From Desulfovibrio sp. (GTDB lineage Bacteria; Desulfobacterota; Desulfovibrionia; Desulfovibrionales; Desulfovibrionaceae): a DNA stretch of 53,905 nucleotides. The translations under genes and the position numbers were made by a program. The notes below the pieces were generated by a model. It was not told the DNA's origin, did not search any database, and saw nothing but the letters and a program-made list of their open reading frames with translations. Shown piece after piece: positions 1-53,905 of this stretch (its first letter is position 1; each line of letters begins with the position of its first letter). The DNA lies in assembly GCA_031269345.1 (NCBI GenBank), contig JAISZH010000168.1, forward strand, positions 1-53,905. The letters are read 5' to 3'.

Positions 1-16
1 GTTAATTTTCTATTTG

Positions 17-75
17 GAATTGGAAGGCGCGACAGGATGTCGCGGCGAAATGCGAAGCATTTCGGAGGCAAGGTG
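17..75 (+). repeat. R4 double-hairpin element, copy 1
   Basis: Two adjacent hairpins: GCGAC/GTCGC around AGGAT, and GAAATGC/GCATTTC around GAA, then GGAGGCAAG. A second, inverted copy sits at 5899-5957. Between the copies the stems change in a compensated way (GCGAC/GTCGC against GCGGC/GCCGC). No gene follows this copy directly. Confidence 0.7.
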
Positions 76-259
76 AACCAAAGTTTTCGCTGCAGCCGAC
101 AGATAAAAATTGAAGGGCGTAATTTTTATCTGGAATACGAATTGCCCCTTATGGGGAAACCCACAGTAAAATACATCCGCCGCGTTCTTTTTTGGAATAA
201 GCCGCTGATTCGCGCCGTTTCCGGCACGATTTTTGCCCGGAGAAGGAGAGAGCAACCCT
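76..259. other. Non-coding stretch with one strong hairpin
   Basis: The ORFs here are short, mutually overlapping and resemble no family I know. A perfect 12-bp hairpin lies at 100-132 (CAGATAAAAATT / AATTTTTATCTG). I see no convincing gene; the window probably starts just past the end of a gene to the left. Confidence 0.5.
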
Positions 260-300
260 ACAAAACCGCGCCTTTTCCCAAAGGCGCGGTTTTGTCGTTT
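260..300. terminator. Strong bidirectional-type terminator hairpin
   Basis: Perfect 16-bp stem, ACAAAACCGCGCCTTT (260-275) and AAAGGCGCGGTTTTGT (280-295), with a 4-nt loop. A-rich and T-rich flanks allow termination in both directions. Confidence 0.8.
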
Positions 301-344
301 CCCTCACCGGGGCGCGGTTTTCCGCGTTCCGGTTTTTTTTTCGC

Positions 345-396
345 GCAGCCGGTGAAGAAACGAGAAATTCGCTCTTCACCGGCTGCTTCTTTTGTT
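345..396 (+). terminator. Second terminator-like hairpin
   Basis: A 14-bp stem, GCAGCCGGTGAAGA (345-358) with TCTTCACCGGCTGC (373-386), followed by TTCTTTTGTT. It is in tandem with the terminator at 260. Confidence 0.7.
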
Positions 397-535
397 GCTG
401 TACCCACACACCCGCCATAGGGCGGGAGCAAAGATGAGGACTCCCTGCCAATAGCTGATGGGGCACTCAAAAGTTTTGTGGGAACAATTTTTTATAAAAT
501 TGGCTGAATATGGCGAATAATCAGGATTTTTGATT

Positions 536-652
536 TAGAGCAGTTCACGGTGAACTGCTCTGCAAGGATTTGTGTGCAAATCCTTGCCGTGAAACAGGAG
601 CAGGCGGGCTTTGCCCGCCGTAAGCGAGCTGTTTCAAGCGTTAATTGCTCTA
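536..652 (+). repeat. R2 multi-hairpin element, copy 1
   Basis: Closing stem TAGAGCA/TGCTCTA (536-542 and 646-652). Inside are hairpin AGAGCAGTTCAC/GTGAACTGCTCT, hairpin GCAAGGATTTG/CAAATCCTTGC, and hairpin GGCGGGC/GCCCGCC nested in stem GAAACAG/CTGTTTC. It lies 43 nt before the chemoreceptor start. Other copies are at 9073, 30823, 38132 and 47578. Confidence 0.85.
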
Positions 653-695
653 GTAGGCGGTAATATTTACATAACATCACAGCGGGGAACATCTT

Positions 696-3149
696 ATGAC
701 AACAAAAATAAAGATTATTACTGGTTTTATTGTGATGATCATTATAATTTCTTCCATTTCTATAATTGGATATCGAGGATTATCGGCTACTTCAGCGCTG
801 TTTGTGGAATTTGGCGATTCCGCGTCCCTTAACGTGGTTTCAAGTGATACAGTCAGTAACATCAATGCTTCAGCCTATTACCTTGAGAAATTTATGCGGC
901 TATCTGATATTAAAGACATGGAACGCTCAATCTCGGCACAGGAAAAATCACTGGAACTTGTGCGAGTGGCAATTACGCATAGCCGGGATCCTGGGCATAC
1001 AGAAGAATTGCGGCAGGCAGAGAAAATTCTTATTGAATATGTATCCACCCTCAAATTGATGAAGGGAAATCTCGGAGCATGGTATAACGACTTCAACAAA
1101 ATTATTGTTCAAGGTCTTGAAAAGGCTGAACAAACCCTTGCGGACGTCGGGGACATGGCCGTCACGATCAATAATACCGATGCTCTTGCCAAGCTGAACA
1201 GTGTTTGGCGTTTGCTCGTCAACCTTGATACCGCGCTCAGCAGTTTCCGGCAAAGCGGCACACCGGAAAATGCCCGCCGGGTTGATAACCTCCTCGGACA
1301 AGCATCTACCATTAATGCACTTTTTCAATCGACACTAAAATCGGAAAAAGGCAATAACTATTTCGCCGAGTATAAAAGGCTGTTTGACGCTATCATTGAC
1401 ACATATAAGAAGCACAAATCCGCTGTAATTCAGACCGAATCAATTCTGGAGCAAACGTATAAATGGGATGCCATACTCGAAGGAGCAAGCGTGAAAATCA
1501 GCTCTGAAGCAGATGCTGAGCAAAAGAAGAAGCATACTCAATTTGTGGAGTTTAACAGCAATACGATATTTTCCATGCTTCTTTTTTCCGGGCTCGGTCT
1601 TCTGATCGGCATAGTTTTCGCGGCTTTTATCATTTATGGCTTGATTGCTGCCCTGAACAAAATTTCCGGCCTCGCCGAGGCTGTTGCTGGCGGTGATTTT
1701 GATCATGCTGCCACTATCAGAGAAAAAGGCGAAATAGGAAAAGTAGCTGAAGCCATACAGCGCATTCCCCATACTTTGAGAACTATTCTCCAGGATTATC
1801 TGGATCTTGAACAAAAAATTGCACATGGGGCAATCTCCGCAAAAGCGGACAAATCAAAATATCACGGCGGTTTTTCTATTCTTGTGGAAGGCACGAACAA
1901 AATTCTTGGGTGCTTCAATTTCCTCATTGACAATATCCCTTCGCCTGTCGTCGTGCTGAACAATGATGCAAAAATTGAGTACATGAATACCGCGGCCCAA
2001 AATGTGGGCGGTTCCCAATTCCAGGGAAAAACCTGCAAACAGGTGTTCAACTTCGAAGATGACGGCACTGATGCGGATGCTCTCCGCAGGGCCGCCGCCA
2101 CACTACAGCCAGCCAGCGGAGAAACCACGGCTCATCCCGGAGACAAAGCTCTGGACATCAGGTATACGGCCATCCCCCTGGTGGACCCAAGCGGAAAGCT
2201 CACCGCCCTGCTCCAATTGCTCGTCGATCTCACCGAGATCAAAACACGCCAGCGGACAGTCCTGCAGGTCACGACCGAGGCGGCGGAAATAGCCAACCGT
2301 GTTGCCGCCGCTTCAGAAGAACTTGCCGCCCAGGTGGAAGAAATATCCCGTGGTTCAGAGGTGCAACGCGCCAGGGTGGAAACCACGGCTTCGGCTATGG
2401 TGGAAATGAATTCTGTGGTCCTCGAAGTGGCTCAAAATGCGAGCAAAGCTTCGGAGCAGAGCGAAATTACCCGCTCCAAGGCCGAAAGCGGCGCGGAATC
2501 GGTCAACAACGTGGTCAAGTCCATCGGCCATGTTAACGAGGTGGCTTCCACCCTTCAGGTCAATATGCAGGAGCTTGGCACCCAGGCCGAGAGCATTAGC
2601 GAGGTCATGAACGTCATTTCAGATATCGCTGATCAGACCAATCTGCTTGCTCTTAATGCCGCCATTGAAGCGGCACGGGCGGGGGAAGCCGGGCGCGGGT
2701 TCGCCGTGGTGGCTGACGAGGTACGCAAACTGGCCGAGAAGACCATGCTGGCCACCCAGGAAGTGAGCGCCAAAATCCGCGCCATTCAGCAATCCTCCCG
2801 CACCAATATTGAGGCTGTGAACACCGCCGTCAGCAGTATAATGACAGCCAACGGCCTTGCGGATTCCTCCGGCGTGGCACTGAAGGAAATCGTGTCCTTC
2901 GCTTCCAATAGTTCCGCTATTGTGTCCTCAATCGCCACCGCCGCCGAGGAGCAGAGCGCGACCTCCGGGGAAATCAGCCATGCCATTGAGGAGATAAACC
3001 GCATTGTGGGTGAAACCAGCAACGGCATGGTTCAATCCTCTGCGGCCGTGCAGGAACTTTCCCACATGTCCCAGGAACTGCGCCGGGTGATGGACAAGCT
3101 TGACGAAAAGGGCCTTCCGCAGACAAAGCCAGCCTTGGCGAAAGCATGA
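696..3149 (+). CDS. Methyl-accepting chemotaxis protein with PAS domain
   Basis: A membrane chemoreceptor that signals to CheA/CheW. TM1 is at about residues 6-28, followed by an all-helical periplasmic region of about 260 residues, long enough for a bimodular helical ligand domain. TM2 is at about 291-317, then a HAMP segment, a PAS-like domain at about 409-510 and a methylation/signalling helix bundle. The signalling tip carries the family signature [16 protein letters not shown] at about 648-663. The ATG at 696 follows CGGGGAA. The ligand cannot be told from sequence. The gene is alone and is preceded by an R2 element and two terminators. Confidence 0.93.
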
Positions 3150-3493
3150 GGCAATCCCAACCGGCGCCTACGGGAACCGGGTGCGATAAATACTGCGCCG
3201 CGTCCGGCGGGGCGATACGCTGCAACCCGCTGCCTGCCGCATCCGCAGCCTCGGCGCTGGCGTCACCACGCATAGGCACAACATGGCCTAAAAATTGTTA
3301 TTTTTTTAAAAGTTCCGGTGAGGGAATATCCCCCATGTCCGGATATCCTGGCGATTTTGCCTTTTTGCGTGGTGGATTCTGATATAGGTTGTTGTCGAAA
3401 TCGCCGCGGTTTTATAGCTCAACATAGTAACATGAAGTGCCGCCCGGATTGTCGCCCCACAGGGCCAATCTATCAATATGCAAGGAGGGTAAC
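3150..3493. other. Intergenic region, no gene seen
   Basis: No convincing ORF; the 78-aa track ORF at 3146 has no family resemblance. A possible promoter for the flavoprotein lies near 3388-3417 (TTGTTG, 18 nt, TATAGC), which is weak. The end of the region holds the Shine-Dalgarno AAGGAGGGT just before 3494. Confidence 0.4.
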
Positions 3494-5011
3494 ATGTCAG
3501 ATTCAAAAAAGAAATCCGGAATCAGCCGGCGTGCTGTGTTGAAAGGCGCTGCGGTTACCGGCGCGGCTGCTCTGGTGACGCCGTTGTCCACGACGACGGC
3601 GGAGGCGGTGCCACCGCCGGACAAATGGGATCAGAGCGTTGACGTCGTGGTCGTCGGAACCGGCTACGCCGGTTTGTCCGCCGCCGTTGAGGCCAAAGAC
3701 GCCGGCGCGAACGTGCTCGTTATCGACAAGGCGGACATTGTCGGAGGGAATTCCGTCATCGCGAGCGGCGGATACAACTGCGCCGATCCTGAGAGGCAAA
3801 AACCTCAGGGCATTGAAGATTCCCCGGATTTGCATTTCGCGCAAACCATGGCCGGCGGAGATTTCCGGGCTGATCCGGCCAAAGTGCGCTACTATGTAGA
3901 TCACGCCCTGGACGGTGTGAAATGGCTGGAGAAACTCGGCGTTGTTTTCGAACCGAAGGTGTACACCATCGTCGGCGCGATCCACCCCAGAAGCCATGAC
4001 CCCGTCAATCACGGGCGCGGCGGGGCCATTATCGCTGTATTGAAAAAAAATGTCGAAGAGCGGCAAGTACCCGTGCGCCTGAGTTGCGCCCTGAGCGGCA
4101 TTGTGCGTCGCAATCCACTGGACGGAGAGGTTCTGGGAGTGCAGGTTAAAGAAGGGAGAGGGGTCAAGCACATTGAGGCCAAGCGCGCCGTGGTGCTCGC
4201 CACGGGCGGTTTCGGGGCGGATGTGCCCTTCCGTTCCAAATATGCCCCGCAATACGACGACAAACTCCCGACGACCAATGTGCCCTGGGCCACAGGCGAG
4301 GCGCTGTGCTATTCACAGGATGTGGGCGCCGATGTCGTCGGCATGGACTATATCCAGCTACTGGTAGCCTGCAACTACTTCACAAAAAAATACGGCGACA
4401 TCGCCAACCTCGGCGTTGATCACGCCGTTTTTCTCAACCTGAAGGGCAAACGCTATGTGGCGGAAGACGCCAGACGCGATGTTCTGGCCGGGAGCACCAT
4501 GGCTCAGCCGGAAAAGGTGTTTCTCTGGGTCGCCGATGACCGGGCGGCCAAGCGATACACTTTGGACAGGATCAAGGTGTCTCTGGACAAGGGCTTGTGC
4601 TTTACCGCTCCCACACTGGAGGAGCTGGCCGCGATACTGGAAGGGAAGCTGAAGGTTCCGCCTGCGGATTTTCTGGCCTCCGTCAAGCGCTACAACGAAC
4701 TTGTCGCCTCCGGCAAGGACAGCGATTTCGGGAAAAAGGACGTCAACCTCAAAACTCTTGAGAAAGGGCCGTTCTGGGCAAGTCCGACCCAGGCGGGGGT
4801 GCATCACACTATGGGAGGTTTGCGTACAACGCCCACAACGGCGCAAGTGCTGGACAGGCTCGGCAAAATTATTCCCCGTCTGTATGCCGCCGGCGAAGTC
4901 ACCGGCGGCGTGCACGGCACAAACAGGCTGGGAGGCAACGCCACCAGCGACTGCATTGTCTTTGGACGGTTAGCCGGACAGTTGGCGGGTAAGGAGCCTC
5001 GAAGGGCGTGA
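3494..5011 (+). CDS. Tat-exported FAD-dependent fumarate-reductase-like flavoprotein
   Basis: 505 aa, flavocytochrome c/urocanate reductase flavoprotein family. The start at 3494 follows AAGGAGGGT, which removes the 19 extra residues of the track ORF. The N-terminus has a twin-arginine signal (SRRAVLK, then an Ala-rich segment), implying a periplasmic enzyme. An FAD dinucleotide motif (GTGYAGLSAA) follows at about residue 52. C-terminal signatures HHTMGGLRT and GVHGTNRLGGNA match the family's substrate/FAD site, including the conserved His and Arg; an RRD motif matches the proton-donor Arg region. No CxxCH heme motif is present, so electrons must come from a separate partner not seen here. 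The substrate is unassigned: fumarate, urocanate or another enoate are all possible. Confidence 0.88.
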   Translation: MSDSKKKSGISRRAVLKGAAVTGAAALVTPLSTTTAEAVPPPDKWDQSVDVVVVGTGYAGLSAAVEAKDAGANVLVIDKADIVGGNSVIASGGYNCADPERQKPQGIEDSPDLHFAQTMAGGDFRADPAKVRYYVDHALDGVKWLEKLGVVFEPKVYTIVGAIHPRSHDPVNHGRGGAIIAVLKKNVEERQVPVRLSCALSGIVRRNPLDGEVLGVQVKEGRGVKHIEAKRAVVLATGGFGADVPFRSKYAPQYDDKLPTTNVPWATGEALCYSQDVGADVVGMDYIQLLVACNYFTKKYGDIANLGVDHAVFLNLKGKRYVAEDARRDVLAGSTMAQPEKVFLWVADDRAAKRYTLDRIKVSLDKGLCFTAPTLEELAAILEGKLKVPPADFLASVKRYNELVASGKDSDFGKKDVNLKTLEKGPFWASPTQAGVHHTMGGLRTTPTTAQVLDRLGKIIPRLYAAGEVTGGVHGTNRLGGNATSDCIVFGRLAGQLAGKEPRRA

Positions 5012-5056
5012 CGCGGATGTCCGCCTGAGACGTTTCCCTCGCTTACACATCTGACG

Positions 5057-5100
5057 GGTGCGCCGTTGCTACATTGAGACGGCGCACCTGGCATTTTTAT
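5057..5100. terminator. Terminator between convergent genes
   Basis: Stem GGTGCGCCG (5057-5065) with CGGCGCACC (5080-5088), followed by TGGCATTTTTATTT. It separates the flavoprotein from the convergent aldolase gene. Confidence 0.65.
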
Positions 5101-5114
5101 TTGACAAGGGGTGT

Positions 5115-5891
5115 TCAGAAGTCCGGACGCCTCCCTCCGCTTTGCAGAAAGACGCTGTCCATCCCGTAAGCCAGGAAGGTATATCCGGCCTCAAGCTTCT
5201 CCCGCAAGGCGGCGGCATCCGGCCAGACCACATGGTAGCCTTTGCCGATTTTGTATTCGTCCGCCTTGCGTTCTACAAGCGCCAGCGCCTCCAGAAATGT
5301 CGGCTCGTCAAAACGCGCCGTAATACCCATGGAGGCGGAAAGGTCATAAGGGCCGACCATGCAGGCGTCCAGGCGCGGATGCGAAAAAATTTCGTCCAGG
5401 CGCTTCACGGCGTTGATGTGCTCGATCTGGGCCACCAGGACTATCTCCTGCCCGATACCGGAAGGCCCGAGATGGGCGTCGAAATCCCGCCCGTAGGCAT
5501 TGGCCCGGCAAAAGCCCACTCCGCGCCGTCCCCCGGCGAATTCCCGCCCGCCCGGATATAGGCTTTGGGCAATAGCCCGATCAAGCTGCTCCCGGCTTTC
5601 GATCATGGGAAAAATAAGGCCGGCGGCGCCGGAATCCAGAGCGTACTTGCCCTGGGTCAGCCCCGCTTCGGCCAGACGCGCGAAAGGCGCGGTCCCCCAG
5701 CGTTCAAGGGCGCGGAACACGTCCGGGAGATGCGCGCGCGTAAAGGCGCCATGTTCCATATCTACGGCCGCCCATTCATAGCCCATGCGGGCGATGATTT
5801 CCGCTGTCTCCGGACTTGGCAGTTGCAGCCAGGTGCCGACACAGGCCCGGCCAGCGCGGATCTTCCGCCTGATTTCCGCATTTGACGACAT
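5115..5891 (-). CDS. HpcH/HpaI family aldolase
   Basis: 258 aa, the usual length of class II pyruvate aldolases of the HpcH/HpaI/GarL type, which split or form 2-keto-3-hydroxy acids with a divalent metal. Visible signatures are VDMEHGAF with the catalytic His, QIEH with the metal-binding Glu, and GPYDLSASMG with the metal-binding Asp. The gene is monocistronic with AAGGAGGGGAAC before ATG 5891. Its leader consists largely of an R4 double hairpin, with a clear promoter and a dyad further upstream. Several substrates fit the family (2,4-dihydroxyhept-2-enedioate, keto-deoxy-glucarate and others), so none is assigned. Confidence 0.9.
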   Translation of the reverse strand: MSSNAEIRRKIRAGRACVGTWLQLPSPETAEIIARMGYEWAAVDMEHGAFTRAHLPDVFRALERWGTAPFARLAEAGLTQGKYALDSGAAGLIFPMIESREQLDRAIAQSLYPGGREFAGGRRGVGFCRANAYGRDFDAHLGPSGIGQEIVLVAQIEHINAVKRLDEIFSHPRLDACMVGPYDLSASMGITARFDEPTFLEALALVERKADEYKIGKGYHVVWPDAAALREKLEAGYTFLAYGMDSVFLQSGGRRPDF

Positions 5892-5898
5892 GTTCCCC

Positions 5899-5957
5899 TC
5901 CTTCTTGCCTCCCGAACCGCTTCGCGTTTCGGCGCGGCATCCTGCCGCGCCATATCA
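5899..5957 (-). repeat. R4 double-hairpin element, copy 2
   Basis: Inverted relative to copy 1. Hairpins GCGGC/GCCGC and GAAACGC/GCGGTTC, then GGGAGGCAAG, run straight into the aldolase Shine-Dalgarno. The predicted transcript start falls at its edge, so the mRNA would begin with these hairpins. Confidence 0.7.
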
Positions 5958-5980
5958 ATTCACTGTAAAAATTATGACAA
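5952..5980 (-). promoter_or_regulatory. Sigma70-type promoter for the aldolase gene
   Basis: Read on the minus strand: -35 TTGTCA (5980-5975), 17-nt spacer, -10 TGATAT (5957-5952). Expected start of transcription is near 5945, about 55 nt before the ATG. Confidence 0.6.
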
Positions 5981-6014
5981 TCTTTATCGCGAATTGGCAT
6001 TACGCCGTTTGTTC

Positions 6015-6043
6015 CTGTCCAACATGCGATATATGGTGGACAG
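6015..6043. promoter_or_regulatory. Candidate operator dyad upstream of aldolase promoter
   Basis: Arms CTGTCCAACAT (6015-6025) and ATGGTGGACAG (6033-6043) form an inverted repeat matched at 10 of 11 positions with a 7-nt spacer, the geometry of a dimeric regulator. Its centre is roughly 85 bp upstream of the predicted start, a position more usual for an activator. No regulator gene is adjacent. Confidence 0.5.
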
Positions 6044-6256
6044 AGTCTGAATCCGCCCGTACCTTCCCGCCTTTAGCGCCATACCTGCCTACCGGGAAAC
6101 ACGGCCTATCATTACATATTTTAATGCGAATTGGAATAATACTGTTCCTGATGTTGATTATAATTATTTGTAAAATAAAATAGTTACAGGGAGAAAATAC
6201 GATATTGTCCAAAGGCAGAACAAAAAAATACATTTATGTAATTTGTCGGCATATCC

Positions 6257-6358
6257 TCAAATTTCGTTCCACGAGCGGATGAGGGCTTCGTAGATGTCTT
6301 TGGCCGCGCGCAACTGATCCAGAGGGCAGGATTCATTAGTTTTAAGCGATACATGGCG
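6257..6358 (-). pseudogene. In-frame coding-like tail after the trpS stop
   Basis: Directly after the TAG of trpS, the same frame stays open for over 30 codons to a TGA (6257-6259) and reads ...CPLDQLRAAKDIYEALIRSW..., a plausible helical protein end. TrpS is already full length at its TAG, so this is more likely the remnant of another gene than a readthrough product. Confidence 0.3.
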
Positions 6359-7378
6359 CTAGAATCCTATCAACTCTCTGACCCCTTCCATGGTCTTTGC
6401 GGCTTCTGCCCTGGCTTTCTCGTTTCCGGCCTCCAGTACCTCCCGCACAAAACCCGGCTTCGCATCCAGAAAAGCGCGGCGCTCGCGCATAGGCGCAAGA
6501 AAAGCCTCAATCCCGCGCAAAAGTATTGCCTTGCAGTCCACACAGCCAATGCCGGCGCTAAGACACCCCGCGCGGATCTCCGCCTGGGTCTGCTGATCCG
6601 TAAGCAGTTCATGATAGGGGAAAAGATTGCAGTGTTCCGGGTTGCCGGGGTCTTTGCGCCGCAGTCTGGCCGTATCCGTGAGCATTTCCCTGATTTTGGG
6701 GGCGATCGTGTCCATGCCCTCGGAGAGCAGAATGCCGTTGTTATAGCTTTTGGACATCTTTCGCCCGTCAAGCCCCGGACATTTGGGCTGAGGAGTGAGG
6801 CGGGCCTCTGGTTCGGGAAAGAACTCGCCATAGAAATTGTTGAAACGGCGGGCTATCTCACGGGCAATCTCCAGGTGCGGAAGCTGGTCCTGCCCCACCG
6901 GCACCCACTGCGGGCGGTACATTATGATGTCCGCGGTCATCAGCACCGGGTAGCCCAAAAAGCCGTAAGTGCCGAGATCCTTGTGGCTCAGCTGCTGCAA
7001 CTGTTCTTTATAGGTGGGACAGCGCTCAAGCCAGCTCACCGGGGTAATCATGGACAAAATCAGGTGCAGTTCGGCCGTTTCCTTGATCCGCGACTGCTGA
7101 AAAATGACCGCCCGCTCCGGGTCCAGTCCCGCCGCCAGCCAATCCTTGACCATTTCGGGAATAAATTCCCTTATGCGCGCGGCTTCTTCATATTCGCTGG
7201 TCAACGCATGCCAGTCGGCCACGAAAAAAAAGCTTTTCAACTCATCCTGCATGGCGAGCCAATTTTTTATAGCTCCGAAATAATGACCGATATGCAGCGA
7301 GCCGGTCGGGCGCATCCCGGACAAACTGCGCTTGGCCGCGTCCTTGTTCAGCATGGACGTTGTCTTGCCTGGCGACAC
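6359..7378 (-). CDS. trpS: Tryptophanyl-tRNA synthetase
   Basis: Class I aminoacyl-tRNA synthetase charging tRNA-Trp. HIGH motif SLHIGHYFG is near the N-terminus and KMSKS motif DGRKMSKS about residue 190. I place the start at GTG 7378 (339 aa): AAGGAGG lies 5 nt before it, and inside the first codons of the longer track ORF starting at 7393. The gene is last in a minus-strand operon after the M50 protease (11-nt gap). The C-terminal ELIGF end is normal for the family; an in-frame coding-like stretch follows the TAG stop. Confidence 0.96.
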   Translation of the reverse strand: MSPGKTTSMLNKDAAKRSLSGMRPTGSLHIGHYFGAIKNWLAMQDELKSFFFVADWHALTSEYEEAARIREFIPEMVKDWLAAGLDPERAVIFQQSRIKETAELHLILSMITPVSWLERCPTYKEQLQQLSHKDLGTYGFLGYPVLMTADIIMYRPQWVPVGQDQLPHLEIAREIARRFNNFYGEFFPEPEARLTPQPKCPGLDGRKMSKSYNNGILLSEGMDTIAPKIREMLTDTARLRRKDPGNPEHCNLFPYHELLTDQQTQAEIRAGCLSAGIGCVDCKAILLRGIEAFLAPMRERRAFLDAKPGFVREVLEAGNEKARAEAAKTMEGVRELIGF

Positions 7379-7389
7379 CGTATCCTCCT

Positions 7390-8091
7390 TCATGAATGGA
7401 AAAACCTCTGCACGTAAAACAACCCGGCCGGGACACTGAAGAGCAGGGTGATGAAATCAACGCTGGCGCTTATCAGCGGCACGAGAACATAGCGGAAAAA
7501 CCCCGTGCCCACCAGCAAAACAATAATGAACATCCCGTAGCGGCCAAGCTGCATATAGGCAAAAGCGAGAGGACGCGGCAGGATTCCGGCCAGAATATGG
7601 CTGCCGTCAAGCGGGGGGATGGGCATGAGGTTGAACCAGCACAAGGCGCAGTTGATGGAAATGCCCAGCCAGGCCGACTGGGCGATCAAGAGCAGAACAA
7701 TTGAGGCGGAAAACCCGGCCTGGGCCAGGTTGAGCGCAAATTTCAAAATCAGGGCGCACAAGCAGGCCGTCAGGAAATTGCTCAGGGGACCGGCCAGGGA
7801 AACCAGTATCGAAGCCAGACGCGGGTTTCTGAAAAAACGCGTCTGCACGGGCACCGGCTTGGCCCAGCCGATGATGAAGGGACTGAACAGCGCCGTGAAG
7901 ACGAAAATACCCAGTCCCATCGGGTCGATATGTTTTATCGGGTTCAAGGTAAGCCGGCCCAGGTGTTTGGCGGTGGGATCGCCCATTTTGAAGGCGGTGT
8001 AACCGTGGGCGACCTCATGGCATATTATACCGAAAAGGGCCGGCACGAAGGCCAGCCCGAAATTGAGAAGGGATGATGTGAACTCACGCAT
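7390..8091 (-). CDS. Site-2 protease family (M50) membrane metalloprotease
   Basis: 233 aa, a compact M50 member with several TM segments. Zinc motif HEVAH lies in the first third (about residues 25-29) and the third zinc ligand in NLMPIPPLDGSH near residue 150. The family cleaves substrates within the membrane; this short type lacks the PDZ domain of RseP, so it need not be the sigma-E pathway protease. It sits 24 nt after the receiver gene and 11 nt before trpS, so the three are probably co-transcribed. Confidence 0.9.
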   Translation of the reverse strand: MREFTSSLLNFGLAFVPALFGIICHEVAHGYTAFKMGDPTAKHLGRLTLNPIKHIDPMGLGIFVFTALFSPFIIGWAKPVPVQTRFFRNPRLASILVSLAGPLSNFLTACLCALILKFALNLAQAGFSASIVLLLIAQSAWLGISINCALCWFNLMPIPPLDGSHILAGILPRPLAFAYMQLGRYGMFIIVLLVGTGFFRYVLVPLISASVDFITLLFSVPAGLFYVQRFFHS

Positions 8092-8115
8092 GGTGAACCG
8101 CGGGCGACAAGTCCG

Positions 8116-8487
8116 TCAAGCCTTTTTCTCAGCGAACACCCGCTTGATCGTATCCTTCAGCATGGTCAGATCGACTGATTTGACGACGTAGGCGTCGGCG
8201 GCTATGGACTTGAGATCGTACTGGAAGCTGTCGTAAGAAGTGCTTAAAATCACGGGCAGAGCGCTGTCCGCGGCACGGATGATCTGCAGGATATCCAAAC
8301 CGGTCAAAGGGTTGCCTTCAAGCTTTATATCAAGAATCACGGCATCAGGCTTTTCTTTGGCTATCACCTCCATTATGGGGGTGCGGCCGTCCGTGAGCGC
8401 AACGCTATACTCGCCGCCTTCCAGTTCTTCCTGGTACAACAGGCGGATATGGAGTTCGTCGTCCACTACAAGGATCTTCTTGCGCAT
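8116..8487 (-). CDS. Stand-alone response regulator receiver domain
   Basis: 123 aa, one CheY-like receiver and no output domain. VVDDE gives the acidic pocket, the Asp of ILDIKL is the phospho-acceptor, STSYDS holds the conserved Ser/Thr, and VVKS the Lys. The start at 8487 follows GGAGG at 6-nt spacing; the longer track ORF reads upstream repeat sequence. No histidine kinase is adjacent. It heads the operon with the M50 protease and trpS. Confidence 0.9.
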   Translation of the reverse strand: MRKKILVVDDELHIRLLYQEELEGGEYSVALTDGRTPIMEVIAKEKPDAVILDIKLEGNPLTGLDILQIIRAADSALPVILSTSYDSFQYDLKSIAADAYVVKSVDLTMLKDTIKRVFAEKKA

Positions 8488-8510
8488 AGTGAACCTCCGT
8501 TTACAAATAT

Positions 8511-8666
8511 GTACACTGAAAAGCAAATTTTTCAATGCAGGAACATCAGCCGGAAACGGCGTTTTCCGGCTGACTTGCTTTGCCATGTTGTACATCGGCC
8601 TTGCGGCCGGCGTACTGGTTTCCGGCAACCCGCAAGCTGCCGTGTCCCGATTTCCTTTAAAATCTT
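8511..8666 (+). repeat. R1 multi-hairpin element, diverged copy
   Basis: It keeps the order of R1 hairpins but diverges. The second hairpin is TCAGCCGGAAA/TTTTCCGGCTGA, with an extra C-G pair relative to the common TCAGCCGAAA/TTTTCGGCTGA. A final GATTT/AAATC hairpin ends at 8664. It lies just upstream of the receiver gene on the opposite strand. Confidence 0.55.
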
Positions 8667-8833
8667 ACCCCGCCCTATATCACGCGTCAAACATTATTAT
8701 AAGGAAATGACAAATTTTCCCTCCGTTCGCGGGAAAAGGGTTCCAGCGAAAAAGGACCCGCGCCCGGTTCCGGAACGCTCCTGTTTTCCGTCCGCGCGAC
8801 CGGGAAAATATGCATTGTGTTCAGGGAGGCAAA

Positions 8834-9070
8834 TTGCTAGAATGGGATAATGAGACAGCATTCAGCTTCAATCCGGGAAAAGCCGTGTCCATAGGCGATC
8901 GCCTCGCCCGGGGCATCCTGATCGGAGGCGCGGTCGGCGCCTTGTATGTCGTTTTCGGCTATGGCTCCAATATGTTCTTAGCGGTGGGGGCAGGCGCCCT
9001 GGCCGGGTTTCTGGCCGGGCTGACGCGGGCCATCCTGGACAAAAGGCGCAAGGATGACAAGCCTGATTAA
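8834..9070 (+). CDS. Small two-helix membrane protein, unknown
   Basis: 78 aa if started at TTG 8834, which follows GGGAGG by 4 nt; ATG 8810 (86 aa) is the alternative. Two Gly/Ala-rich hydrophobic stretches (ILIGGAVGALYVVFGYG and AVGAGALAGFLAGLTRAI) precede a charged tail (KRRKDDK). I do not recognise a family. An R2 element follows it immediately. Confidence 0.5.
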   Translation: MLEWDNETAFSFNPGKAVSIGDRLARGILIGGAVGALYVVFGYGSNMFLAVGAGALAGFLAGLTRAILDKRRKDDKPD

Positions 9071-9072
9071 CT

Positions 9073-9197
9073 TATGGCGTGTTAACTTCAAACGTCAACA
9101 CGCCCCGCAGGGGTTTGCCCCGCAAACCCCTGCCGCGAGATGCCCGCGGGTGGGCTTTGCCCGCTGTCAGGCAAGCGTCTCAAGCGTAAATGCTATA
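9073..9197 (+). repeat. R2 multi-hairpin element, copy 2
   Basis: Diverged from copy 1 but with the same architecture. Hairpin GCAGGGGTTTG/CAAACCCCTGC differs from the usual GCAAGGATTTG/CAAATCCTTGC by two changes compensated on both arms. First hairpin: GGCGTGTTAAC/GTCAACACGCC. The tail CAAGCGTAAATGCTATA matches other copies. Confidence 0.75.
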
Positions 9198-9205
9198 GGG
9201 CTGCT

Positions 9206-10114
9206 TTGTTTAAAAACTACCACATAGTAATTTTCAAGGATCGGGAAGGCGGTTTCCGCAAGCTGCGCATGCGCGGCTGGTTCGGAGTTTTCATATTCCT
9301 GCTTGTCTGCGCCTCAATCGGGTCAGCCGTATATTTTTTCGGTTATTATACGGAATCTGTCGTGCTGGCCCGCAGGCTGGCCGACGCGCAAAAGCTCCTG
9401 CGCGCCCAGACCGCCCAGATACTGAGCCTTGCGGGCAAGGTCGAAAGCCTTGAAAAGGACGTGCGCCGGGTGCAACTGTTCGACTCCAAACTGCGTGTGC
9501 TCCTGAACGTGGACAAAGATACCCCCGAGGAAAACGAGGACCGGGCGGAAACCCAGGCGCGCGTCGGGGAGATGGTCAACCCGCTGCTCCTTGCCAGGCA
9601 CCGCGAGCTTTTCATGCGCCGGCTGCACAGCGTTGTGGACGAACTCTCCGGTTCGGTGAGCCTTGAGGAGGTAGGGCAGCAGACCCTCGTCACGCTTTTG
9701 CGCGGCAACAAGGATTCCCTGCTCTCCACTCCGTCCATCTGGCCCGTCCGGGGCACGCTGACCTCCGGTTTCGGCCTGCGCCGTTCCCCCATCTCAGGTT
9801 CTGAACGCATGCACCAGGGTCTCGACATATCAAATCGTATCGGCACGCCGATTCGCGCCCCGGCGCGCGGGGCGGTGACTTTCTCCGGGCCGGACGGGGC
9901 GTACGGCATCTGCATAACCATCGACCACGGCAACGGCATAGCCACTCGCTACGCCCATCTTTCCAAGTCCTCGGTAAACGTCGGCGATTATGTGCAACGC
10001 GGCGACGTTATCGGCTACTTGGGCAATACCGGACGCAGCACCGGCCCGCACCTGCACTATGAGGTGCATGTGCGCGGAATGCCGGTCAACCCCATGCGCT
10101 ATATTCTCAACTGA
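9206..10114 (+). CDS. M23 (LytM-type) peptidoglycan endopeptidase, membrane-anchored
   Basis: 302 aa from TTG 9206; the track ORF start at 9140 lies inside the R2 element and is unlikely. A short cytoplasmic N-terminus (KNYHIVIFKD), one TM helix at about residues 27-48, a coiled coil and a C-terminal M23 domain are visible. Zinc motifs are HQGLD and HLHYE, as in active LytM enzymes, which cut peptide cross-links of the cell wall. The next gene begins 10 nt after its stop and is probably co-transcribed. The start codon is uncertain because the ribosome site is weak (AGGG). Confidence 0.9.
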   Translation: MFKNYHIVIFKDREGGFRKLRMRGWFGVFIFLLVCASIGSAVYFFGYYTESVVLARRLADAQKLLRAQTAQILSLAGKVESLEKDVRRVQLFDSKLRVLLNVDKDTPEENEDRAETQARVGEMVNPLLLARHRELFMRRLHSVVDELSGSVSLEEVGQQTLVTLLRGNKDSLLSTPSIWPVRGTLTSGFGLRRSPISGSERMHQGLDISNRIGTPIRAPARGAVTFSGPDGAYGICITIDHGNGIATRYAHLSKSSVNVGDYVQRGDVIGYLGNTGRSTGPHLHYEVHVRGMPVNPMRYILN

Positions 10115-10124
10115 GGCGCGGGCC

Positions 10125-10724
10125 ATGAGACTTTCTCCCGAATTTCTGCGTAATCTGGCTGAGGCGTTAAGCCCTCTGTCGCATAGTCTGGCCGCTGGTG
10201 TGCTCATTCGCCCCATTCCCCAGCCGCCCCTGAAACTTTCCGGGGAAGAGGAACTGTCCGCCGAAGGTTCGGACAACCCCGTCGACCTGTGCCTGGATCT
10301 TGACCGCATGCTCAAAGAATGCGCCCCGGCCATGCGCGAGGCAATGCGGGAACTCCGCGAATGCGGTTCCGGCAGCCAGGAGCAACTTGAAGAAATAGTG
10401 GACGAGCTGGCTTCCCCCGCTCTGGACCTTGTGGACATGGCTCGCCGCGTCTGGGAATGCCCTTTCCCGCGCGAGGCGGAAACAGCGCGGATTATGCTGG
10501 CGACCCTGGCCGAGGCTCCGGTGACCCAGCTTCTGCAATGGATACTGGAGATCATGCATACGACCATAGATCCCTGGTCCATAGCCGACAACCCGGAACA
10601 TCCGGACATAAGCTTCGAGCTTGAAATCCCCGACCAGCCCGTGCGCGAGGCCCTTGCCCGCTGGCGCAAGCGCCACCCCGGCGTGCTGCCGGAGGAAGTA
10701 CTGCGCTACGAACACAAGTATTGA
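10125..10724 (+). CDS. Conserved-looking protein of unknown function
   Basis: 199 aa, acidic, probably cytoplasmic, no TM segments. The middle is helical with many Glu/Leu; CGSGSQEQLEEIVDEL is a typical stretch. It follows the M23 gene by 10 nt, so a wall-related role is possible but unsupported. No family recognised. Its TGA stop touches the start of an R1 element. Confidence 0.7.
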   Translation: MRLSPEFLRNLAEALSPLSHSLAAGVLIRPIPQPPLKLSGEEELSAEGSDNPVDLCLDLDRMLKECAPAMREAMRELRECGSGSQEQLEEIVDELASPALDLVDMARRVWECPFPREAETARIMLATLAEAPVTQLLQWILEIMHTTIDPWSIADNPEHPDISFELEIPDQPVREALARWRKRHPGVLPEEVLRYEHKY

Positions 10725-10842
10725 TGCCCGCATTGAAAAGCAACCTTTCCCTTGCGGCGAAGGCGGCCGTCGGGCGCCGTTCGGATTTCCACGCGAAAAT
10801 CTGTAAAATGGCGCATTTTCTTTGAAATCCGAATAAGACAGG
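10723..10842 (+). repeat. R1 element, internally deleted copy
   Basis: Begins with CCCGCATTGAAAAG and ends with ATTTCC/GAAAAT, then the tail TGAAATCCGAATAAGACAG, which matches the tail of the copy at 24731. The central GTCAGCCGAAAA hairpin is missing. Confidence 0.65.
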
Positions 10843-10857
10843 CAAATCACAAATCCA

Positions 10858-11352
10858 ATGCCGCCGGCCCGCATCATCCCGCCCCCTCCGCCCGGGTTTT
10901 CCGGCTGGGAGGAACTCATGCGCGAAGCTCTCCATGAGGCCGAAGCGGCTGGACAGCGCGGCGAAGTGCCAATCGGGGCCTTGCTCGTCCGTTGGGACGG
11001 CGCCATATCAGGACGGGCCGGCAATGAGGTCGAGGGCCGGCGCGACCCCACGGCGCACGCGGAAATGCTCGCCCTGCGGCGGGCGGCGCGCGGGGCCGGG
11101 AGCGCCCGTCTCGAAGGATGCTTTTTGATCTCCACACTGGAGCCCTGCCTGATGTGCGCGGGAGCCTTGCCCCACGCCCGTCTGGCCGGTCTGGTCTACG
11201 GCGCCCGCGACGCTGCCGCCGGGGCGGTGGATTCCTGCCTGGAGGGACTGGACCAGCCTTTTTTGAACCACCGGGTCTGGCGCCTGGGCGGGGTGCTGGA
11301 AGACGAGTGCGCGAAACTGTTGCGCGATTTTTTCCTCGCCAGACGGACATGA
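10858..11352 (+). CDS. tadA: tRNA adenosine deaminase
   Basis: 164 aa; zinc deaminase that converts A34 to inosine in tRNA-Arg(ACG). Catalytic motif HAE (TAHAEML) and zinc Cys pair PCLMC are present. The N-terminus starts with a proline-rich run (PPARIIPPPPPG) not typical of the family, so a start further in cannot be excluded. The stop overlaps the ispG start as ATGA. Confidence 0.93.
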   Translation: MPPARIIPPPPPGFSGWEELMREALHEAEAAGQRGEVPIGALLVRWDGAISGRAGNEVEGRRDPTAHAEMLALRRAARGAGSARLEGCFLISTLEPCLMCAGALPHARLAGLVYGARDAAAGAVDSCLEGLDQPFLNHRVWRLGGVLEDECAKLLRDFFLARRT

Positions 11353-12461
11353 GAGAAACAAAAGCCATCCATATCGGTGGGGTTCAGATCGGCGGCGGCG
11401 CTCCTGTTGTGGTGCAGAGCATGACCAACACCGATACCCGGGACGCGGAGGCCACGCTGGAGCAGATCGGGCGTCTGGCCCAAGCCGGTTGCGAACTGGC
11501 GCGCGTGGCCGTGCCGGACGAAAAGGCAATCGCCGCGCTGCCCCGCATCTGCGCTCTCTCTCCCCTGCCGGTCATAGCCGACATTCACTTCAGCAGCGCT
11601 CTTGCCGTTTCCTCCCTGGAGGCGGGCGCGGCCGCCCTGCGCATCAACCCCGGCAACATCGGCGGCGAGACAAGACTCGCCAGGGTCGCTGACGCCGCCA
11701 AGGCGCATCGGGCAAGCATAAGGATAGGGGTGAACGCCGGTTCTCTGGAAAAAGACCTGCTCGAACGCTATGGAGGGCCGGGGCCGGAAGCAATGGTGGA
11801 AAGCGCGCTCAACCACGCGCTGCTCCTTGAGCGGCACGGATTTGAGGATATCAAGCTCTCCCTGAAATCCTCAGACGTCATGAGCACCATAGCCGCCTGC
11901 CGTCTGGCGGCGAAACGGTGCGCCTATCCCCTGCATCTCGGCGTCACCGAAGCCGGCACCCTGGCGCGCGGCCTGGTGAAATCGGCGCTGGGCATAGGCA
12001 TCTTGCTCTCCGAAGGGATTGGAGATACAATAAGAGTTTCGCTTACGCACGATCCGGTGCGGGAAGTCGCGGCCGCCTACCATATCCTTGGGGCATTGAA
12101 CCTGAGACGGCGCGGGCCGGAAATAATCTCCTGCCCGACTTGCGGACGCACGGAAATCGACCTCATAGGGCTCGCTGAAGCCGTAGAGGACAAACTGCAG
12201 GGTATTGCGGAGCATTTTACGGTGGCCGTGATGGGCTGCGTGGTCAACGGTCCCGGGGAAGCGCGCGAGGCCGATGTAGGCATAGCGGGCGGACGGGGGA
12301 AAGGCCTGATTTTCCGCAAGGGAAAAGTTTCCCGCAGCGTCAGCGGAGATCGCGCGGCGTTGCTCGCCGCCCTGGAAAGAGAGATTGACCTAATGCGGCG
12401 GGAAGCGCCCGGAGATCGAACGTTTGCGGCTGATCCCCGAATTTACGCGGCGGATGATTGA
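11349..12461 (+). CDS. ispG: 4-hydroxy-3-methylbut-2-enyl diphosphate synthase
   Basis: 370 aa; [4Fe-4S] enzyme of the non-mevalonate isoprenoid pathway. Start ATG 11349 overlaps the tadA stop by 4 nt; the longer track ORF reads through tadA in another frame. Substrate-binding N-terminus (VVVQSMTNTDT) and cluster cysteines in SCPTCGR and GCVVNGPGEA are visible. Length is normal for the bacterial short form. Confidence 0.96.
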   Translation: MRETKAIHIGGVQIGGGAPVVVQSMTNTDTRDAEATLEQIGRLAQAGCELARVAVPDEKAIAALPRICALSPLPVIADIHFSSALAVSSLEAGAAALRINPGNIGGETRLARVADAAKAHRASIRIGVNAGSLEKDLLERYGGPGPEAMVESALNHALLLERHGFEDIKLSLKSSDVMSTIAACRLAAKRCAYPLHLGVTEAGTLARGLVKSALGIGILLSEGIGDTIRVSLTHDPVREVAAAYHILGALNLRRRGPEIISCPTCGRTEIDLIGLAEAVEDKLQGIAEHFTVAVMGCVVNGPGEAREADVGIAGGRGKGLIFRKGKVSRSVSGDRAALLAALEREIDLMRREAPGDRTFAADPRIYAADD

Positions 12462-12510
12462 ATTTCCTGGACAGAAGACTGAATTTCCGCCGAAAACAAG
12501 GAGTTGACGT

Positions 12511-12909
12511 ATGAAGAACGTGAAGAAGACCGTGGATTTCGTCCCGGACTTCGAAAAAGGCGGGGGGCTGATCCCGGTGATCGCCCAGGATGACAAAAGC
12601 GGCGAAGTGCTTATGCTGGCTTATATGAACGAGGATGCCTGGAAGAAAACCCTGGAGAGCGGAGAGGCGCATTACTGGAGCCGGAGCCGCAAAGCCCTGT
12701 GGCATAAGGGCGACACCTCCGGGCATGTGCAAAAGCTTGTATCCGCGCGCCTGGACTGCGACAACGACGCCCTGCTTTTACGCATTGAGCAGATCGGCGG
12801 CGCCGCCTGCCATGAAGGTTACAGGAGCTGTTTTTTCCGCGAACTGCGCAACGGAAGCGCCGCCTACTGTTCCCCCCTGATCTTCGACCCCGAGGAGGTC
12901 TATAAATAA
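12511..12909 (+). CDS. hisI: Phosphoribosyl-AMP cyclohydrolase
   Basis: 132 aa, cyclohydrolase domain only, without the fused HisE pyrophosphohydrolase. Motifs include [17 protein letters not shown], and zinc/magnesium residues in RLDCDNDA and [16 protein letters not shown] precedes ATG 12511. The stop overlaps the hisG start (TAATG), so these two histidine genes are translationally linked. Confidence 0.96.
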
Positions 12910-13787
12910 TGTCCGGGCAAACTCTGAAACTGGCCATCCCCAAAGGTTCGCTGGAAGATGCCACACTCGCCCTCTTCGCCAGGTCCGGATGGAAAATTTC
13001 CATGCAGCACCGCAATTATTTCCCGGCAGTAAATGACCCGGAGCTTTCCATCAGCCTTTGCCGCCCGCAGGAAATGGGCATGTACGTCGGCGAAGGCATT
13101 CTTGACGCCGGCCTCACCGGCAAGGACTGGGCCATGGAAAGCGGCGCGGATTTGGTGGTCGTTGCGGATCTGGTTTACTCCAAGCTGAGCAATCGCCCGG
13201 CCCACTGGGTTCTGGCCGTAGCCGGGGATTCTCCCTATCACAAGCCGGAGGATCTGGCGGGCAAACGCGTTGCCACCGAAATTATGGGTCTCACCCGGAA
13301 ATATTTTGAAGGGCGCAATATCCCCGTGACCATAAACTACTCGTGGGGGGCGACCGAGGCCAAAGTCATAGAAGGTCTGGCCGACGCCATAGTGGAAGTC
13401 ACGGAAACCGGCGCTACCATCCGGGCCAACGGATTGCGCGTCATTGACGAAGTTCTGGCTACCAACACCCAATTAATCGCAAACCGCGAGGCCTGGGCCG
13501 ACCCCTGGAAGCGCAAAAAAATCGAACAGATTACCATGCTCCTGCAGGGCGCTCTGCGGGCGGAGTCTCTGGTGGGGGTCAAGATGAACGTCCCGGCGGG
13601 CAGACTGGACGCTGTTCTGGCCCTCGTGCCCTCCCTGAATTCTCCGACCATCGCGCATCTGCACGATTCCGACTGGCTCTCTCTGGAAATAGTGATTGAA
13701 ACCAGCGTGGTGCGTGAACTCATCCCCATGCTGGTGGAAGCCGGGGCGCAGGGCATCATAGAATACTCATTGAACAAGGTGATATGA
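12909..13787 (+). CDS. hisG: ATP phosphoribosyltransferase, long form
   Basis: 292 aa; first enzyme of histidine synthesis, joining ATP and PRPP. The length includes the C-terminal ACT-like regulatory domain of the long form, which binds histidine and does not need HisZ. Family features: LAIPKGSLEDAT at the start, GLTGKDW, and EVTETGATIRANG, the PRPP-binding loop. It overlaps hisI by 1 nt and aroE by 4 nt. Confidence 0.96.
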   Translation: MSGQTLKLAIPKGSLEDATLALFARSGWKISMQHRNYFPAVNDPELSISLCRPQEMGMYVGEGILDAGLTGKDWAMESGADLVVVADLVYSKLSNRPAHWVLAVAGDSPYHKPEDLAGKRVATEIMGLTRKYFEGRNIPVTINYSWGATEAKVIEGLADAIVEVTETGATIRANGLRVIDEVLATNTQLIANREAWADPWKRKKIEQITMLLQGALRAESLVGVKMNVPAGRLDAVLALVPSLNSPTIAHLHDSDWLSLEIVIETSVVRELIPMLVEAGAQGIIEYSLNKVI

Positions 13788-14872
13788 ACGCAAGACAGGG
13801 CTGCGGCGCTGAAGTCCGTCCCGGCGGAGAATGCGTCAGCTCCGGCGACGCCCGCGTCAGCTCCGGCGATGCCCGCATCAGCCCCGGCGGCGCCCGCGTC
13901 AGCCCCGGCGACGCCCGCATCAGCCCCGGCGATGGGGGCGCCCGTCCAGGCGGCGCGCCAGGCTTCCCCCTGAAGCCACGGCATATCTATGGGATTCTCG
14001 GGGATCGCCTGGGGCACAGCTTAAGCCCGGCCTTTCACAACTTGGCTTTCGCCCGCGCCGGCTATCCCGGAGTCTATTGTCTTTTTGAAAGACAAAAGGA
14101 GTCTTTGCCGGAATTTTTCCGGGCCGCGCGTGCCCTGCCCCTGGCGGGCTTGAGCGTCACCATTCCCCACAAGGAGCATGTGCTCCCTTTCCTTGACCGG
14201 CTCAGCGACCGGGCTCGTCTGGCGGGGGCCGTGAATACCGTGCTTTTCGCCGCGGAAGGGGTTTTGGGGGACAATACGGATATAGCCGGATTTCTTTCGC
14301 CTCTGCGCGATTATGCGGCAAAAATGAAATTCCCTGACGAAGCGTTGGTCCTCGGGGCCGGCGGGGCCGCCCGCGCCGTACTGGCCGGTCTGCTGGAACT
14401 GGGATTTGCGAAAGTCAGCGTAGCGGCCCGCCGTCCGGAAAAGGCGCGCGAGTTGCTGGCAGCCCTGCCTTGGGAGAAGACGACCCGGATTTTTGCTTTG
14501 GCCTGGGAGGATCGAGTGTCGGCCCTGAGCGGGAGAGAGGGGGTGCTGGTGGTCAATGCGACCCCGCTTGGCATGCAGGGCGTGCATCCGGGCGCAAATC
14601 CGCTTCCCGATGAGGCGTTTGCCCTGCTTTGCCGAAAAGAGGGAGAAAACCTGGCCGGTGCGGACAAAGCCGCCCCTTCCCTGGTTTATGATCTGGTGTA
14701 TGCCCCCCGGCTTACCCCTTTTCTTGCGGCGGCGCGGGAGCGGGGGCTGGCCTGCCTGGACGGAACGGGTTTTTTCGTCGCTCAGGCCGCCGCGCAATTT
14801 TGCCTCTGGACCGGACTCGAACTCTCCCTTGCGGATGCCGGACGGATTTTGGAAGAATATGGCATCAAATAG
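13784..14872 (+). CDS. aroE: Shikimate dehydrogenase with repeat-bearing N-terminal extension
   Basis: 362 aa; NADPH-dependent reduction of 3-dehydroshikimate. Core motifs: GHSLSPAFHN, SVTIPHKE with the catalytic Lys, NTDIAGF with the catalytic Asp, GAGGAARA for the cofactor, and NATPLGM. The core begins at about residue 66. The ATG at 13784 overlaps the hisG stop, so about 65 extra residues precede it, including heptad repeats of the type VSSGDAR. The extension is probably disordered; a later start is possible, but I see no good internal ribosome site. Confidence 0.93.
   Translation: MNARQGCGAEVRPGGECVSSGDARVSSGDARISPGGARVSPGDARISPGDGGARPGGAPGFPLKPRHIYGILGDRLGHSLSPAFHNLAFARAGYPGVYCLFERQKESLPEFFRAARALPLAGLSVTIPHKEHVLPFLDRLSDRARLAGAVNTVLFAAEGVLGDNTDIAGFLSPLRDYAAKMKFPDEALVLGAGGAARAVLAGLLELGFAKVSVAARRPEKARELLAALPWEKTTRIFALAWEDRVSALSGREGVLVVNATPLGMQGVHPGANPLPDEAFALLCRKEGENLAGADKAAPSLVYDLVYAPRLTPFLAAARERGLACLDGTGFFVAQAAAQFCLWTGLELSLADAGRILEEYGIK
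13835..13933 (+). repeat. 21-bp in-frame tandem repeat in aroE
   Basis: Four complete 21-bp units and a fifth partial one encode VSSGDAR, VSSGDAR, ISPGGAR, VSPGDAR, ISPGD. The unit length is a multiple of three, so copy-number change would keep the reading frame. Confidence 0.9.
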
Positions 14873-14896
14873 TCGAAAAAGAGAAGGATACGCATC

Positions 14897-15448
14897 ATGT
14901 TGACTGTCCGTAACGCCGCCCTGTTTTTCTCCGCCCCGTGCCTTCTGTCCCTTCTCTTTACAGCCTTGCCCATCCTGCCCGGCATACAGGCCAAGGCCGG
15001 GTCTTCCCCCGTTCATCTCGCGGCCGGTCCCGTCCGCGGACTGGGCACGCTCAGACCGCTTCCGCCCCTGCGCGCTTCTCCCCCTTCCCCATACAGCAAC
15101 AACCCTCAGGATTTCCACAGGGGCTATGTCGGCAACAGTCCGAACGATCCCTGGCACAGGGACAACGACTTCAAAGCCCGCGACTACCAGTTGCGCTATG
15201 GTCCCCAGCCGGAATACGCCGCCCCTCCGAGATCTTACGATCCGGCGGCCCCAGGCCCGAGCATCGACCCGCCTTCAGTCCTCTCCGGGCCTGACATGCC
15301 GGAATCCTTGGACAAAAAAACCATGCCCCTTATCCCGGACCCGGCGCGGGCGCAAAAAAAATCCGCGCGCGCCGGAAAAACCGCCCGCGACGCTGAAAAA
15401 CACAGCCCGGGCGACGCGGATTCCCTGCGCCGCATCGCCCCGAACTGA
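14897..15448 (+). CDS. Exported proline-rich protein, unknown
   Basis: 183 aa. An N-terminal signal peptide (FFSAPCLLSLLFTALPILPG, cleavage probably near IQAKA) is followed by a low-complexity chain rich in Pro, Arg, Asp and Ser with no domain I recognise. It starts 24 nt after aroE with GAAGGA upstream, so it may be the last gene of the hisI-hisG-aroE unit. Probably periplasmic and largely disordered. Confidence 0.65.
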   Translation: MLTVRNAALFFSAPCLLSLLFTALPILPGIQAKAGSSPVHLAAGPVRGLGTLRPLPPLRASPPSPYSNNPQDFHRGYVGNSPNDPWHRDNDFKARDYQLRYGPQPEYAAPPRSYDPAAPGPSIDPPSVLSGPDMPESLDKKTMPLIPDPARAQKKSARAGKTARDAEKHSPGDADSLRRIAPN

Positions 15449-15533
15449 ACGCGCCGGTCTTTGCCCCTTCACCCATAACATATTGGTTGTACTCCATCAT
15501 TTTAAAAAATACAAAAAATTTCCCCCCAACCTC

Positions 15534-15561
15534 TTTTCAAGAGCGAATACGGCATTATAAT
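15534..15561 (+). promoter_or_regulatory. Probable groESL promoter
   Basis: TTTTCA (15534-15539), 16-nt spacer, perfect TATAAT (15556-15561). This leaves an untranslated leader of about 70 nt before groES. I do not see a CIRCE inverted repeat or a clear heat-shock sigma32-type -10. Confidence 0.5.
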
Positions 15562-15635
15562 TAGCTCGTTTCGGGGATATTTTCCCAACTACATGGAAAC
15601 CAGAAAAACTCAATTTTCCCGGAGGTTCTTGCATT

Positions 15636-15923
15636 ATGAAGCTTACGCCCCTTAACGACCGTGTCCTGGTCAAGCGCCTTGAAAGCGAAGAAAAGACCGC
15701 TGGAGGCCTGTTTATCCCGGATACCGCCAAGGAGAAACCCTCCAAAGGCGAAGTCATCGCTGTGGGACCCGGCAAAACCGCTGAAAACGGCAAGGCCATC
15801 GCTATGACCGTGAAGGCCGGCGATGCGGTGCTGTTCAACAAATACGCCGGCACTGAGATCAAACTGGACGGAGTGGATCACCTGGTCATGCGTGAAGACG
15901 ACATTCTCGCCATCATCGGCTGA
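15636..15923 (+). CDS. groES: Co-chaperonin GroES
   Basis: 95 aa, standard length. [19 protein letters not shown] begins the family fold, the mobile loop includes [13 protein letters not shown], and the C-terminus is DILAIIG. It caps the GroEL ring. GGAGG precedes the ATG by 9 nt. groEL follows after 45 nt. Confidence 0.98.
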
Positions 15924-15968
15924 TCGCCCTAATAACCCGCAAAAAGCAAATTTCAGGAGTAATTAAAG

Positions 15969-17618
15969 ATGCCCGCCAAAGAACTGATTTTCGATTCCAA
16001 AGCCCGCGAGCGCCTTTGCCGGGGCGTGGATGTCCTTGCCAACGCGGTCAAAGTGACCCTCGGTCCAAAAGGCCGCAATGTGGTTATTGAAAAATCCTAC
16101 GGCTCGCCGGTGATCACCAAGGACGGAGTAACCGTCGCCAAGGAAATCGAACTTGAGGACAAGTTTGAGAACATGGGCGCGCAGATGGTCAAGGAAGTCG
16201 CTTCCAAAACCAGCGATATCGCCGGCGACGGCACCACCACGGCAACCATTCTTGCCCAGGTCATTTACAAAGACGGGGTGAAGCTGGTGGCCGCCGGGCG
16301 CAATCCCATGTCCATCAAGCGCGGTATCGACAAAGCCGTCGCCCGCCTTGTCATTGAGCTTGAAAGCATAGCCAAGCCCACCCGCGACCCGAAGGAAATA
16401 GCCCAGGTCGGCACCATCTCCGCCAACGCCGACAGCACTATCGGCAACATCATCGCTGAGGCCATGGGCAAAGTGGGCAAGGAAGGGGTGATCACCGTGG
16501 AGGAAGCCAAGGGCTTGGAAACAACCCTTGAGGTTGTGGAAGGAATGATGTTTGACCGCGGTTATCTCTCTCCCTATTTCGTCACCAACGCGGACAAGAT
16601 GATCTGCGAAATGGACGAGCCGCTCATCCTCATCAACGAGAAGAAGGTATCCAGCATGAAGGAAATGCTGCCCGTGCTTGAGCAGGTCGTCAAGATGGGC
16701 CGTCCTTTGGTCGTTATCGCCGAGGATGTGGACGGCGAGGCCCTGGCTACCCTGGTGCTGAACAAACTGCGCGGTTCCCTGCAGGTTGTGGCCGTCAAGG
16801 CCCCCGGCTTCGGAGACCGCAGAAAGGCCATGCTTCAGGATATCGCCATCCTTACCGGCGGCCAGGTCGTATCCGAGGAGATGGGCACAAAGCTTGAAAA
16901 CCTCTCCTTGTCCGATCTCGGCACCGCCAAGCGCGTGCTGATCGACAAGGACAACACCACCATAATCGACGGCGCCGGCAAATCCGATGACATCAAGGCC
17001 AGGGTCAAACAGATCCGCGCCCAGATTGAGGAAACCACCTCCGATTATGATCGCGAAAAACTTCAGGAACGTCTGGCCAAGATCGTGGGCGGCGTGGCCG
17101 TCATCCATGTCGGCGCGGCCACGGAGACGGAAATGAAGGAAAAGAAAGACCGCGTGGAGGACGCCCTGCACGCCACCCGCGCGGCCGTTGAGGAAGGCAT
17201 CGTGCCGGGCGGCGGCGTTGCTTATCTGCGCATATCCAGGGCCTTAGACGACGTGAAGCCGGCGGACGACGACGAGGCCGCCGCGGTTTCCCTGGTGCGC
17301 CGGGCCATTGAGGAACCACTGCGCCAGATCGCCAACAATGCTGGCTTTGAGGGCAGCATAGTCGTGGAGAAAGTGCGCGAGCACAAGGACGGCTACGGTT
17401 TTGACGCAGCCATAGGCGAATACTGCGATCTGAACAAGGCCGGGATCATCGATCCCAAGAAGGTGGCGCGCATCGCCCTGCAGAACGCGGCTTCCGTCGC
17501 CTCTCTGCTCCTTACCACCGAATGCGCCGTGGCCGAAAAGCCTGAGCCCAAGAAAGACATGCCCCCGATGGGTGGCGGAATGGGCGGCGGAATGGGCGGA
17601 ATGGGCGGTATGTACTAG
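15969..17618 (+). CDS. groEL: Chaperonin GroEL
   Basis: 549 aa, standard length. The ATP-binding motif is [10 protein letters not shown], and DGTTTAT is the nucleotide loop. The C-terminal Gly-Met tail ([11 protein letters not shown]) is typical. It forms the two-ring folding chamber with GroES. A strong terminator follows about 100 nt downstream. Confidence 0.99.
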
Positions 17619-17720
17619 TGCTCACGCCGCCTTCGGCGGCGCGCCCCCCCTTGCGGGGTTGCGACTATTGCCGCGTGACGCGACAATAGTCCGCCGGAAT
17701 ACCCGAAAAAGCAAAAACGG

Positions 17721-17766
17721 CAGCGGCCCGCTTCCCCCCAACGGGAAACGGGCCGCTGTTTTTTTC
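17721..17766 (+). terminator. groESL terminator
   Basis: Stem CAGCGGCCCG (17721-17730) with CGGGCCGCTG (17749-17758), then seven T. A second hairpin (GACTATTG/CAATAGTC) lies before it. Confidence 0.88.
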
Positions 17767-17779
17767 ATCTGAATTGGCA

Positions 17780-17808
17780 TTGTCAAGCGGAGGGCGCGCG
17801 CGTATACT
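17780..17808 (+). promoter_or_regulatory. Promoter of the DHH-thi operon
   Basis: TTGTCA (17780-17785), 17-nt spacer, TATACT (17803-17808). The predicted start near 17815 falls in the first 15-bp direct repeat that brackets an R1 element. Confidence 0.65.
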
Positions 17809-17812
17809 CCAG

Positions 17813-18021
17813 TCTCCCGATCAGGCCCGGTCCGGGTCTGATTACTGATATCCGCATTGAAAAGTAAACTTTTCCCCGCGGAGAATCGTCAGCCGAAAAT
17901 GCGGTTTTCGGCTGACTGTCGCCGCTTTGCGGCGACAGCGGCCGCCGGGCCGCTGTTCAGATTTCCAGGCGGAAATCTGTAATCAGTGCATTGATAACTT
18001 GTAAATTCTCCCGATCAGGCC
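17813..18021 (+). repeat. R1 multi-hairpin element bracketed by 15-bp direct repeats
   Basis: TCTCCCGATCAGGCC occurs at 17813-17827 and again at 18007-18021. Between them lies an R1 copy (17847-17986): hairpins CCGC...GCGG, GTCAGCCGAAAA/TTTTCGGCTGAC, GTCGCCGC/GCGGCGAC, AGCGGCC/GGCCGCT and GATTTCC/GGAAATC. CTGATTAC (17838-17845) and GTAATCAG (17979-17986) form terminal inverted repeats. This looks like an insertion into the leader of the downstream operon. Confidence 0.75.
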
Positions 18022-18051
18022 ATAAAAGCCGCCGGGGATGGAGAGATTGTC

Positions 18052-18963
18052 ATGCGTCTAGTCACCCGCTCCGATTTCGACGGACTTGCCTGCGCCGTGC
18101 TTCTTAACTATTTGGGTCTGATTGATCAGTATCAATTCGCCCACCCCAAGGACATTCAAGATGGCCTGATCGAAGCAAACGAAAACGACATTCTGGCAAA
18201 CGTGCCTTACGTCAAGGGCTGCGGCATGTGGTTCGACCACCACAGCAGCGAAAACGAGCGCGTCGGCACCATAGAGGTCAAGGGCAGTTCCCGGCTTTCG
18301 CCAAGCGCCGCCCGCGTGATCTGGGATTATTACGGCGGCCGCTCCAAGTTTCCCGCTGCGTTGGACGCCATGCTGGAAGGCGTTGACAAGATGGACAGCG
18401 GCAGGCTTACGGCCGAAGAGATTAAAAATCCCGGCGGATGGGTGCTGCTGGGCTTTGTCATGGACCCCCGTACGGGACTTGGGCGCTATCGCGACTACCG
18501 CATAAGCAATTACCAGCTCATGCTGGACATGATAGGATACTGCTCAAGCAAATCCGCGGAGGAAATCCTTGACCTCCCCGACGTGAAAGAACGCACCGTG
18601 CGCTATTTCACACAGCAGAAAGAGTTTGAAGCAATGCTCAAACGTTGCTCCTCTGTTCACGGCAACGTGCTTTATGTGGATTTGCGCAACGAAGAGGAAA
18701 TTTTCTCCGGAAACAGATTCACCGCTTATGCCCTGTACCCGGAGTGCAACGTCAGCATACAGGTGATCTGGGGTCTGAAAAAACAGAACGTGGTGGCGAC
18801 TGTGGGACACTCGATTTTGAACCGCACCTGCTCCGTGGACGTGGGCAGCCTGATGCTCAAATACGGCGGAGGCGGCCACCTGCGGGTCGGGACCTGCCAG
18901 TTGCCCACTGAAAAGGCCGATGAGAGCATTCAGGAAATACTGAGCGCCATGCAGGGGCGATAG
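18052..18963 (+). CDS. DHH-family phosphoesterase
   Basis: 303 aa. The N-terminal DHH domain has TRSDFDGLACA (the DxD metal motif) and FDHHSSEN (the DHH motif). The C-terminal DHHA1 motif is GGGGHLRVG. The family includes oligonucleotide-degrading NrnA-like enzymes and manganese pyrophosphatases; this one resembles the exopolyphosphatase/NrnA-like branch, but the substrate is not provable. GGAGAG precedes the ATG. It is first in the thi operon, 13 nt before thiS. Confidence 0.88.
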   Translation: MRLVTRSDFDGLACAVLLNYLGLIDQYQFAHPKDIQDGLIEANENDILANVPYVKGCGMWFDHHSSENERVGTIEVKGSSRLSPSAARVIWDYYGGRSKFPAALDAMLEGVDKMDSGRLTAEEIKNPGGWVLLGFVMDPRTGLGRYRDYRISNYQLMLDMIGYCSSKSAEEILDLPDVKERTVRYFTQQKEFEAMLKRCSSVHGNVLYVDLRNEEEIFSGNRFTAYALYPECNVSIQVIWGLKKQNVVATVGHSILNRTCSVDVGSLMLKYGGGGHLRVGTCQLPTEKADESIQEILSAMQGR

Positions 18964-18976
18964 CGTTTACACCCGG

Positions 18977-19189
18977 ATGGAGCAAAAGACAAAAGAACTC
19001 GTCATCAACGGCGAGAGCCGTCTGTGCGCAGCGCACAGCCTCTCCGATCTTCTGAAGGAGCTCGGCCTCGGGGAGAGCGCCGTCGTTGCTGAAATCAATG
19101 GTAAAATCGTCAGCCGGCAGGACTTCGCCGTGACAATTCTCGCCTTTGGCGATAAAATCGAACTGGCGCGCTTTGTCGGCGGAGGCTGA
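18977..19189 (+). CDS. thiS: Sulfur carrier protein ThiS
   Basis: 70 aa with a ubiquitin-like fold, ending in the needed Gly-Gly motif (RFVGGG; the real C-terminus has one extra Gly). ThiS carries the thiocarboxylate sulfur for the thiazole ring. [22 protein letters not shown] is family-like. It lies between the DHH gene and thiG. No thiF activating enzyme is present in the window. Confidence 0.9.
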
Positions 19190-19215
19190 AACGCCGGGCG
19201 CAACGGAACAGGCAT

Positions 19216-20049
19216 ATGGATAATTCAGCGCAAGCGCCGCTACAAACGGCCGAAGACCCTTTGTTCATAGGCGGGGTGGGCCTTAAGTCCCGTCTTTTTC
19301 TCGGCACCGGCAAGCTGGGGAGGGAAGAACTGATCCCGGAGATTGTCGCGGCCGCGGGCGTCCAGGTGATAACCGTGGCCTTGCGCCGGGTGGACCTGAG
19401 CGACAAAAGCGGCAACGTTCTCTCCCACATACCCGTGCACGTACAACTTCTGCCCAACACCTCCGGGGCGCGCACCGCCGAGGAGGCCGTGCGCATCGCC
19501 CGTCTGGCCAGGGCCTGCGGAACCGGGAACTGGATCAAAATTGAAGTAATCAACGACTCCGTAAACCTGCTGCCGGACGGCTATGGCACGGCCAAAGCCA
19601 CGGAAATCCTGGCCAAAGAGGGTTTCGTGGTCCTGCCTTACATCAATCCCGACCTTTATGTGGCGAGAGACCTGGTCAACGCGGGGGCGGCGGCGGTGAT
19701 GCCCCTGGGAGCGCCAATAGGCAGCAACAGGGGCTTGCGGACCAAAGAGATGATCCGCATCCTCATTGAAGAAATAGATTTGCCGATAATTGTGGACGCG
19801 GGACTCGGGGTTCCTTCGCACGCCTGCGAAGCCATGGAAATGGGCGCGGCGGCCTGCCTGATCAACACGGCCATAGCGACGGCCTCCGATCCGGTGCATA
19901 TGGCCGAAGCCTTCGGGTTGGCCGTAGCCGCCGGACGCGCCGCCCTTCTGGCCGGGCCGGGCCGTTCCCTGGTCGCCGGCGCCTCCGCCTCCTCCCCGGA
20001 AACAGGCAAACTTACCGCTTTTCTTGAGGCGAACGCCGCTTCCGGATGA
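19216..20049 (+). CDS. thiG: Thiazole synthase ThiG
   Basis: 277 aa TIM-barrel enzyme that builds thiazole phosphate from DXP, ThiS-thiocarboxylate and dehydroglycine. Motifs: RLFLGTGK near residue 27, WIKIEVI with the Schiff-base Lys, [15 protein letters not shown] and [10 protein letters not shown]. Its N-terminus is slightly longer than usual. An inverted R1 element separates it from thiH. Confidence 0.96.
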
Positions 20050-20059
20050 AGTTTCGGCT

Positions 20060-20200
20060 ACAGATTTCCGCATGGAAATCCGAACAGCGGCCCGGCGGCC
20101 GCTGTCGCCGCGAAGCGGCGCAAGCCAGCCGAAAACAGCGTTTTCGGCTGACGATCTTCCGCAGGGAAAAGTTTACTTTTCAATGCGGATATCAGTAATT
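20060..20200 (-). repeat. R1 multi-hairpin element inside thi operon
   Basis: Inverted relative to the copy at 17847. It shows GATTTCC/GGAAATC, AGCGGCC/GGCCGCT, CGCCGC/GCGGCG, GTCAGCCGAAAA/TTTTCGGCTGGC and GCATTGAAAAG. It fills the whole thiG-thiH gap, ending just before the thiH start, so ribosomes and RNA processing must deal with it. Confidence 0.85.
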
Positions 20201-20211
20201 TGGATGCCATC

Positions 20212-21462
20212 ATGACCGAAAAAAGCTTTATTCCTCTTGGCGACGGTTTTTTCCACCAGCTCGCGGACAAGAAACGCGTTTTCGCCGCGGCGGCGCAAAA
20301 GGCCGAAAACGCCGGCAGGGAGGACGTACTCCGCGCGATAGGCAAAAGCGTCCTCGACGAGGATGATTTCGTACTGCTTACAAGTCCTGCGGCAAGCCGG
20401 GAACTGGAGGCCCTGGCCGAACGGGCGCTGTCCGAAACCCTGCGCCGTTTCGGAAGGGCGAAACAGCTTTTCGCTCCGCTCTATCTCAGCAATTATTGCA
20501 CAAACAGCTGCGTCTACTGCGGCTTTCACGCCGGTCCGGGCATAAAACGCAAGGCGCTCTCCCCGGACGAGATTGAAACGGAACTCAAAGCTCTGGCGGC
20601 CACCGGTCTGCGCCAGGTGTTGCTCCTGACCGGAGACGCCCCGAAACGGACCGGGGGGAGTTATATAGCGCTGGCCGTGGACATGGCGGCGCGTTATTTC
20701 CCCACCGTTGGGATAGAGGTTCCGGCGCTGACCCTTGAAGAATACGCGCAGATCGCCAAAGCCGGGGCCGGTTCCATGACCATGTTCCAGGAAACCTACG
20801 ATCAGCGGCTCTATGCCCGCCTGCACCCGGCCGGACCCAAACGCGTTTTCGCAAATCGTCTGGACGCCCCGCATCGGGCGCTCATGGCCGGTATCCGGCA
20901 GGTCAATTTCGGCGTCCTGCTCGGCCTTGGAGACTGGCGTTTTGACGTTTTCATGATGGCCGCGCACGCCCGCTTCCTGCAACGCATGTTTCCCGAGGCG
21001 GAAACCGCCTTTTCCCTGCCCCGCCTGCGTCCGATAGGCGAGCGTAAAAACGGCGGCGACGAGAACGGACGGGTCTTTGTCCCTTCGCCCGTCAAGGATC
21101 GCGACTTTGTCCAGGCGTTGACGGCCCTGCGCTGTTTCGTGCCTCAGGCCGGCATAACCTTGTCCACGCGCGAGAGCGCTTTTATGCGCGACAGGCTCCT
21201 TCCCCTCGGGGTAACGAAAATTTCCGCCGGAGTTTGCACCGGCGTCGGTGGATACGCTCAGCCGGCACCCGAAAAAACCGTGCAGTTCTTCATAGACGAC
21301 GAGCGCAGCGTGGACGAGATGCGGGATTCTCTGGGGAAACTCGGTTTTCAGCCCGTGTTCTCCGACTGGCTCCTGCCGGAAAAAGGGGAACTGCCCCTCT
21401 CGCAGGCGTTGCGCCGTTCGCTCGGAGACCTCGGTCATCACAAATCCCGCGCCCCTTTCTGA
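20212..21462 (+). CDS. thiH: 2-iminoacetate synthase ThiH (radical SAM)
   Basis: 416 aa from ATG 20212. The radical SAM motif is CTNSCVYCGF. It cleaves tyrosine to give dehydroglycine for ThiG. This is the anaerobic alternative to the oxidase ThiO, in keeping with an anaerobe. The TTG start of the track ORF (20200) lies in the repeat. thiE follows after 7 nt. Confidence 0.95.
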   Translation: MTEKSFIPLGDGFFHQLADKKRVFAAAAQKAENAGREDVLRAIGKSVLDEDDFVLLTSPAASRELEALAERALSETLRRFGRAKQLFAPLYLSNYCTNSCVYCGFHAGPGIKRKALSPDEIETELKALAATGLRQVLLLTGDAPKRTGGSYIALAVDMAARYFPTVGIEVPALTLEEYAQIAKAGAGSMTMFQETYDQRLYARLHPAGPKRVFANRLDAPHRALMAGIRQVNFGVLLGLGDWRFDVFMMAAHARFLQRMFPEAETAFSLPRLRPIGERKNGGDENGRVFVPSPVKDRDFVQALTALRCFVPQAGITLSTRESAFMRDRLLPLGVTKISAGVCTGVGGYAQPAPEKTVQFFIDDERSVDEMRDSLGKLGFQPVFSDWLLPEKGELPLSQALRRSLGDLGHHKSRAPF

Positions 21463-21469
21463 GACCGCC

Positions 21470-22105
21470 ATGATCCCCTTTCCAGACACGGATATCTACT
21501 GCATCACCGATTCCCGGCAAAGCCTGGGGCGCTCCAATGTGGACGTGGTCCGGCTTATGCTTGAGGCCGGAGCGCGCGTAATCCAGTATCGGGAAAAGAA
21601 TTTGAAGGCCGGGCAAATGTTGAAGGAATGCCTGGAAATACGCGCCCTGACCATGGAGCGCGGGGTCTGTTTCCTGGTGAACGACTATCTGGACATCGCT
21701 CTTTTGGCAGATGCGGACGGGGCGCACATCGGGCAGGACGACATTCCTCTGTCCGAGGCGCGTGGGCTTTTGGGGCACAAGCGCGTCATAGGCGTATCCA
21801 CGCACCGCTGGTCGGAGGCCGAGGCCGCGATCACCGGCGGAGCGGACTATATCGGCGTCGGACCCATTTTCCCCACTGCCACCAAAACCGCCACCCCGCC
21901 GGTGGGATACGCCTACCTGGAAGAGGCTGCCGCCAAATGCCCCATACCTTTCGTCACCATAGGCGGGATAAACGAAAATACCATCGCCGGCGCTGTAGAA
22001 CGAGGAGCGCGCTGTTGCGCCGTGGTTTCCGCCATCACCATGTCCGAAGACATCGCGGGAAAAATGCAACTGCTGCGCAAGCTTATGAGCGAGGCCCGCA
22101 AATGA
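21470..22105 (+). CDS. thiE: Thiamine-phosphate synthase
   Basis: 211 aa TIM barrel joining the pyrimidine and thiazole halves. Motifs: VIQYREKNL, VNDYLDIALLADADGAHIGQDD, GVSTH, and YIGVGPIFPTATK. The ATGA overlap with thiD suggests coupled translation. Confidence 0.96.
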   Translation: MIPFPDTDIYCITDSRQSLGRSNVDVVRLMLEAGARVIQYREKNLKAGQMLKECLEIRALTMERGVCFLVNDYLDIALLADADGAHIGQDDIPLSEARGLLGHKRVIGVSTHRWSEAEAAITGGADYIGVGPIFPTATKTATPPVGYAYLEEAAAKCPIPFVTIGGINENTIAGAVERGARCCAVVSAITMSEDIAGKMQLLRKLMSEARK

Positions 22106-22983
22106 GCGCGCCGTCTGAGGGCAAAGCCCGCCCGGCGCCTGTCCGTCCGGTGATTCTGAGTGTGGCCGGCTCCGATTCCGGGGGAGGGGCGGGCATCCAG
22201 GCGGATATGAAAACCATAACGGTCCTCGGCGCTTTCGGAGTTTCGGTGCTGGCCGCCTTAACCGCCCAGAACGGGGCGCAGGTGCGCGGGGTCATGGAGA
22301 TACCGGCCGATTTCGTGCTGTTGCAGTTGGCCGCCGTGCTTGAGGGCTTTCCCGTGAAAGCCGCCAAAACCGGCATGCTGGCAACAACCGGGGTTATCGA
22401 GGCCGTTGCCGGGGCCTTGAGCCAAAACAGACGCACCTTCCCGCTGGTCGTAGACCCGGTATGCGCGAGCCAATCCGGTCACAGCCTGCTGCGCCCGGAG
22501 GCGGAAGACGCCATGCGCGTCCTCCTGCTCCCGGAGGCGGATATCCTAACCCCCAACAAGCCGGAAGCCGAGTTGTTGGCGCGCGTACGCCTGAAAGACG
22601 GGGCAGATCCGCGTCCTTTGCTGGACCGCCTGCACGCGCTCGGGGCAAAGGCGGTGCTGCTCAAAGGCGGACATTTTAAAAAATTTTCCGGCCAGACCCT
22701 GATTACTGACTGGCTTTCCTTGCCGGGTCAGGAACCGAAGGCTTTCTCCCATGCGCGCATAGAAACCGTCAACACCCACGGGACCGGATGCGCCCTGTCC
22801 GCCGCTTTGGCCGCCTTTTTGGGCTTCGGTTTGACTCTTGACGAAGCGGTGCGCAAGGCTCAGCAATTTTTAAGCGCCGCCCTGGCCTCATCCTTTACCC
22901 CCGGCATAGGGGCGGGTCCCCCGGACTTTTTTGCGGGAAGCGGCTTTGCCCCTTCAACACCATGGACATATTCGACATCATAG
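22102..22983 (+). CDS. thiD: Hydroxymethylpyrimidine (phosphate) kinase
   Basis: 293 aa ribokinase-like enzyme phosphorylating HMP and HMP-P. Motifs: SVAGSDSGGGAGIQADMKT for the substrate site and NTHGTGCALSAALAA for the anion hole. The ATG at 22102 overlaps thiE; the 451-aa track ORF reads upstream in a shadow frame. Its 3' end overlaps the serine dehydratase beta gene by 22 nt. thiC is not in the window. Confidence 0.95.
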   Translation: MSAPSEGKARPAPVRPVILSVAGSDSGGGAGIQADMKTITVLGAFGVSVLAALTAQNGAQVRGVMEIPADFVLLQLAAVLEGFPVKAAKTGMLATTGVIEAVAGALSQNRRTFPLVVDPVCASQSGHSLLRPEAEDAMRVLLLPEADILTPNKPEAELLARVRLKDGADPRPLLDRLHALGAKAVLLKGGHFKKFSGQTLITDWLSLPGQEPKAFSHARIETVNTHGTGCALSAALAAFLGFGLTLDEAVRKAQQFLSAALASSFTPGIGAGPPDFFAGSGFAPSTPWTYSTS

Positions 22984-23642
22984 GCCCGGTGATGATCGGG
23001 CCCTCCAGTTCCCACACCGCCGGAGCGGTGCGGATAGGAGCGGTGGCGCGGAAAATCCTCGGGGGGAAAATCACCCGTGCCGAAGTCTTCTTTGCCGGCT
23101 CTTTCGCGGAAACCTTCCGGGGCCACGGCACGGACAAGGCGATCCTTGGCGGCCTGCTGGGGATGCAAAGCGATGACGAGCGTATTCGCGACAGCTTCCG
23201 CCATGCCGAAGAGGCGGGAATTGAATTTGTTTTCACCACGATCAGCCTGCCGCGCGCGCACCCGAATACGGTCAAAATCCATCTTGCCGGGGAAAACGGA
23301 GGAGAATGCGCCGTACAGGGCGCTTCAGTCGGAGGCGGGAACATACTGATCACCGATGTGAACGGAATGGAGACCGCATTCAGCGGCAAAGCCGATACCC
23401 TTATAATTCCCCACCGCGATATGCCCGGAGTAATAGCCTCCGTAAGCTCCCTGATGGCGGATTACGGAGTAAACATCGGCAATTTCCGCCTTAACAGGCC
23501 GCACAAAGGCTTCCAGGCGGTCATGACCGTGGAACTGGACGGGGGCATCCCGGACGAGGCCTTGCGCCTGCTGACCCGGCTCAAGTATGTGGACAGCGTC
23601 GTCTACCTGCCAGTTAACCGGAACGGAGACGCGCGGTGTTGA
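22962..23642 (+). CDS. sdaAB: L-serine ammonia-lyase, iron-sulfur-dependent, beta subunit
   Basis: 226 aa. The N-terminal domain begins MDIFDIIGPVMIGPSSSHTAGA, the family signature. The C-terminal ACT domain (PGVIASVSSLMADYGVNIGN) probably senses an amino acid. The start lies 22 nt inside thiD, so it depends on ribosomes already translating that gene. It overlaps the alpha subunit by 7 nt. Confidence 0.95.
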   Translation: MDIFDIIGPVMIGPSSSHTAGAVRIGAVARKILGGKITRAEVFFAGSFAETFRGHGTDKAILGGLLGMQSDDERIRDSFRHAEEAGIEFVFTTISLPRAHPNTVKIHLAGENGGECAVQGASVGGGNILITDVNGMETAFSGKADTLIIPHRDMPGVIASVSSLMADYGVNIGNFRLNRPHKGFQAVMTVELDGGIPDEALRLLTRLKYVDSVVYLPVNRNGDARC

Positions 23643-24508
23643 GTTACTCATCCCTGGCTGAACTGGTCGTTGCGGCGACGGAGGCCAAAAGCTCCATTGC
23701 GCGGGTGGCGTTGCGCGATCAGGCGGAACAAATCGGCCTCGGACAAGAGCAAGTCTACGCGCGGATGCGGGACAACCTGCTGGTTATGCGCGAGGCGGCA
23801 ATTCGCGGTCTGACGGGCGAGTTGCATTCGCCAAGCGGTCTTTCCGGCGGAGACGGCCTGAAAATGGAACGTCGCGCGCAACACGCGCCCTTGTCGGGGG
23901 TCTTCTGCGCCAAGGCCATAGCCCGCGCTCTGGCCATAGCGGAGTACAACGCCGCCATGGGCAGGATCGTAGCCGCGCCCACGGCCGGGTCCTGCGGCAT
24001 CCTCCCGGCCGCGCTTCTGACCATGATCGAGGAAACCGGGGCAAGCGAGGAGAGCGCGGTCATGGCGCTGTTCACCGCAGGCGCCGTGGGGCTGGTCATA
24101 GCCAATGTGGCGTGCATATCCGGGGCCGAGGGCGGCTGCCAGGCGGAATGCGGCAGCGCGGCCGCCATGACTGCGGCGGCCTTGGTGGAAATGGCCGAAG
24201 GCGCGCCGCAGGCGGCGGCCGATGCCGCGGCCGTCGCCCTGAAAAATCAGATGGGACTTGTCTGCGACCCCGTGGCCGGACTGGTGGAGACGCCCTGCAT
24301 AAAGCGTAACGCGGGCGGGGTCATGTGCGCGATTGCCGCCGCTGATATGGCCCTGGCCGGGATAAAAAGCGTCATACCCGCGGATGAGGTCATAGAGGCC
24401 ATGCGCGCCGTAGGCGCGGCCATGCCGCAGAGCCTGCGCGAAACGGCTCGGGGAGGTCTTGCGGCCACCCCCACCGGTATTGCCCTGAAACAGAAAATTT
24501 TCGGATAA
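23636..24508 (+). CDS. sdaAA: L-serine ammonia-lyase, iron-sulfur-dependent, alpha subunit
   Basis: 290 aa with GTG start. It deaminates serine to pyruvate using a [4Fe-4S] cluster. Candidate cluster cysteines are in TAGSCGILPA, SGAEGGCQAECG and MGLVCDPVAG. KRNAGGVMCAIAAA is also conserved. The split alpha/beta form is common in anaerobes and Firmicutes. It is the last gene of the thi-sda unit; a 17-bp dyad follows. Confidence 0.96.
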   Translation: MLSYSSLAELVVAATEAKSSIARVALRDQAEQIGLGQEQVYARMRDNLLVMREAAIRGLTGELHSPSGLSGGDGLKMERRAQHAPLSGVFCAKAIARALAIAEYNAAMGRIVAAPTAGSCGILPAALLTMIEETGASEESAVMALFTAGAVGLVIANVACISGAEGGCQAECGSAAAMTAAALVEMAEGAPQAAADAAAVALKNQMGLVCDPVAGLVETPCIKRNAGGVMCAIAAADMALAGIKSVIPADEVIEAMRAVGAAMPQSLRETARGGLAATPTGIALKQKIFG

Positions 24509-24523
24509 GCGCCGCGTAATTCC

Positions 24524-24563
24524 GATTCCGGATCAAACATGTATTAATGTTTGATCCGGAATC
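24524..24563. repeat. Perfect 17-bp dyad after sdaAA
   Basis: GATTCCGGATCAAACAT (24524-24540) pairs with ATGTTTGATCCGGAATC (24547-24563) over a 6-nt loop. There is no T-tract, so it is not a classic terminator. A related, shorter dyad (TCGGATAAAA / TTTTATCCGG) follows at 24611-24639. Confidence 0.75.
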
Positions 24564-24726
24564 AGTGCGTCAGCATCTTGCATAAGAAAATTTTACAAGT
24601 TATTCGAATTTCGGATAAAAGTGTTTCAATTTTATCCGGAACTGGAATCGCGTCTGCCCGCGCAGGCGCCAAAACCGTAGGTTTTGCAAGGAGCAGGCGG
24701 GCTTTGCCTGCCTGCGGCTTTCCAAA
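24564..24726. repeat. Partial R2-like modules
   Basis: Contains GGAGCAGGCGGGCTTTGC (24690-24707), shared with the third hairpin of R2 elements, next to a module AAAACCGTAGGTTTT. The closing R2 stem is absent. No gene is visible. Confidence 0.5.
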
Positions 24727-24730
24727 TATT

Positions 24731-24905
24731 GATAGCCGCATTGAAAAGTAAACTTTTCAATGCGGTGGGATCGTCAGCCGAAAACGTGGTTTTCGGCTGA
24801 CTTGCGCCGCTTCGCGGCGATTGCGGCTCGGCGGCCGCTGTTCAGGTTTCCATGCGGAAATCTCTAAAATGGCACATGTTATTATTTGGAATCCGAATTA
24901 GGCAG
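24731..24905 (+). repeat. R1 multi-hairpin element with long tail
   Basis: Best-formed first hairpin: CCGCATTGAAAAGT / ACTTTTCAATGCGG. Then GTCAGCCGAAAA/TTTTCGGCTGAC, CGCCGC/GCGGCG and GATTTCC-like stems. The tail GGAATCCGAATTAGGCAG is shared with the copy at 10723. Confidence 0.85.
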
Positions 24906-25174
24906 CGTCGTCACGATACATATAACACACTGAATGCATTTGGTATTTCTTGGTGTCGCGACGTGCAATTAATTTAATGATTTCATGGCGTTATATGCCA
25001 TATGGCGATACCGCCCAAGCCAATTAAAATTTTTCTGCGGATTGCCGCACGGAACTCCGTTGAATCAGTCGATCAATAAGCTTGACAGGCGCCGGCCGCC
25101 CAGTTTTGCAATTGCGGCCCGAGGCGCGCTGGAGGCCCCGCTCTCGGCGGCGTTCCAGGGAGAAAACAGGAAAT
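24906..25174. other. Leader region before HD-GYP gene
   Basis: AT-rich up to about 25040 with a small dyad ATGGCG/TGCCAT near 24984-25000, then GC-rich. I find no gene; the track ORFs here extend the HD-GYP frame or shadow it. No promoter stands out. Confidence 0.35.
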
Positions 25175-26425
25175 ATGTCAGGAAGCAAAAACAATCATTC
25201 GAAGACATTACGGCACATACATGTGTCAGAACTCAAACCGGGCATGTATGTGGTGGATGCAGGCATAACTTGGGCCAGCAGGCCCTATCTGTACATGAAA
25301 GAGGGACTCATCACGACCGAGGAGCAGGCGCGGCGCATAGCGGATGAGGGCTACCTTGAGAGCTATATTGATCTCACCCGCTCCACGCGGAAGTTTGAAG
25401 TCACCCCTTTCAAGGAAACCTTCAATCTTGAGGAAACCGAAAAACCTTTTCTTTTCAAGCCTCGGGTGCCTCTGGCCGAAGAGGTGAGCGCCGCCGCCGA
25501 GGTCCACGACGATACAGTCGGTTATGTGCGCAATTTCATGAGCGATATCCGCACCGGCAAGCTCGACATGGCTCCGGCCTTCGATTTTATGGGCAAAATC
25601 ATGGCGAGCATGGAACGCAACGTCAACGCCATGCTGAGTCTCTGCCGTCTGCGGCGGGTGGACAGTTACACTTATATGCACTGCGTGAATGTGAGCGTGT
25701 TCTCGAGCATGTTTTCCCGCTACCTGGGGATGGGTGAGAACAAAGCCTTGTGCCTTGGGTTGTCCGGCCTGTTCCATGACTTGGGAAAAGCGCTCGTTCC
25801 CGCGCAAATCCTGAACGCGCCGCGTAAATTGAACCCCGAGGAGCGAGCCCTGATGAATTCCCACCCTACTTTGGGCTATGAGCAAATCAAGGACATTCCC
25901 GGCATAACCCCGGAAGTGCCTCTGGGAATGCTGCACCATCATGAGAAATACAATGGCAGCGGCTATCCTTCCGGCCTCTCCGGTGACTCCGTATCCAAGA
26001 CCGGCTACATAATCGCCCTGGCCGACGTCTATGATGCCCTGACCAGCAAGCGCGTCTACAAAGACGGGATGACCCCGCACCAAGCCCTGGGAATCATGTA
26101 TGAAGAGATGCGCGGCAGGGACTTGCACCCGGAACTGCTGAACAAGTTCATCAAGATGCTTGGCGTGTATCCCATCGGCAGCGTGGTGGAGATGTCGGAC
26201 GGCAGTTGGGGAGTTGTGAGCGGCTGTAACGTGGACGCGCCGATCAAGCCTGTGGTCACTTTGGTCAGGGACGCCCAAGGTCATGCCGTGCCGGAGACTG
26301 ACGTGGACCTCTCCGCCGCTGACGTCCAATTAAGCATCAAACGTTGCGTGCCGGCCGAGACCACAAACATAAACCCGGCCCAGGTCCTGCGCCTGCCGCC
26401 CGGCGCGCCCGAACACAATTGCTGA
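25175..26425 (+). CDS. HD-GYP domain protein, probable c-di-GMP phosphodiesterase
   Basis: 416 aa from ATG 25175 (ACAGGA upstream; the track start at 25082 is unlikely). The N-terminal part (about 10-120) resembles the DUF3391 domain found before HD-GYP. The HD-GYP core has FHDLGK, HPTLGYEQI, HHEKYNGSGYPSGL and ADVYDALTS, with all metal ligands in place. It likely hydrolyses cyclic di-GMP, affecting motility or surface polymers; the adjacent genes are carbohydrate-active. Its TGA stop lies within an inverted R1 element. Confidence 0.92.
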   Translation: MSGSKNNHSKTLRHIHVSELKPGMYVVDAGITWASRPYLYMKEGLITTEEQARRIADEGYLESYIDLTRSTRKFEVTPFKETFNLEETEKPFLFKPRVPLAEEVSAAAEVHDDTVGYVRNFMSDIRTGKLDMAPAFDFMGKIMASMERNVNAMLSLCRLRRVDSYTYMHCVNVSVFSSMFSRYLGMGENKALCLGLSGLFHDLGKALVPAQILNAPRKLNPEERALMNSHPTLGYEQIKDIPGITPEVPLGMLHHHEKYNGSGYPSGLSGDSVSKTGYIIALADVYDALTSKRVYKDGMTPHQALGIMYEEMRGRDLHPELLNKFIKMLGVYPIGSVVEMSDGSWGVVSGCNVDAPIKPVVTLVRDAQGHAVPETDVDLSAADVQLSIKRCVPAETTNINPAQVLRLPPGAPEHNC

Positions 26426-26556
26426 TTTCTGCGGAAATCAATAAACATCCGCCGTGATCCCGATGCGCCGCGAAGCGGCGCAAGCCAGCCGAAACCCACG
26501 CTTTTCGGCTGACGATTCTGCGTTAAAAAGTATGCTTTTCAACGCATGTATCAGTA
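26424..26556 (-). repeat. R1 multi-hairpin element overlapping HD-GYP stop
   Basis: Inverted copy. GATTTC/GAAATC (26424-26439) contains the stop codon of the HD-GYP gene. CGCCGC/GCGGCG and CAGCCGAAA/TTTTCGGCTG follow. The outer hairpin TGCGTT/AACGCA replaces GCATTG/CAATGC with compensated bases. Confidence 0.75.
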
Positions 26557-26573
26557 AACGCGAGGAAGTTCAT

Positions 26574-26756
26574 ATGCGCATAAGCGTCAAGGACATCGTA
26601 CCCCTGTTCTTTTTCGCCGGGGTCGCCCTTTCCCCGGCCGCTCTGGAACATTTCGGCCACGCTCTGGATGATACGATCTCCCAATACATAGTGATGGTCG
26701 GGGGTCTGGGCCTTCTTTATTTCACGCTTTCCCTGCTGACGAAAACAGGCAGGTAA
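26574..26756 (+). CDS. Small two-helix membrane protein, unknown
   Basis: 60 aa from ATG 26574, with GAGGAAG at good spacing. Two hydrophobic helices: IVPLFFFAGVALSP and YIVMVGGLGLLYFTLSLLT, joined by an acidic/His loop. No family recognised. It lies alone between the HD-GYP and GH57 genes. Confidence 0.6.
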   Translation: MRISVKDIVPLFFFAGVALSPAALEHFGHALDDTISQYIVMVGGLGLLYFTLSLLTKTGR

Positions 26757-26814
26757 CCGGAAGTCATCGCAAAATTTCTTTGCGCTTCATATTCCGCAAG
26801 TCCAAGGGGGACAT

Positions 26815-29067
26815 ATGGGTACGGAACTTTGCATTCACGGTCATTTTTACCAGCCTCCGCGCGAGGATCCATGGCTTGGCGGCGTCCTTGCCGAATCCAG
26901 CGCCGCGCCCATGTTGAACTGGAACGAGCGCATCCTGCGCGAGAGCTACGCCCCCTTGTCCTTCGCCCGCCGTCTGGACTCCGAAGGCCGCATCGCGGAC
27001 ATCATGAACTGCTATGAATGGATAAACTTCAATGTCGGCCCGACTCTGCTGCGCTGGATGCGCTCCTCCTCCCCGGAAACCGTCCGGCGCATGCGCGAGG
27101 GCGATGCCAACAGCCTTGCGCGCTGGGGCCACGGCAACGCCATGGCCCAGGTCTATCACCATATAATAATGCCTCTGGCTACGGATGAGGATCGCCGCAT
27201 CGAAACGCACTGGGCCATAGAAGATTTCCGCTTCCATTTCGGACGTGCCCCGGAAGGCATGTGGCTTCCGGAATGCGCGGTGGACCTGCCCTCACTGGAG
27301 ACCTTGGCCGGGGCGGGCATAAGTTTCGTCGTCCTGGCCCCGCGCCAGGCAAAGGCCGTGATCCTGGGAGGCAGAAGCGTCCCGGTCACGGAAAACAGCC
27401 TGGACTGCGGAGAACCCTACAAGATAAGCCTTCCCTCGGGAAAATCGATTCAGGCGGTTTTCTATAACGGCAATCTCTCACAAAGCATAGCCTTTGAGGG
27501 ACTTTTGCGTAGCGGCGAAGATTTCTGGCGGAGAATAGCCGAAGAATCCGCCACCCTGCCTGTGAAGGGCAGGAAAAGCTCTCTGCTCACCCTGGCCACA
27601 GACGGCGAAACTTACGGACATCATTTCGTATTCGGAGAAATGGCTCTGGCCTATGTGCTGGCGCAGGGCTATGCCGGGCGGGACGATATCAGCCTGACCA
27701 ACATAGGCGCATATATCGCCGCCCATCCGCCCCGCCTGGAAGTTGAGCTGCATGAACCCTCGTCCTGGAGCTGCACGCACGGGGTGGGGCGATGGATGCG
27801 TGACTGCGGCTGCCGGGACGGAGGCCACAGCGACTGGAATCAAAAATGGCGCGGCCCCCTGCGCGACGCCCTGAACCTGATGCGCTTCAAGGTGCGCGAA
27901 CACTTTGATAAAGCAGGCGGAGACTGCTTCACGGACAAGAACGCGGCGCTGCTGGACTATGGCCGCGTCCTGACCAACCCGAAACAGGGCGAGGACTTCG
28001 CGCGCGTTTGGATCAAAGACGGAAAGCGGGATATGGCCTTCAAGCTTCTGGACATGCAGGAGCAATCCCTGGCCGCCTTTGCCAGTTGCGCCTGGTTCTT
28101 TGACGACATCGCCCGCATTGAGCCGGAAAACGCCATGATCTTCTCTCTCAGGGCCATGGAGTTGCTGCTGGAATGCCGGGGTCCGGACATCAGGGAAGAT
28201 GTGGCGAAGGTCCTGGAAAAAGCCTGCTCCAACCAAAGCGGCGCTGGCACCGGCCGGGATGTTTTCGAACATGAAGCCGTGGCGCGAAGCCAAAATCCGG
28301 CAAGCCTCTGCCTTCTTGCTCTGGCTCTGTCCGACGCGCGCGGCAAAGCATTACAACCCGGAGAATCCATAAGACAGGACTGGCCGCGCCTGAGTGTGGA
28401 GGTGCTGTGCGGGGGGGAAAACCCGCCGCAGGGCACGGCGATCATCCGGTCCGGGCATGAAGATCGGGGAATGCGCCATCACTGGCGCATGGAAAACGTC
28501 TCTGGCGCGGATAATCCGCCTCTCGCCGAAATGAGTCTGTCCACGTTCCCCGAAGACCCGGCGTCCGGCCGGACCTCAAGCCGCAGCATCCGGGATTTCG
28601 CCCGTCCTCTGCTGGACTGGCTGCAAACAACGCGCCTTGACATACTACAGCAAAAACTGGAGGAAGAGCTTTCCGTCCGGGCCGCGCAGGCCGCCTCCCT
28701 TATTCTGCCCTGGGAGGAATGGCAGAGCGGGGTGCCGCGCCCGGATCTCTGGGCCGGCCTCGCCCCCTATCTGGCCCTTGAATACATGAATAACCGGTCT
28801 TTGGAGGAAAAAAAGCGCCTGCAGCTCGGGGCCATTCTCATCCGGCTGCTGGACGGACAGACGCGGGAGATGACGGCCAGGCTTCTGAACCGGGACATCC
28901 TCGCGGCGCTGGATGCGGGCGAAAGCGATGCGGCGCTCGCGCTTATGATGCGCAGGGCGCGACAAATCATACCGGATATGGACTGGTGGGAGGCGCAGAA
29001 CAGAATCTGGCTCCTCGGCCCGCGCCGCTATCCTCAATGCGCCCGCGAGCTTAATTTTTTCCTCTGA
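26815..29067 (+). CDS. GH57-family glycoside hydrolase with DUF3536
   Basis: 750 aa. The N-terminus has the GH57 signature HGHFYQPPREDPWLGG. GMWLPECAVD carries the likely Glu nucleophile and TDGETYGHH the likely Asp acid. The C-terminal half matches the DUF3536 type found with GH57 in deltaproteobacteria and cyanobacteria. GH57 members act on alpha-glucans, as amylases, branching enzymes or amylopullulanases. No signal peptide, so cytoplasmic. It is followed after 6 nt by a CgeB-like glycosyltransferase, hinting at a shared polysaccharide pathway. Confidence 0.9.
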   Translation: MGTELCIHGHFYQPPREDPWLGGVLAESSAAPMLNWNERILRESYAPLSFARRLDSEGRIADIMNCYEWINFNVGPTLLRWMRSSSPETVRRMREGDANSLARWGHGNAMAQVYHHIIMPLATDEDRRIETHWAIEDFRFHFGRAPEGMWLPECAVDLPSLETLAGAGISFVVLAPRQAKAVILGGRSVPVTENSLDCGEPYKISLPSGKSIQAVFYNGNLSQSIAFEGLLRSGEDFWRRIAEESATLPVKGRKSSLLTLATDGETYGHHFVFGEMALAYVLAQGYAGRDDISLTNIGAYIAAHPPRLEVELHEPSSWSCTHGVGRWMRDCGCRDGGHSDWNQKWRGPLRDALNLMRFKVREHFDKAGGDCFTDKNAALLDYGRVLTNPKQGEDFARVWIKDGKRDMAFKLLDMQEQSLAAFASCAWFFDDIARIEPENAMIFSLRAMELLLECRGPDIREDVAKVLEKACSNQSGAGTGRDVFEHEAVARSQNPASLCLLALALSDARGKALQPGESIRQDWPRLSVEVLCGGENPPQGTAIIRSGHEDRGMRHHWRMENVSGADNPPLAEMSLSTFPEDPASGRTSSRSIRDFARPLLDWLQTTRLDILQQKLEEELSVRAAQAASLILPWEEWQSGVPRPDLWAGLAPYLALEYMNNRSLEEKKRLQLGAILIRLLDGQTREMTARLLNRDILAALDAGESDAALALMMRRARQIIPDMDWWEAQNRIWLLGPRRYPQCARELNFFL

Positions 29068-29073
29068 CGGGAC

Positions 29074-30120
29074 ATGAGCGGCGCGACTGAAAAACTTCTT
29101 GTCTGGATCGGCAACCCCTTCTTTTGCAAGGAAATGGAAAAATTCGGCTGGCGCGTCGCGTATCAGCCGTACAGACCGGGGAGTTTCCACACCATCGAAA
29201 GCGTTCTGGAACTCACCGGAGGCGAACGGCCGGATCTGATCCTGGCCGCCGACGCCAGCGTTCCCCCTTTTCTGCTCGGCATGGAAACCTTTCCCTGGCT
29301 GACGGCCTTCTACGCGGTGGACGCCCATATCCACAGCTGGTACCATATCTACGCGCAGGGATTTGATATCTGTCTTGTTTCCCTGCAGGAGCGCATGCCG
29401 TTTTTTACCCGGCGCCTCCTTGACCCATCCCTTGTCTGGCATTTCCCTCCCTACGCCAGGACCGAGTGCCGCCCATCCGCAAATCGGCCGGAAAAGGAAT
29501 GGGATATGGTCTTTGTAGGCAACGTCTCGCAGGAACGCCAATCCAGACGAGCGGCCTTTCTCTCCGAAACAGCGGGGAAATTTCCCGGCCTGCGCGTTTT
29601 CCCCAAGGGCTTTTTCCCGGATATTTATCCAAAATCCAGGCTGATCCTGAACGAATGTTCATATGGAGAACTGAATTTTCGCGTTTTCGAGGCCTTGGGC
29701 ATGGGCGGGTGCCTGCTCACACCCGACATCGGCCCGGCTTTGACGGACATGTTCAGGGACGGGGAAGAACTCTTCACCTATCCGGCCTATGACACGACGG
29801 CCCTGGTAGAGTTGGCCGGGCGTCTGCTCCATGACGCTCCCCTGCGCGAGAAAACGGCAGCGGCCGGACTTGCCCGCATAGATGACCGACACCGCGCAAG
29901 CCATCGCGCTGAAGAACTTTCCCGGAAACTGCACGACCTTTTGAGCGTCGGCAAAGCCGAAAGCCTGGTCGCCACGCGCCTGGCCAAGGCAGCGGAAATC
30001 CACCACAATTTCCTCCGCCCCCTCTATCTGCACCACGCGGAAAGTCTGGAAGCCGACTTCATGCGGGAGGCATTTCTGTCGGCGGCCAAAGGCGTGAATT
30101 TGCCAAGAAGCGGATTTTGA
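29074..30120 (+). CDS. CgeB-like glycosyltransferase
   Basis: 348 aa. The N-terminal half is a Rossmann-like domain as in DUF3880/CgeB proteins. The C-terminal half has the glycosyltransferase group 1-like pattern: LNFRVFEALGMGGCLLT, then DMFRDGEELFTY. Similar proteins modify spore coats, flagellin or surface glycans. Acceptor and donor are unknown. It is coupled to the GH57 gene (6-nt gap). Confidence 0.82.
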   Translation: MSGATEKLLVWIGNPFFCKEMEKFGWRVAYQPYRPGSFHTIESVLELTGGERPDLILAADASVPPFLLGMETFPWLTAFYAVDAHIHSWYHIYAQGFDICLVSLQERMPFFTRRLLDPSLVWHFPPYARTECRPSANRPEKEWDMVFVGNVSQERQSRRAAFLSETAGKFPGLRVFPKGFFPDIYPKSRLILNECSYGELNFRVFEALGMGGCLLTPDIGPALTDMFRDGEELFTYPAYDTTALVELAGRLLHDAPLREKTAAAGLARIDDRHRASHRAEELSRKLHDLLSVGKAESLVATRLAKAAEIHHNFLRPLYLHHAESLEADFMREAFLSAAKGVNLPRSGF

Positions 30121-30164
30121 TATACAAAGCGTTGCGCCGCTCTTGAAAGCGGCGTTGAAGCAGC

Positions 30165-30812
30165 ATGAAAAACGCCGAAAAAAAAACAGACAATTCTCTG
30201 CGCATGATCCGGGAGCACGCGGAAAAGGGCGCTGTCCTGCGCCGGAGCTTTTTTGCGGAAAACGCCAGGCTGATAGCGGCCGCCGCCCTGCGCATCGCAG
30301 CGACCCTTGCGCGCGGCAACAAGCTTCTGCTCTGCGGCAACGGCGGCAGCGCCGCCGACGCCCAGCACATTGCCGCCGAATTCGTGAACCGTTTCCTTAT
30401 GGACCGGCCGCCGCTACCCGCCCTGGCCCTGACCACGGACACTTCCATACTGACAGCAATCGGAAATGATTTCGGCTTCGATCAGGTCTTCGCCAAACAG
30501 GTGCGGGCTTTTGGGAGAAGCGGGGACATGCTTGTGGTTCTGACCACCTCCGGCAACAGCGCGAATCTGATCCCGGCGTTGGAAGCCGCGCGGGAAACCG
30601 GCATGTATTGTCTGGGCATCACGGGAAACCGCGGGGGGAAAGCCGGACCGCTCTGCGACGCGCTGATCAATGTCGCGGAAACAAGCACCCCGCTGATCCA
30701 GGAAATGCATATCGCCGCTGCCCATTTACTTTGCGAGCTCACTGATTATTATCTCTTCGACAATGTGAGGGTATTGGCGCCGTTGCTGGAGCCGGGCCAA
30801 CCTCAGACCTAG
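30165..30812 (+). CDS. gmhA: SIS-domain phosphoheptose isomerase (GmhA/DiaA type)
   Basis: 215 aa. The SIS fold has CGNGGSAADAQHIAAEFVNRF, LTTSGNSANLIPAL and ETSTPLIQEMHIAAAHLL, matching sedoheptulose-7-phosphate isomerase, first step of the ADP-heptose route for LPS core. DiaA, a DnaA-binding paralogue, has nearly the same motifs, but the glycan neighbours favour GmhA. Length is 15-20 aa above E. coli GmhA. Confidence 0.88.
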   Translation: MKNAEKKTDNSLRMIREHAEKGAVLRRSFFAENARLIAAAALRIAATLARGNKLLLCGNGGSAADAQHIAAEFVNRFLMDRPPLPALALTTDTSILTAIGNDFGFDQVFAKQVRAFGRSGDMLVVLTTSGNSANLIPALEAARETGMYCLGITGNRGGKAGPLCDALINVAETSTPLIQEMHIAAAHLLCELTDYYLFDNVRVLAPLLEPGQPQT

Positions 30813-30822
30813 TGCGCGGTTA

Positions 30823-31053
30823 AACGCCGAAGCGGGCGTAGGTTGGAGAGGGCCGGGTGCATCATCTGAAAGGTAAAATGCTATAGAGCAGTTCACGAAT
30901 GAAACGGGTGAACCGCTCTGCGGGGATTTGCCGGCAAATCCCTGCCGCGAAACAGGAGCGCAAAACAGGAGCGCGAAACAGGAGCGCAAAACAGGAGCGG
31001 GCGGGCTTTGCCCCCCCTCCGTAAGCGAACTGTTTCAAGCGTTGATTGCTCTA
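30823..31053 (+). repeat. R2 multi-hairpin element, extended copy
   Basis: Core 30884-31053 has the closing stem TAGAGCA/TGCTCTA. A 60-bp upstream module (ACGCCGAAGCGGGCGTA...) is shared with the copy at 47578. Hairpin GCGGGGATTTG/CAAATCCCTGC carries one compensated change. A short direct repeat, CAGGAGCGCRAAA, is expanded to about four units at 30953-31000. Confidence 0.85.
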
Positions 31054-31077
31054 AAACCGATCCACAGGAGGCGGTAC

Positions 31078-31317
31078 ATGCCTATCTATGAATATAAATG
31101 CCGAAGATGCGGGATTGAGTTCGAGGAACTCGTTTCAGGCGAAGCTGTCCCTCCCTGCCCCGGCTGCGGAGACAAATCCCCTGACCTTCTGATGTCCGCC
31201 GTCTGCGTGCGCGGTTCCTCTCCCGACTTTTCCGGGGCGGATATTCCGCCCGTTTCCGGCGGCGCAGGCGGGTGCTGCGGCTGTTCGGCCTCCAGTTGCG
31301 CGGGATGCGCGCACTGA
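31078..31317 (+). CDS. FmdB-type zinc ribbon protein
   Basis: 79 aa from ATG 31078, with AGGAGG at good spacing; the track ORF wrongly extends into the R2 repeat. MPIYEYKCRRCGIEFEELV and CPGCG form the zinc ribbon typical of the FmdB/CxxC_CxxC_SSSS family, often a putative regulator. The C-terminus is Cys-rich (GCCGCSASSCAGCAH), so extra metal binding is possible. hemC begins 10 nt later. Confidence 0.88.
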   Translation: MPIYEYKCRRCGIEFEELVSGEAVPPCPGCGDKSPDLLMSAVCVRGSSPDFSGADIPPVSGGAGGCCGCSASSCAGCAH

Positions 31318-31327
31318 CGCCAAACTG

Positions 31328-32278
31328 ATGCGCGGTCTTACCATAGCGACACGCGGCAGCAAGCTGGCCCTGTGGCAAGCGGAGCACATCCGCGCTCTTC
31401 TGATGGAGGAACACCGGCTTGACGTCAGTCTCCTCGTTCTGAAAACCAGGGGTGACGTCATCAAAGACGCCCCTATTTCCGGGATGGACGGCAAAGGCTT
31501 TTTCGTCAGGGAAATAGAGGATGCCTTGCTGGACGGGCGCGCGGATCTGGCCGTGCATTCCATTAAGGACCTGCCCATGAAACTGCCCGCCGGTCTTAAA
31601 CTCGGGGCCGTGCCCGCGCGCGCCTCCGCGCATGATCTGCTCCTCAGTTTCCGCTATTCGGATCTGTCCGCCCTGCCCGAGGGGGCGAAAGTCGGAACCG
31701 GCAGCCCCCGCAGACGGGCGCAGCTTCTGGCCGAGCGCCCGGACCTTGACGTAAGCCCCTTGCGCGGCAATGTGGATACGCGCATAAAAAAACTTGAGCG
31801 CGGCGATTTCGCTGCTGTGGTCATGGCCGCGGCCGGGCTGGAGCGCCTCGGCCTTTGCGTTACCCATATGCATGAGCTTGCGCCGCCGCGTTTTTTGCCC
31901 GCGCCCGGACAGGGCGCTCTGGGTCTGGAATTTCGCGCTGATCGTGTGGATGTGGAATCCATGCTGGCTTTTCTGGACGACCCGCAAACCAGGGCCTGCG
32001 TCGAGGCCGAGCGCGCCTTTCTGGACGGGCTGGGGGGAGGCTGCCTTGCCCCTGTGGCGGCTTTTGCCTCCTTCGAAGGCTTTCCGAATTCCCCGCTTGC
32101 CTTGTGCGGGCTTTTGGCCGACCTGGACGGGACACGCATCATCAGGCAAAGGCAAAAAGGGCAAGCAGGGGAAGCGCGCGGGCTGGGGCTGGCCCTGGCC
32201 GAATCAGTCCTGGCGGCGGGAGGAGATGAAATTATAAACGACATTGCCCATAAACCCGGCAAGGAACCGGAAAGATGA
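31328..32278 (+). CDS. hemC: Porphobilinogen deaminase (hydroxymethylbilane synthase)
   Basis: 316 aa, normal size. It polymerises four porphobilinogens into preuroporphyrinogen. Motifs: TRGSKLALWQAEHI, KTRGDVI, GKGFFVREIEDALL, VHSIKDLP and LGGGCLAPVA, whose Cys (about residue 239) holds the dipyrromethane cofactor. Its stop overlaps the start of the lon-like gene (ATGA). Confidence 0.97.
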   Translation: MRGLTIATRGSKLALWQAEHIRALLMEEHRLDVSLLVLKTRGDVIKDAPISGMDGKGFFVREIEDALLDGRADLAVHSIKDLPMKLPAGLKLGAVPARASAHDLLLSFRYSDLSALPEGAKVGTGSPRRRAQLLAERPDLDVSPLRGNVDTRIKKLERGDFAAVVMAAAGLERLGLCVTHMHELAPPRFLPAPGQGALGLEFRADRVDVESMLAFLDDPQTRACVEAERAFLDGLGGGCLAPVAAFASFEGFPNSPLALCGLLADLDGTRIIRQRQKGQAGEARGLGLALAESVLAAGGDEIINDIAHKPGKEPER

Positions 32279-34803
32279 AACGCCGCCTGATCACCCGCGC
32301 GCGCGCTTTCGCCGGGATAAAAAGCGAAAGGGCCGCAACGCCGGCGCAACGCCCGCTTATACAGCCCGTCCCTGCGGAAAAACTCCGCGCCTGGCTTCCG
32401 CCCGAACGAATTCCCTTCAAAAGCAGCCTGGACGTTCCGCTGAACGGGAAACGCCATCTGTCGCAGCAACGCGCCCTTGACGCCCTGAAGCTCGGCCTGC
32501 ACATCAGCGCCTCCGGTTTCAACATCTACCTCTCCGGAGAGGCGGACCTCGGGCGCAGTGTTCTGTTGCGCGATCTTCTCGTGCCCTACGCAAAAAAAGG
32601 CCAGACCCCGCCGGATCTGGTCTATGTCTACAATTTCCGGGACCCGGACAGCCCGGTGCTGGTCAAACTTGCGGCCGGACAGGGGCGGAAAATCAAAAGC
32701 GCCCTGGCCAAGGCTTTCGCCCGTATCCGCAAGGAAATACTGCGGCGCATGGAACAAACCCCGCACACACAGAGCCGCTCCCTGCTCATGAGCAGGCTGC
32801 ACACCCGGCGCGAGCGCCTGATGAAACAGATGAACCGCATGGCCATGACCAGGGGTTTCAACCTGGGTCTTGACGATTCCGGGGGTATGACCATCTATCC
32901 GCTACTTGAGGGAAAACGCCTGAGCGAACAGGAATTTGAAGGTCTGGAACCACCTTTGCGCGCCGAACTCAAGCTGAAAAGCGAAACCCTGCTTGAGCCG
33001 ATCAGCGCCTTTATGCGCAAACTGGCCAAAGTCGAGGAGGATTTCCTGGACCAGGAGCGCTCTCTGGAACGCGATCTGCTGCAAGAAGTTCTGAAACTCT
33101 GCCTGGAACCTCTGGAAAAAAAATTCGCTTCCGTGGACGAGGAAAAAAAGCTGGCGGCTTTTTTCCGGGACCTTCGCGAGCATACTTTGGAAAATATGGA
33201 ATCCCTGCTTCCCCCGGATTTCCAGTTGAAATCCCAGCGCCACCAGCCCGCGCCCGCCCCCTATTCCTATGATCCGCAACCCCAGTATGACCTGACCCCG
33301 CGTTATGACGTGAACCTGTTTGTGGACAACGCCGAATGCGGCGGAGCGCCGGTTGTTTTTGAAAACCACCCCACACTGGCCAATCTCATGGGCTGCGTGG
33401 AGCGGGAATCGGAAATGGGCGCTTTGGTCACCGACTTCACCCTGATTAAGTCGGGCAGCATCCACAGGGCCAACGGCGGCTATCTGATCCTGCGCATGGA
33501 GGACGCGCTGCAATACCCGGAGGCATGGGAGGCGCTTCTGCGCTCGTTGCGCGCCGGACGCGCCCGCATGGAAGAAGCGGAGAGTGAAAGCGCCGGGCGG
33601 GCCAAGGGCATAAGCCCCGAACCTGTGCCCCTGTCGCTCAAAGTCATTCTGGTAGGCAAAGAAGACTTGTACGAAATGCTGCTTATGGCGGACGACCGTT
33701 TCAGCAAGCTTTTCAAGATCAAGGCCCATCTTTCCGAACACATGCCGCGCAACGGCGTCGGCATCCGCACCTACCTTTCGCACATGCGCCGCATCATTGA
33801 GGACGACGCGCTGCTGCCCTTTGATCAGGGGGCCATGGCGGGCCTTGTGGACTACGGCTCGCGCATCATTGAGGATCAGCAGAAGCTCTCGCTCAAATAC
33901 CCGATTCTGCGCGAGGTTATGGTCGAAGCCTCGGCCCAGGCATCGCTTGGGGGCAAGAAAAAAGTCAGCGCGGTCATTTTGCGCAAGACGCTGGACGCGC
34001 GCAATTTCCGCTCGAACCTGGTCGAAGAGGCCTTCATGGAGGAATACGACCGGGGCATCATCAAGGTCGCGACCAGCGGTGAAGCTGTGGGAAAAGTGAA
34101 CGGACTCTCCGTTTCTTTTTACGGGGACTTTGAATTCGGCCTGCCGCACGAAATTTCCTGCACGGTTGGCGCTGGCACCGGGGGGATCATAGATCTTGAG
34201 CGGGACGCGGAACTGGGTGGCCCTATCCACACCAAGGCCATGATGATCCTGAAAAGCTACCTGGTAGGCGCCTTTGCCCGCAACAAACCACTGGTGCTGA
34301 CAGGCAGCCTGGGTTTTGAGCAGAACTACAGCGGCGTTGAAGGCGACTCCGCCTCCGGGGCTGAGTTGGCCGCCCTGATCTCGGCCCTTTCAGGAGTCCC
34401 CCTGCGCCTGTCTTTGGCCTTCACCGGCGCTCTGGGCCAGGACGGACGCATTATGGCCGTAGGCGGGGTGACCCGCAAGATCGAAGGGTTCTTCCAAGTC
34501 TGCAAGCGCCAGGGTCTGACCGGCGAACAGGGAGTGATCCTGCCCAGGGACAACCTCTGCCACGTGCTGTTGCAAGGCGAGGTCTTCGAGGCGGTCAGGA
34601 CCGGAAAATTCCATATCTACGCGGTAAGCCACATCAGCGAAGCCATGGAGATATTGGGCGGCCTGCCCAGCGGCAAGGCCGGACGCGACGGGACTTACGA
34701 GAAGGGAACCATTTACGCCTTGGCGGACGCGCGCCTCGCGGAGCTAACTCGCATTTCTCTGCGCTGCAACGGCGTCACGGCCTCATCACAACCTTTTCGA
34801 TAG
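32275..34803 (+). CDS. LonB/LonC-like AAA protease
   Basis: 842 aa. A helical N-terminal/AAA-like region precedes a C-terminal S16 (Lon) protease domain. The catalytic dyad is Ser about 692 in GDSASGAE and Lys about 735 in RKIEGFF. The P-loop is degenerate: [11 protein letters not shown] has Arg in place of the Walker A Lys, as in some Lon-like family members. ATP use is therefore doubtful. No TM segments, so not the membrane LonB of archaea. It overlaps hemC by 4 nt and the convergent cyclophilin gene by 18 nt. Confidence 0.88.
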
Positions 34804-35355
34804 CACGGCGGTGACCGGCACATCCTCGTGGTAGCCCACGGAGCGGGTCTGAACCTTGCTTATAGCGTCCACAACCTCCGCGCCTTCGATGACTTTGCCG
34901 AACACGCAGTATCCCCAGTCCTGGCCTTTGGGCGCCTTGTGGTTGAGAAAGGCGTTGTCCTTGGTATTGATGAAGAACTGGGAGGTGGCCGAGTGCGGAT
35001 CATTGGTGCGGGCCATGGCGATGCTGTATTTGACGTTGGGAAGCATATTGGCGGCCTCGTTGCTGATTGGAGCCCGCGTCTTCTTTTCCCGCATGTCGGC
35101 GGTCATTCCCCCGCCCTGGATCATAAAATCGCGGATGACGCGATGGAATATTGTCCCATCGTAAAAGCCGTCCTCCGCATAACTGCGAAAATTTGCCGCC
35201 GTAAGCGGCGCCTTGTCAAAATCCAGCTCAATGACGATAAGGCCCATGCTCGTATGCAGTTCCGCCATATTCCTTTCCTTTCCCGCCGCATGCGCGGGCG
35301 TCGCCACAAAGGCCATAAAGGCGAAAACCGCAATAATATTCATAAGATAACTCAT
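34786..35355 (-). CDS. Cyclophilin-type peptidyl-prolyl isomerase, exported
   Basis: 189 aa from ATG 35355 (GGAG upstream). An N-terminal signal peptide ([17 protein letters not shown]) is followed by the cyclophilin fold, indicating a periplasmic PpiA-like enzyme. Motifs: [14 protein letters not shown] with the catalytic Arg, SATSQFFIN and [14 protein letters not shown]. An internal start MAELHTS would yield a cytoplasmic form without signal. It converges on the lon-like gene, with 18 nt of shared 3' coding sequence. Confidence 0.9.
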
Positions 35356-35649
35356 GAAATCCGCTCCGTGGACGTTGGCGTGTAAGCGCGTTTGCCGTAC
35401 AAACGGACGTCTGCCGGCTTGTGAGTGCCGTTTCACAATTCCATTTCCGAATAATCTCATGTTCAAATGAATAAAACAACATGCTCTTGGACAATACGGC
35501 AATTTGCTGATAAAAATTTCCGGCGTTCAATCAGGCGGGGCAGTGGTTTCAGCAAGCCGTGGAAAAGAGGGTGTACGGGGCTGGTTGTACCGTCGTTAAT
35601 CTCAAATTGCGGGGTCACTACGGGCTGTTTAATGCAATCTCCGGGAAAT

Positions 35650-36660
35650 ATGGAGGTTTTCGCGGGCAAAACCTGCGTTGTCTTCCGCCTGGGGCGGTTT
35701 GGGGATGTGGTTTTGGCCAGCGGCGTGCTCAAGCGCTGGGCTTGTGAATTCGGCCTCAATTTCGTTTTTGTGACCGGGAGCGAATTTGCTCCCCTGTTTC
35801 GCCATGCCGCCTTTGTCAAAGAGACCATAAGCCCGCCGTCAGACCCCGATCCCATGAATTTTTTCCTTTTCTGCCGTGAAACGGCCGAGCGTTTTCGGGG
35901 CAGCCCGCTCATCGACCTGCACGGCGCCTTGCGTTCGCGTCTTTTGTCCTTGCTCTGGCGGGGGCCTGTGCTGCGTTACCCCAAAAACGCCTTGGCCCGC
36001 CGTCTTTTTCTTGCCTCAGGCGGAAAACTGTTCAAAAATAATTTGCTCGCCTGTAATGTGCCGCAACGCTACTATCAGACCTTGGGCTTGCGTCCGCCCC
36101 CGGCCGCGGAGCTTCGGCCGCGCCTCTGCTTTTCCGAAGAAGAACTGCGCGCGGCCCGCGCCAGGCTGGACGGGATATTTAATCCCGGAGCACGGCCTGT
36201 CGCCCTGCACATCCACGCCGCTCACCCGCTGAAAGCCATTCCTGCAACAACAACCCGGCCACTGCTCGCCCTGCTCAAGGAGCGGGGAATTCCCTGTCTG
36301 GTCCTCGGCCGGGGCGAGGCCCTTCTGCCGGAAAACCGGGCGGATTTGACCAACAAGACCTCTTTGCGCGAACTTGGCGCCCTGCTTTCCCTATGCCGTG
36401 TCCTGGTCAGTCCGGATTCCGGGCCGCTGCATCTGGCAGCGGCCGTTGACACCCCCGTTGTCGCCCTCTTCGGTCCCACTACGCGCGAGTGGGGATTTTA
36501 TCCTTGCGGGCCGCGCGACATTGTGCTTGAAAAAGAACTTTCCTGCCGTCCCTGTTCCCTCCACGGAGGGCTGCGTTGCGGCACTGGCGGACAATGCCTG
36601 TCTTCGATTGCCGCCGAAGATGTGATGCGGGCTATTGAACAAGGCGGCTGGACAAGTTAA
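35650..36660 (+). CDS. Glycosyltransferase family 9 (heptosyltransferase-like)
   Basis: 336 aa from ATG 35650, chosen because the GT9 fold begins right there (VVFRLGRFGDVVLASG); the 60 extra track residues do not look coding. PDSGPLHLAAAVDTPVVALFGPT is the donor-site signature. GT9 enzymes add heptose or related sugars to LPS core. CRPCSLHGGLRCG near the C-terminus is the Cys-rich pattern common in heptosyltransferases. Confidence 0.9.
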   Translation: MEVFAGKTCVVFRLGRFGDVVLASGVLKRWACEFGLNFVFVTGSEFAPLFRHAAFVKETISPPSDPDPMNFFLFCRETAERFRGSPLIDLHGALRSRLLSLLWRGPVLRYPKNALARRLFLASGGKLFKNNLLACNVPQRYYQTLGLRPPPAAELRPRLCFSEEELRAARARLDGIFNPGARPVALHIHAAHPLKAIPATTTRPLLALLKERGIPCLVLGRGEALLPENRADLTNKTSLRELGALLSLCRVLVSPDSGPLHLAAAVDTPVVALFGPTTREWGFYPCGPRDIVLEKELSCRPCSLHGGLRCGTGGQCLSSIAAEDVMRAIEQGGWTS

Positions 36661-36683
36661 AATAAATGAAAGCATATCGTTTT

Positions 36684-36699
36684 GAGCAGTTCACGAATG
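36684..36699 (+). repeat. R2 fragment
   Basis: GAGCAGTTCACGAATGA matches the first arm of R2 elements, but nothing else of the element remains. It lies directly before the start of the next gene, whose ribosome site (GAGGT) abuts it. Confidence 0.55.
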
Positions 36700-36709
36700 A
36701 GGTGCCGTG

Positions 36710-37168
36710 ATGTCTCTTTCCGCGATTGTCGCCGAAGAACAGAAAGAGCGTGAGCTTTTCGCCTCCATACTTGAGATGTCCCGGCAAGAAGACTGTCCTT
36801 TGCGCGATCTCTTCGCGCTGACCCTGCGGCTGGCGAATCCGGGTTGCGCCGAGGACGAGGTGCTGGAAAAAACCCGCCTCTATGAAGGATATCTGGCAAA
36901 TCCACCGAATGGCGCCGATGAGTTAGGCAATCCCCGCTGGATCAGCCTGACTGTGGACGACGAACGAATGCGGCAGGACGCGGCAGGGCGGCAGGACATG
37001 GCGTCGGGGATCAGGGCGAGTGACGGGGTCTTCCGGCGCCGCCAGGGCGTGTGGGGCATTTTGAAAGGCCTGCTCCGGCGGTCGGGCGGACAAGCCCGGC
37101 GCACCGTCCAGCATCTCATACCAAGTTGCATTCAAACTCGTTTGAATGCAAGCCGCCAACGGTTTTGA
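36710..37168 (+). CDS. Protein of unknown function with repeat-derived C-terminus
   Basis: 152 aa from ATG 36710. The first 85 residues are helical and acidic (SAIVAEEQKERELFASILEM) and look like a real protein; I do not recognise a family. The last 14 residues (SCIQTRLNASRQRF) are encoded by an R7 hairpin element, which also supplies the stop codon, so the original C-terminus was probably lost. Confidence 0.6.
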   Translation: MSLSAIVAEEQKERELFASILEMSRQEDCPLRDLFALTLRLANPGCAEDEVLEKTRLYEGYLANPPNGADELGNPRWISLTVDDERMRQDAAGRQDMASGIRASDGVFRRRQGVWGILKGLLRRSGGQARRTVQHLIPSCIQTRLNASRQRF

Positions 37169-37270
37169 AAAACGGGGGAAGCCTGATTTTTCAAAAAGTT
37201 GCGGGCGGCGGCTTCGCCAACTCAATTCGCTTTCTATCGAAAGCAAATCGGCGTCAAGCGTAAGTGCAAT
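37126..37270 (+). repeat. R7 multi-hairpin element
   Basis: Starts with hairpin TTGCATTCAAA/TTTGAATGCAA (37126-37151) and contains GGCGGC-TTCGCC-like and GCTTTC/GAAAGC hairpins. It ends in CAAGCGTAAGTGCAA, echoing R2 tails, and TTGCA/TGCAA can close the element. It overlaps the 3' end of the preceding gene. Confidence 0.65.
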
Positions 37271-37300
37271 AAGAGGTTTCAGACCATAAAGGAATTTTTG

Positions 37301-38134
37301 ATGAAAAATTTTCTGATTTCGGGCTGCCTGTTTTACGTGGCGCTTCTTGCCGGCTGCGTGACCACGGGTGGCGGCGGCGGGGGAGGAGGCGGCAGTCTGA
37401 GCGCGCAGGTGGAAAAACATGAACGGCAGATTCAGGGCCTTTTGACCCAGGTCGGCCAGGTGGAGCAGGTGTTGCCCGGCCAGGCCGAGATGTGGTCGCA
37501 GATGCAGACCATGCGCCAGGAGTTGAACGCCCTGACCGGAAAAATTGACGATTTGCGCATTTCCGGCGGAGGAGCGGGAGACCCCGGGTTACGGGATCGC
37601 GTTTCGCGCCTTGAGAGCGTTGTGCGCCAGATGGCCGCGCAGTTGTCGGTCAATGTGGACAGCCTGAATGCCTCCGATGCGGGTGGAACCAGACCCTATC
37701 AGCAACCGCCGGTGCCAGCGGTTTCCGCTACCGTCACGCCTGCCGCCCAGCCCGCGGACAGGGCGACGGCCATCTACGAAGCCGGCATAAAATCCTTTGA
37801 TCAGCGCCGTTACAAGGAGGCGGTTTCTTCCTTCAAGGGTTTTTACGCCGCCTACCCGGAGCATAAGCTGGCCGGAAACGCCCATTTCTGGGAAGGGGAG
37901 TCCTGGTTCCAACTCAAGGATTACGCCAGAGCGGCCCTGGCGTACCAGGAGGTAATAGCCAAGTTTCCCGGCAGCCCGAAATTGCAGTCGGCCATGTTGA
38001 AGCAGGGCATGGCCTTAAGCGGCGCGGGCAAGAAACAGGCCGCGCGCGAGCGGCTTAACGAACTGCTGGCGCGTTACCCCAACAGCCCGGAGGCCACCAG
38101 AGCAAAGCAGCTTCTGGCCGACAGCAAATTCTAG
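37301..38134 (+). CDS. cpoB: CpoB/YbgF-like Tol-Pal-associated lipoprotein
   Basis: 277 aa from ATG 37301. A lipoprotein signal with lipobox LAGC (Cys19), then a Gly run (nine Gly), a coiled coil at about 30-110, and C-terminal TPR repeats ([36 protein letters not shown]). This is the layout of YbgF/CpoB, which links outer-membrane constriction and wall synthesis. In E. coli CpoB is periplasmic; this copy is lipid-anchored. No tol/pal genes are nearby. The TAG stop is the first base triplet of an R2 element. Confidence 0.85.
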
Positions 38135-38350
38135 AGCGGTTCACGAAGGAAACCAGGAAGGTAGCATGGGCCTTCAGGTCCATGCGTCTTGCGCTTGGGC
38201 GGGGTCGGACTATCCGGTCTGAAGGCCGGGGTCTCAAACCGTAAAGGAAGCTCAGATGAGTGAACCGCTCTGCAAGGATTTGCGTGCAAATCCTTGCCGC
38301 GAAACAGGAGCAGGCGGGCTTTGCCCGCCGTAAGCTAACTGTTTCAAGCG
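38132..38350 (+). repeat. R2 multi-hairpin element with structured insert
   Basis: Arms AGAGCGGTTCAC (38133-38144) and GTGAACCGCTCT (38260-38271) show an A-T to G-C compensated change relative to copy 1. The loop holds 115 nt with inner stems GGCCTTCAG/CTGAAGGCC and GCATGG/CCATGC. The remainder follows the standard R2 plan. Confidence 0.8.
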
Positions 38351-38393
38351 GAACGGGCGCAGGTCGGAGAAGATCAAACGGTTGGGGGAGGAA

Positions 38394-39515
38394 ATGTCCA
38401 AGTACGGAAAAACGCTTGTTTTAAAGCTCGGAACGAGCGTCCTCACCTTGGGCGGGAGCAAGCTCAACAAGGCGCATATGGTCGAGGTCGTCCGCCTCTG
38501 CGCCGGGGCCGTTGCCGCAGGGCGCAGAATTATCATTGTTTCTTCCGGGGCCATTGCCGCCGGGCGCGAACACCTCAATTTCCCTTCTCTTCCCCCGGTC
38601 TTGTCCTCCAAGCAGCTTCTTGCCGCGGTCGGGCAAAGCCGCCTTATCCAGACCTGGGAGCAGCTTTTTGCCATCTACAACCTGAACATCGGGCAGATGC
38701 TGCTGACACGCGCCGATCTTGAAGACCGCGAACGTTTCCTTAATGCCCGCGACATGTTGAACGCCCTGCTTGACAACGGCATTATACCGGTTGTCAATGA
38801 AAACGATGCCGTGGCGGTGTCCGAGATCAGAGTGGGGGACAACGACAATCTCTCGGCCCTGGTCGCGGTTCTCGCCCAGGCGGACCTGCTGGTGTTGCTC
38901 ACGGATATGGACGGGCTGCATACCGCCGACCCCCGCCTTGAACCGGAGGCCACGCTGATCCGGCGTATTGAGAATATTGATGATTCCCTGCTCCAGATGG
39001 CCGGAGGTCCGGTGTCCGGCTTGGGCATAGGCGGCATGGCCACCAAGATTCAGGCGGCGGAGATAGCGACGCGCGCAGGGATAGGCGTCGTCATAGCCCG
39101 GGGGACGGAAAATTCAATGCTGGCCGATATTTTGCAAGGCAAGGAAAGGGGCACTTTTTTCATGCCCCGGCGCACGCCGCTGGAGCAGCGCAAGATATGG
39201 ATCTTCGGCGCCCCCCCCGCCGGCGCCCTGAGCATTGACGCCGGAGCTGTAAACGCCTTGGTCAAAGGCAAAAGTTCCCTGCTTCCCGCCGGCATAACCG
39301 CCGTCGAAGGGACCTTCGCCAGAGGCGACGTGGTGCGCATCCTGGATCCGGACGGACGGGATTTGGCGCATGGAGTGCCGCGCTATAACAGCGACGCCCT
39401 GTCCATGATCCGGGGCCGGCGCTCGGATGAGATCGGGGCGGTGCTCGGTTATGAATATGGTCCGGTGGCCGTCCATCGCGACGACTTGATTATGCTGGAG
39501 CATTGCAATTTTTGA
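38394..39515 (+). CDS. proB: Glutamate 5-kinase
   Basis: 373 aa from ATG 38394 after GGGGGAGGA. Phosphorylates glutamate, first step to proline. It has the amino-acid kinase domain ([42 protein letters not shown]) and a C-terminal PUA domain. proA follows after 31 nt. Confidence 0.96.
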
Positions 39516-39546
39516 CCGGCCGAACGACCGGGATCGGAGGTGGAGC

Positions 39547-40830
39547 GTGGACGCGGAAAAAGACGGGAAAGGCGGCATTGATCTTGAATTCATGGGCAGG
39601 CAGGCGCGCGCCGCGGCCCTGGTTCTGGCCGGATTGGACAGCCCGCGCAAAAACGCGCTGTTGATGTCTTTGGCCCAAGCTTTGGATGAGGCCCTTCCGG
39701 ACATTCTCGCGGCCAATGCCGAAGATGTCGAAACCGCCCGTTCCCAAGGGATGAGCGAGGGTCTTCTGGACCGTATGCTGTTGGATGAAAAACGCCTGCG
39801 CGGCATAGCCGCGGATGTCCGCTGCACGGCCGCCCTGCCGGACCCGGTGGGGACGGTTATGGACGGGCGCAGGCTGGATTCCGGACTTTTCCTCACGCGC
39901 CGCCGCGTGCCGCTGGGGGTGGTTGCGGCTGTCTATGAGGCCAGGCCGAATGTGACCATAGACATCGCCTCCCTGTGCCTGAAAACCGGCAATGCGGTCA
40001 TTCTGCGCGGCGGCAAGGAAATTTTGCATTCCAACGCCGCCCTGGTCGGGGTCGTCCGCGCCTGCCTGGAAAAAGCCGGGCTTCCGGCGGCCTGCGCGCA
40101 GCACGTCAATTCTCCGGACCGGGCGCTGCTGATGGAGCTTATGCATATGGACGCATACGTGGACATGCTGATCCCGCGAGGAGGCGAGGGCCTGCACCGC
40201 CTGTGCAGGGATGAATCCAGCATCCCGGTCATTACCGGGGGCATTGGGGTCTGCCATATATATGTGGACGCCAGAGTGGATGCGGACAGGGCCCTGCCGG
40301 TCATTGAAAACGCCAAGATGCAGCGCCCGAGCGCATGCAACTCCGTTGAGACCCTGCTCGTCCACAAGGATATTGCCTCTTCCTTTCTGCCGCGTCTGGC
40401 CGCGCGTCTGATCCCTCTGGGCGCGACCCTGCACCTTGATCCCGGGGCCGAGGTCGCGCTGGGCGGCGCTTATCCTTCCGTTCCGGTGCGCGAGGGCGAC
40501 TATGGCAAGGAATGGTTGAGCTATGACCTGAATGTGCGGGTGGTATCCGGGCTGGACGAGGCGCTGGAGCATATCCGCATCCACGGCACAGCCCATTCGG
40601 AGGCCGTACTCACGGAGGATCTGGCTGTGGCCGAGCGTTTTGTCAACGAGGTCGACGCCTCGGCCGTCTATGTGAACGCCTCGACCCGCTTCACGGACGG
40701 AGGACAGTTCGGTTTGGGCGCGGAAGTGGCCATAAGCACGCAGAGGCTGCATGCGCGTGGCCCTATGGGGCCGGAGGCTTTGACCACCTGGAAGTGGATA
40801 GCCCACGGGAATTACAGCGTCAGGGAATAA
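39547..40830 (+). CDS. proA: Glutamate-5-semialdehyde dehydrogenase (gamma-glutamyl phosphate reductase)
   Basis: 427 aa with GTG start and GGAGGTGGA upstream. Aldehyde-dehydrogenase fold; second step to proline. [20 protein letters not shown] is the cofactor region and [10 protein letters not shown]... (here [12 protein letters not shown]) holds the catalytic Cys. The acetyltransferase-TraB gene starts 8 nt after its stop, so it may share the transcript. Confidence 0.96.
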
Positions 40831-40837
40831 TTCTCCA

Positions 40838-42745
40838 ATGTGCGCAGCCGCGCGAACACTGCCGGGGCAAAAGGCGTTGGACCTCAGTGGGGTCAAGCGG
40901 TCCTTGCCTGAGGCCCTTGCATCGGCTGTCGTGCCCGAGCATTCCGTGGCCTTTATGCGCGCCATGTCGGGCGGCGTTGCTTTTTATGAAGGGGAGTTTA
41001 TCTTTCTTCACGCCGAGGATTGGTTGATGGGCATCGGCTATCCTTTGCGCGAGGCCGCCCTCTTCGAGCTTGCCGATGCGAACAGCCCGGCGGCGCTGGA
41101 CAACGCCCTTTCTTTTGAAGCCGCCCTGAAAGCGGTCCTCGGACGCACAAAGGCGAGATCGTGCTGGGCCATTGCCCCGCTCCTGCCGGAACGGCTTGAG
41201 CCTTTTACAGAGTGCCGCGACCAGTATTACCTTCTCAACAGGGATTCTTCAGTGCCGAAAAACTTGCGGAGGCCGCTGGAAAGCGTCGCCCGCCGTCTTT
41301 CGATCACCGAAGATCGTCTGTTCACCCCCGCCCATCGAAGACTCTGGGCCGAATTTCTGGGGCGCGCGCCGATGCGGCCCAACGTGCGGGAGCTCTACGC
41401 CCGCACGGAAGCCGTGCTGGCGGTGAGCCGGGCCTCCATGGCGAAAGAAGGCGCTGCGCGAAACGAAACCTTTTTGGATTTGCGTTTGCTGAACGCCTGG
41501 CATGAGGACGGCTCGCTGGCCGCCTCGCTTCTCCTTGATTACAGCCCCCCGGCCTTTTGCGCTTATATGATTGGCGCGCATTCCAAAGAGCGCTACTCCC
41601 CGCACGCCACGGATCTGCTTTTTGCTGAAATGCTTGTGAGGGCGCGCAGGGAGAACAAACGATTCATTCATCTGGGTCTTGGCGTTAACGAGGGCATCAC
41701 GCGTTTCAAGCGGAAATGGGGCGGACGGGCGGCCCTGCCATACGTTATGGCGTCCTGGACCGAAGACGGCGGCGCCGGATACGGTCAAAGGCGCGGCAGC
41801 GATGCAATCGGAGCGGCGGCGCGGGCCATACTGGCCATGCCCGCCGATATGAGCAAACAGCAGATTTTCGACGGGTTCGCGCAGCAGCGCACTTTTGCCA
41901 TGATTTTTGAGGTTGCCGGGCAGGGCGCTGTTTCCTATCTTTGCGGTTCCGCGCACTTTTTCCGCTATTCTTTCGAGTTTTCCTTCCGCGAATTGTTCGA
42001 GCCGCTGCATACGGTGGTTTTTGAAGGGCCTCTGGACGAGGCTTTTCTCGCGGCGGTGGAGTCCAGCGGGCGCAGCCCCGAACCGGGCTCGCCCAGAATC
42101 GTTGACCTTCTGACGGAGCGGGACATCGCGCGTCTTGAACGCGCCGTATACGGTCCTGAAGGGAGTTTGCTCCGCCTGCTGGGCCTGTCCGCTCCACGGC
42201 GGATCGATCTGCGGGATCTTCTGTCCAATGCCCGGCCCTGGTTCGCCTTTTTTTCTATCTGGGTTGCCTATCTTGAGCGGCTCGGCTGGCGGGAGTCTGT
42301 GGATCTCGAAGCCTGGCGCACGGCCAAAGACATGGGCAAGGCGGTTATCGCCATGGAAAACATTGACGAACAGCTCGATTCGCTGCAGTCGGTGCCCATA
42401 GAACGCATTGCGGATTTTTTCCGCCGTTGCCGCTTGTGGCCCGCCTGCGTCAAGCGCAACGTAAGCAGCTACCTGAACGGCGACTTAGGCGGCATGATGG
42501 GTAGCAGCATCGAATTTCCGTCACGAACGGAAATGGTCATCGACCGGAGGGATGAGCGTTTTCGCAGGCGCATGCGTCCTTTTCTTGAGGCGGGCGGCTG
42601 CGCGGTGTTCGTGGGCACGGCTCACCTGGTAGGGCTTATTCCCATGCTTGAGGCCGACGGCTTTGCCGTGCGTCAGGTGTACCCAAGCCTCAGACTCAAG
42701 CTCCGGGCGGCCGCGAAACGTCTGTGCGCCGGCAAAAAAACGTGA
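40838..42745 (+). CDS. Acetyltransferase (GNAT/BioF2-like) fused to TraB/GumN domain
   Basis: 635 aa, two-part protein. Residues about 20-310 form a GNAT-like half, ending in FIHLGLGVNEGITRFKRKWG, a BioF2/FemAB-like signature. Residues about 355-620 match TraB/GumN (Tiki-like) proteins: CGSAHFF at the front, VVFEGP, an Arg-rich VIDRRDERFRRRM, and FVGTAHLVGLIPMLEADGF at the end, giving both GxxH motifs. TraB/GumN proteins are putative metalloproteases, usually exported; this one has no signal peptide. The N-terminal half is paralogous to the next gene. No function can be assigned; I know of no characterised protein with this pairing. Confidence 0.8.
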   Translation: MCAAARTLPGQKALDLSGVKRSLPEALASAVVPEHSVAFMRAMSGGVAFYEGEFIFLHAEDWLMGIGYPLREAALFELADANSPAALDNALSFEAALKAVLGRTKARSCWAIAPLLPERLEPFTECRDQYYLLNRDSSVPKNLRRPLESVARRLSITEDRLFTPAHRRLWAEFLGRAPMRPNVRELYARTEAVLAVSRASMAKEGAARNETFLDLRLLNAWHEDGSLAASLLLDYSPPAFCAYMIGAHSKERYSPHATDLLFAEMLVRARRENKRFIHLGLGVNEGITRFKRKWGGRAALPYVMASWTEDGGAGYGQRRGSDAIGAAARAILAMPADMSKQQIFDGFAQQRTFAMIFEVAGQGAVSYLCGSAHFFRYSFEFSFRELFEPLHTVVFEGPLDEAFLAAVESSGRSPEPGSPRIVDLLTERDIARLERAVYGPEGSLLRLLGLSAPRRIDLRDLLSNARPWFAFFSIWVAYLERLGWRESVDLEAWRTAKDMGKAVIAMENIDEQLDSLQSVPIERIADFFRRCRLWPACVKRNVSSYLNGDLGGMMGSSIEFPSRTEMVIDRRDERFRRRMRPFLEAGGCAVFVGTAHLVGLIPMLEADGFAVRQVYPSLRLKLRAAAKRLCAGKKT

Positions 42746-42746
42746 T

Positions 42747-43751
42747 TCAGGGTTTTTTCCCCCATAAGCCTGACACACGGCTCAAAAAGCCTGGTGCAAG
42801 CGTCTTTTTGCCGCCAGCCGGCAGTTGCCACGAGGTTTCAACATAGGGGAGAAAGGGCTGGGCCTTCCATTTTTTTTTGAAAAAACCGATGCCGCTGTTG
42901 ATGCCGAGGCCGAGGTTCATGCGGCTGTGCCCCATGGTTTCCGCATGGCTCAGCAGGCGGGCGAGAAGGAGGTCGGCGCTGCCCGGCGGCGCAGTTTTCC
43001 GGCGAAAGGCGAACATGTAAAAAGCCGTGTGCAAACCGCTGAAGTCGCCTATGCTGAAAGCCGTGAGCCGCCCGTCGTTCAGGCGGGCCGAGACGAGAAG
43101 CACGTTCCGCGCCTCCCCGGGCGCATCGTCGGGTTCTTGTAGGGCGTAGCGATTGATGGAGGAAAACACCGCCCTTGTACCGGGCGGCAGAGGGCGCGTA
43201 TCGAGGTATTCCCGCACGATATCCGCGTGCTCGTCGCTCCAGGCTTCAATTTCAACGGTGAGATCGCGTCCGGCCCTGGTGAGCATGTTGCGGAGCTTCT
43301 GCCCGACGGGCGGCGCTGGTATCGGCAGCCGCCAATACAGGTCGGCGCGGCTTTCGGCGTCGCTTGGAGCTTCTTTCGGGCGGTAGGGCGCCAGCACAGT
43401 GACCGAGGAACAGCTTTTTGCCAGTTCCTCAAGAGCTTCGTGCAGAGACGGGGGTTCGGGAAAAGGCGATCCGGGCGCCGGACGGGGCTGCGCCTCGCCA
43501 GCCTCTTTGCCCGGGCCGCCGGACCAGTCAGGATCTCCTCTGCCCTTAGCGTCGCAACTTGATGGCGAATACCGGGGTTCCGCCCGGGGAGCGCCGGAGT
43601 AGGCCGCCAGAACGGCGTGCCCTTCGTGAATATACGCGGCGTACTCGCGGCAGAGCAGAGCGCGCCTGCCGGAAACCGCGCGCACATAGTGCACGAGTTG
43701 TTCGGGCACGACGGCCTCGGCCGTGATATGGGAAAGTGACGCGCCAAACAT
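42747..43751 (-). CDS. Acetyltransferase-like protein, paralogue of the fusion's N-half
   Basis: 334 aa from ATG 43751, after GGAAG. The 764-aa track ORF extends far past this and shadows the radical SAM gene; I reject it. AVVPEQLVHYVRAVSGRRAL aligns with AVVPEHSVAFMRAMSGGVAF of the fusion protein, and MNLGLGINSGIGFFKKKW with its HLGLGVNEGITRFKRKW. No TraB part. It converges on the fusion gene with one base between the stops and diverges from the radical SAM gene with 33 nt between starts. Confidence 0.75.
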   Translation of the reverse strand: MFGASLSHITAEAVVPEQLVHYVRAVSGRRALLCREYAAYIHEGHAVLAAYSGAPRAEPRYSPSSCDAKGRGDPDWSGGPGKEAGEAQPRPAPGSPFPEPPSLHEALEELAKSCSSVTVLAPYRPKEAPSDAESRADLYWRLPIPAPPVGQKLRNMLTRAGRDLTVEIEAWSDEHADIVREYLDTRPLPPGTRAVFSSINRYALQEPDDAPGEARNVLLVSARLNDGRLTAFSIGDFSGLHTAFYMFAFRRKTAPPGSADLLLARLLSHAETMGHSRMNLGLGINSGIGFFKKKWKAQPFLPYVETSWQLPAGGKKTLAPGFLSRVSGLWGKKP

Positions 43752-43784
43752 GCGGAGCTTCCGGCCTTTCCTGTGGAGGCAGTG

Positions 43785-44864
43785 ATGAAAACGCCAAGCG
43801 GACGAACCGACCCTTTTGACGACCCTTCCCTGCGCGGTCCTGGGGTCTGGCGTTCGCTGCGTGAAGCCTTCGGCGGCCTGCGCCGTCTGCTGGCCGTGGC
43901 CCAGGTGGAGGTGACGTCGTTTTGTCCCGGCGGCTGTGTCTATTGTCCGCATACCACCATGAAGGGCAGATGGAAAGCGCGACACATGCGCCCCGAAACC
44001 TTTGTCCGTCTGTGGCCGCTTTTTCTCGAAACCGAGCGGGTGCATTTGCAGGGCTGGGGCGAACCATTGCTGCACCCGCGTTTTCTTGACATGGTTTCCC
44101 TGGCCCGAAGGGCCGACTGCCGCGTTTCCACCACCACCTGCGGCCTTGTAATGCACGAACCGCTGGCCGAAGGCATTGTGCAAAGCGGCATCGACATCAT
44201 GGCTTTTTCCCTCACCGGCACATCCGAGGCCGCCAACAAGGCCGCCAGAACCGGCGTCGACTTCGGACGGCTTCTTGATGCCGTCCGGCTTTTGCGGCGG
44301 GTGCGCGAGAAAAGAATGGCCGTCCATCTTGAAATTCATTTCGCCTATCTGGTGCTGGCAAGCCAGATGGACGAAGTTCTGGCTTTGCCCGACCTGATGC
44401 AGGAGCTTGGCGTGCACGCGGCCGTTGTCAGCACTTTGGACTATATTCCCACAGCGGCATGGAAGGACGAGGCGTTCGCCCCGCATGAAAAGGGCAAGAC
44501 CGCCAGGGCCGGGGCGCTGCTGGAAGAAGCCTCGGCCAGGGCTGCCGGCATGGGCCTTGCCCTTTACTATTCCCTGCCGGGGGACAGCCCCGGCAGCACC
44601 TGCCTCGAACATCCGGAAAAAAGCGTCTACGTTGATGCGGAGGGCAATCTGTCCCCCTGTATCTACGTCAACCTCCCCACAGAGGATGAAGACCCAATGC
44701 GCCGCGTGTTCGGCTCGGCGCTTGCGATGAACCCCCTTGACATATGGCGCGGGGATGATTTTTCCGCCTTTCGCGAGGCCATGGTTTTTCGCAGGCCGGA
44801 CGCCCCCTGCGTTGAATGTCCCAAACGCTTCGCCTCGGGCAACAGGCTGACCTTGTCGCCATAA
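43785..44864 (+). CDS. Radical SAM/SPASM-type protein
   Basis: 359 aa from ATG 43785, with GGAGG 5 nt upstream (the GTG start of the track is 12 nt further up). Radical SAM motif SFCPGGCVYCPH near residue 47, followed by LQGWGEPLLHPRF. The C-terminal region carries four cysteines (STCLEH, SPCIY, PCVECPKR) fitting a SPASM-like auxiliary cluster site. SPASM proteins often modify peptides or activate sulfatases. It is divergent from the acetyltransferase gene and likely functionally tied to it. An R1-R3 composite follows. Confidence 0.88.
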   Translation: MKTPSGRTDPFDDPSLRGPGVWRSLREAFGGLRRLLAVAQVEVTSFCPGGCVYCPHTTMKGRWKARHMRPETFVRLWPLFLETERVHLQGWGEPLLHPRFLDMVSLARRADCRVSTTTCGLVMHEPLAEGIVQSGIDIMAFSLTGTSEAANKAARTGVDFGRLLDAVRLLRRVREKRMAVHLEIHFAYLVLASQMDEVLALPDLMQELGVHAAVVSTLDYIPTAAWKDEAFAPHEKGKTARAGALLEEASARAAGMGLALYYSLPGDSPGSTCLEHPEKSVYVDAEGNLSPCIYVNLPTEDEDPMRRVFGSALAMNPLDIWRGDDFSAFREAMVFRRPDAPCVECPKRFASGNRLTLSP

Positions 44865-44935
44865 TCGCCAGTTCGGGGATCTCCCGCGATCTTTCGTTGG
44901 CAGGAAGCCGTCAAAACGGATGATAATGGATGAAA

Positions 44936-45028
44936 TTACGGATATCCGCATTGAAAAGTAAACTTTTCTCTGCGGAGGATCGTCAGCCGAAAACGCGGTT
45001 TTCGGCTGAGTTGCGCCGCTTCGCGGCC
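44936..45028 (+). repeat. R1 element, 3'-truncated and fused to R3
   Basis: R1 hairpins CCGC...GCGG and GTCAGCCGAAAA/TTTTCGGCTGA, then GCGCCGCTTCGCGGC, where the sequence switches abruptly to the R3 palindrome at 45029. This is a chimeric junction between two families. Confidence 0.75.
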
Positions 45029-45115
45029 AGAGCAATTTCACTTTGAAATTGCTCTGACGGCCGCGAGAGCGGACGCCCGCCGCGAATGCGCAAGCTCAAT
45101 TTATTTGCGCTGTTA
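45029..45115 (+). repeat. R3 multi-hairpin element, copy 1
   Basis: Arms AGAGCAATTTCA / TGAAATTGCTCT around CTT (45029-45055), then GGCCGCGAGAGCGGACGCCC and an AT-rich end GCTCAATTTATTTGCGC. Its end contains the TAA of mutM (minus strand). Confidence 0.8.
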
Positions 45116-45943
45116 TTTCTGGCAGAGCGGGCAATATACGGTGCCGCGCCCGGCGATTCTGGCCGATTTGAGGGTTTTGCCGCAGGATAGGCAGTTTTGG
45201 CCGCCACGGCCGTATACCGAGAAGGAGTTCTGGAATGCCCCGGCCCGCCCGAAGGCGTCGCGGTAGTCGCGGATGGAGCTGCCGCATTCGGCTATGGATC
45301 GCAGAAGAATTTCGCGCAAGGCGCCGGCGAGGGCGCGCAGCTGCGCCGGGTTCAGGGAGGAGGCGGGCCGTTGCGGGGCAATCCCCGCCTGGAAAAGGGC
45401 TTCATCGGCGTAGATATTGCCTATGCCCGCCACGTTCCTTTGATCGAGCAGGGCTGCCTTGACCGAGATTTTGCGCCCATGGAACGCGTTCTGGAGGCAG
45501 ACCGCCAGGTCTTCCGGGGCCAGTTCCAGGGGTTCCGGGCCGAGAGCGGCGTAAAAGGTCCAAGCCGCGAGATCGGCCGGGCGCATGATCCGACAATAGC
45601 CGAAGGTACGCATGTCGTCAAAAAACAGGCGTTCTCCGCCGTCAAGGTTCAAAATCAGTCTGGTGTGTTTTGTGGCCGGAGTATTTGCCGGGTAAACGAA
45701 AAACCGTCCGGTCATCTTGAAGTGGAAGGCCAGGATCAGGTCTGCCTTCCCGGACAGGCGCATCAACAGCAATTTGGCGCGGCGATGGATGTCGGTTACG
45801 GTGCTGCCGGGCAGCGCGGGGAGCAAGTCCGTTCCGGCCTGCAAGACCTTTGGCCCAGGCACTTCCAGGGAATCGATCCTCCGCCCCAGAATTTGCTCTT
45901 TCAGGGTTCTGGCTATGGTTTCAACTTCGGGCAGTTCGGGCAT
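45113..45943 (-). CDS. mutM: Formamidopyrimidine-DNA glycosylase
   Basis: 276 aa from ATG 45943; the track's longer form is an upstream extension. It excises oxidised purines. PELPEVETI at the N-terminus has the catalytic Pro-Glu, AFHFKMTGRF the central Lys region, NVAGIGNIYADE the helix-two-turn-helix, and a C-terminal zinc finger (CLSCGKTLKSARIAGRGTVYCPLCQK, four Cys). R3 elements flank both sides. Confidence 0.95.
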   Translation of the reverse strand: MPELPEVETIARTLKEQILGRRIDSLEVPGPKVLQAGTDLLPALPGSTVTDIHRRAKLLLMRLSGKADLILAFHFKMTGRFFVYPANTPATKHTRLILNLDGGERLFFDDMRTFGYCRIMRPADLAAWTFYAALGPEPLELAPEDLAVCLQNAFHGRKISVKAALLDQRNVAGIGNIYADEALFQAGIAPQRPASSLNPAQLRALAGALREILLRSIAECGSSIRDYRDAFGRAGAFQNSFSVYGRGGQNCLSCGKTLKSARIAGRGTVYCPLCQK

Positions 45944-46013
45944 GGTTTGCGCGTATGCGTTTACATCATTTTGTTTCGGGATTGTCGCTTGACGGCGGTT
46001 TTGTCCGCCTGCG

Positions 46014-46113
46014 CCAATCCCACGGCCGTTACGAAGCCGTGCTTCGCAACGTCGGAGCGCGTCGGGCGTCCGCTCTCGCGGCCGCGAGAGCGATTTCAAA
46101 GTGAAATTGCTCT
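46014..46113 (-). repeat. R3 multi-hairpin element, copy 2
   Basis: Inverted: palindrome arms AGCGATTTCA / TGAAATTGCT at 46089-46111, with CGGCCGCGAGAGC next to it. The CTA of its end is the stop codon (TAG) of the CorC-like gene. Confidence 0.75.
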
Positions 46114-47401
46114 AAATGTCCCGCACGCGCACCCGGTGGATCCTGTTTTTATCCATATCCGCGACTGTAAAGCGTTTGCCGCCGATCTCTATGGAGTCTC
46201 CAGCATGCGGGATGCGGTCCAGTTCTTCCATGAAGCAGGCGGATATGATTTTGTTTTCGTCAGTCTCCTTGTCCGGGCAGTGGAGATTGATGCGTTCTTC
46301 AAGGTCTCTCAGGGACATGTCTCCGGATATGTTGTAGCTGCCGTCGTCGCAGGCGATTATGTCCGGCTCTTCCTTGTCGAACTCGTCCTGGATGTCGCCC
46401 ACTATGGCCTCTACTATGTCCTCCATGCTTACGATGCCTTGCCAGACTCCGTATTCATCGATCACTATGCAGAATTGCTGGCGTTTGCTTTGCATCCTGT
46501 GCAGGAGGGCGTCCAGGCGGAGAGTTTCGTGGGCGTAGACGGGAACGCGCAGGATGGGGCGCAGGGTGGCTGGTCCCTTTGCGCGTAGCACGTCTTTTAT
46601 ATGCACGAAGCCTATTATGTCGTCCCTGTTGTCCTCGTAAACCGGAAAACGCGTGTGTCCGCTTTTTTCGGCGGTTTCCAGGAGTTTGTCCCTTTTTTCG
46701 TTTATGTAGAGGGACACGGTGTCCATGCGGTGCACCATTACGTCTTTGGCCGTTTTCTGATAGAAGCTGAAGATATTGCCCAGCATGCGTCCTTCGTCTT
46801 TGTCAAGCTGTCCACCCTTGCTGGAATCCATGATCAGCATGCGCAATTCGTCCGCCGAATGTGCGTGTTCGGATTCAGAGGCCGGGTGGATGCCGATGAT
46901 CCCGATGATGGCGTTGGAGATGCCGTTCATGACCATGACCATTGGCAGGCATAGGAAGTAGAAGAAACGCATGGGCCGCGCCGTAAAGAGCACGGTGGTT
47001 TCCGCCTTTTGAATGGAGATGGATTTCGGAACCAGTTCTCCGAAAATGACGTGCAGCAGGGTAATGACGCTGAACCCCACGATAAAGGAGAGAGATTCAA
47101 TCAGGGTTGGATTGTCCACATAAAACAGGTCGAACAGTGGTTTAAGGAGCACCGCCATGGCCGGTTCGCCCAGCCATCCGAGGCCCAGGCTTGCGAGGGT
47201 GATGCCGAGCTGGCATACGGAGAGATAGGCGTCAAGGTGATTTTCGCCGAAGAGGGCGCTTTTGGCCCGTTTGTCTCCGGATGCCGCGAGCAGATGGAGG
47301 CGGGTTTTCCTGGCCTTCACGAAGGAAAATTCCGCCGCCACGAAAAAGCCGTTCAAGGCGACCAGAAAAATGGCCAGGATCAACATCATGCCGGTGTACA
47401 C
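46112..47401 (-). CDS. CorC/HlyC-like membrane protein with CNNM and CBS domains
   Basis: 429 aa from GTG 47401 (GGGAGAA upstream); the track start at TTG 47446 is less likely. Three or four TM helices form a CNNM/DUF21 domain (about 1-170), two CBS domains follow (about 200-330, with DVMVHRMDTVSL and FCIVIDEYG), and a C-terminal CorC_HlyC transporter-associated domain (ISGDMSLRDLEERI). The family is linked to Mg2+/Co2+ efflux; annotation as hemolysin is historical. Confidence 0.92.
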   Translation of the reverse strand: MYTGMMLILAIFLVALNGFFVAAEFSFVKARKTRLHLLAASGDKRAKSALFGENHLDAYLSVCQLGITLASLGLGWLGEPAMAVLLKPLFDLFYVDNPTLIESLSFIVGFSVITLLHVIFGELVPKSISIQKAETTVLFTARPMRFFYFLCLPMVMVMNGISNAIIGIIGIHPASESEHAHSADELRMLIMDSSKGGQLDKDEGRMLGNIFSFYQKTAKDVMVHRMDTVSLYINEKRDKLLETAEKSGHTRFPVYEDNRDDIIGFVHIKDVLRAKGPATLRPILRVPVYAHETLRLDALLHRMQSKRQQFCIVIDEYGVWQGIVSMEDIVEAIVGDIQDEFDKEEPDIIACDDGSYNISGDMSLRDLEERINLHCPDKETDENKIISACFMEELDRIPHAGDSIEIGGKRFTVADMDKNRIHRVRVRDI

Positions 47402-47490
47402 GGCGAATTTCTCCCGCTCCTGCGCGGAGCGTGGGCCTTGGGGCAAATGCCGGTCTTTCCCGGCGACCTCACCGGGCGCCGGTTCGCATT

Positions 47491-47577
47491 AGAGCAATTT
47501 CACTTTGAAATTGCCCTGGCGGCCGCGAGAGCGGACTCCCGCCGCGAAGGAGTAAGCGCAATTTATTTGCGCTGTTG
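47491..47577 (+). repeat. R3 multi-hairpin element, copy 3
   Basis: AGAGCAATTTCA / TGAAATTGCCCT (one mismatch), then GGCGGCCGCGAGAGCGGACT and GCGCAATTTATTTGCGC. It is joined directly to an R2 element at 47578. Confidence 0.8.
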
Positions 47578-47766
<189 letters not shown>

Positions 47767-48028
47767 GATGCGGCTGCTCAAGCATAACTCGCATAGGGGC
47801 AGGCTGACAAGGTAATTTTGCCTTTTGTCGCGCCGCGGCGGATTTGCCGCGGGCATGCCTTGCCTGTCAGGTTTTGCGTGGCTTGACCGGGCGCAAACCA
47901 GGAAGGAAAAAATGCTTGAATAATATTTGAAGCGGGGTTAATAGGTAGCACTGCTTGTTTTCAGCAGTGATCCGACGCGACTTGGCGGCGTCTTCCACGT
48001 CCCCCGCGATTTTTTGTGAAATCAGGGT
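47767..48028. other. Gap before tRNA-Phe
   Basis: Holds a 62-aa minus-strand ORF (47867-48055; MPDFLRNGQTLISQKIAG...) with no known family and weak support, and a small hairpin CACTGCT/AGCAGTG near 47949-47972. I would not call a gene here. Confidence 0.35.
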
Positions 48029-48058
48029 TTGTCCGTTTCGCAAAAAATCAGGCATAAA
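48029..48058 (+). promoter_or_regulatory. Possible tRNA-Phe promoter
   Basis: TTGTCC (48029-48034), 18-nt spacer, CATAAA (48053-48058), about 50 nt before the tRNA. Weak match. Confidence 0.35.
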
Positions 48059-48109
48059 ACAAGTACGCCCGTTTGATGCAGATCGGTGTAAAGGCGCGTT
48101 TTTGACCCT

Positions 48110-48185
48110 GCCGGGGTAGCTCAGTTGGTAGAGCAGCGGACTGAAAATCCGCGTGTGGGCAGTTCAATTCTGTCCCCCGGCACCA
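48110..48185 (+). tRNA. tRNA-Phe (GAA), CCA encoded
   Basis: 76 nt cloverleaf. Acceptor stem GCCGGGG / CCCCGGC, D-arm with TAGCTCAGTTGGTAGAGCA, anticodon stem GCGGA/TCCGC with loop CTGAAAA (anticodon GAA, 48143-48145), and T-arm with GTTCAATTC. 3' CCA is encoded at 48183-48185. It marks the left edge of an accessory island. Confidence 0.97.
48168..48178 (+). other. Candidate attL core (3' end of tRNA-Phe)
   Basis: TTCTGTCCCCC in the tRNA T-arm/acceptor region is repeated exactly at 52023-52033. Integrative elements duplicate tRNA 3' ends on insertion. Eleven bases is short and C-rich, so this is tentative. Confidence 0.4.
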
Positions 48186-48200
48186 CATAAAAATCTCACG

Positions 48201-48240
48201 AAGTCCCGCAAGAGGCAAAAAACCTTGCGGGACTTTGATT
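48201..48240 (+). terminator. Hairpin after tRNA-Phe
   Basis: Stem AAGTCCCGCAAG (48201-48212) / CTTGCGGGACTT (48224-48235), followed by TGATTTTC. Probably the tRNA terminator. Confidence 0.7.
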
Positions 48241-48298
48241 TTCTGGAGATTGGTTGTCTCATGCCGTTTCATAAAGTGCCTTGACATACCGCTATAAA

Positions 48299-48318
48299 GG
48301 GGGCAACTACGGGGGCAA
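48299..48318 (+). repeat. GGGGGCAA-type repeat, left copy
   Basis: GGGGGCAACTACGGGGGCAA, itself two GGGGGCAA boxes, matches 51944-51963 at 18 of 20 positions. An inverted, weaker version lies at 48348-48365 before the integrase relic. Possible recombinase arm-type sites. Confidence 0.5.
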
Positions 48319-48357
48319 GCTCAGCAAGTGGTTTTATTGCTGAAAGAAGTTGCCCCT

Positions 48358-48426
48358 ATGCCCCTTACAGATACGGCTTGGAATTCAGTCTTTAATAGAT
48401 CAGTATTGATTCGCTATTATTATTGA
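48358..48426 (+). pseudogene. Relic of a P4-type tyrosine integrase start
   Basis: ATG 48358 opens MPLTDTAWN and stops after 22 codons. MPLTDTA is the standard beginning of P4-family tyrosine integrases, and such genes usually sit directly downstream of a tRNA, as here. The rest of the gene is missing. Confidence 0.5.
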
Positions 48427-48720
48427 CCTGCCTTTTCTGCGACGCTGGTAGCCGAGAACTGGTAGAACATTCAAAAATGCACAAGGATGGCTTAGTGCGA
48501 GGTGAATACTGGACGGAACCATCGCCTAAGAGGGGATTCAAGCGGAACATTTGCATCATACGGAAAGACGAGTGAGAACGTATGGCGGGGCGGCGGTTAC
48601 CAGAGGAATCCGGTGCTGCCTGCCTTGCAACGAAAAGCCAGTAACCTGCCGATATAGCCCCAATCTGTGTCTTGAAAAAGAATATTCGGGCAACTCATAA
48701 AATATGGATGGGGGCCGATT
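48427..48720. other. Gap with a short open frame
   Basis: A 32-codon frame at 48477-48575 reads MHKDGLVRGEYWTEPSP... and looks coding-like, open upstream to about 48430. It may be another gene remnant. No promoter is evident; GGGGGCCGATT precedes the next start. Confidence 0.3.
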
Positions 48721-50682
48721 ATGAAAATTTCCACTATTCTTGACTATGTTGATAATGGTCATATGGCCTTACCGGAATTCCAACGGGGCTTTGTCTGGAC
48801 TCGAGACAAGGTGCGCTGGTTATTCGATTCTCTGTACCACAAATATCCTGTGGGCAGTTTGCTGGTATGGGGTACGGAATCTCAAACCGCAATCCACCGG
48901 GGGGATGGGCAGATCACTCCCGGCGTGGTAAAACTGCTTCTTGATGGTCAACAACGATTGACTTCTCTTTATGGCGTTGTGCGCGGCAAGCCTCCCAAGT
49001 TTTTTGATGGGGATGCCCAAGCTTTCACGGGCCTCCATTTCCATCTTGCTTCCGAAACTTTTGAATTTTATCAGCCTGTTAAAATGAAAGGCGATTCCCT
49101 GTGGATCAACGTGAGCGAGTTGTTCCAGAAAGGACATACAGGGCATGGGGAAGTCATCCAGCGTTTGCTTGGCAACCCGGAATATGCCGCCCATGTGGGC
49201 GAGTATTCCCAGCGCCTGGGGAATTTGCTGGGTATCATTGAAACGGATTTGCATGATGACACTATAACTGGCGCGGATAAAAGCCTTGACGTGGTAGTGG
49301 ATATTTTCAACCGGGTCAATAGTGGCGGCACAAAACTATCTAAAGGCGATCTCGCTTTGGCTAAAATCTGCGCCGCATGGCCGGGTGGTCGTCAAGCCAT
49401 GAAAGTCAAGCTTAAGGAGTGGGAACATGCAGGGTACAACTTTACGCTGGACTGGTTGCTGCGTTCCATGAATACCGTCCTGACGGGTGAGGCGCAATTC
49501 TTGTACCTGCATGGGCGCGATGTGGATGAGGTACAGAATGCACTGGAGAAAGCCGAAAGATACATTGACACTTGCCTCAATTTGATTGGCGGAAGATTGG
49601 GCCTAGACCATGACCGCGTACTTTTTGGCCGTTTCGGCATTCCTGTCATGGCCCGCTATCTTGACCTCCGTAATCAACAGCATCTTGGCCCGATGGACGA
49701 CAAGGAACGGGACAAGCTCCTGTTCTGGTTCGTTCAGGCGGGTATGTGGGGCCGTTTTTCCGGTTCAACAGAAGGCAATATCGACAAGGACTTAGGCGCA
49801 TTGGAAGGAGAGAACGGAGGTTTGGACAACTTGTTGGAGACTCTGCGCCTGTGGCATGGAGGCTTGCGGGCCGAACCTGGGCATTTCAGCGGCTGGAGCC
49901 TTGGCGCACGTTTTTACCCTGTCCTCTATATGCTCACACGTATGGGAAATGCCCTTGATTTAGGCACTGGCCTACCGCTAAAAGCCAATCTTTTGGGCAA
50001 AATGAATAAGCTGGAAGTGCATCACATTTTTCCCAAGGCTCAGCTCTATAAGCGCAAATACGATAAATCGGCTGTAAACGCCTTGGCTAACTTCTGTTTT
50101 TTAATCAAAGACAGTAATCTGAGTATCAGAGACAGGCTGCCGGAAGAGTATTTCCCAGAAGTGGAACAAGCACACCCCGGCGTGCTAGCTTCACAATGGA
50201 TTCCTATGGATACAGATCTTTGGAAAATAGAGAATTTTTCAGTTTTTTTGAATGCACGTAAAGAGTTATTGGCAGAAGAGCTTAATCGGCACATGGAAGA
50301 TTTATTGCATGGAGATACTCACTGGTTGAGCAGTTCTGCCGCTATACCTGATGAACCGATCTTTGCAGACAAGATTAATGATGAAGAGCTGGACAGTTAT
50401 GTATATGATTTAAATGCTTGGATGACAATGCAAAATCTACCAGCAGGTATCATTTCTTATGATTTGGCTGATCGTGAAACGGGAAAACAAAAAGCAGTGA
50501 TTGATTTAGCTTGGCCTAACGGAATTTTGGAAAACCTAAGCCCACCTGTAGCCGTGCTTTTCAATGAAGAGCCTGGAATTATTTCCCTGGCAAACGAGTA
50601 TGGTTTGCGTTGCTTTACCAGCGTTACAGCTTTCCAGAAATATGTTGAATCCGAGATTAAGACAGATATTGGTGAAAAATAA
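48721..50682 (+). CDS. DUF262 and HNH protein (GmrSD/type IV restriction-like)
   Basis: 653 aa. The N-terminal DUF262 domain has LPEFQRGFVW and LLDGQQRLTSLYG (the ParB/Srx-like NTP-binding motif, about residue 73). The C-terminal HNH-type nuclease motif is VHHIFPKAQLYKRK (about 432), followed by NALANFCFLIKDSNLSI. This is the single-chain GmrS-GmrD-like layout, which restricts modified phage DNA in characterised members. A long C-terminal tail of about 170 aa is AT-rich and unlike the chromosomal genes around, a sign of transfer. Confidence 0.88.
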   Translation: MKISTILDYVDNGHMALPEFQRGFVWTRDKVRWLFDSLYHKYPVGSLLVWGTESQTAIHRGDGQITPGVVKLLLDGQQRLTSLYGVVRGKPPKFFDGDAQAFTGLHFHLASETFEFYQPVKMKGDSLWINVSELFQKGHTGHGEVIQRLLGNPEYAAHVGEYSQRLGNLLGIIETDLHDDTITGADKSLDVVVDIFNRVNSGGTKLSKGDLALAKICAAWPGGRQAMKVKLKEWEHAGYNFTLDWLLRSMNTVLTGEAQFLYLHGRDVDEVQNALEKAERYIDTCLNLIGGRLGLDHDRVLFGRFGIPVMARYLDLRNQQHLGPMDDKERDKLLFWFVQAGMWGRFSGSTEGNIDKDLGALEGENGGLDNLLETLRLWHGGLRAEPGHFSGWSLGARFYPVLYMLTRMGNALDLGTGLPLKANLLGKMNKLEVHHIFPKAQLYKRKYDKSAVNALANFCFLIKDSNLSIRDRLPEEYFPEVEQAHPGVLASQWIPMDTDLWKIENFSVFLNARKELLAEELNRHMEDLLHGDTHWLSSSAAIPDEPIFADKINDEELDSYVYDLNAWMTMQNLPAGIISYDLADRETGKQKAVIDLAWPNGILENLSPPVAVLFNEEPGIISLANEYGLRCFTSVTAFQKYVESEIKTDIGEK

Positions 50683-50757
50683 ATGCAAAAAAATTGGGAG
50701 TGCTTGTGGAAAGCCAAAATACCGCGCAGAAAAGAAGCTTAGCGCGATGAGTATCTG

Positions 50758-50826
50758 ATGAGAGGTATCTGTGCCTTTGCTAATGCCCAGGGCAGCACCT
50801 TTCTGAAATCTCAAGAGACAGCGTAA
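50758..50826 (+). pseudogene. Short relic resembling an AlbA_2 domain
   Basis: A 22-codon frame with ICAFANAQGSTFL, which resembles the start of AlbA_2 (divergent AAA-4) domains, usually written as xAFANxxGG. Only this part remains. It lies between the DUF262 and RhuM genes. Confidence 0.3.
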
Positions 50827-50842
50827 TGGAGAAGATGACGAC

Positions 50843-51853
50843 ATGAAACCCGACAGTTCTGAACTTGTCATCTACCAAACTGAAGACGGCAGAACAAAAA
50901 TTGACGTGCGGATGGAGGAGGAAACCGTCTGGCTAACCCAAGCCCAGATGGTTGATTTGTTCCAGACGACCAAGCAGAATGTCAGCCTGCATATCAATAA
51001 TGCTCTCAAGGATGGCGAGCTTGAGGAGAGTTTAGTTGTCAAGGAATACTTGACAACTGCCGCTGACGGCAAAAGCTACAACACAAAGCACTATAATCTG
51101 GATGTCATCATTTCTGTCGGCTACCGGGTGAAATCCCTGCGCGGCACGCAGTTCCGCCGCTGGGCGCTGGCGGTTCTTCGGGAGTATCTCGTCAAGGGCT
51201 TCGCCATGAACGACGACCTCCTGAAAAAAGCGGGCGGCGGCGATTACTGGCGGGAACTTCTGGAGCGCATCCGCGACATTCGCTCCAGTGAAAAGGTGTT
51301 CTACCGGCAAGTGCTTGACCTGTACGCCACCAGCGTTGACTATGACCCGCACACGCCGGAATCGCAAAAATTCTTCAAAGTGGTGCAGAATAAAATCCAC
51401 TACGCCGCCCACGGCCATACCGCGCCGGAAATCATCGCCGGGCGGGTCAATGCCGAACTGCCCTTCATGGGTCTGACCACCTTCGCCGGGGCAAGGCCGG
51501 TCAAAAGCGATGTGGGCATCGCCAAAAACTATCTGCGCGAGGAAGAACTGGCGACTCTGAACCGCATGGTTTCGGCCTTTTTCGATCTGGCTGAACTGCG
51601 CGCCATGCAACATCAGCCCATGTATATGAAAGACTGGCTGGCGGAACTGGACGACTTTGCCGGGCGCTACGGCAAGGGCATACTCCCGGATGCCGGGCGG
51701 GTCAGCCATGCAGAAGCGCTGGATAAGGCGGAGCAGGAATACGAGAAATACCGCCATCTGACGGACGCGGAACTTTCGCCGGTGGAGCGCGAATTTCTGG
51801 ACAGCCTCAAGCGGACGCAGAAAAAACTGGCGAGGAAGACAAAAAAGGACTAG
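50843..51853 (+). CDS. RhuM-family protein
   Basis: 336 aa, matches the virulence protein RhuM/COG3943 type. VWLTQAQMVDLFQTTKQNVSLHI is the N-terminal DNA-binding-like part. NLDVIISVGYRVKSLRGTQFRRWA is the strongest family signature. The rest is helical (DYDPHTPESQKFFKVVQNKIHYAAHGHTA). The biochemical role of RhuM is unknown; it is common in mobile and restriction islands. GGAGAAGATGACGAC precedes the ATG. Confidence 0.9.
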   Translation: MKPDSSELVIYQTEDGRTKIDVRMEEETVWLTQAQMVDLFQTTKQNVSLHINNALKDGELEESLVVKEYLTTAADGKSYNTKHYNLDVIISVGYRVKSLRGTQFRRWALAVLREYLVKGFAMNDDLLKKAGGGDYWRELLERIRDIRSSEKVFYRQVLDLYATSVDYDPHTPESQKFFKVVQNKIHYAAHGHTAPEIIAGRVNAELPFMGLTTFAGARPVKSDVGIAKNYLREEELATLNRMVSAFFDLAELRAMQHQPMYMKDWLAELDDFAGRYGKGILPDAGRVSHAEALDKAEQEYEKYRHLTDAELSPVEREFLDSLKRTQKKLARKTKKD

Positions 51854-51943
51854 GCTGATTCCCACGGCACATAGGGGGGATTGAATTGTCCCCTCGCAGA
51901 CATTGCCAGATTGAACCGCTGATACTTTATATGAGATTTTTTT

Positions 51944-51963
51944 GGGGGCAACTCTGGGGGCAA
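51944..51963 (+). repeat. GGGGGCAA-type repeat, right copy
   Basis: GGGGGCAACTCTGGGGGCAA, nearly identical to 48299-48318. Together they bracket the integrase relic, DUF262 and RhuM genes. Confidence 0.5.
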
Positions 51964-52022
51964 CTTATATGCCTGTAACTGATATAAATCATATTTTTCA
52001 ATGAGATACCCTGTAATCTTTG

Positions 52023-52033
52023 TTCTGTCCCCC
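52023..52033 (+). other. Candidate attR core
   Basis: TTCTGTCCCCC, an exact copy of the tRNA-Phe 3' segment at 48168-48178, lies 60 nt beyond the right GGGGGCAA repeat. It would give an element of about 3.9 kb. Confidence 0.4.
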
Positions 52034-52043
52034 TAAATTCAGG

Positions 52044-52072
52044 GGGTTAGATGCATCATCTAACCCTTTTTT
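52044..52072 (+). terminator. Terminator
   Basis: Perfect 10-bp stem GGGTTAGATG (52044-52053) / CATCTAACCC (52057-52066) and six T. An alternative hairpin, CCCCCT...AGGGGG, overlaps it upstream. Confidence 0.8.
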
Positions 52073-52197
52073 ACTGTGCCTGTTCCGGATCTGCACTTTA
52101 CCGTCCACCGGCGGCAAAAGGGATGCTGCCAGCTACCGGCTTCCGGGGTGACGTGCGCATAAAAAGCCGCTGACACGTTACACAGCAGAAAATCAGC

Positions 52198-53905
52198 ATG
52201 AGCAATCCCTTTTTCGACCGGCCGATCCTCAACTCGCCATATGCCGTACCTGAACGTCACTGGCAACTGAACGACGAAGGCCAGCCGACTCAAAAAATCA
52301 ACGAATTTCGCCGCCCGGCCAGTTTCATCACGCCTATCCCCAATCCTCAGAAATCCAAGGGCAAATCTAAGCAATTCAAGCTTCTGGCGGATGCCACCGC
52401 AAAGGCCATTTCCTCCGAAAGCCAGGAATACGAACTTACCACAATCATCAACGCGCTTCGGGGCGCGGTGGCTGAATGGCGCAAGGATGACCCCAAAAAC
52501 TGGAAAGTCACGCCGGAGACCACTCGATTGCTCCAACATTGGCGGCATCACAAATTCAGTGGATACCGTCCTTTTTTTTGTCAGCTTGAGGCCGTGGAAA
52601 CAGCGATATGGCTGACGGAAGTGGCGCCGAACGCCGGGAAAAAGGGGGAGCGCTTTCTTGAGCGTTTGAAAACCGCCAATTTGGAAGCCAACCCCGGCCT
52701 GAGCCGTCTGGCTTTGAAACTTGCCACCGGCGCGGGCAAGACCACGGTAATGGCAATGCTCATCGCATGGCAGACCGTCAATTCCGCCCGTTATCCCAAC
52801 AGCAGACGATTCACTCACGGTTTCCTTGTCGTCACCCCCGGCATCACGATCAAAGACCGTCTGCGCGTTTTACTGCCCACGGATGTGGACAGCTACTATC
52901 AATCCAGAGAACTGCTCCCCTCGGATATGCTTCTGGATATTCAGAAGGCGAAAATTGTCATTACCAATTTTCATGCCTTCAAACAGCGCGAAAAAACGGA
53001 ACTGTCCAGCACGGGGCGCGCCCTGATCAACGGCAGACACGCCAGTGACGAAAGCAAAATTAACACTGTTGAGCCTGAAGGACAAATGCTCCAGCGGGTT
53101 ATGGGCAGCCTGATGAGCATGAAGAATATCATGGTATTTAACGATGAAGCCCATCACTGCTACCGGGAAAAACCCGGCGACAAAGAAGATGTGAAGATTC
53201 AGGAAGGCGAAGACAAAAAAGACGCAACCAAAGAAGCCAATGACAACAACGAAGCGGCCCGCCTCTGGATTTCCGGTCTTGAGATTGTGCAGAAGAAACT
53301 CGGCGTCTCCCGCATATTCGATCTTTCAGCCACGCCGTTTTTTCTGCGCGGTTCAGGCTACAAGGAAGGGACGCTGTTTCCCTGGACAATGAGCGATTTT
53401 TCCCTCATGGACGCCATTGAATGCGGGATTGTGAAGCTCCCCCGCGTTCCCATAGCCGACAATCTGCCCGATGCCGCTGACGATATGCCCAAGTTCCGCG
53501 AACTCTGGAAGCATATCGGCAAGGACATGCCTAAATCCGGACGATCTTCAAAATTCAATGATCCGCAAGCCCTGGAATTGAAAAATCGGATTCTGCTCGT
53601 CAATGCGCTGAAAGCCTTGTACGGGCATTATGAAAAGACTTTCCATCTATGGGCGGATGCGAAGATTGACGTTCCACCCTGTTTTATCATCGTCTGCAAC
53701 AATACCTCCACCTCCAAGCTGGTTTATGACTACATCTCCGGCTATGCCCACGGTGAGAGCGGCGTCTTTTTCGACAGCAAATTTCCCCTGTTCAGCAATT
53801 ACGATGAGAACGGCAATCCCTACCCAAGGGCGCGGACGCTCCTTATTGACAGCCGGCAACTTGATTCCGGCGAAAAATTGAGTGAGGATTTCCGCAAACT
53901 CAACG
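52198..53905 (+). CDS. Type III restriction-like DEAD/DEAH helicase-nuclease, partial
   Basis: 569 aa up to the window end, no stop reached; it is missing from the ORF track for that reason. N-terminus MSNPFFDRPILNSPY resembles the BPTD_3080 type of restriction endonuclease. Walker A ATGAGKTTVMAM near residue 175, DEAH box FNDEAHHCY near 313, and motif III-like DLSATPFF near 375. It would cut or translocate DNA, probably with a methyltransferase partner, but none is present upstream; one may follow beyond the edge. Confidence 0.9.
   Translation, partial: MSNPFFDRPILNSPYAVPERHWQLNDEGQPTQKINEFRRPASFITPIPNPQKSKGKSKQFKLLADATAKAISSESQEYELTTIINALRGAVAEWRKDDPKNWKVTPETTRLLQHWRHHKFSGYRPFFCQLEAVETAIWLTEVAPNAGKKGERFLERLKTANLEANPGLSRLALKLATGAGKTTVMAMLIAWQTVNSARYPNSRRFTHGFLVVTPGITIKDRLRVLLPTDVDSYYQSRELLPSDMLLDIQKAKIVITNFHAFKQREKTELSSTGRALINGRHASDESKINTVEPEGQMLQRVMGSLMSMKNIMVFNDEAHHCYREKPGDKEDVKIQEGEDKKDATKEANDNNEAARLWISGLEIVQKKLGVSRIFDLSATPFFLRGSGYKEGTLFPWTMSDFSLMDAIECGIVKLPRVPIADNLPDAADDMPKFRELWKHIGKDMPKSGRSSKFNDPQALELKNRILLVNALKALYGHYEKTFHLWADAKIDVPPCFIIVCNNTSTSKLVYDYISGYAHGESGVFFDSKFPLFSNYDENGNPYPRARTLLIDSRQLDSGEKLSEDFRKLN

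Follow-up and report, generated by a model that had tools for sequence, protein, structure and literature searches.

FemX-like enzymes with a double-GNAT architecture are tRNA-dependent aminoacyl transferases with a catalytic lysine, K305 in FemX and K329, beside F328, in DhpH-C (PMC12945691). Peptidases and esterases that share a 2His/2Glu site are both found in the TIKI/Ere superfamily (PMC6254334). Domains resembling both groups are joined in a single gene in a 53,905-nucleotide stretch of Desulfovibrio sp. DNA, which was analysed as a whole and is called the window here. The gene encodes a tandem-GNAT half (A) followed by a TraB/PrgY/GumN half (T), and it is accompanied by genes encoding a second GNAT protein (B) and a radical SAM/SPASM protein (R) (Table 1). 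No characterised protein that pairs GNAT with TraB was found, in line with the original prediction for this gene.

As in FemABX, LPG synthase (DUF2156, PF09924), DhpH-C, PacB, Orf11 and Sbb17, the A domain has a tandem-GNAT fold in its predicted structure (Foldseek E ~1e-8). A conserved Phe-Lys pair close to the C-terminus of its second GNAT may correspond to that of DhpH-C and, as in DhpH, the transferase is one domain of a larger protein. Unlike the members of the FemABX/LPG-synthase group, to which it is only 12-17% identical, A is fused to a TraB domain and its window copy falls below the Pfam cut-offs; moreover, two paralogues are combined with a radical SAM protein and no recurrent cell-wall, lipid or antibiotic genes were found nearby. 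T shares a full-length PF01963 domain, two GxxH motifs and an invariant Glu with TraB/PrgY/GumN and TIKI/Ere proteins but, unlike TraB/PrgY/GumN proteins, it appears by inspection to be cytosolic, has no signal peptide and is found behind a tandem GNAT or in an overlapping adjacent gene. Like TIGR04311 and TIGR04317 (W-rSAM), R combines a radical SAM core, including CX3CX2C, with a SPASM domain, but it scores far below their cut-offs, has only four invariant auxiliary cysteines and has GNAT, TraB and YeiH proteins as partners.

Table 1 Features of the A-T fusion gene and its partner genes, in window positions
Feature	Position	Strand	Remarks
A-T fusion gene	40838..42745	+	635 aa; tandem-GNAT half and TraB/PrgY/GumN half
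A domain	40904..41767	+	residues ~23-310; tandem GNAT, FemX/LPG-synthase-like by AF2 and Foldseek; profile-profile match to B
F290-K291 of motif LGLGVNEGIxRFKxKWGG	41705..41710	+	possible counterpart of the FemX catalytic Lys
T domain	41903..42676	+	residues 356-613; TraB/PrgY/GumN (PF01963)
First GxxH, G370-S-A-H373	41945..41956	+	G370 and H373 invariant
E396	42023..42025	+	invariant; probable active-site Glu, role inferred from the TIKI/Ere superfamily
Second GxxH, G593-T-A-H596	42614..42625	+	G593 and H596 invariant
B, paralogue of the A domain	42747..43751	-	334 aa; convergent with the fusion gene; B profile 321 bits
R, radical SAM/SPASM protein	43773..44864	+	363 aa; PF04055 and PF13186 over cut-off

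Domains and conserved residues of the A-T protein

The frame of the fusion gene was open without interruption from its first ATG, which was taken as the start, to the end given in Table 1; the original prediction had been right about position and length of the ORF, both GxxH motifs and the lack of a signal peptide. The true start is uncertain, since aligned relatives begin ~20 residues further on and confidence in the model is low for residues 1-19. The protein begins with the GNAT domain, and the T genes that stand apart from A in relatives likewise start without an obvious signal peptide; by inspection of the sequences, the A-T protein is probably intracellular, as had been proposed.

The TraB/GumN half is complete. 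PF01963 matched with 103.3 bits (E 2.6e-29; gathering cut-off 26.8 bits) over profile positions 2-263 of 263 and was found in all 34 homologous fusions. G370, H373, G593, H596, E396 and R571 were invariant across the 34 aligned fusions. A model of T only (AF2; pLDDT 91.5, pTM 0.88) gave no PDB match at E<=1e-3 in a fold search.

The first half was recognised by Pfam with less certainty. Acetyltransf_6 (PF13480), named in the original prediction together with PF01963, matched residues 158-292 of the window copy weakly, with 14.1 bits (cut-off 22), and reached E<=0.01 in 19 of 34 homologous fusions (best 9e-7); PF09924 did not match the window fusion. Since A of the window stays below the Pfam cut-offs, it is termed FemX-like here and is not filed as a member of a family. 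The AF2 model of the whole fusion (mean pLDDT 85; residues 320-335 form a loose linker) has two successive GNAT-like halves in the A region, which agrees with the GNAT-type half proposed before. A Foldseek search of the PDB returned FemX (1xe4; E 7.4e-9, probability 1.00) as top match, along with L-PGS (4v36; E 2e-8, probability 1.00), MprF, DUF2156, A-PGS, the aminoacyl-tRNA-dependent peptide synthases Sbb17/Sba18 (16-17% identity) and tandem acetyl-CoA GNATs including 2wpw; FemX and LPGS ranked above the CoA-dependent tandem GNATs. PDB sequence searches with the single fusion protein and with A, B and T profiles gave nothing significant, and no NCBIfam family covers the fusion or B. The Phe-Lys pair is invariant in A and in B (F291-K292) and lies inside the near-invariant motif given in Table 1; by analogy, K291 of A may correspond to the catalytic lysine of FemX. 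The predicted structure thus makes the fold of an aminoacyl-tRNA-dependent transferase likelier for A than that of an acetyltransferase. Of the acyl or aminoacyl transfer suggested originally, the aminoacyl variant gained ground, whereas "acetyltransferase" is a poor label because the fold matches FemX, LPG synthase and aminoacyl-tRNA-dependent peptide synthases.

The four-enzyme module and its association with dsr genes

A and B are full-length paralogues (profile-profile hhalign, E 1.2e-72). R matched PF04055 with 62.1 bits (cut-off 29.5) and PF13186 with 31.7 bits (cut-off 21.5); the cysteines of CX3CX2C (C51, C55, C58) are invariant, as are C277, C296, C346 and C349. It is the only part of the module with a significant sequence match in the PDB, and its profile found BtrN and PqqE first among solved structures.

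All four parts are present in the window, with B inverted. In most relatives B directly follows A-T and is itself followed by R. Distant Desulfobacterota keep this order but have one separate gene each for A, T, B and R, commonly with 4-base overlaps, as seen in L132, L134, L136, L140, L141 and others; in L134 they lie at 3288-4139, 4136-4984, 4985-5827 and 5824-6924, respectively. B and R are joined in a single ORF at several loci (L072, L089-L092, L099, L109 and L130), and triple A-T-B (GNAT-TraB-GNAT) fusions of ~880-1120 aa were found at eleven loci of Mailhella and relatives (L047, L055, L056, L057, L058, L061, L066, L080, L084, L087 and L093). Parts of a broken-up module tend to remain in the same genome: G370 keeps A-T on contig C28 and B-R on C11, and G435 keeps A-T-B on C110 and R on C42. 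Among 395 genomes of the phylum, a high-scoring R was present in 21 of the 30 A/T-positive genomes vs 4 of 365 others (Fisher p 4e-24, relatedness ignored); some genomes have R or its relatives without A, T and B. A, T, B and R therefore form a conserved module whose parts are repeatedly co-encoded or fused, and the A-T fusion, originally presented as an isolated curiosity, is one of several fusions within a four-gene set that includes a second GNAT and a radical SAM/SPASM protein.

Other genes in the window were inspected as well. proB and proA (38382-40830) lie directly upstream of the fusion gene with a 7-bp gap; they were rejected as functional partners, not being seen upstream of the module in relatives. 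At 48110-51853, ~4 kb away from the module, a tRNA-Phe gene precedes genes of the GmrSD restriction type and the RhuM family; the segment is likely an integrated island.

Both the sulfur cycle and the formation of hydrogen sulfide in the gut are driven by dissimilatory sulfite reduction, whose known genes are commonly regarded as an almost complete set. In several families a transporter gene of the YeiH family (PF03601, TIGR00698) is a recurrent neighbour that adjoins R or the module (L042, L048, L053, L062, L083/L143, L140, L141, L144-L146, L161-L163); YeiH was not found within the window. These neighbours are longer versions of the family, with 437-611 aa; one of them, scored against TIGR00698, reached 84.5 bits vs a cut-off of 232.6. 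YeiH is the main sulfite-resistance factor of Salmonella (PMC12880088). Therefore, we tested for dsrA and, indeed, it was found above the curated cut-off in 30 of 33 genomes carrying the module or R. In the phylum of the window, 26 of 28 carriers had dsrA vs 145 of 327 non-carriers (p 4e-7, phylogeny ignored). In the phylum of the MAGs labelled Clostridia, where A-T occurs in 4 of 300 genomes, dsrA was present in all four vs 37 of 296 non-carriers (p 3e-4, phylogeny likewise ignored).

The association with dsr genes is also physical. In four genomes of two families (f8, f54) the module or its B-R part lies <= 8 kb from dsrA. The order is B-R, YeiH, IscU, IscS, DsrA, DsrB, DsrN, DsrC, DsrM, DsrK in G370 (L181), B-R, YeiH, IscU, IscS, DsrA in G320 (L163), A-T-B-R, YeiH, regulators and DsrA-DsrB-DsrN-DsrC-DsrM-DsrK in G277 (L182), and A-T-B-R, YeiH and DsrA at the contig end in G505 (L183). 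DsrA, DsrB and DsrC were identified by scores over curated cut-offs; DsrK reached 375 vs 400, DsrN was named by a cobB-type match and position, and DsrM, IscU and IscS by position and best match. No dsr gene was found beside the module in the fused clade, the window included. The module resembles dsr accessory genes (dsrN, dsrC, dsrMK) in lying near dsrAB, dsrN, dsrC, dsrM and dsrK in two families but, unlike these, it is present in only part of the dsr-positive genomes. Since most dsr-positive genomes have no module and 12 genomes of the window's own genus gave no match, it is not required for sulfite reduction, and its patchy presence even inside dsr-positive groups marks it as accessory.

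The setting of dissimilatory sulfite reduction was absent from the original prediction. We found no description of this four-enzyme set in the open-access literature searched, and none that joins TraB/GumN, GNAT and radical SAM, or dsrAB, TraB and GNAT; papers that mention TraB together with radical SAM and SPASM deal with other topics, and the main texts of PMC10504309, PMC10591310 and PMC11406059 do not mention a TraB, acetyltransferase and radical SAM module among dsr genes. A conserved, repeatedly fused set of four enzymes tied to dissimilatory sulfite reduction points to an unknown modification or metabolite, and the question is directly testable because the fusions show which proteins must work together. 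Gut-relevant carriers are Desulfovibrio piger and MAGs of Bilophila and Mailhella.

Several smaller observations concern neighbouring genes. Distant R relatives (305-313 bits) without A, T and B adjoin YeiH-family genes at L154:3848-5659 and L155:7924-9660, so the link of R to YeiH is wider than the module. A conserved single-TM protein of ~100 aa is encoded between the YeiH-family gene and the module at L042:7520-7852, L048:7040-7330 and L053:1289-1582, and a ~199-aa protein without Pfam match recurs at L048:7404-7982 and L143:2438-3037. In family f25 (L126:4285-7403, L137, L138), two radical SAM genes, by inspection of the AhbC/AhbD type, and hemB lie divergently beside A; hemB was confirmed by PF00490 in L126.

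Proposed function and rival explanations

In our judgement the chances are about even that A-T is a component of a four-enzyme module (A, T, B, R) of dissimilatory sulfite- or sulfate-reducing bacteria that serves a dsr-associated modification or biosynthesis. From folds, conserved residues and gene neighbours we infer that A and B transfer aminoacyl groups, that T is a hydrolase, that R introduces a radical modification and that the target or product serves sulfite reduction. A and B would transfer an amino acid, most likely from aminoacyl-tRNA, to an amine or hydroxyl acceptor on a small molecule, peptide or protein, and R would carry out radical SAM chemistry on the acceptor or on the added residue. 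T would act as a cytosolic hydrolase of the TIKI type; by cleaving a peptide or ester bond in the product, it would either release the product or reset the modification. The A-T fusion could then channel both steps, whether opposing or successive, since a single chain would suit transfer to one substrate combined with either removal or trimming, and the product or target would serve dissimilatory sulfite reduction as a Dsr-pathway protein, a cofactor or in sulfite handling. More specifically, and only tentatively, A, T, B and R may be a new system dedicated to maturation or cofactor synthesis in which tRNA-dependent aminoacyl transfer and radical SAM chemistry modify a protein or cofactor of the Dsr pathway, with the TIKI-type hydrolase processing or resetting it. 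Any particular substrate would be named with much less confidence than the overall model. A module-linked tRNA was rejected, no such tRNA gene being found. Around the module, no conserved small precursor ORF was found beyond a ferredoxin-like one in one family and the single-TM proteins beside YeiH, and a RiPP precursor nearby was likewise rejected. Since neither a cassette-linked tRNA nor a precursor peptide was found, it is the fold similarity by itself that points to tRNA dependence.

The original prediction had coupled protein acylation or aminoacylation to proteolysis of the same target; with R adding a further residue change, this would amount to the maturation of one protein, a reading to which we give a modest chance. 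In its favour, A and T share a single chain throughout a clade, peptides are frequent substrates of radical SAM/SPASM proteins, and Dsr proteins would be at hand as targets where the module lies in dsr clusters. However, it has to contend with the lack of a conserved small precursor ORF around the module and with a TraB family in which activity is known for few members.

The presence of L-PGS, A-PGS and MprF among the top fold matches leads to a different acceptor, a membrane lipid, which soluble LPG-synthase-like A and B would load and R would modify, while T would hydrolyse the aminoacyl ester; the link to dsr would then reflect adaptation of the membrane to sulfide or sulfite. Most B proteins do match LPG_synthase_C weakly (16 of 20 members at E<=0.01), and ester cleavage is known from the Ere branch of the superfamily to which T belongs (PMC6254334). 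However, a membrane domain of the MprF type is missing, all four proteins look soluble by inspection, and B of the window scored 25.1 bits with PF09924, below the cut-off of 27.5, whereas PF13480 was above its cut-off (26.4 vs 22 bits). We consider this explanation unlikely.

It is rather improbable that the module is a metalloenzyme maturation system that works via R, most like the W-rSAM and Geo-metal maturases, with an acyl-CoA-dependent tandem GNAT and an inactive or structural TraB domain. The best NCBIfam matches of R, TIGR04311 (115.8 bits) and TIGR04317 (99.8 bits), fit such a role but are far below the cut-offs of 400 and 380, and the acetyl-CoA tandem GNAT 2wpw is among the Foldseek matches but ranks, like the other CoA-dependent tandem GNATs, below FemX and LPGS; the invariant catalytic residues of T argue against an inactive TraB domain. 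An anti-phage or toxin-antitoxin system is hardly credible: GNATs occur as toxins, R weakly matches prokaryotic viperin in PADLOC (35 bits) and the window has a GmrSD-type gene 4 kb downstream, but PADLOC had no match for the fusion or B, which led us to reject a known anti-phage system, the viperin match is of a kind common to radical SAM cores (MoaA and PqqE score alike), and the synteny of relatives is with dsr, YeiH and isc genes.

Distribution and history of the fusion

The A-T fusion occurs in dozens of genomes of several families and two phyla. In a survey of the same family, 40 of 199 genomes matched, and ~33 of these, from 14 of 44 genera, have an intact or almost intact fusion; 12 genomes listed from the window's own genus had no match. 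A scan of named genomes with an alignment as query found at least 80 relatives, most covering almost the whole length, while the single protein as query found nothing in named genome contigs. The relatives listed belong to Desulfovibrionaceae (Desulfovibrio piger, Bilophila, Mailhella), Desulfobulbaceae, Syntrophobacteraceae and Desulfobacterales, and include two MAGs labelled Clostridia. The fusion was present at 39 of 57 sampled loci from several families, which excludes an assembly error or frameshift joining two genes, an outcome that would have undone the original prediction.

A tree of the concatenated A and T domains from the 57 loci placed all fused loci on one side of a strongly supported branch and the separate genes on the other; L098, a secondarily interrupted copy, falls inside the fused side. 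Two changes suffice on this tree, so the fusion or fission happened essentially once and was kept since; the tree is unrooted and does not give the direction of change. Two further loci carry remnants of the module. A 658-aa ORF at L142:5453-7429 contains A, a truncated T (~105 aa) and most of R, without B, and appears to derive from the module by an in-frame deletion. An 89-aa ORF adjoining R at L144:3640-3909 is a relic of the C-terminal end of A or B, which suggests that A-T-B was lost and R retained.
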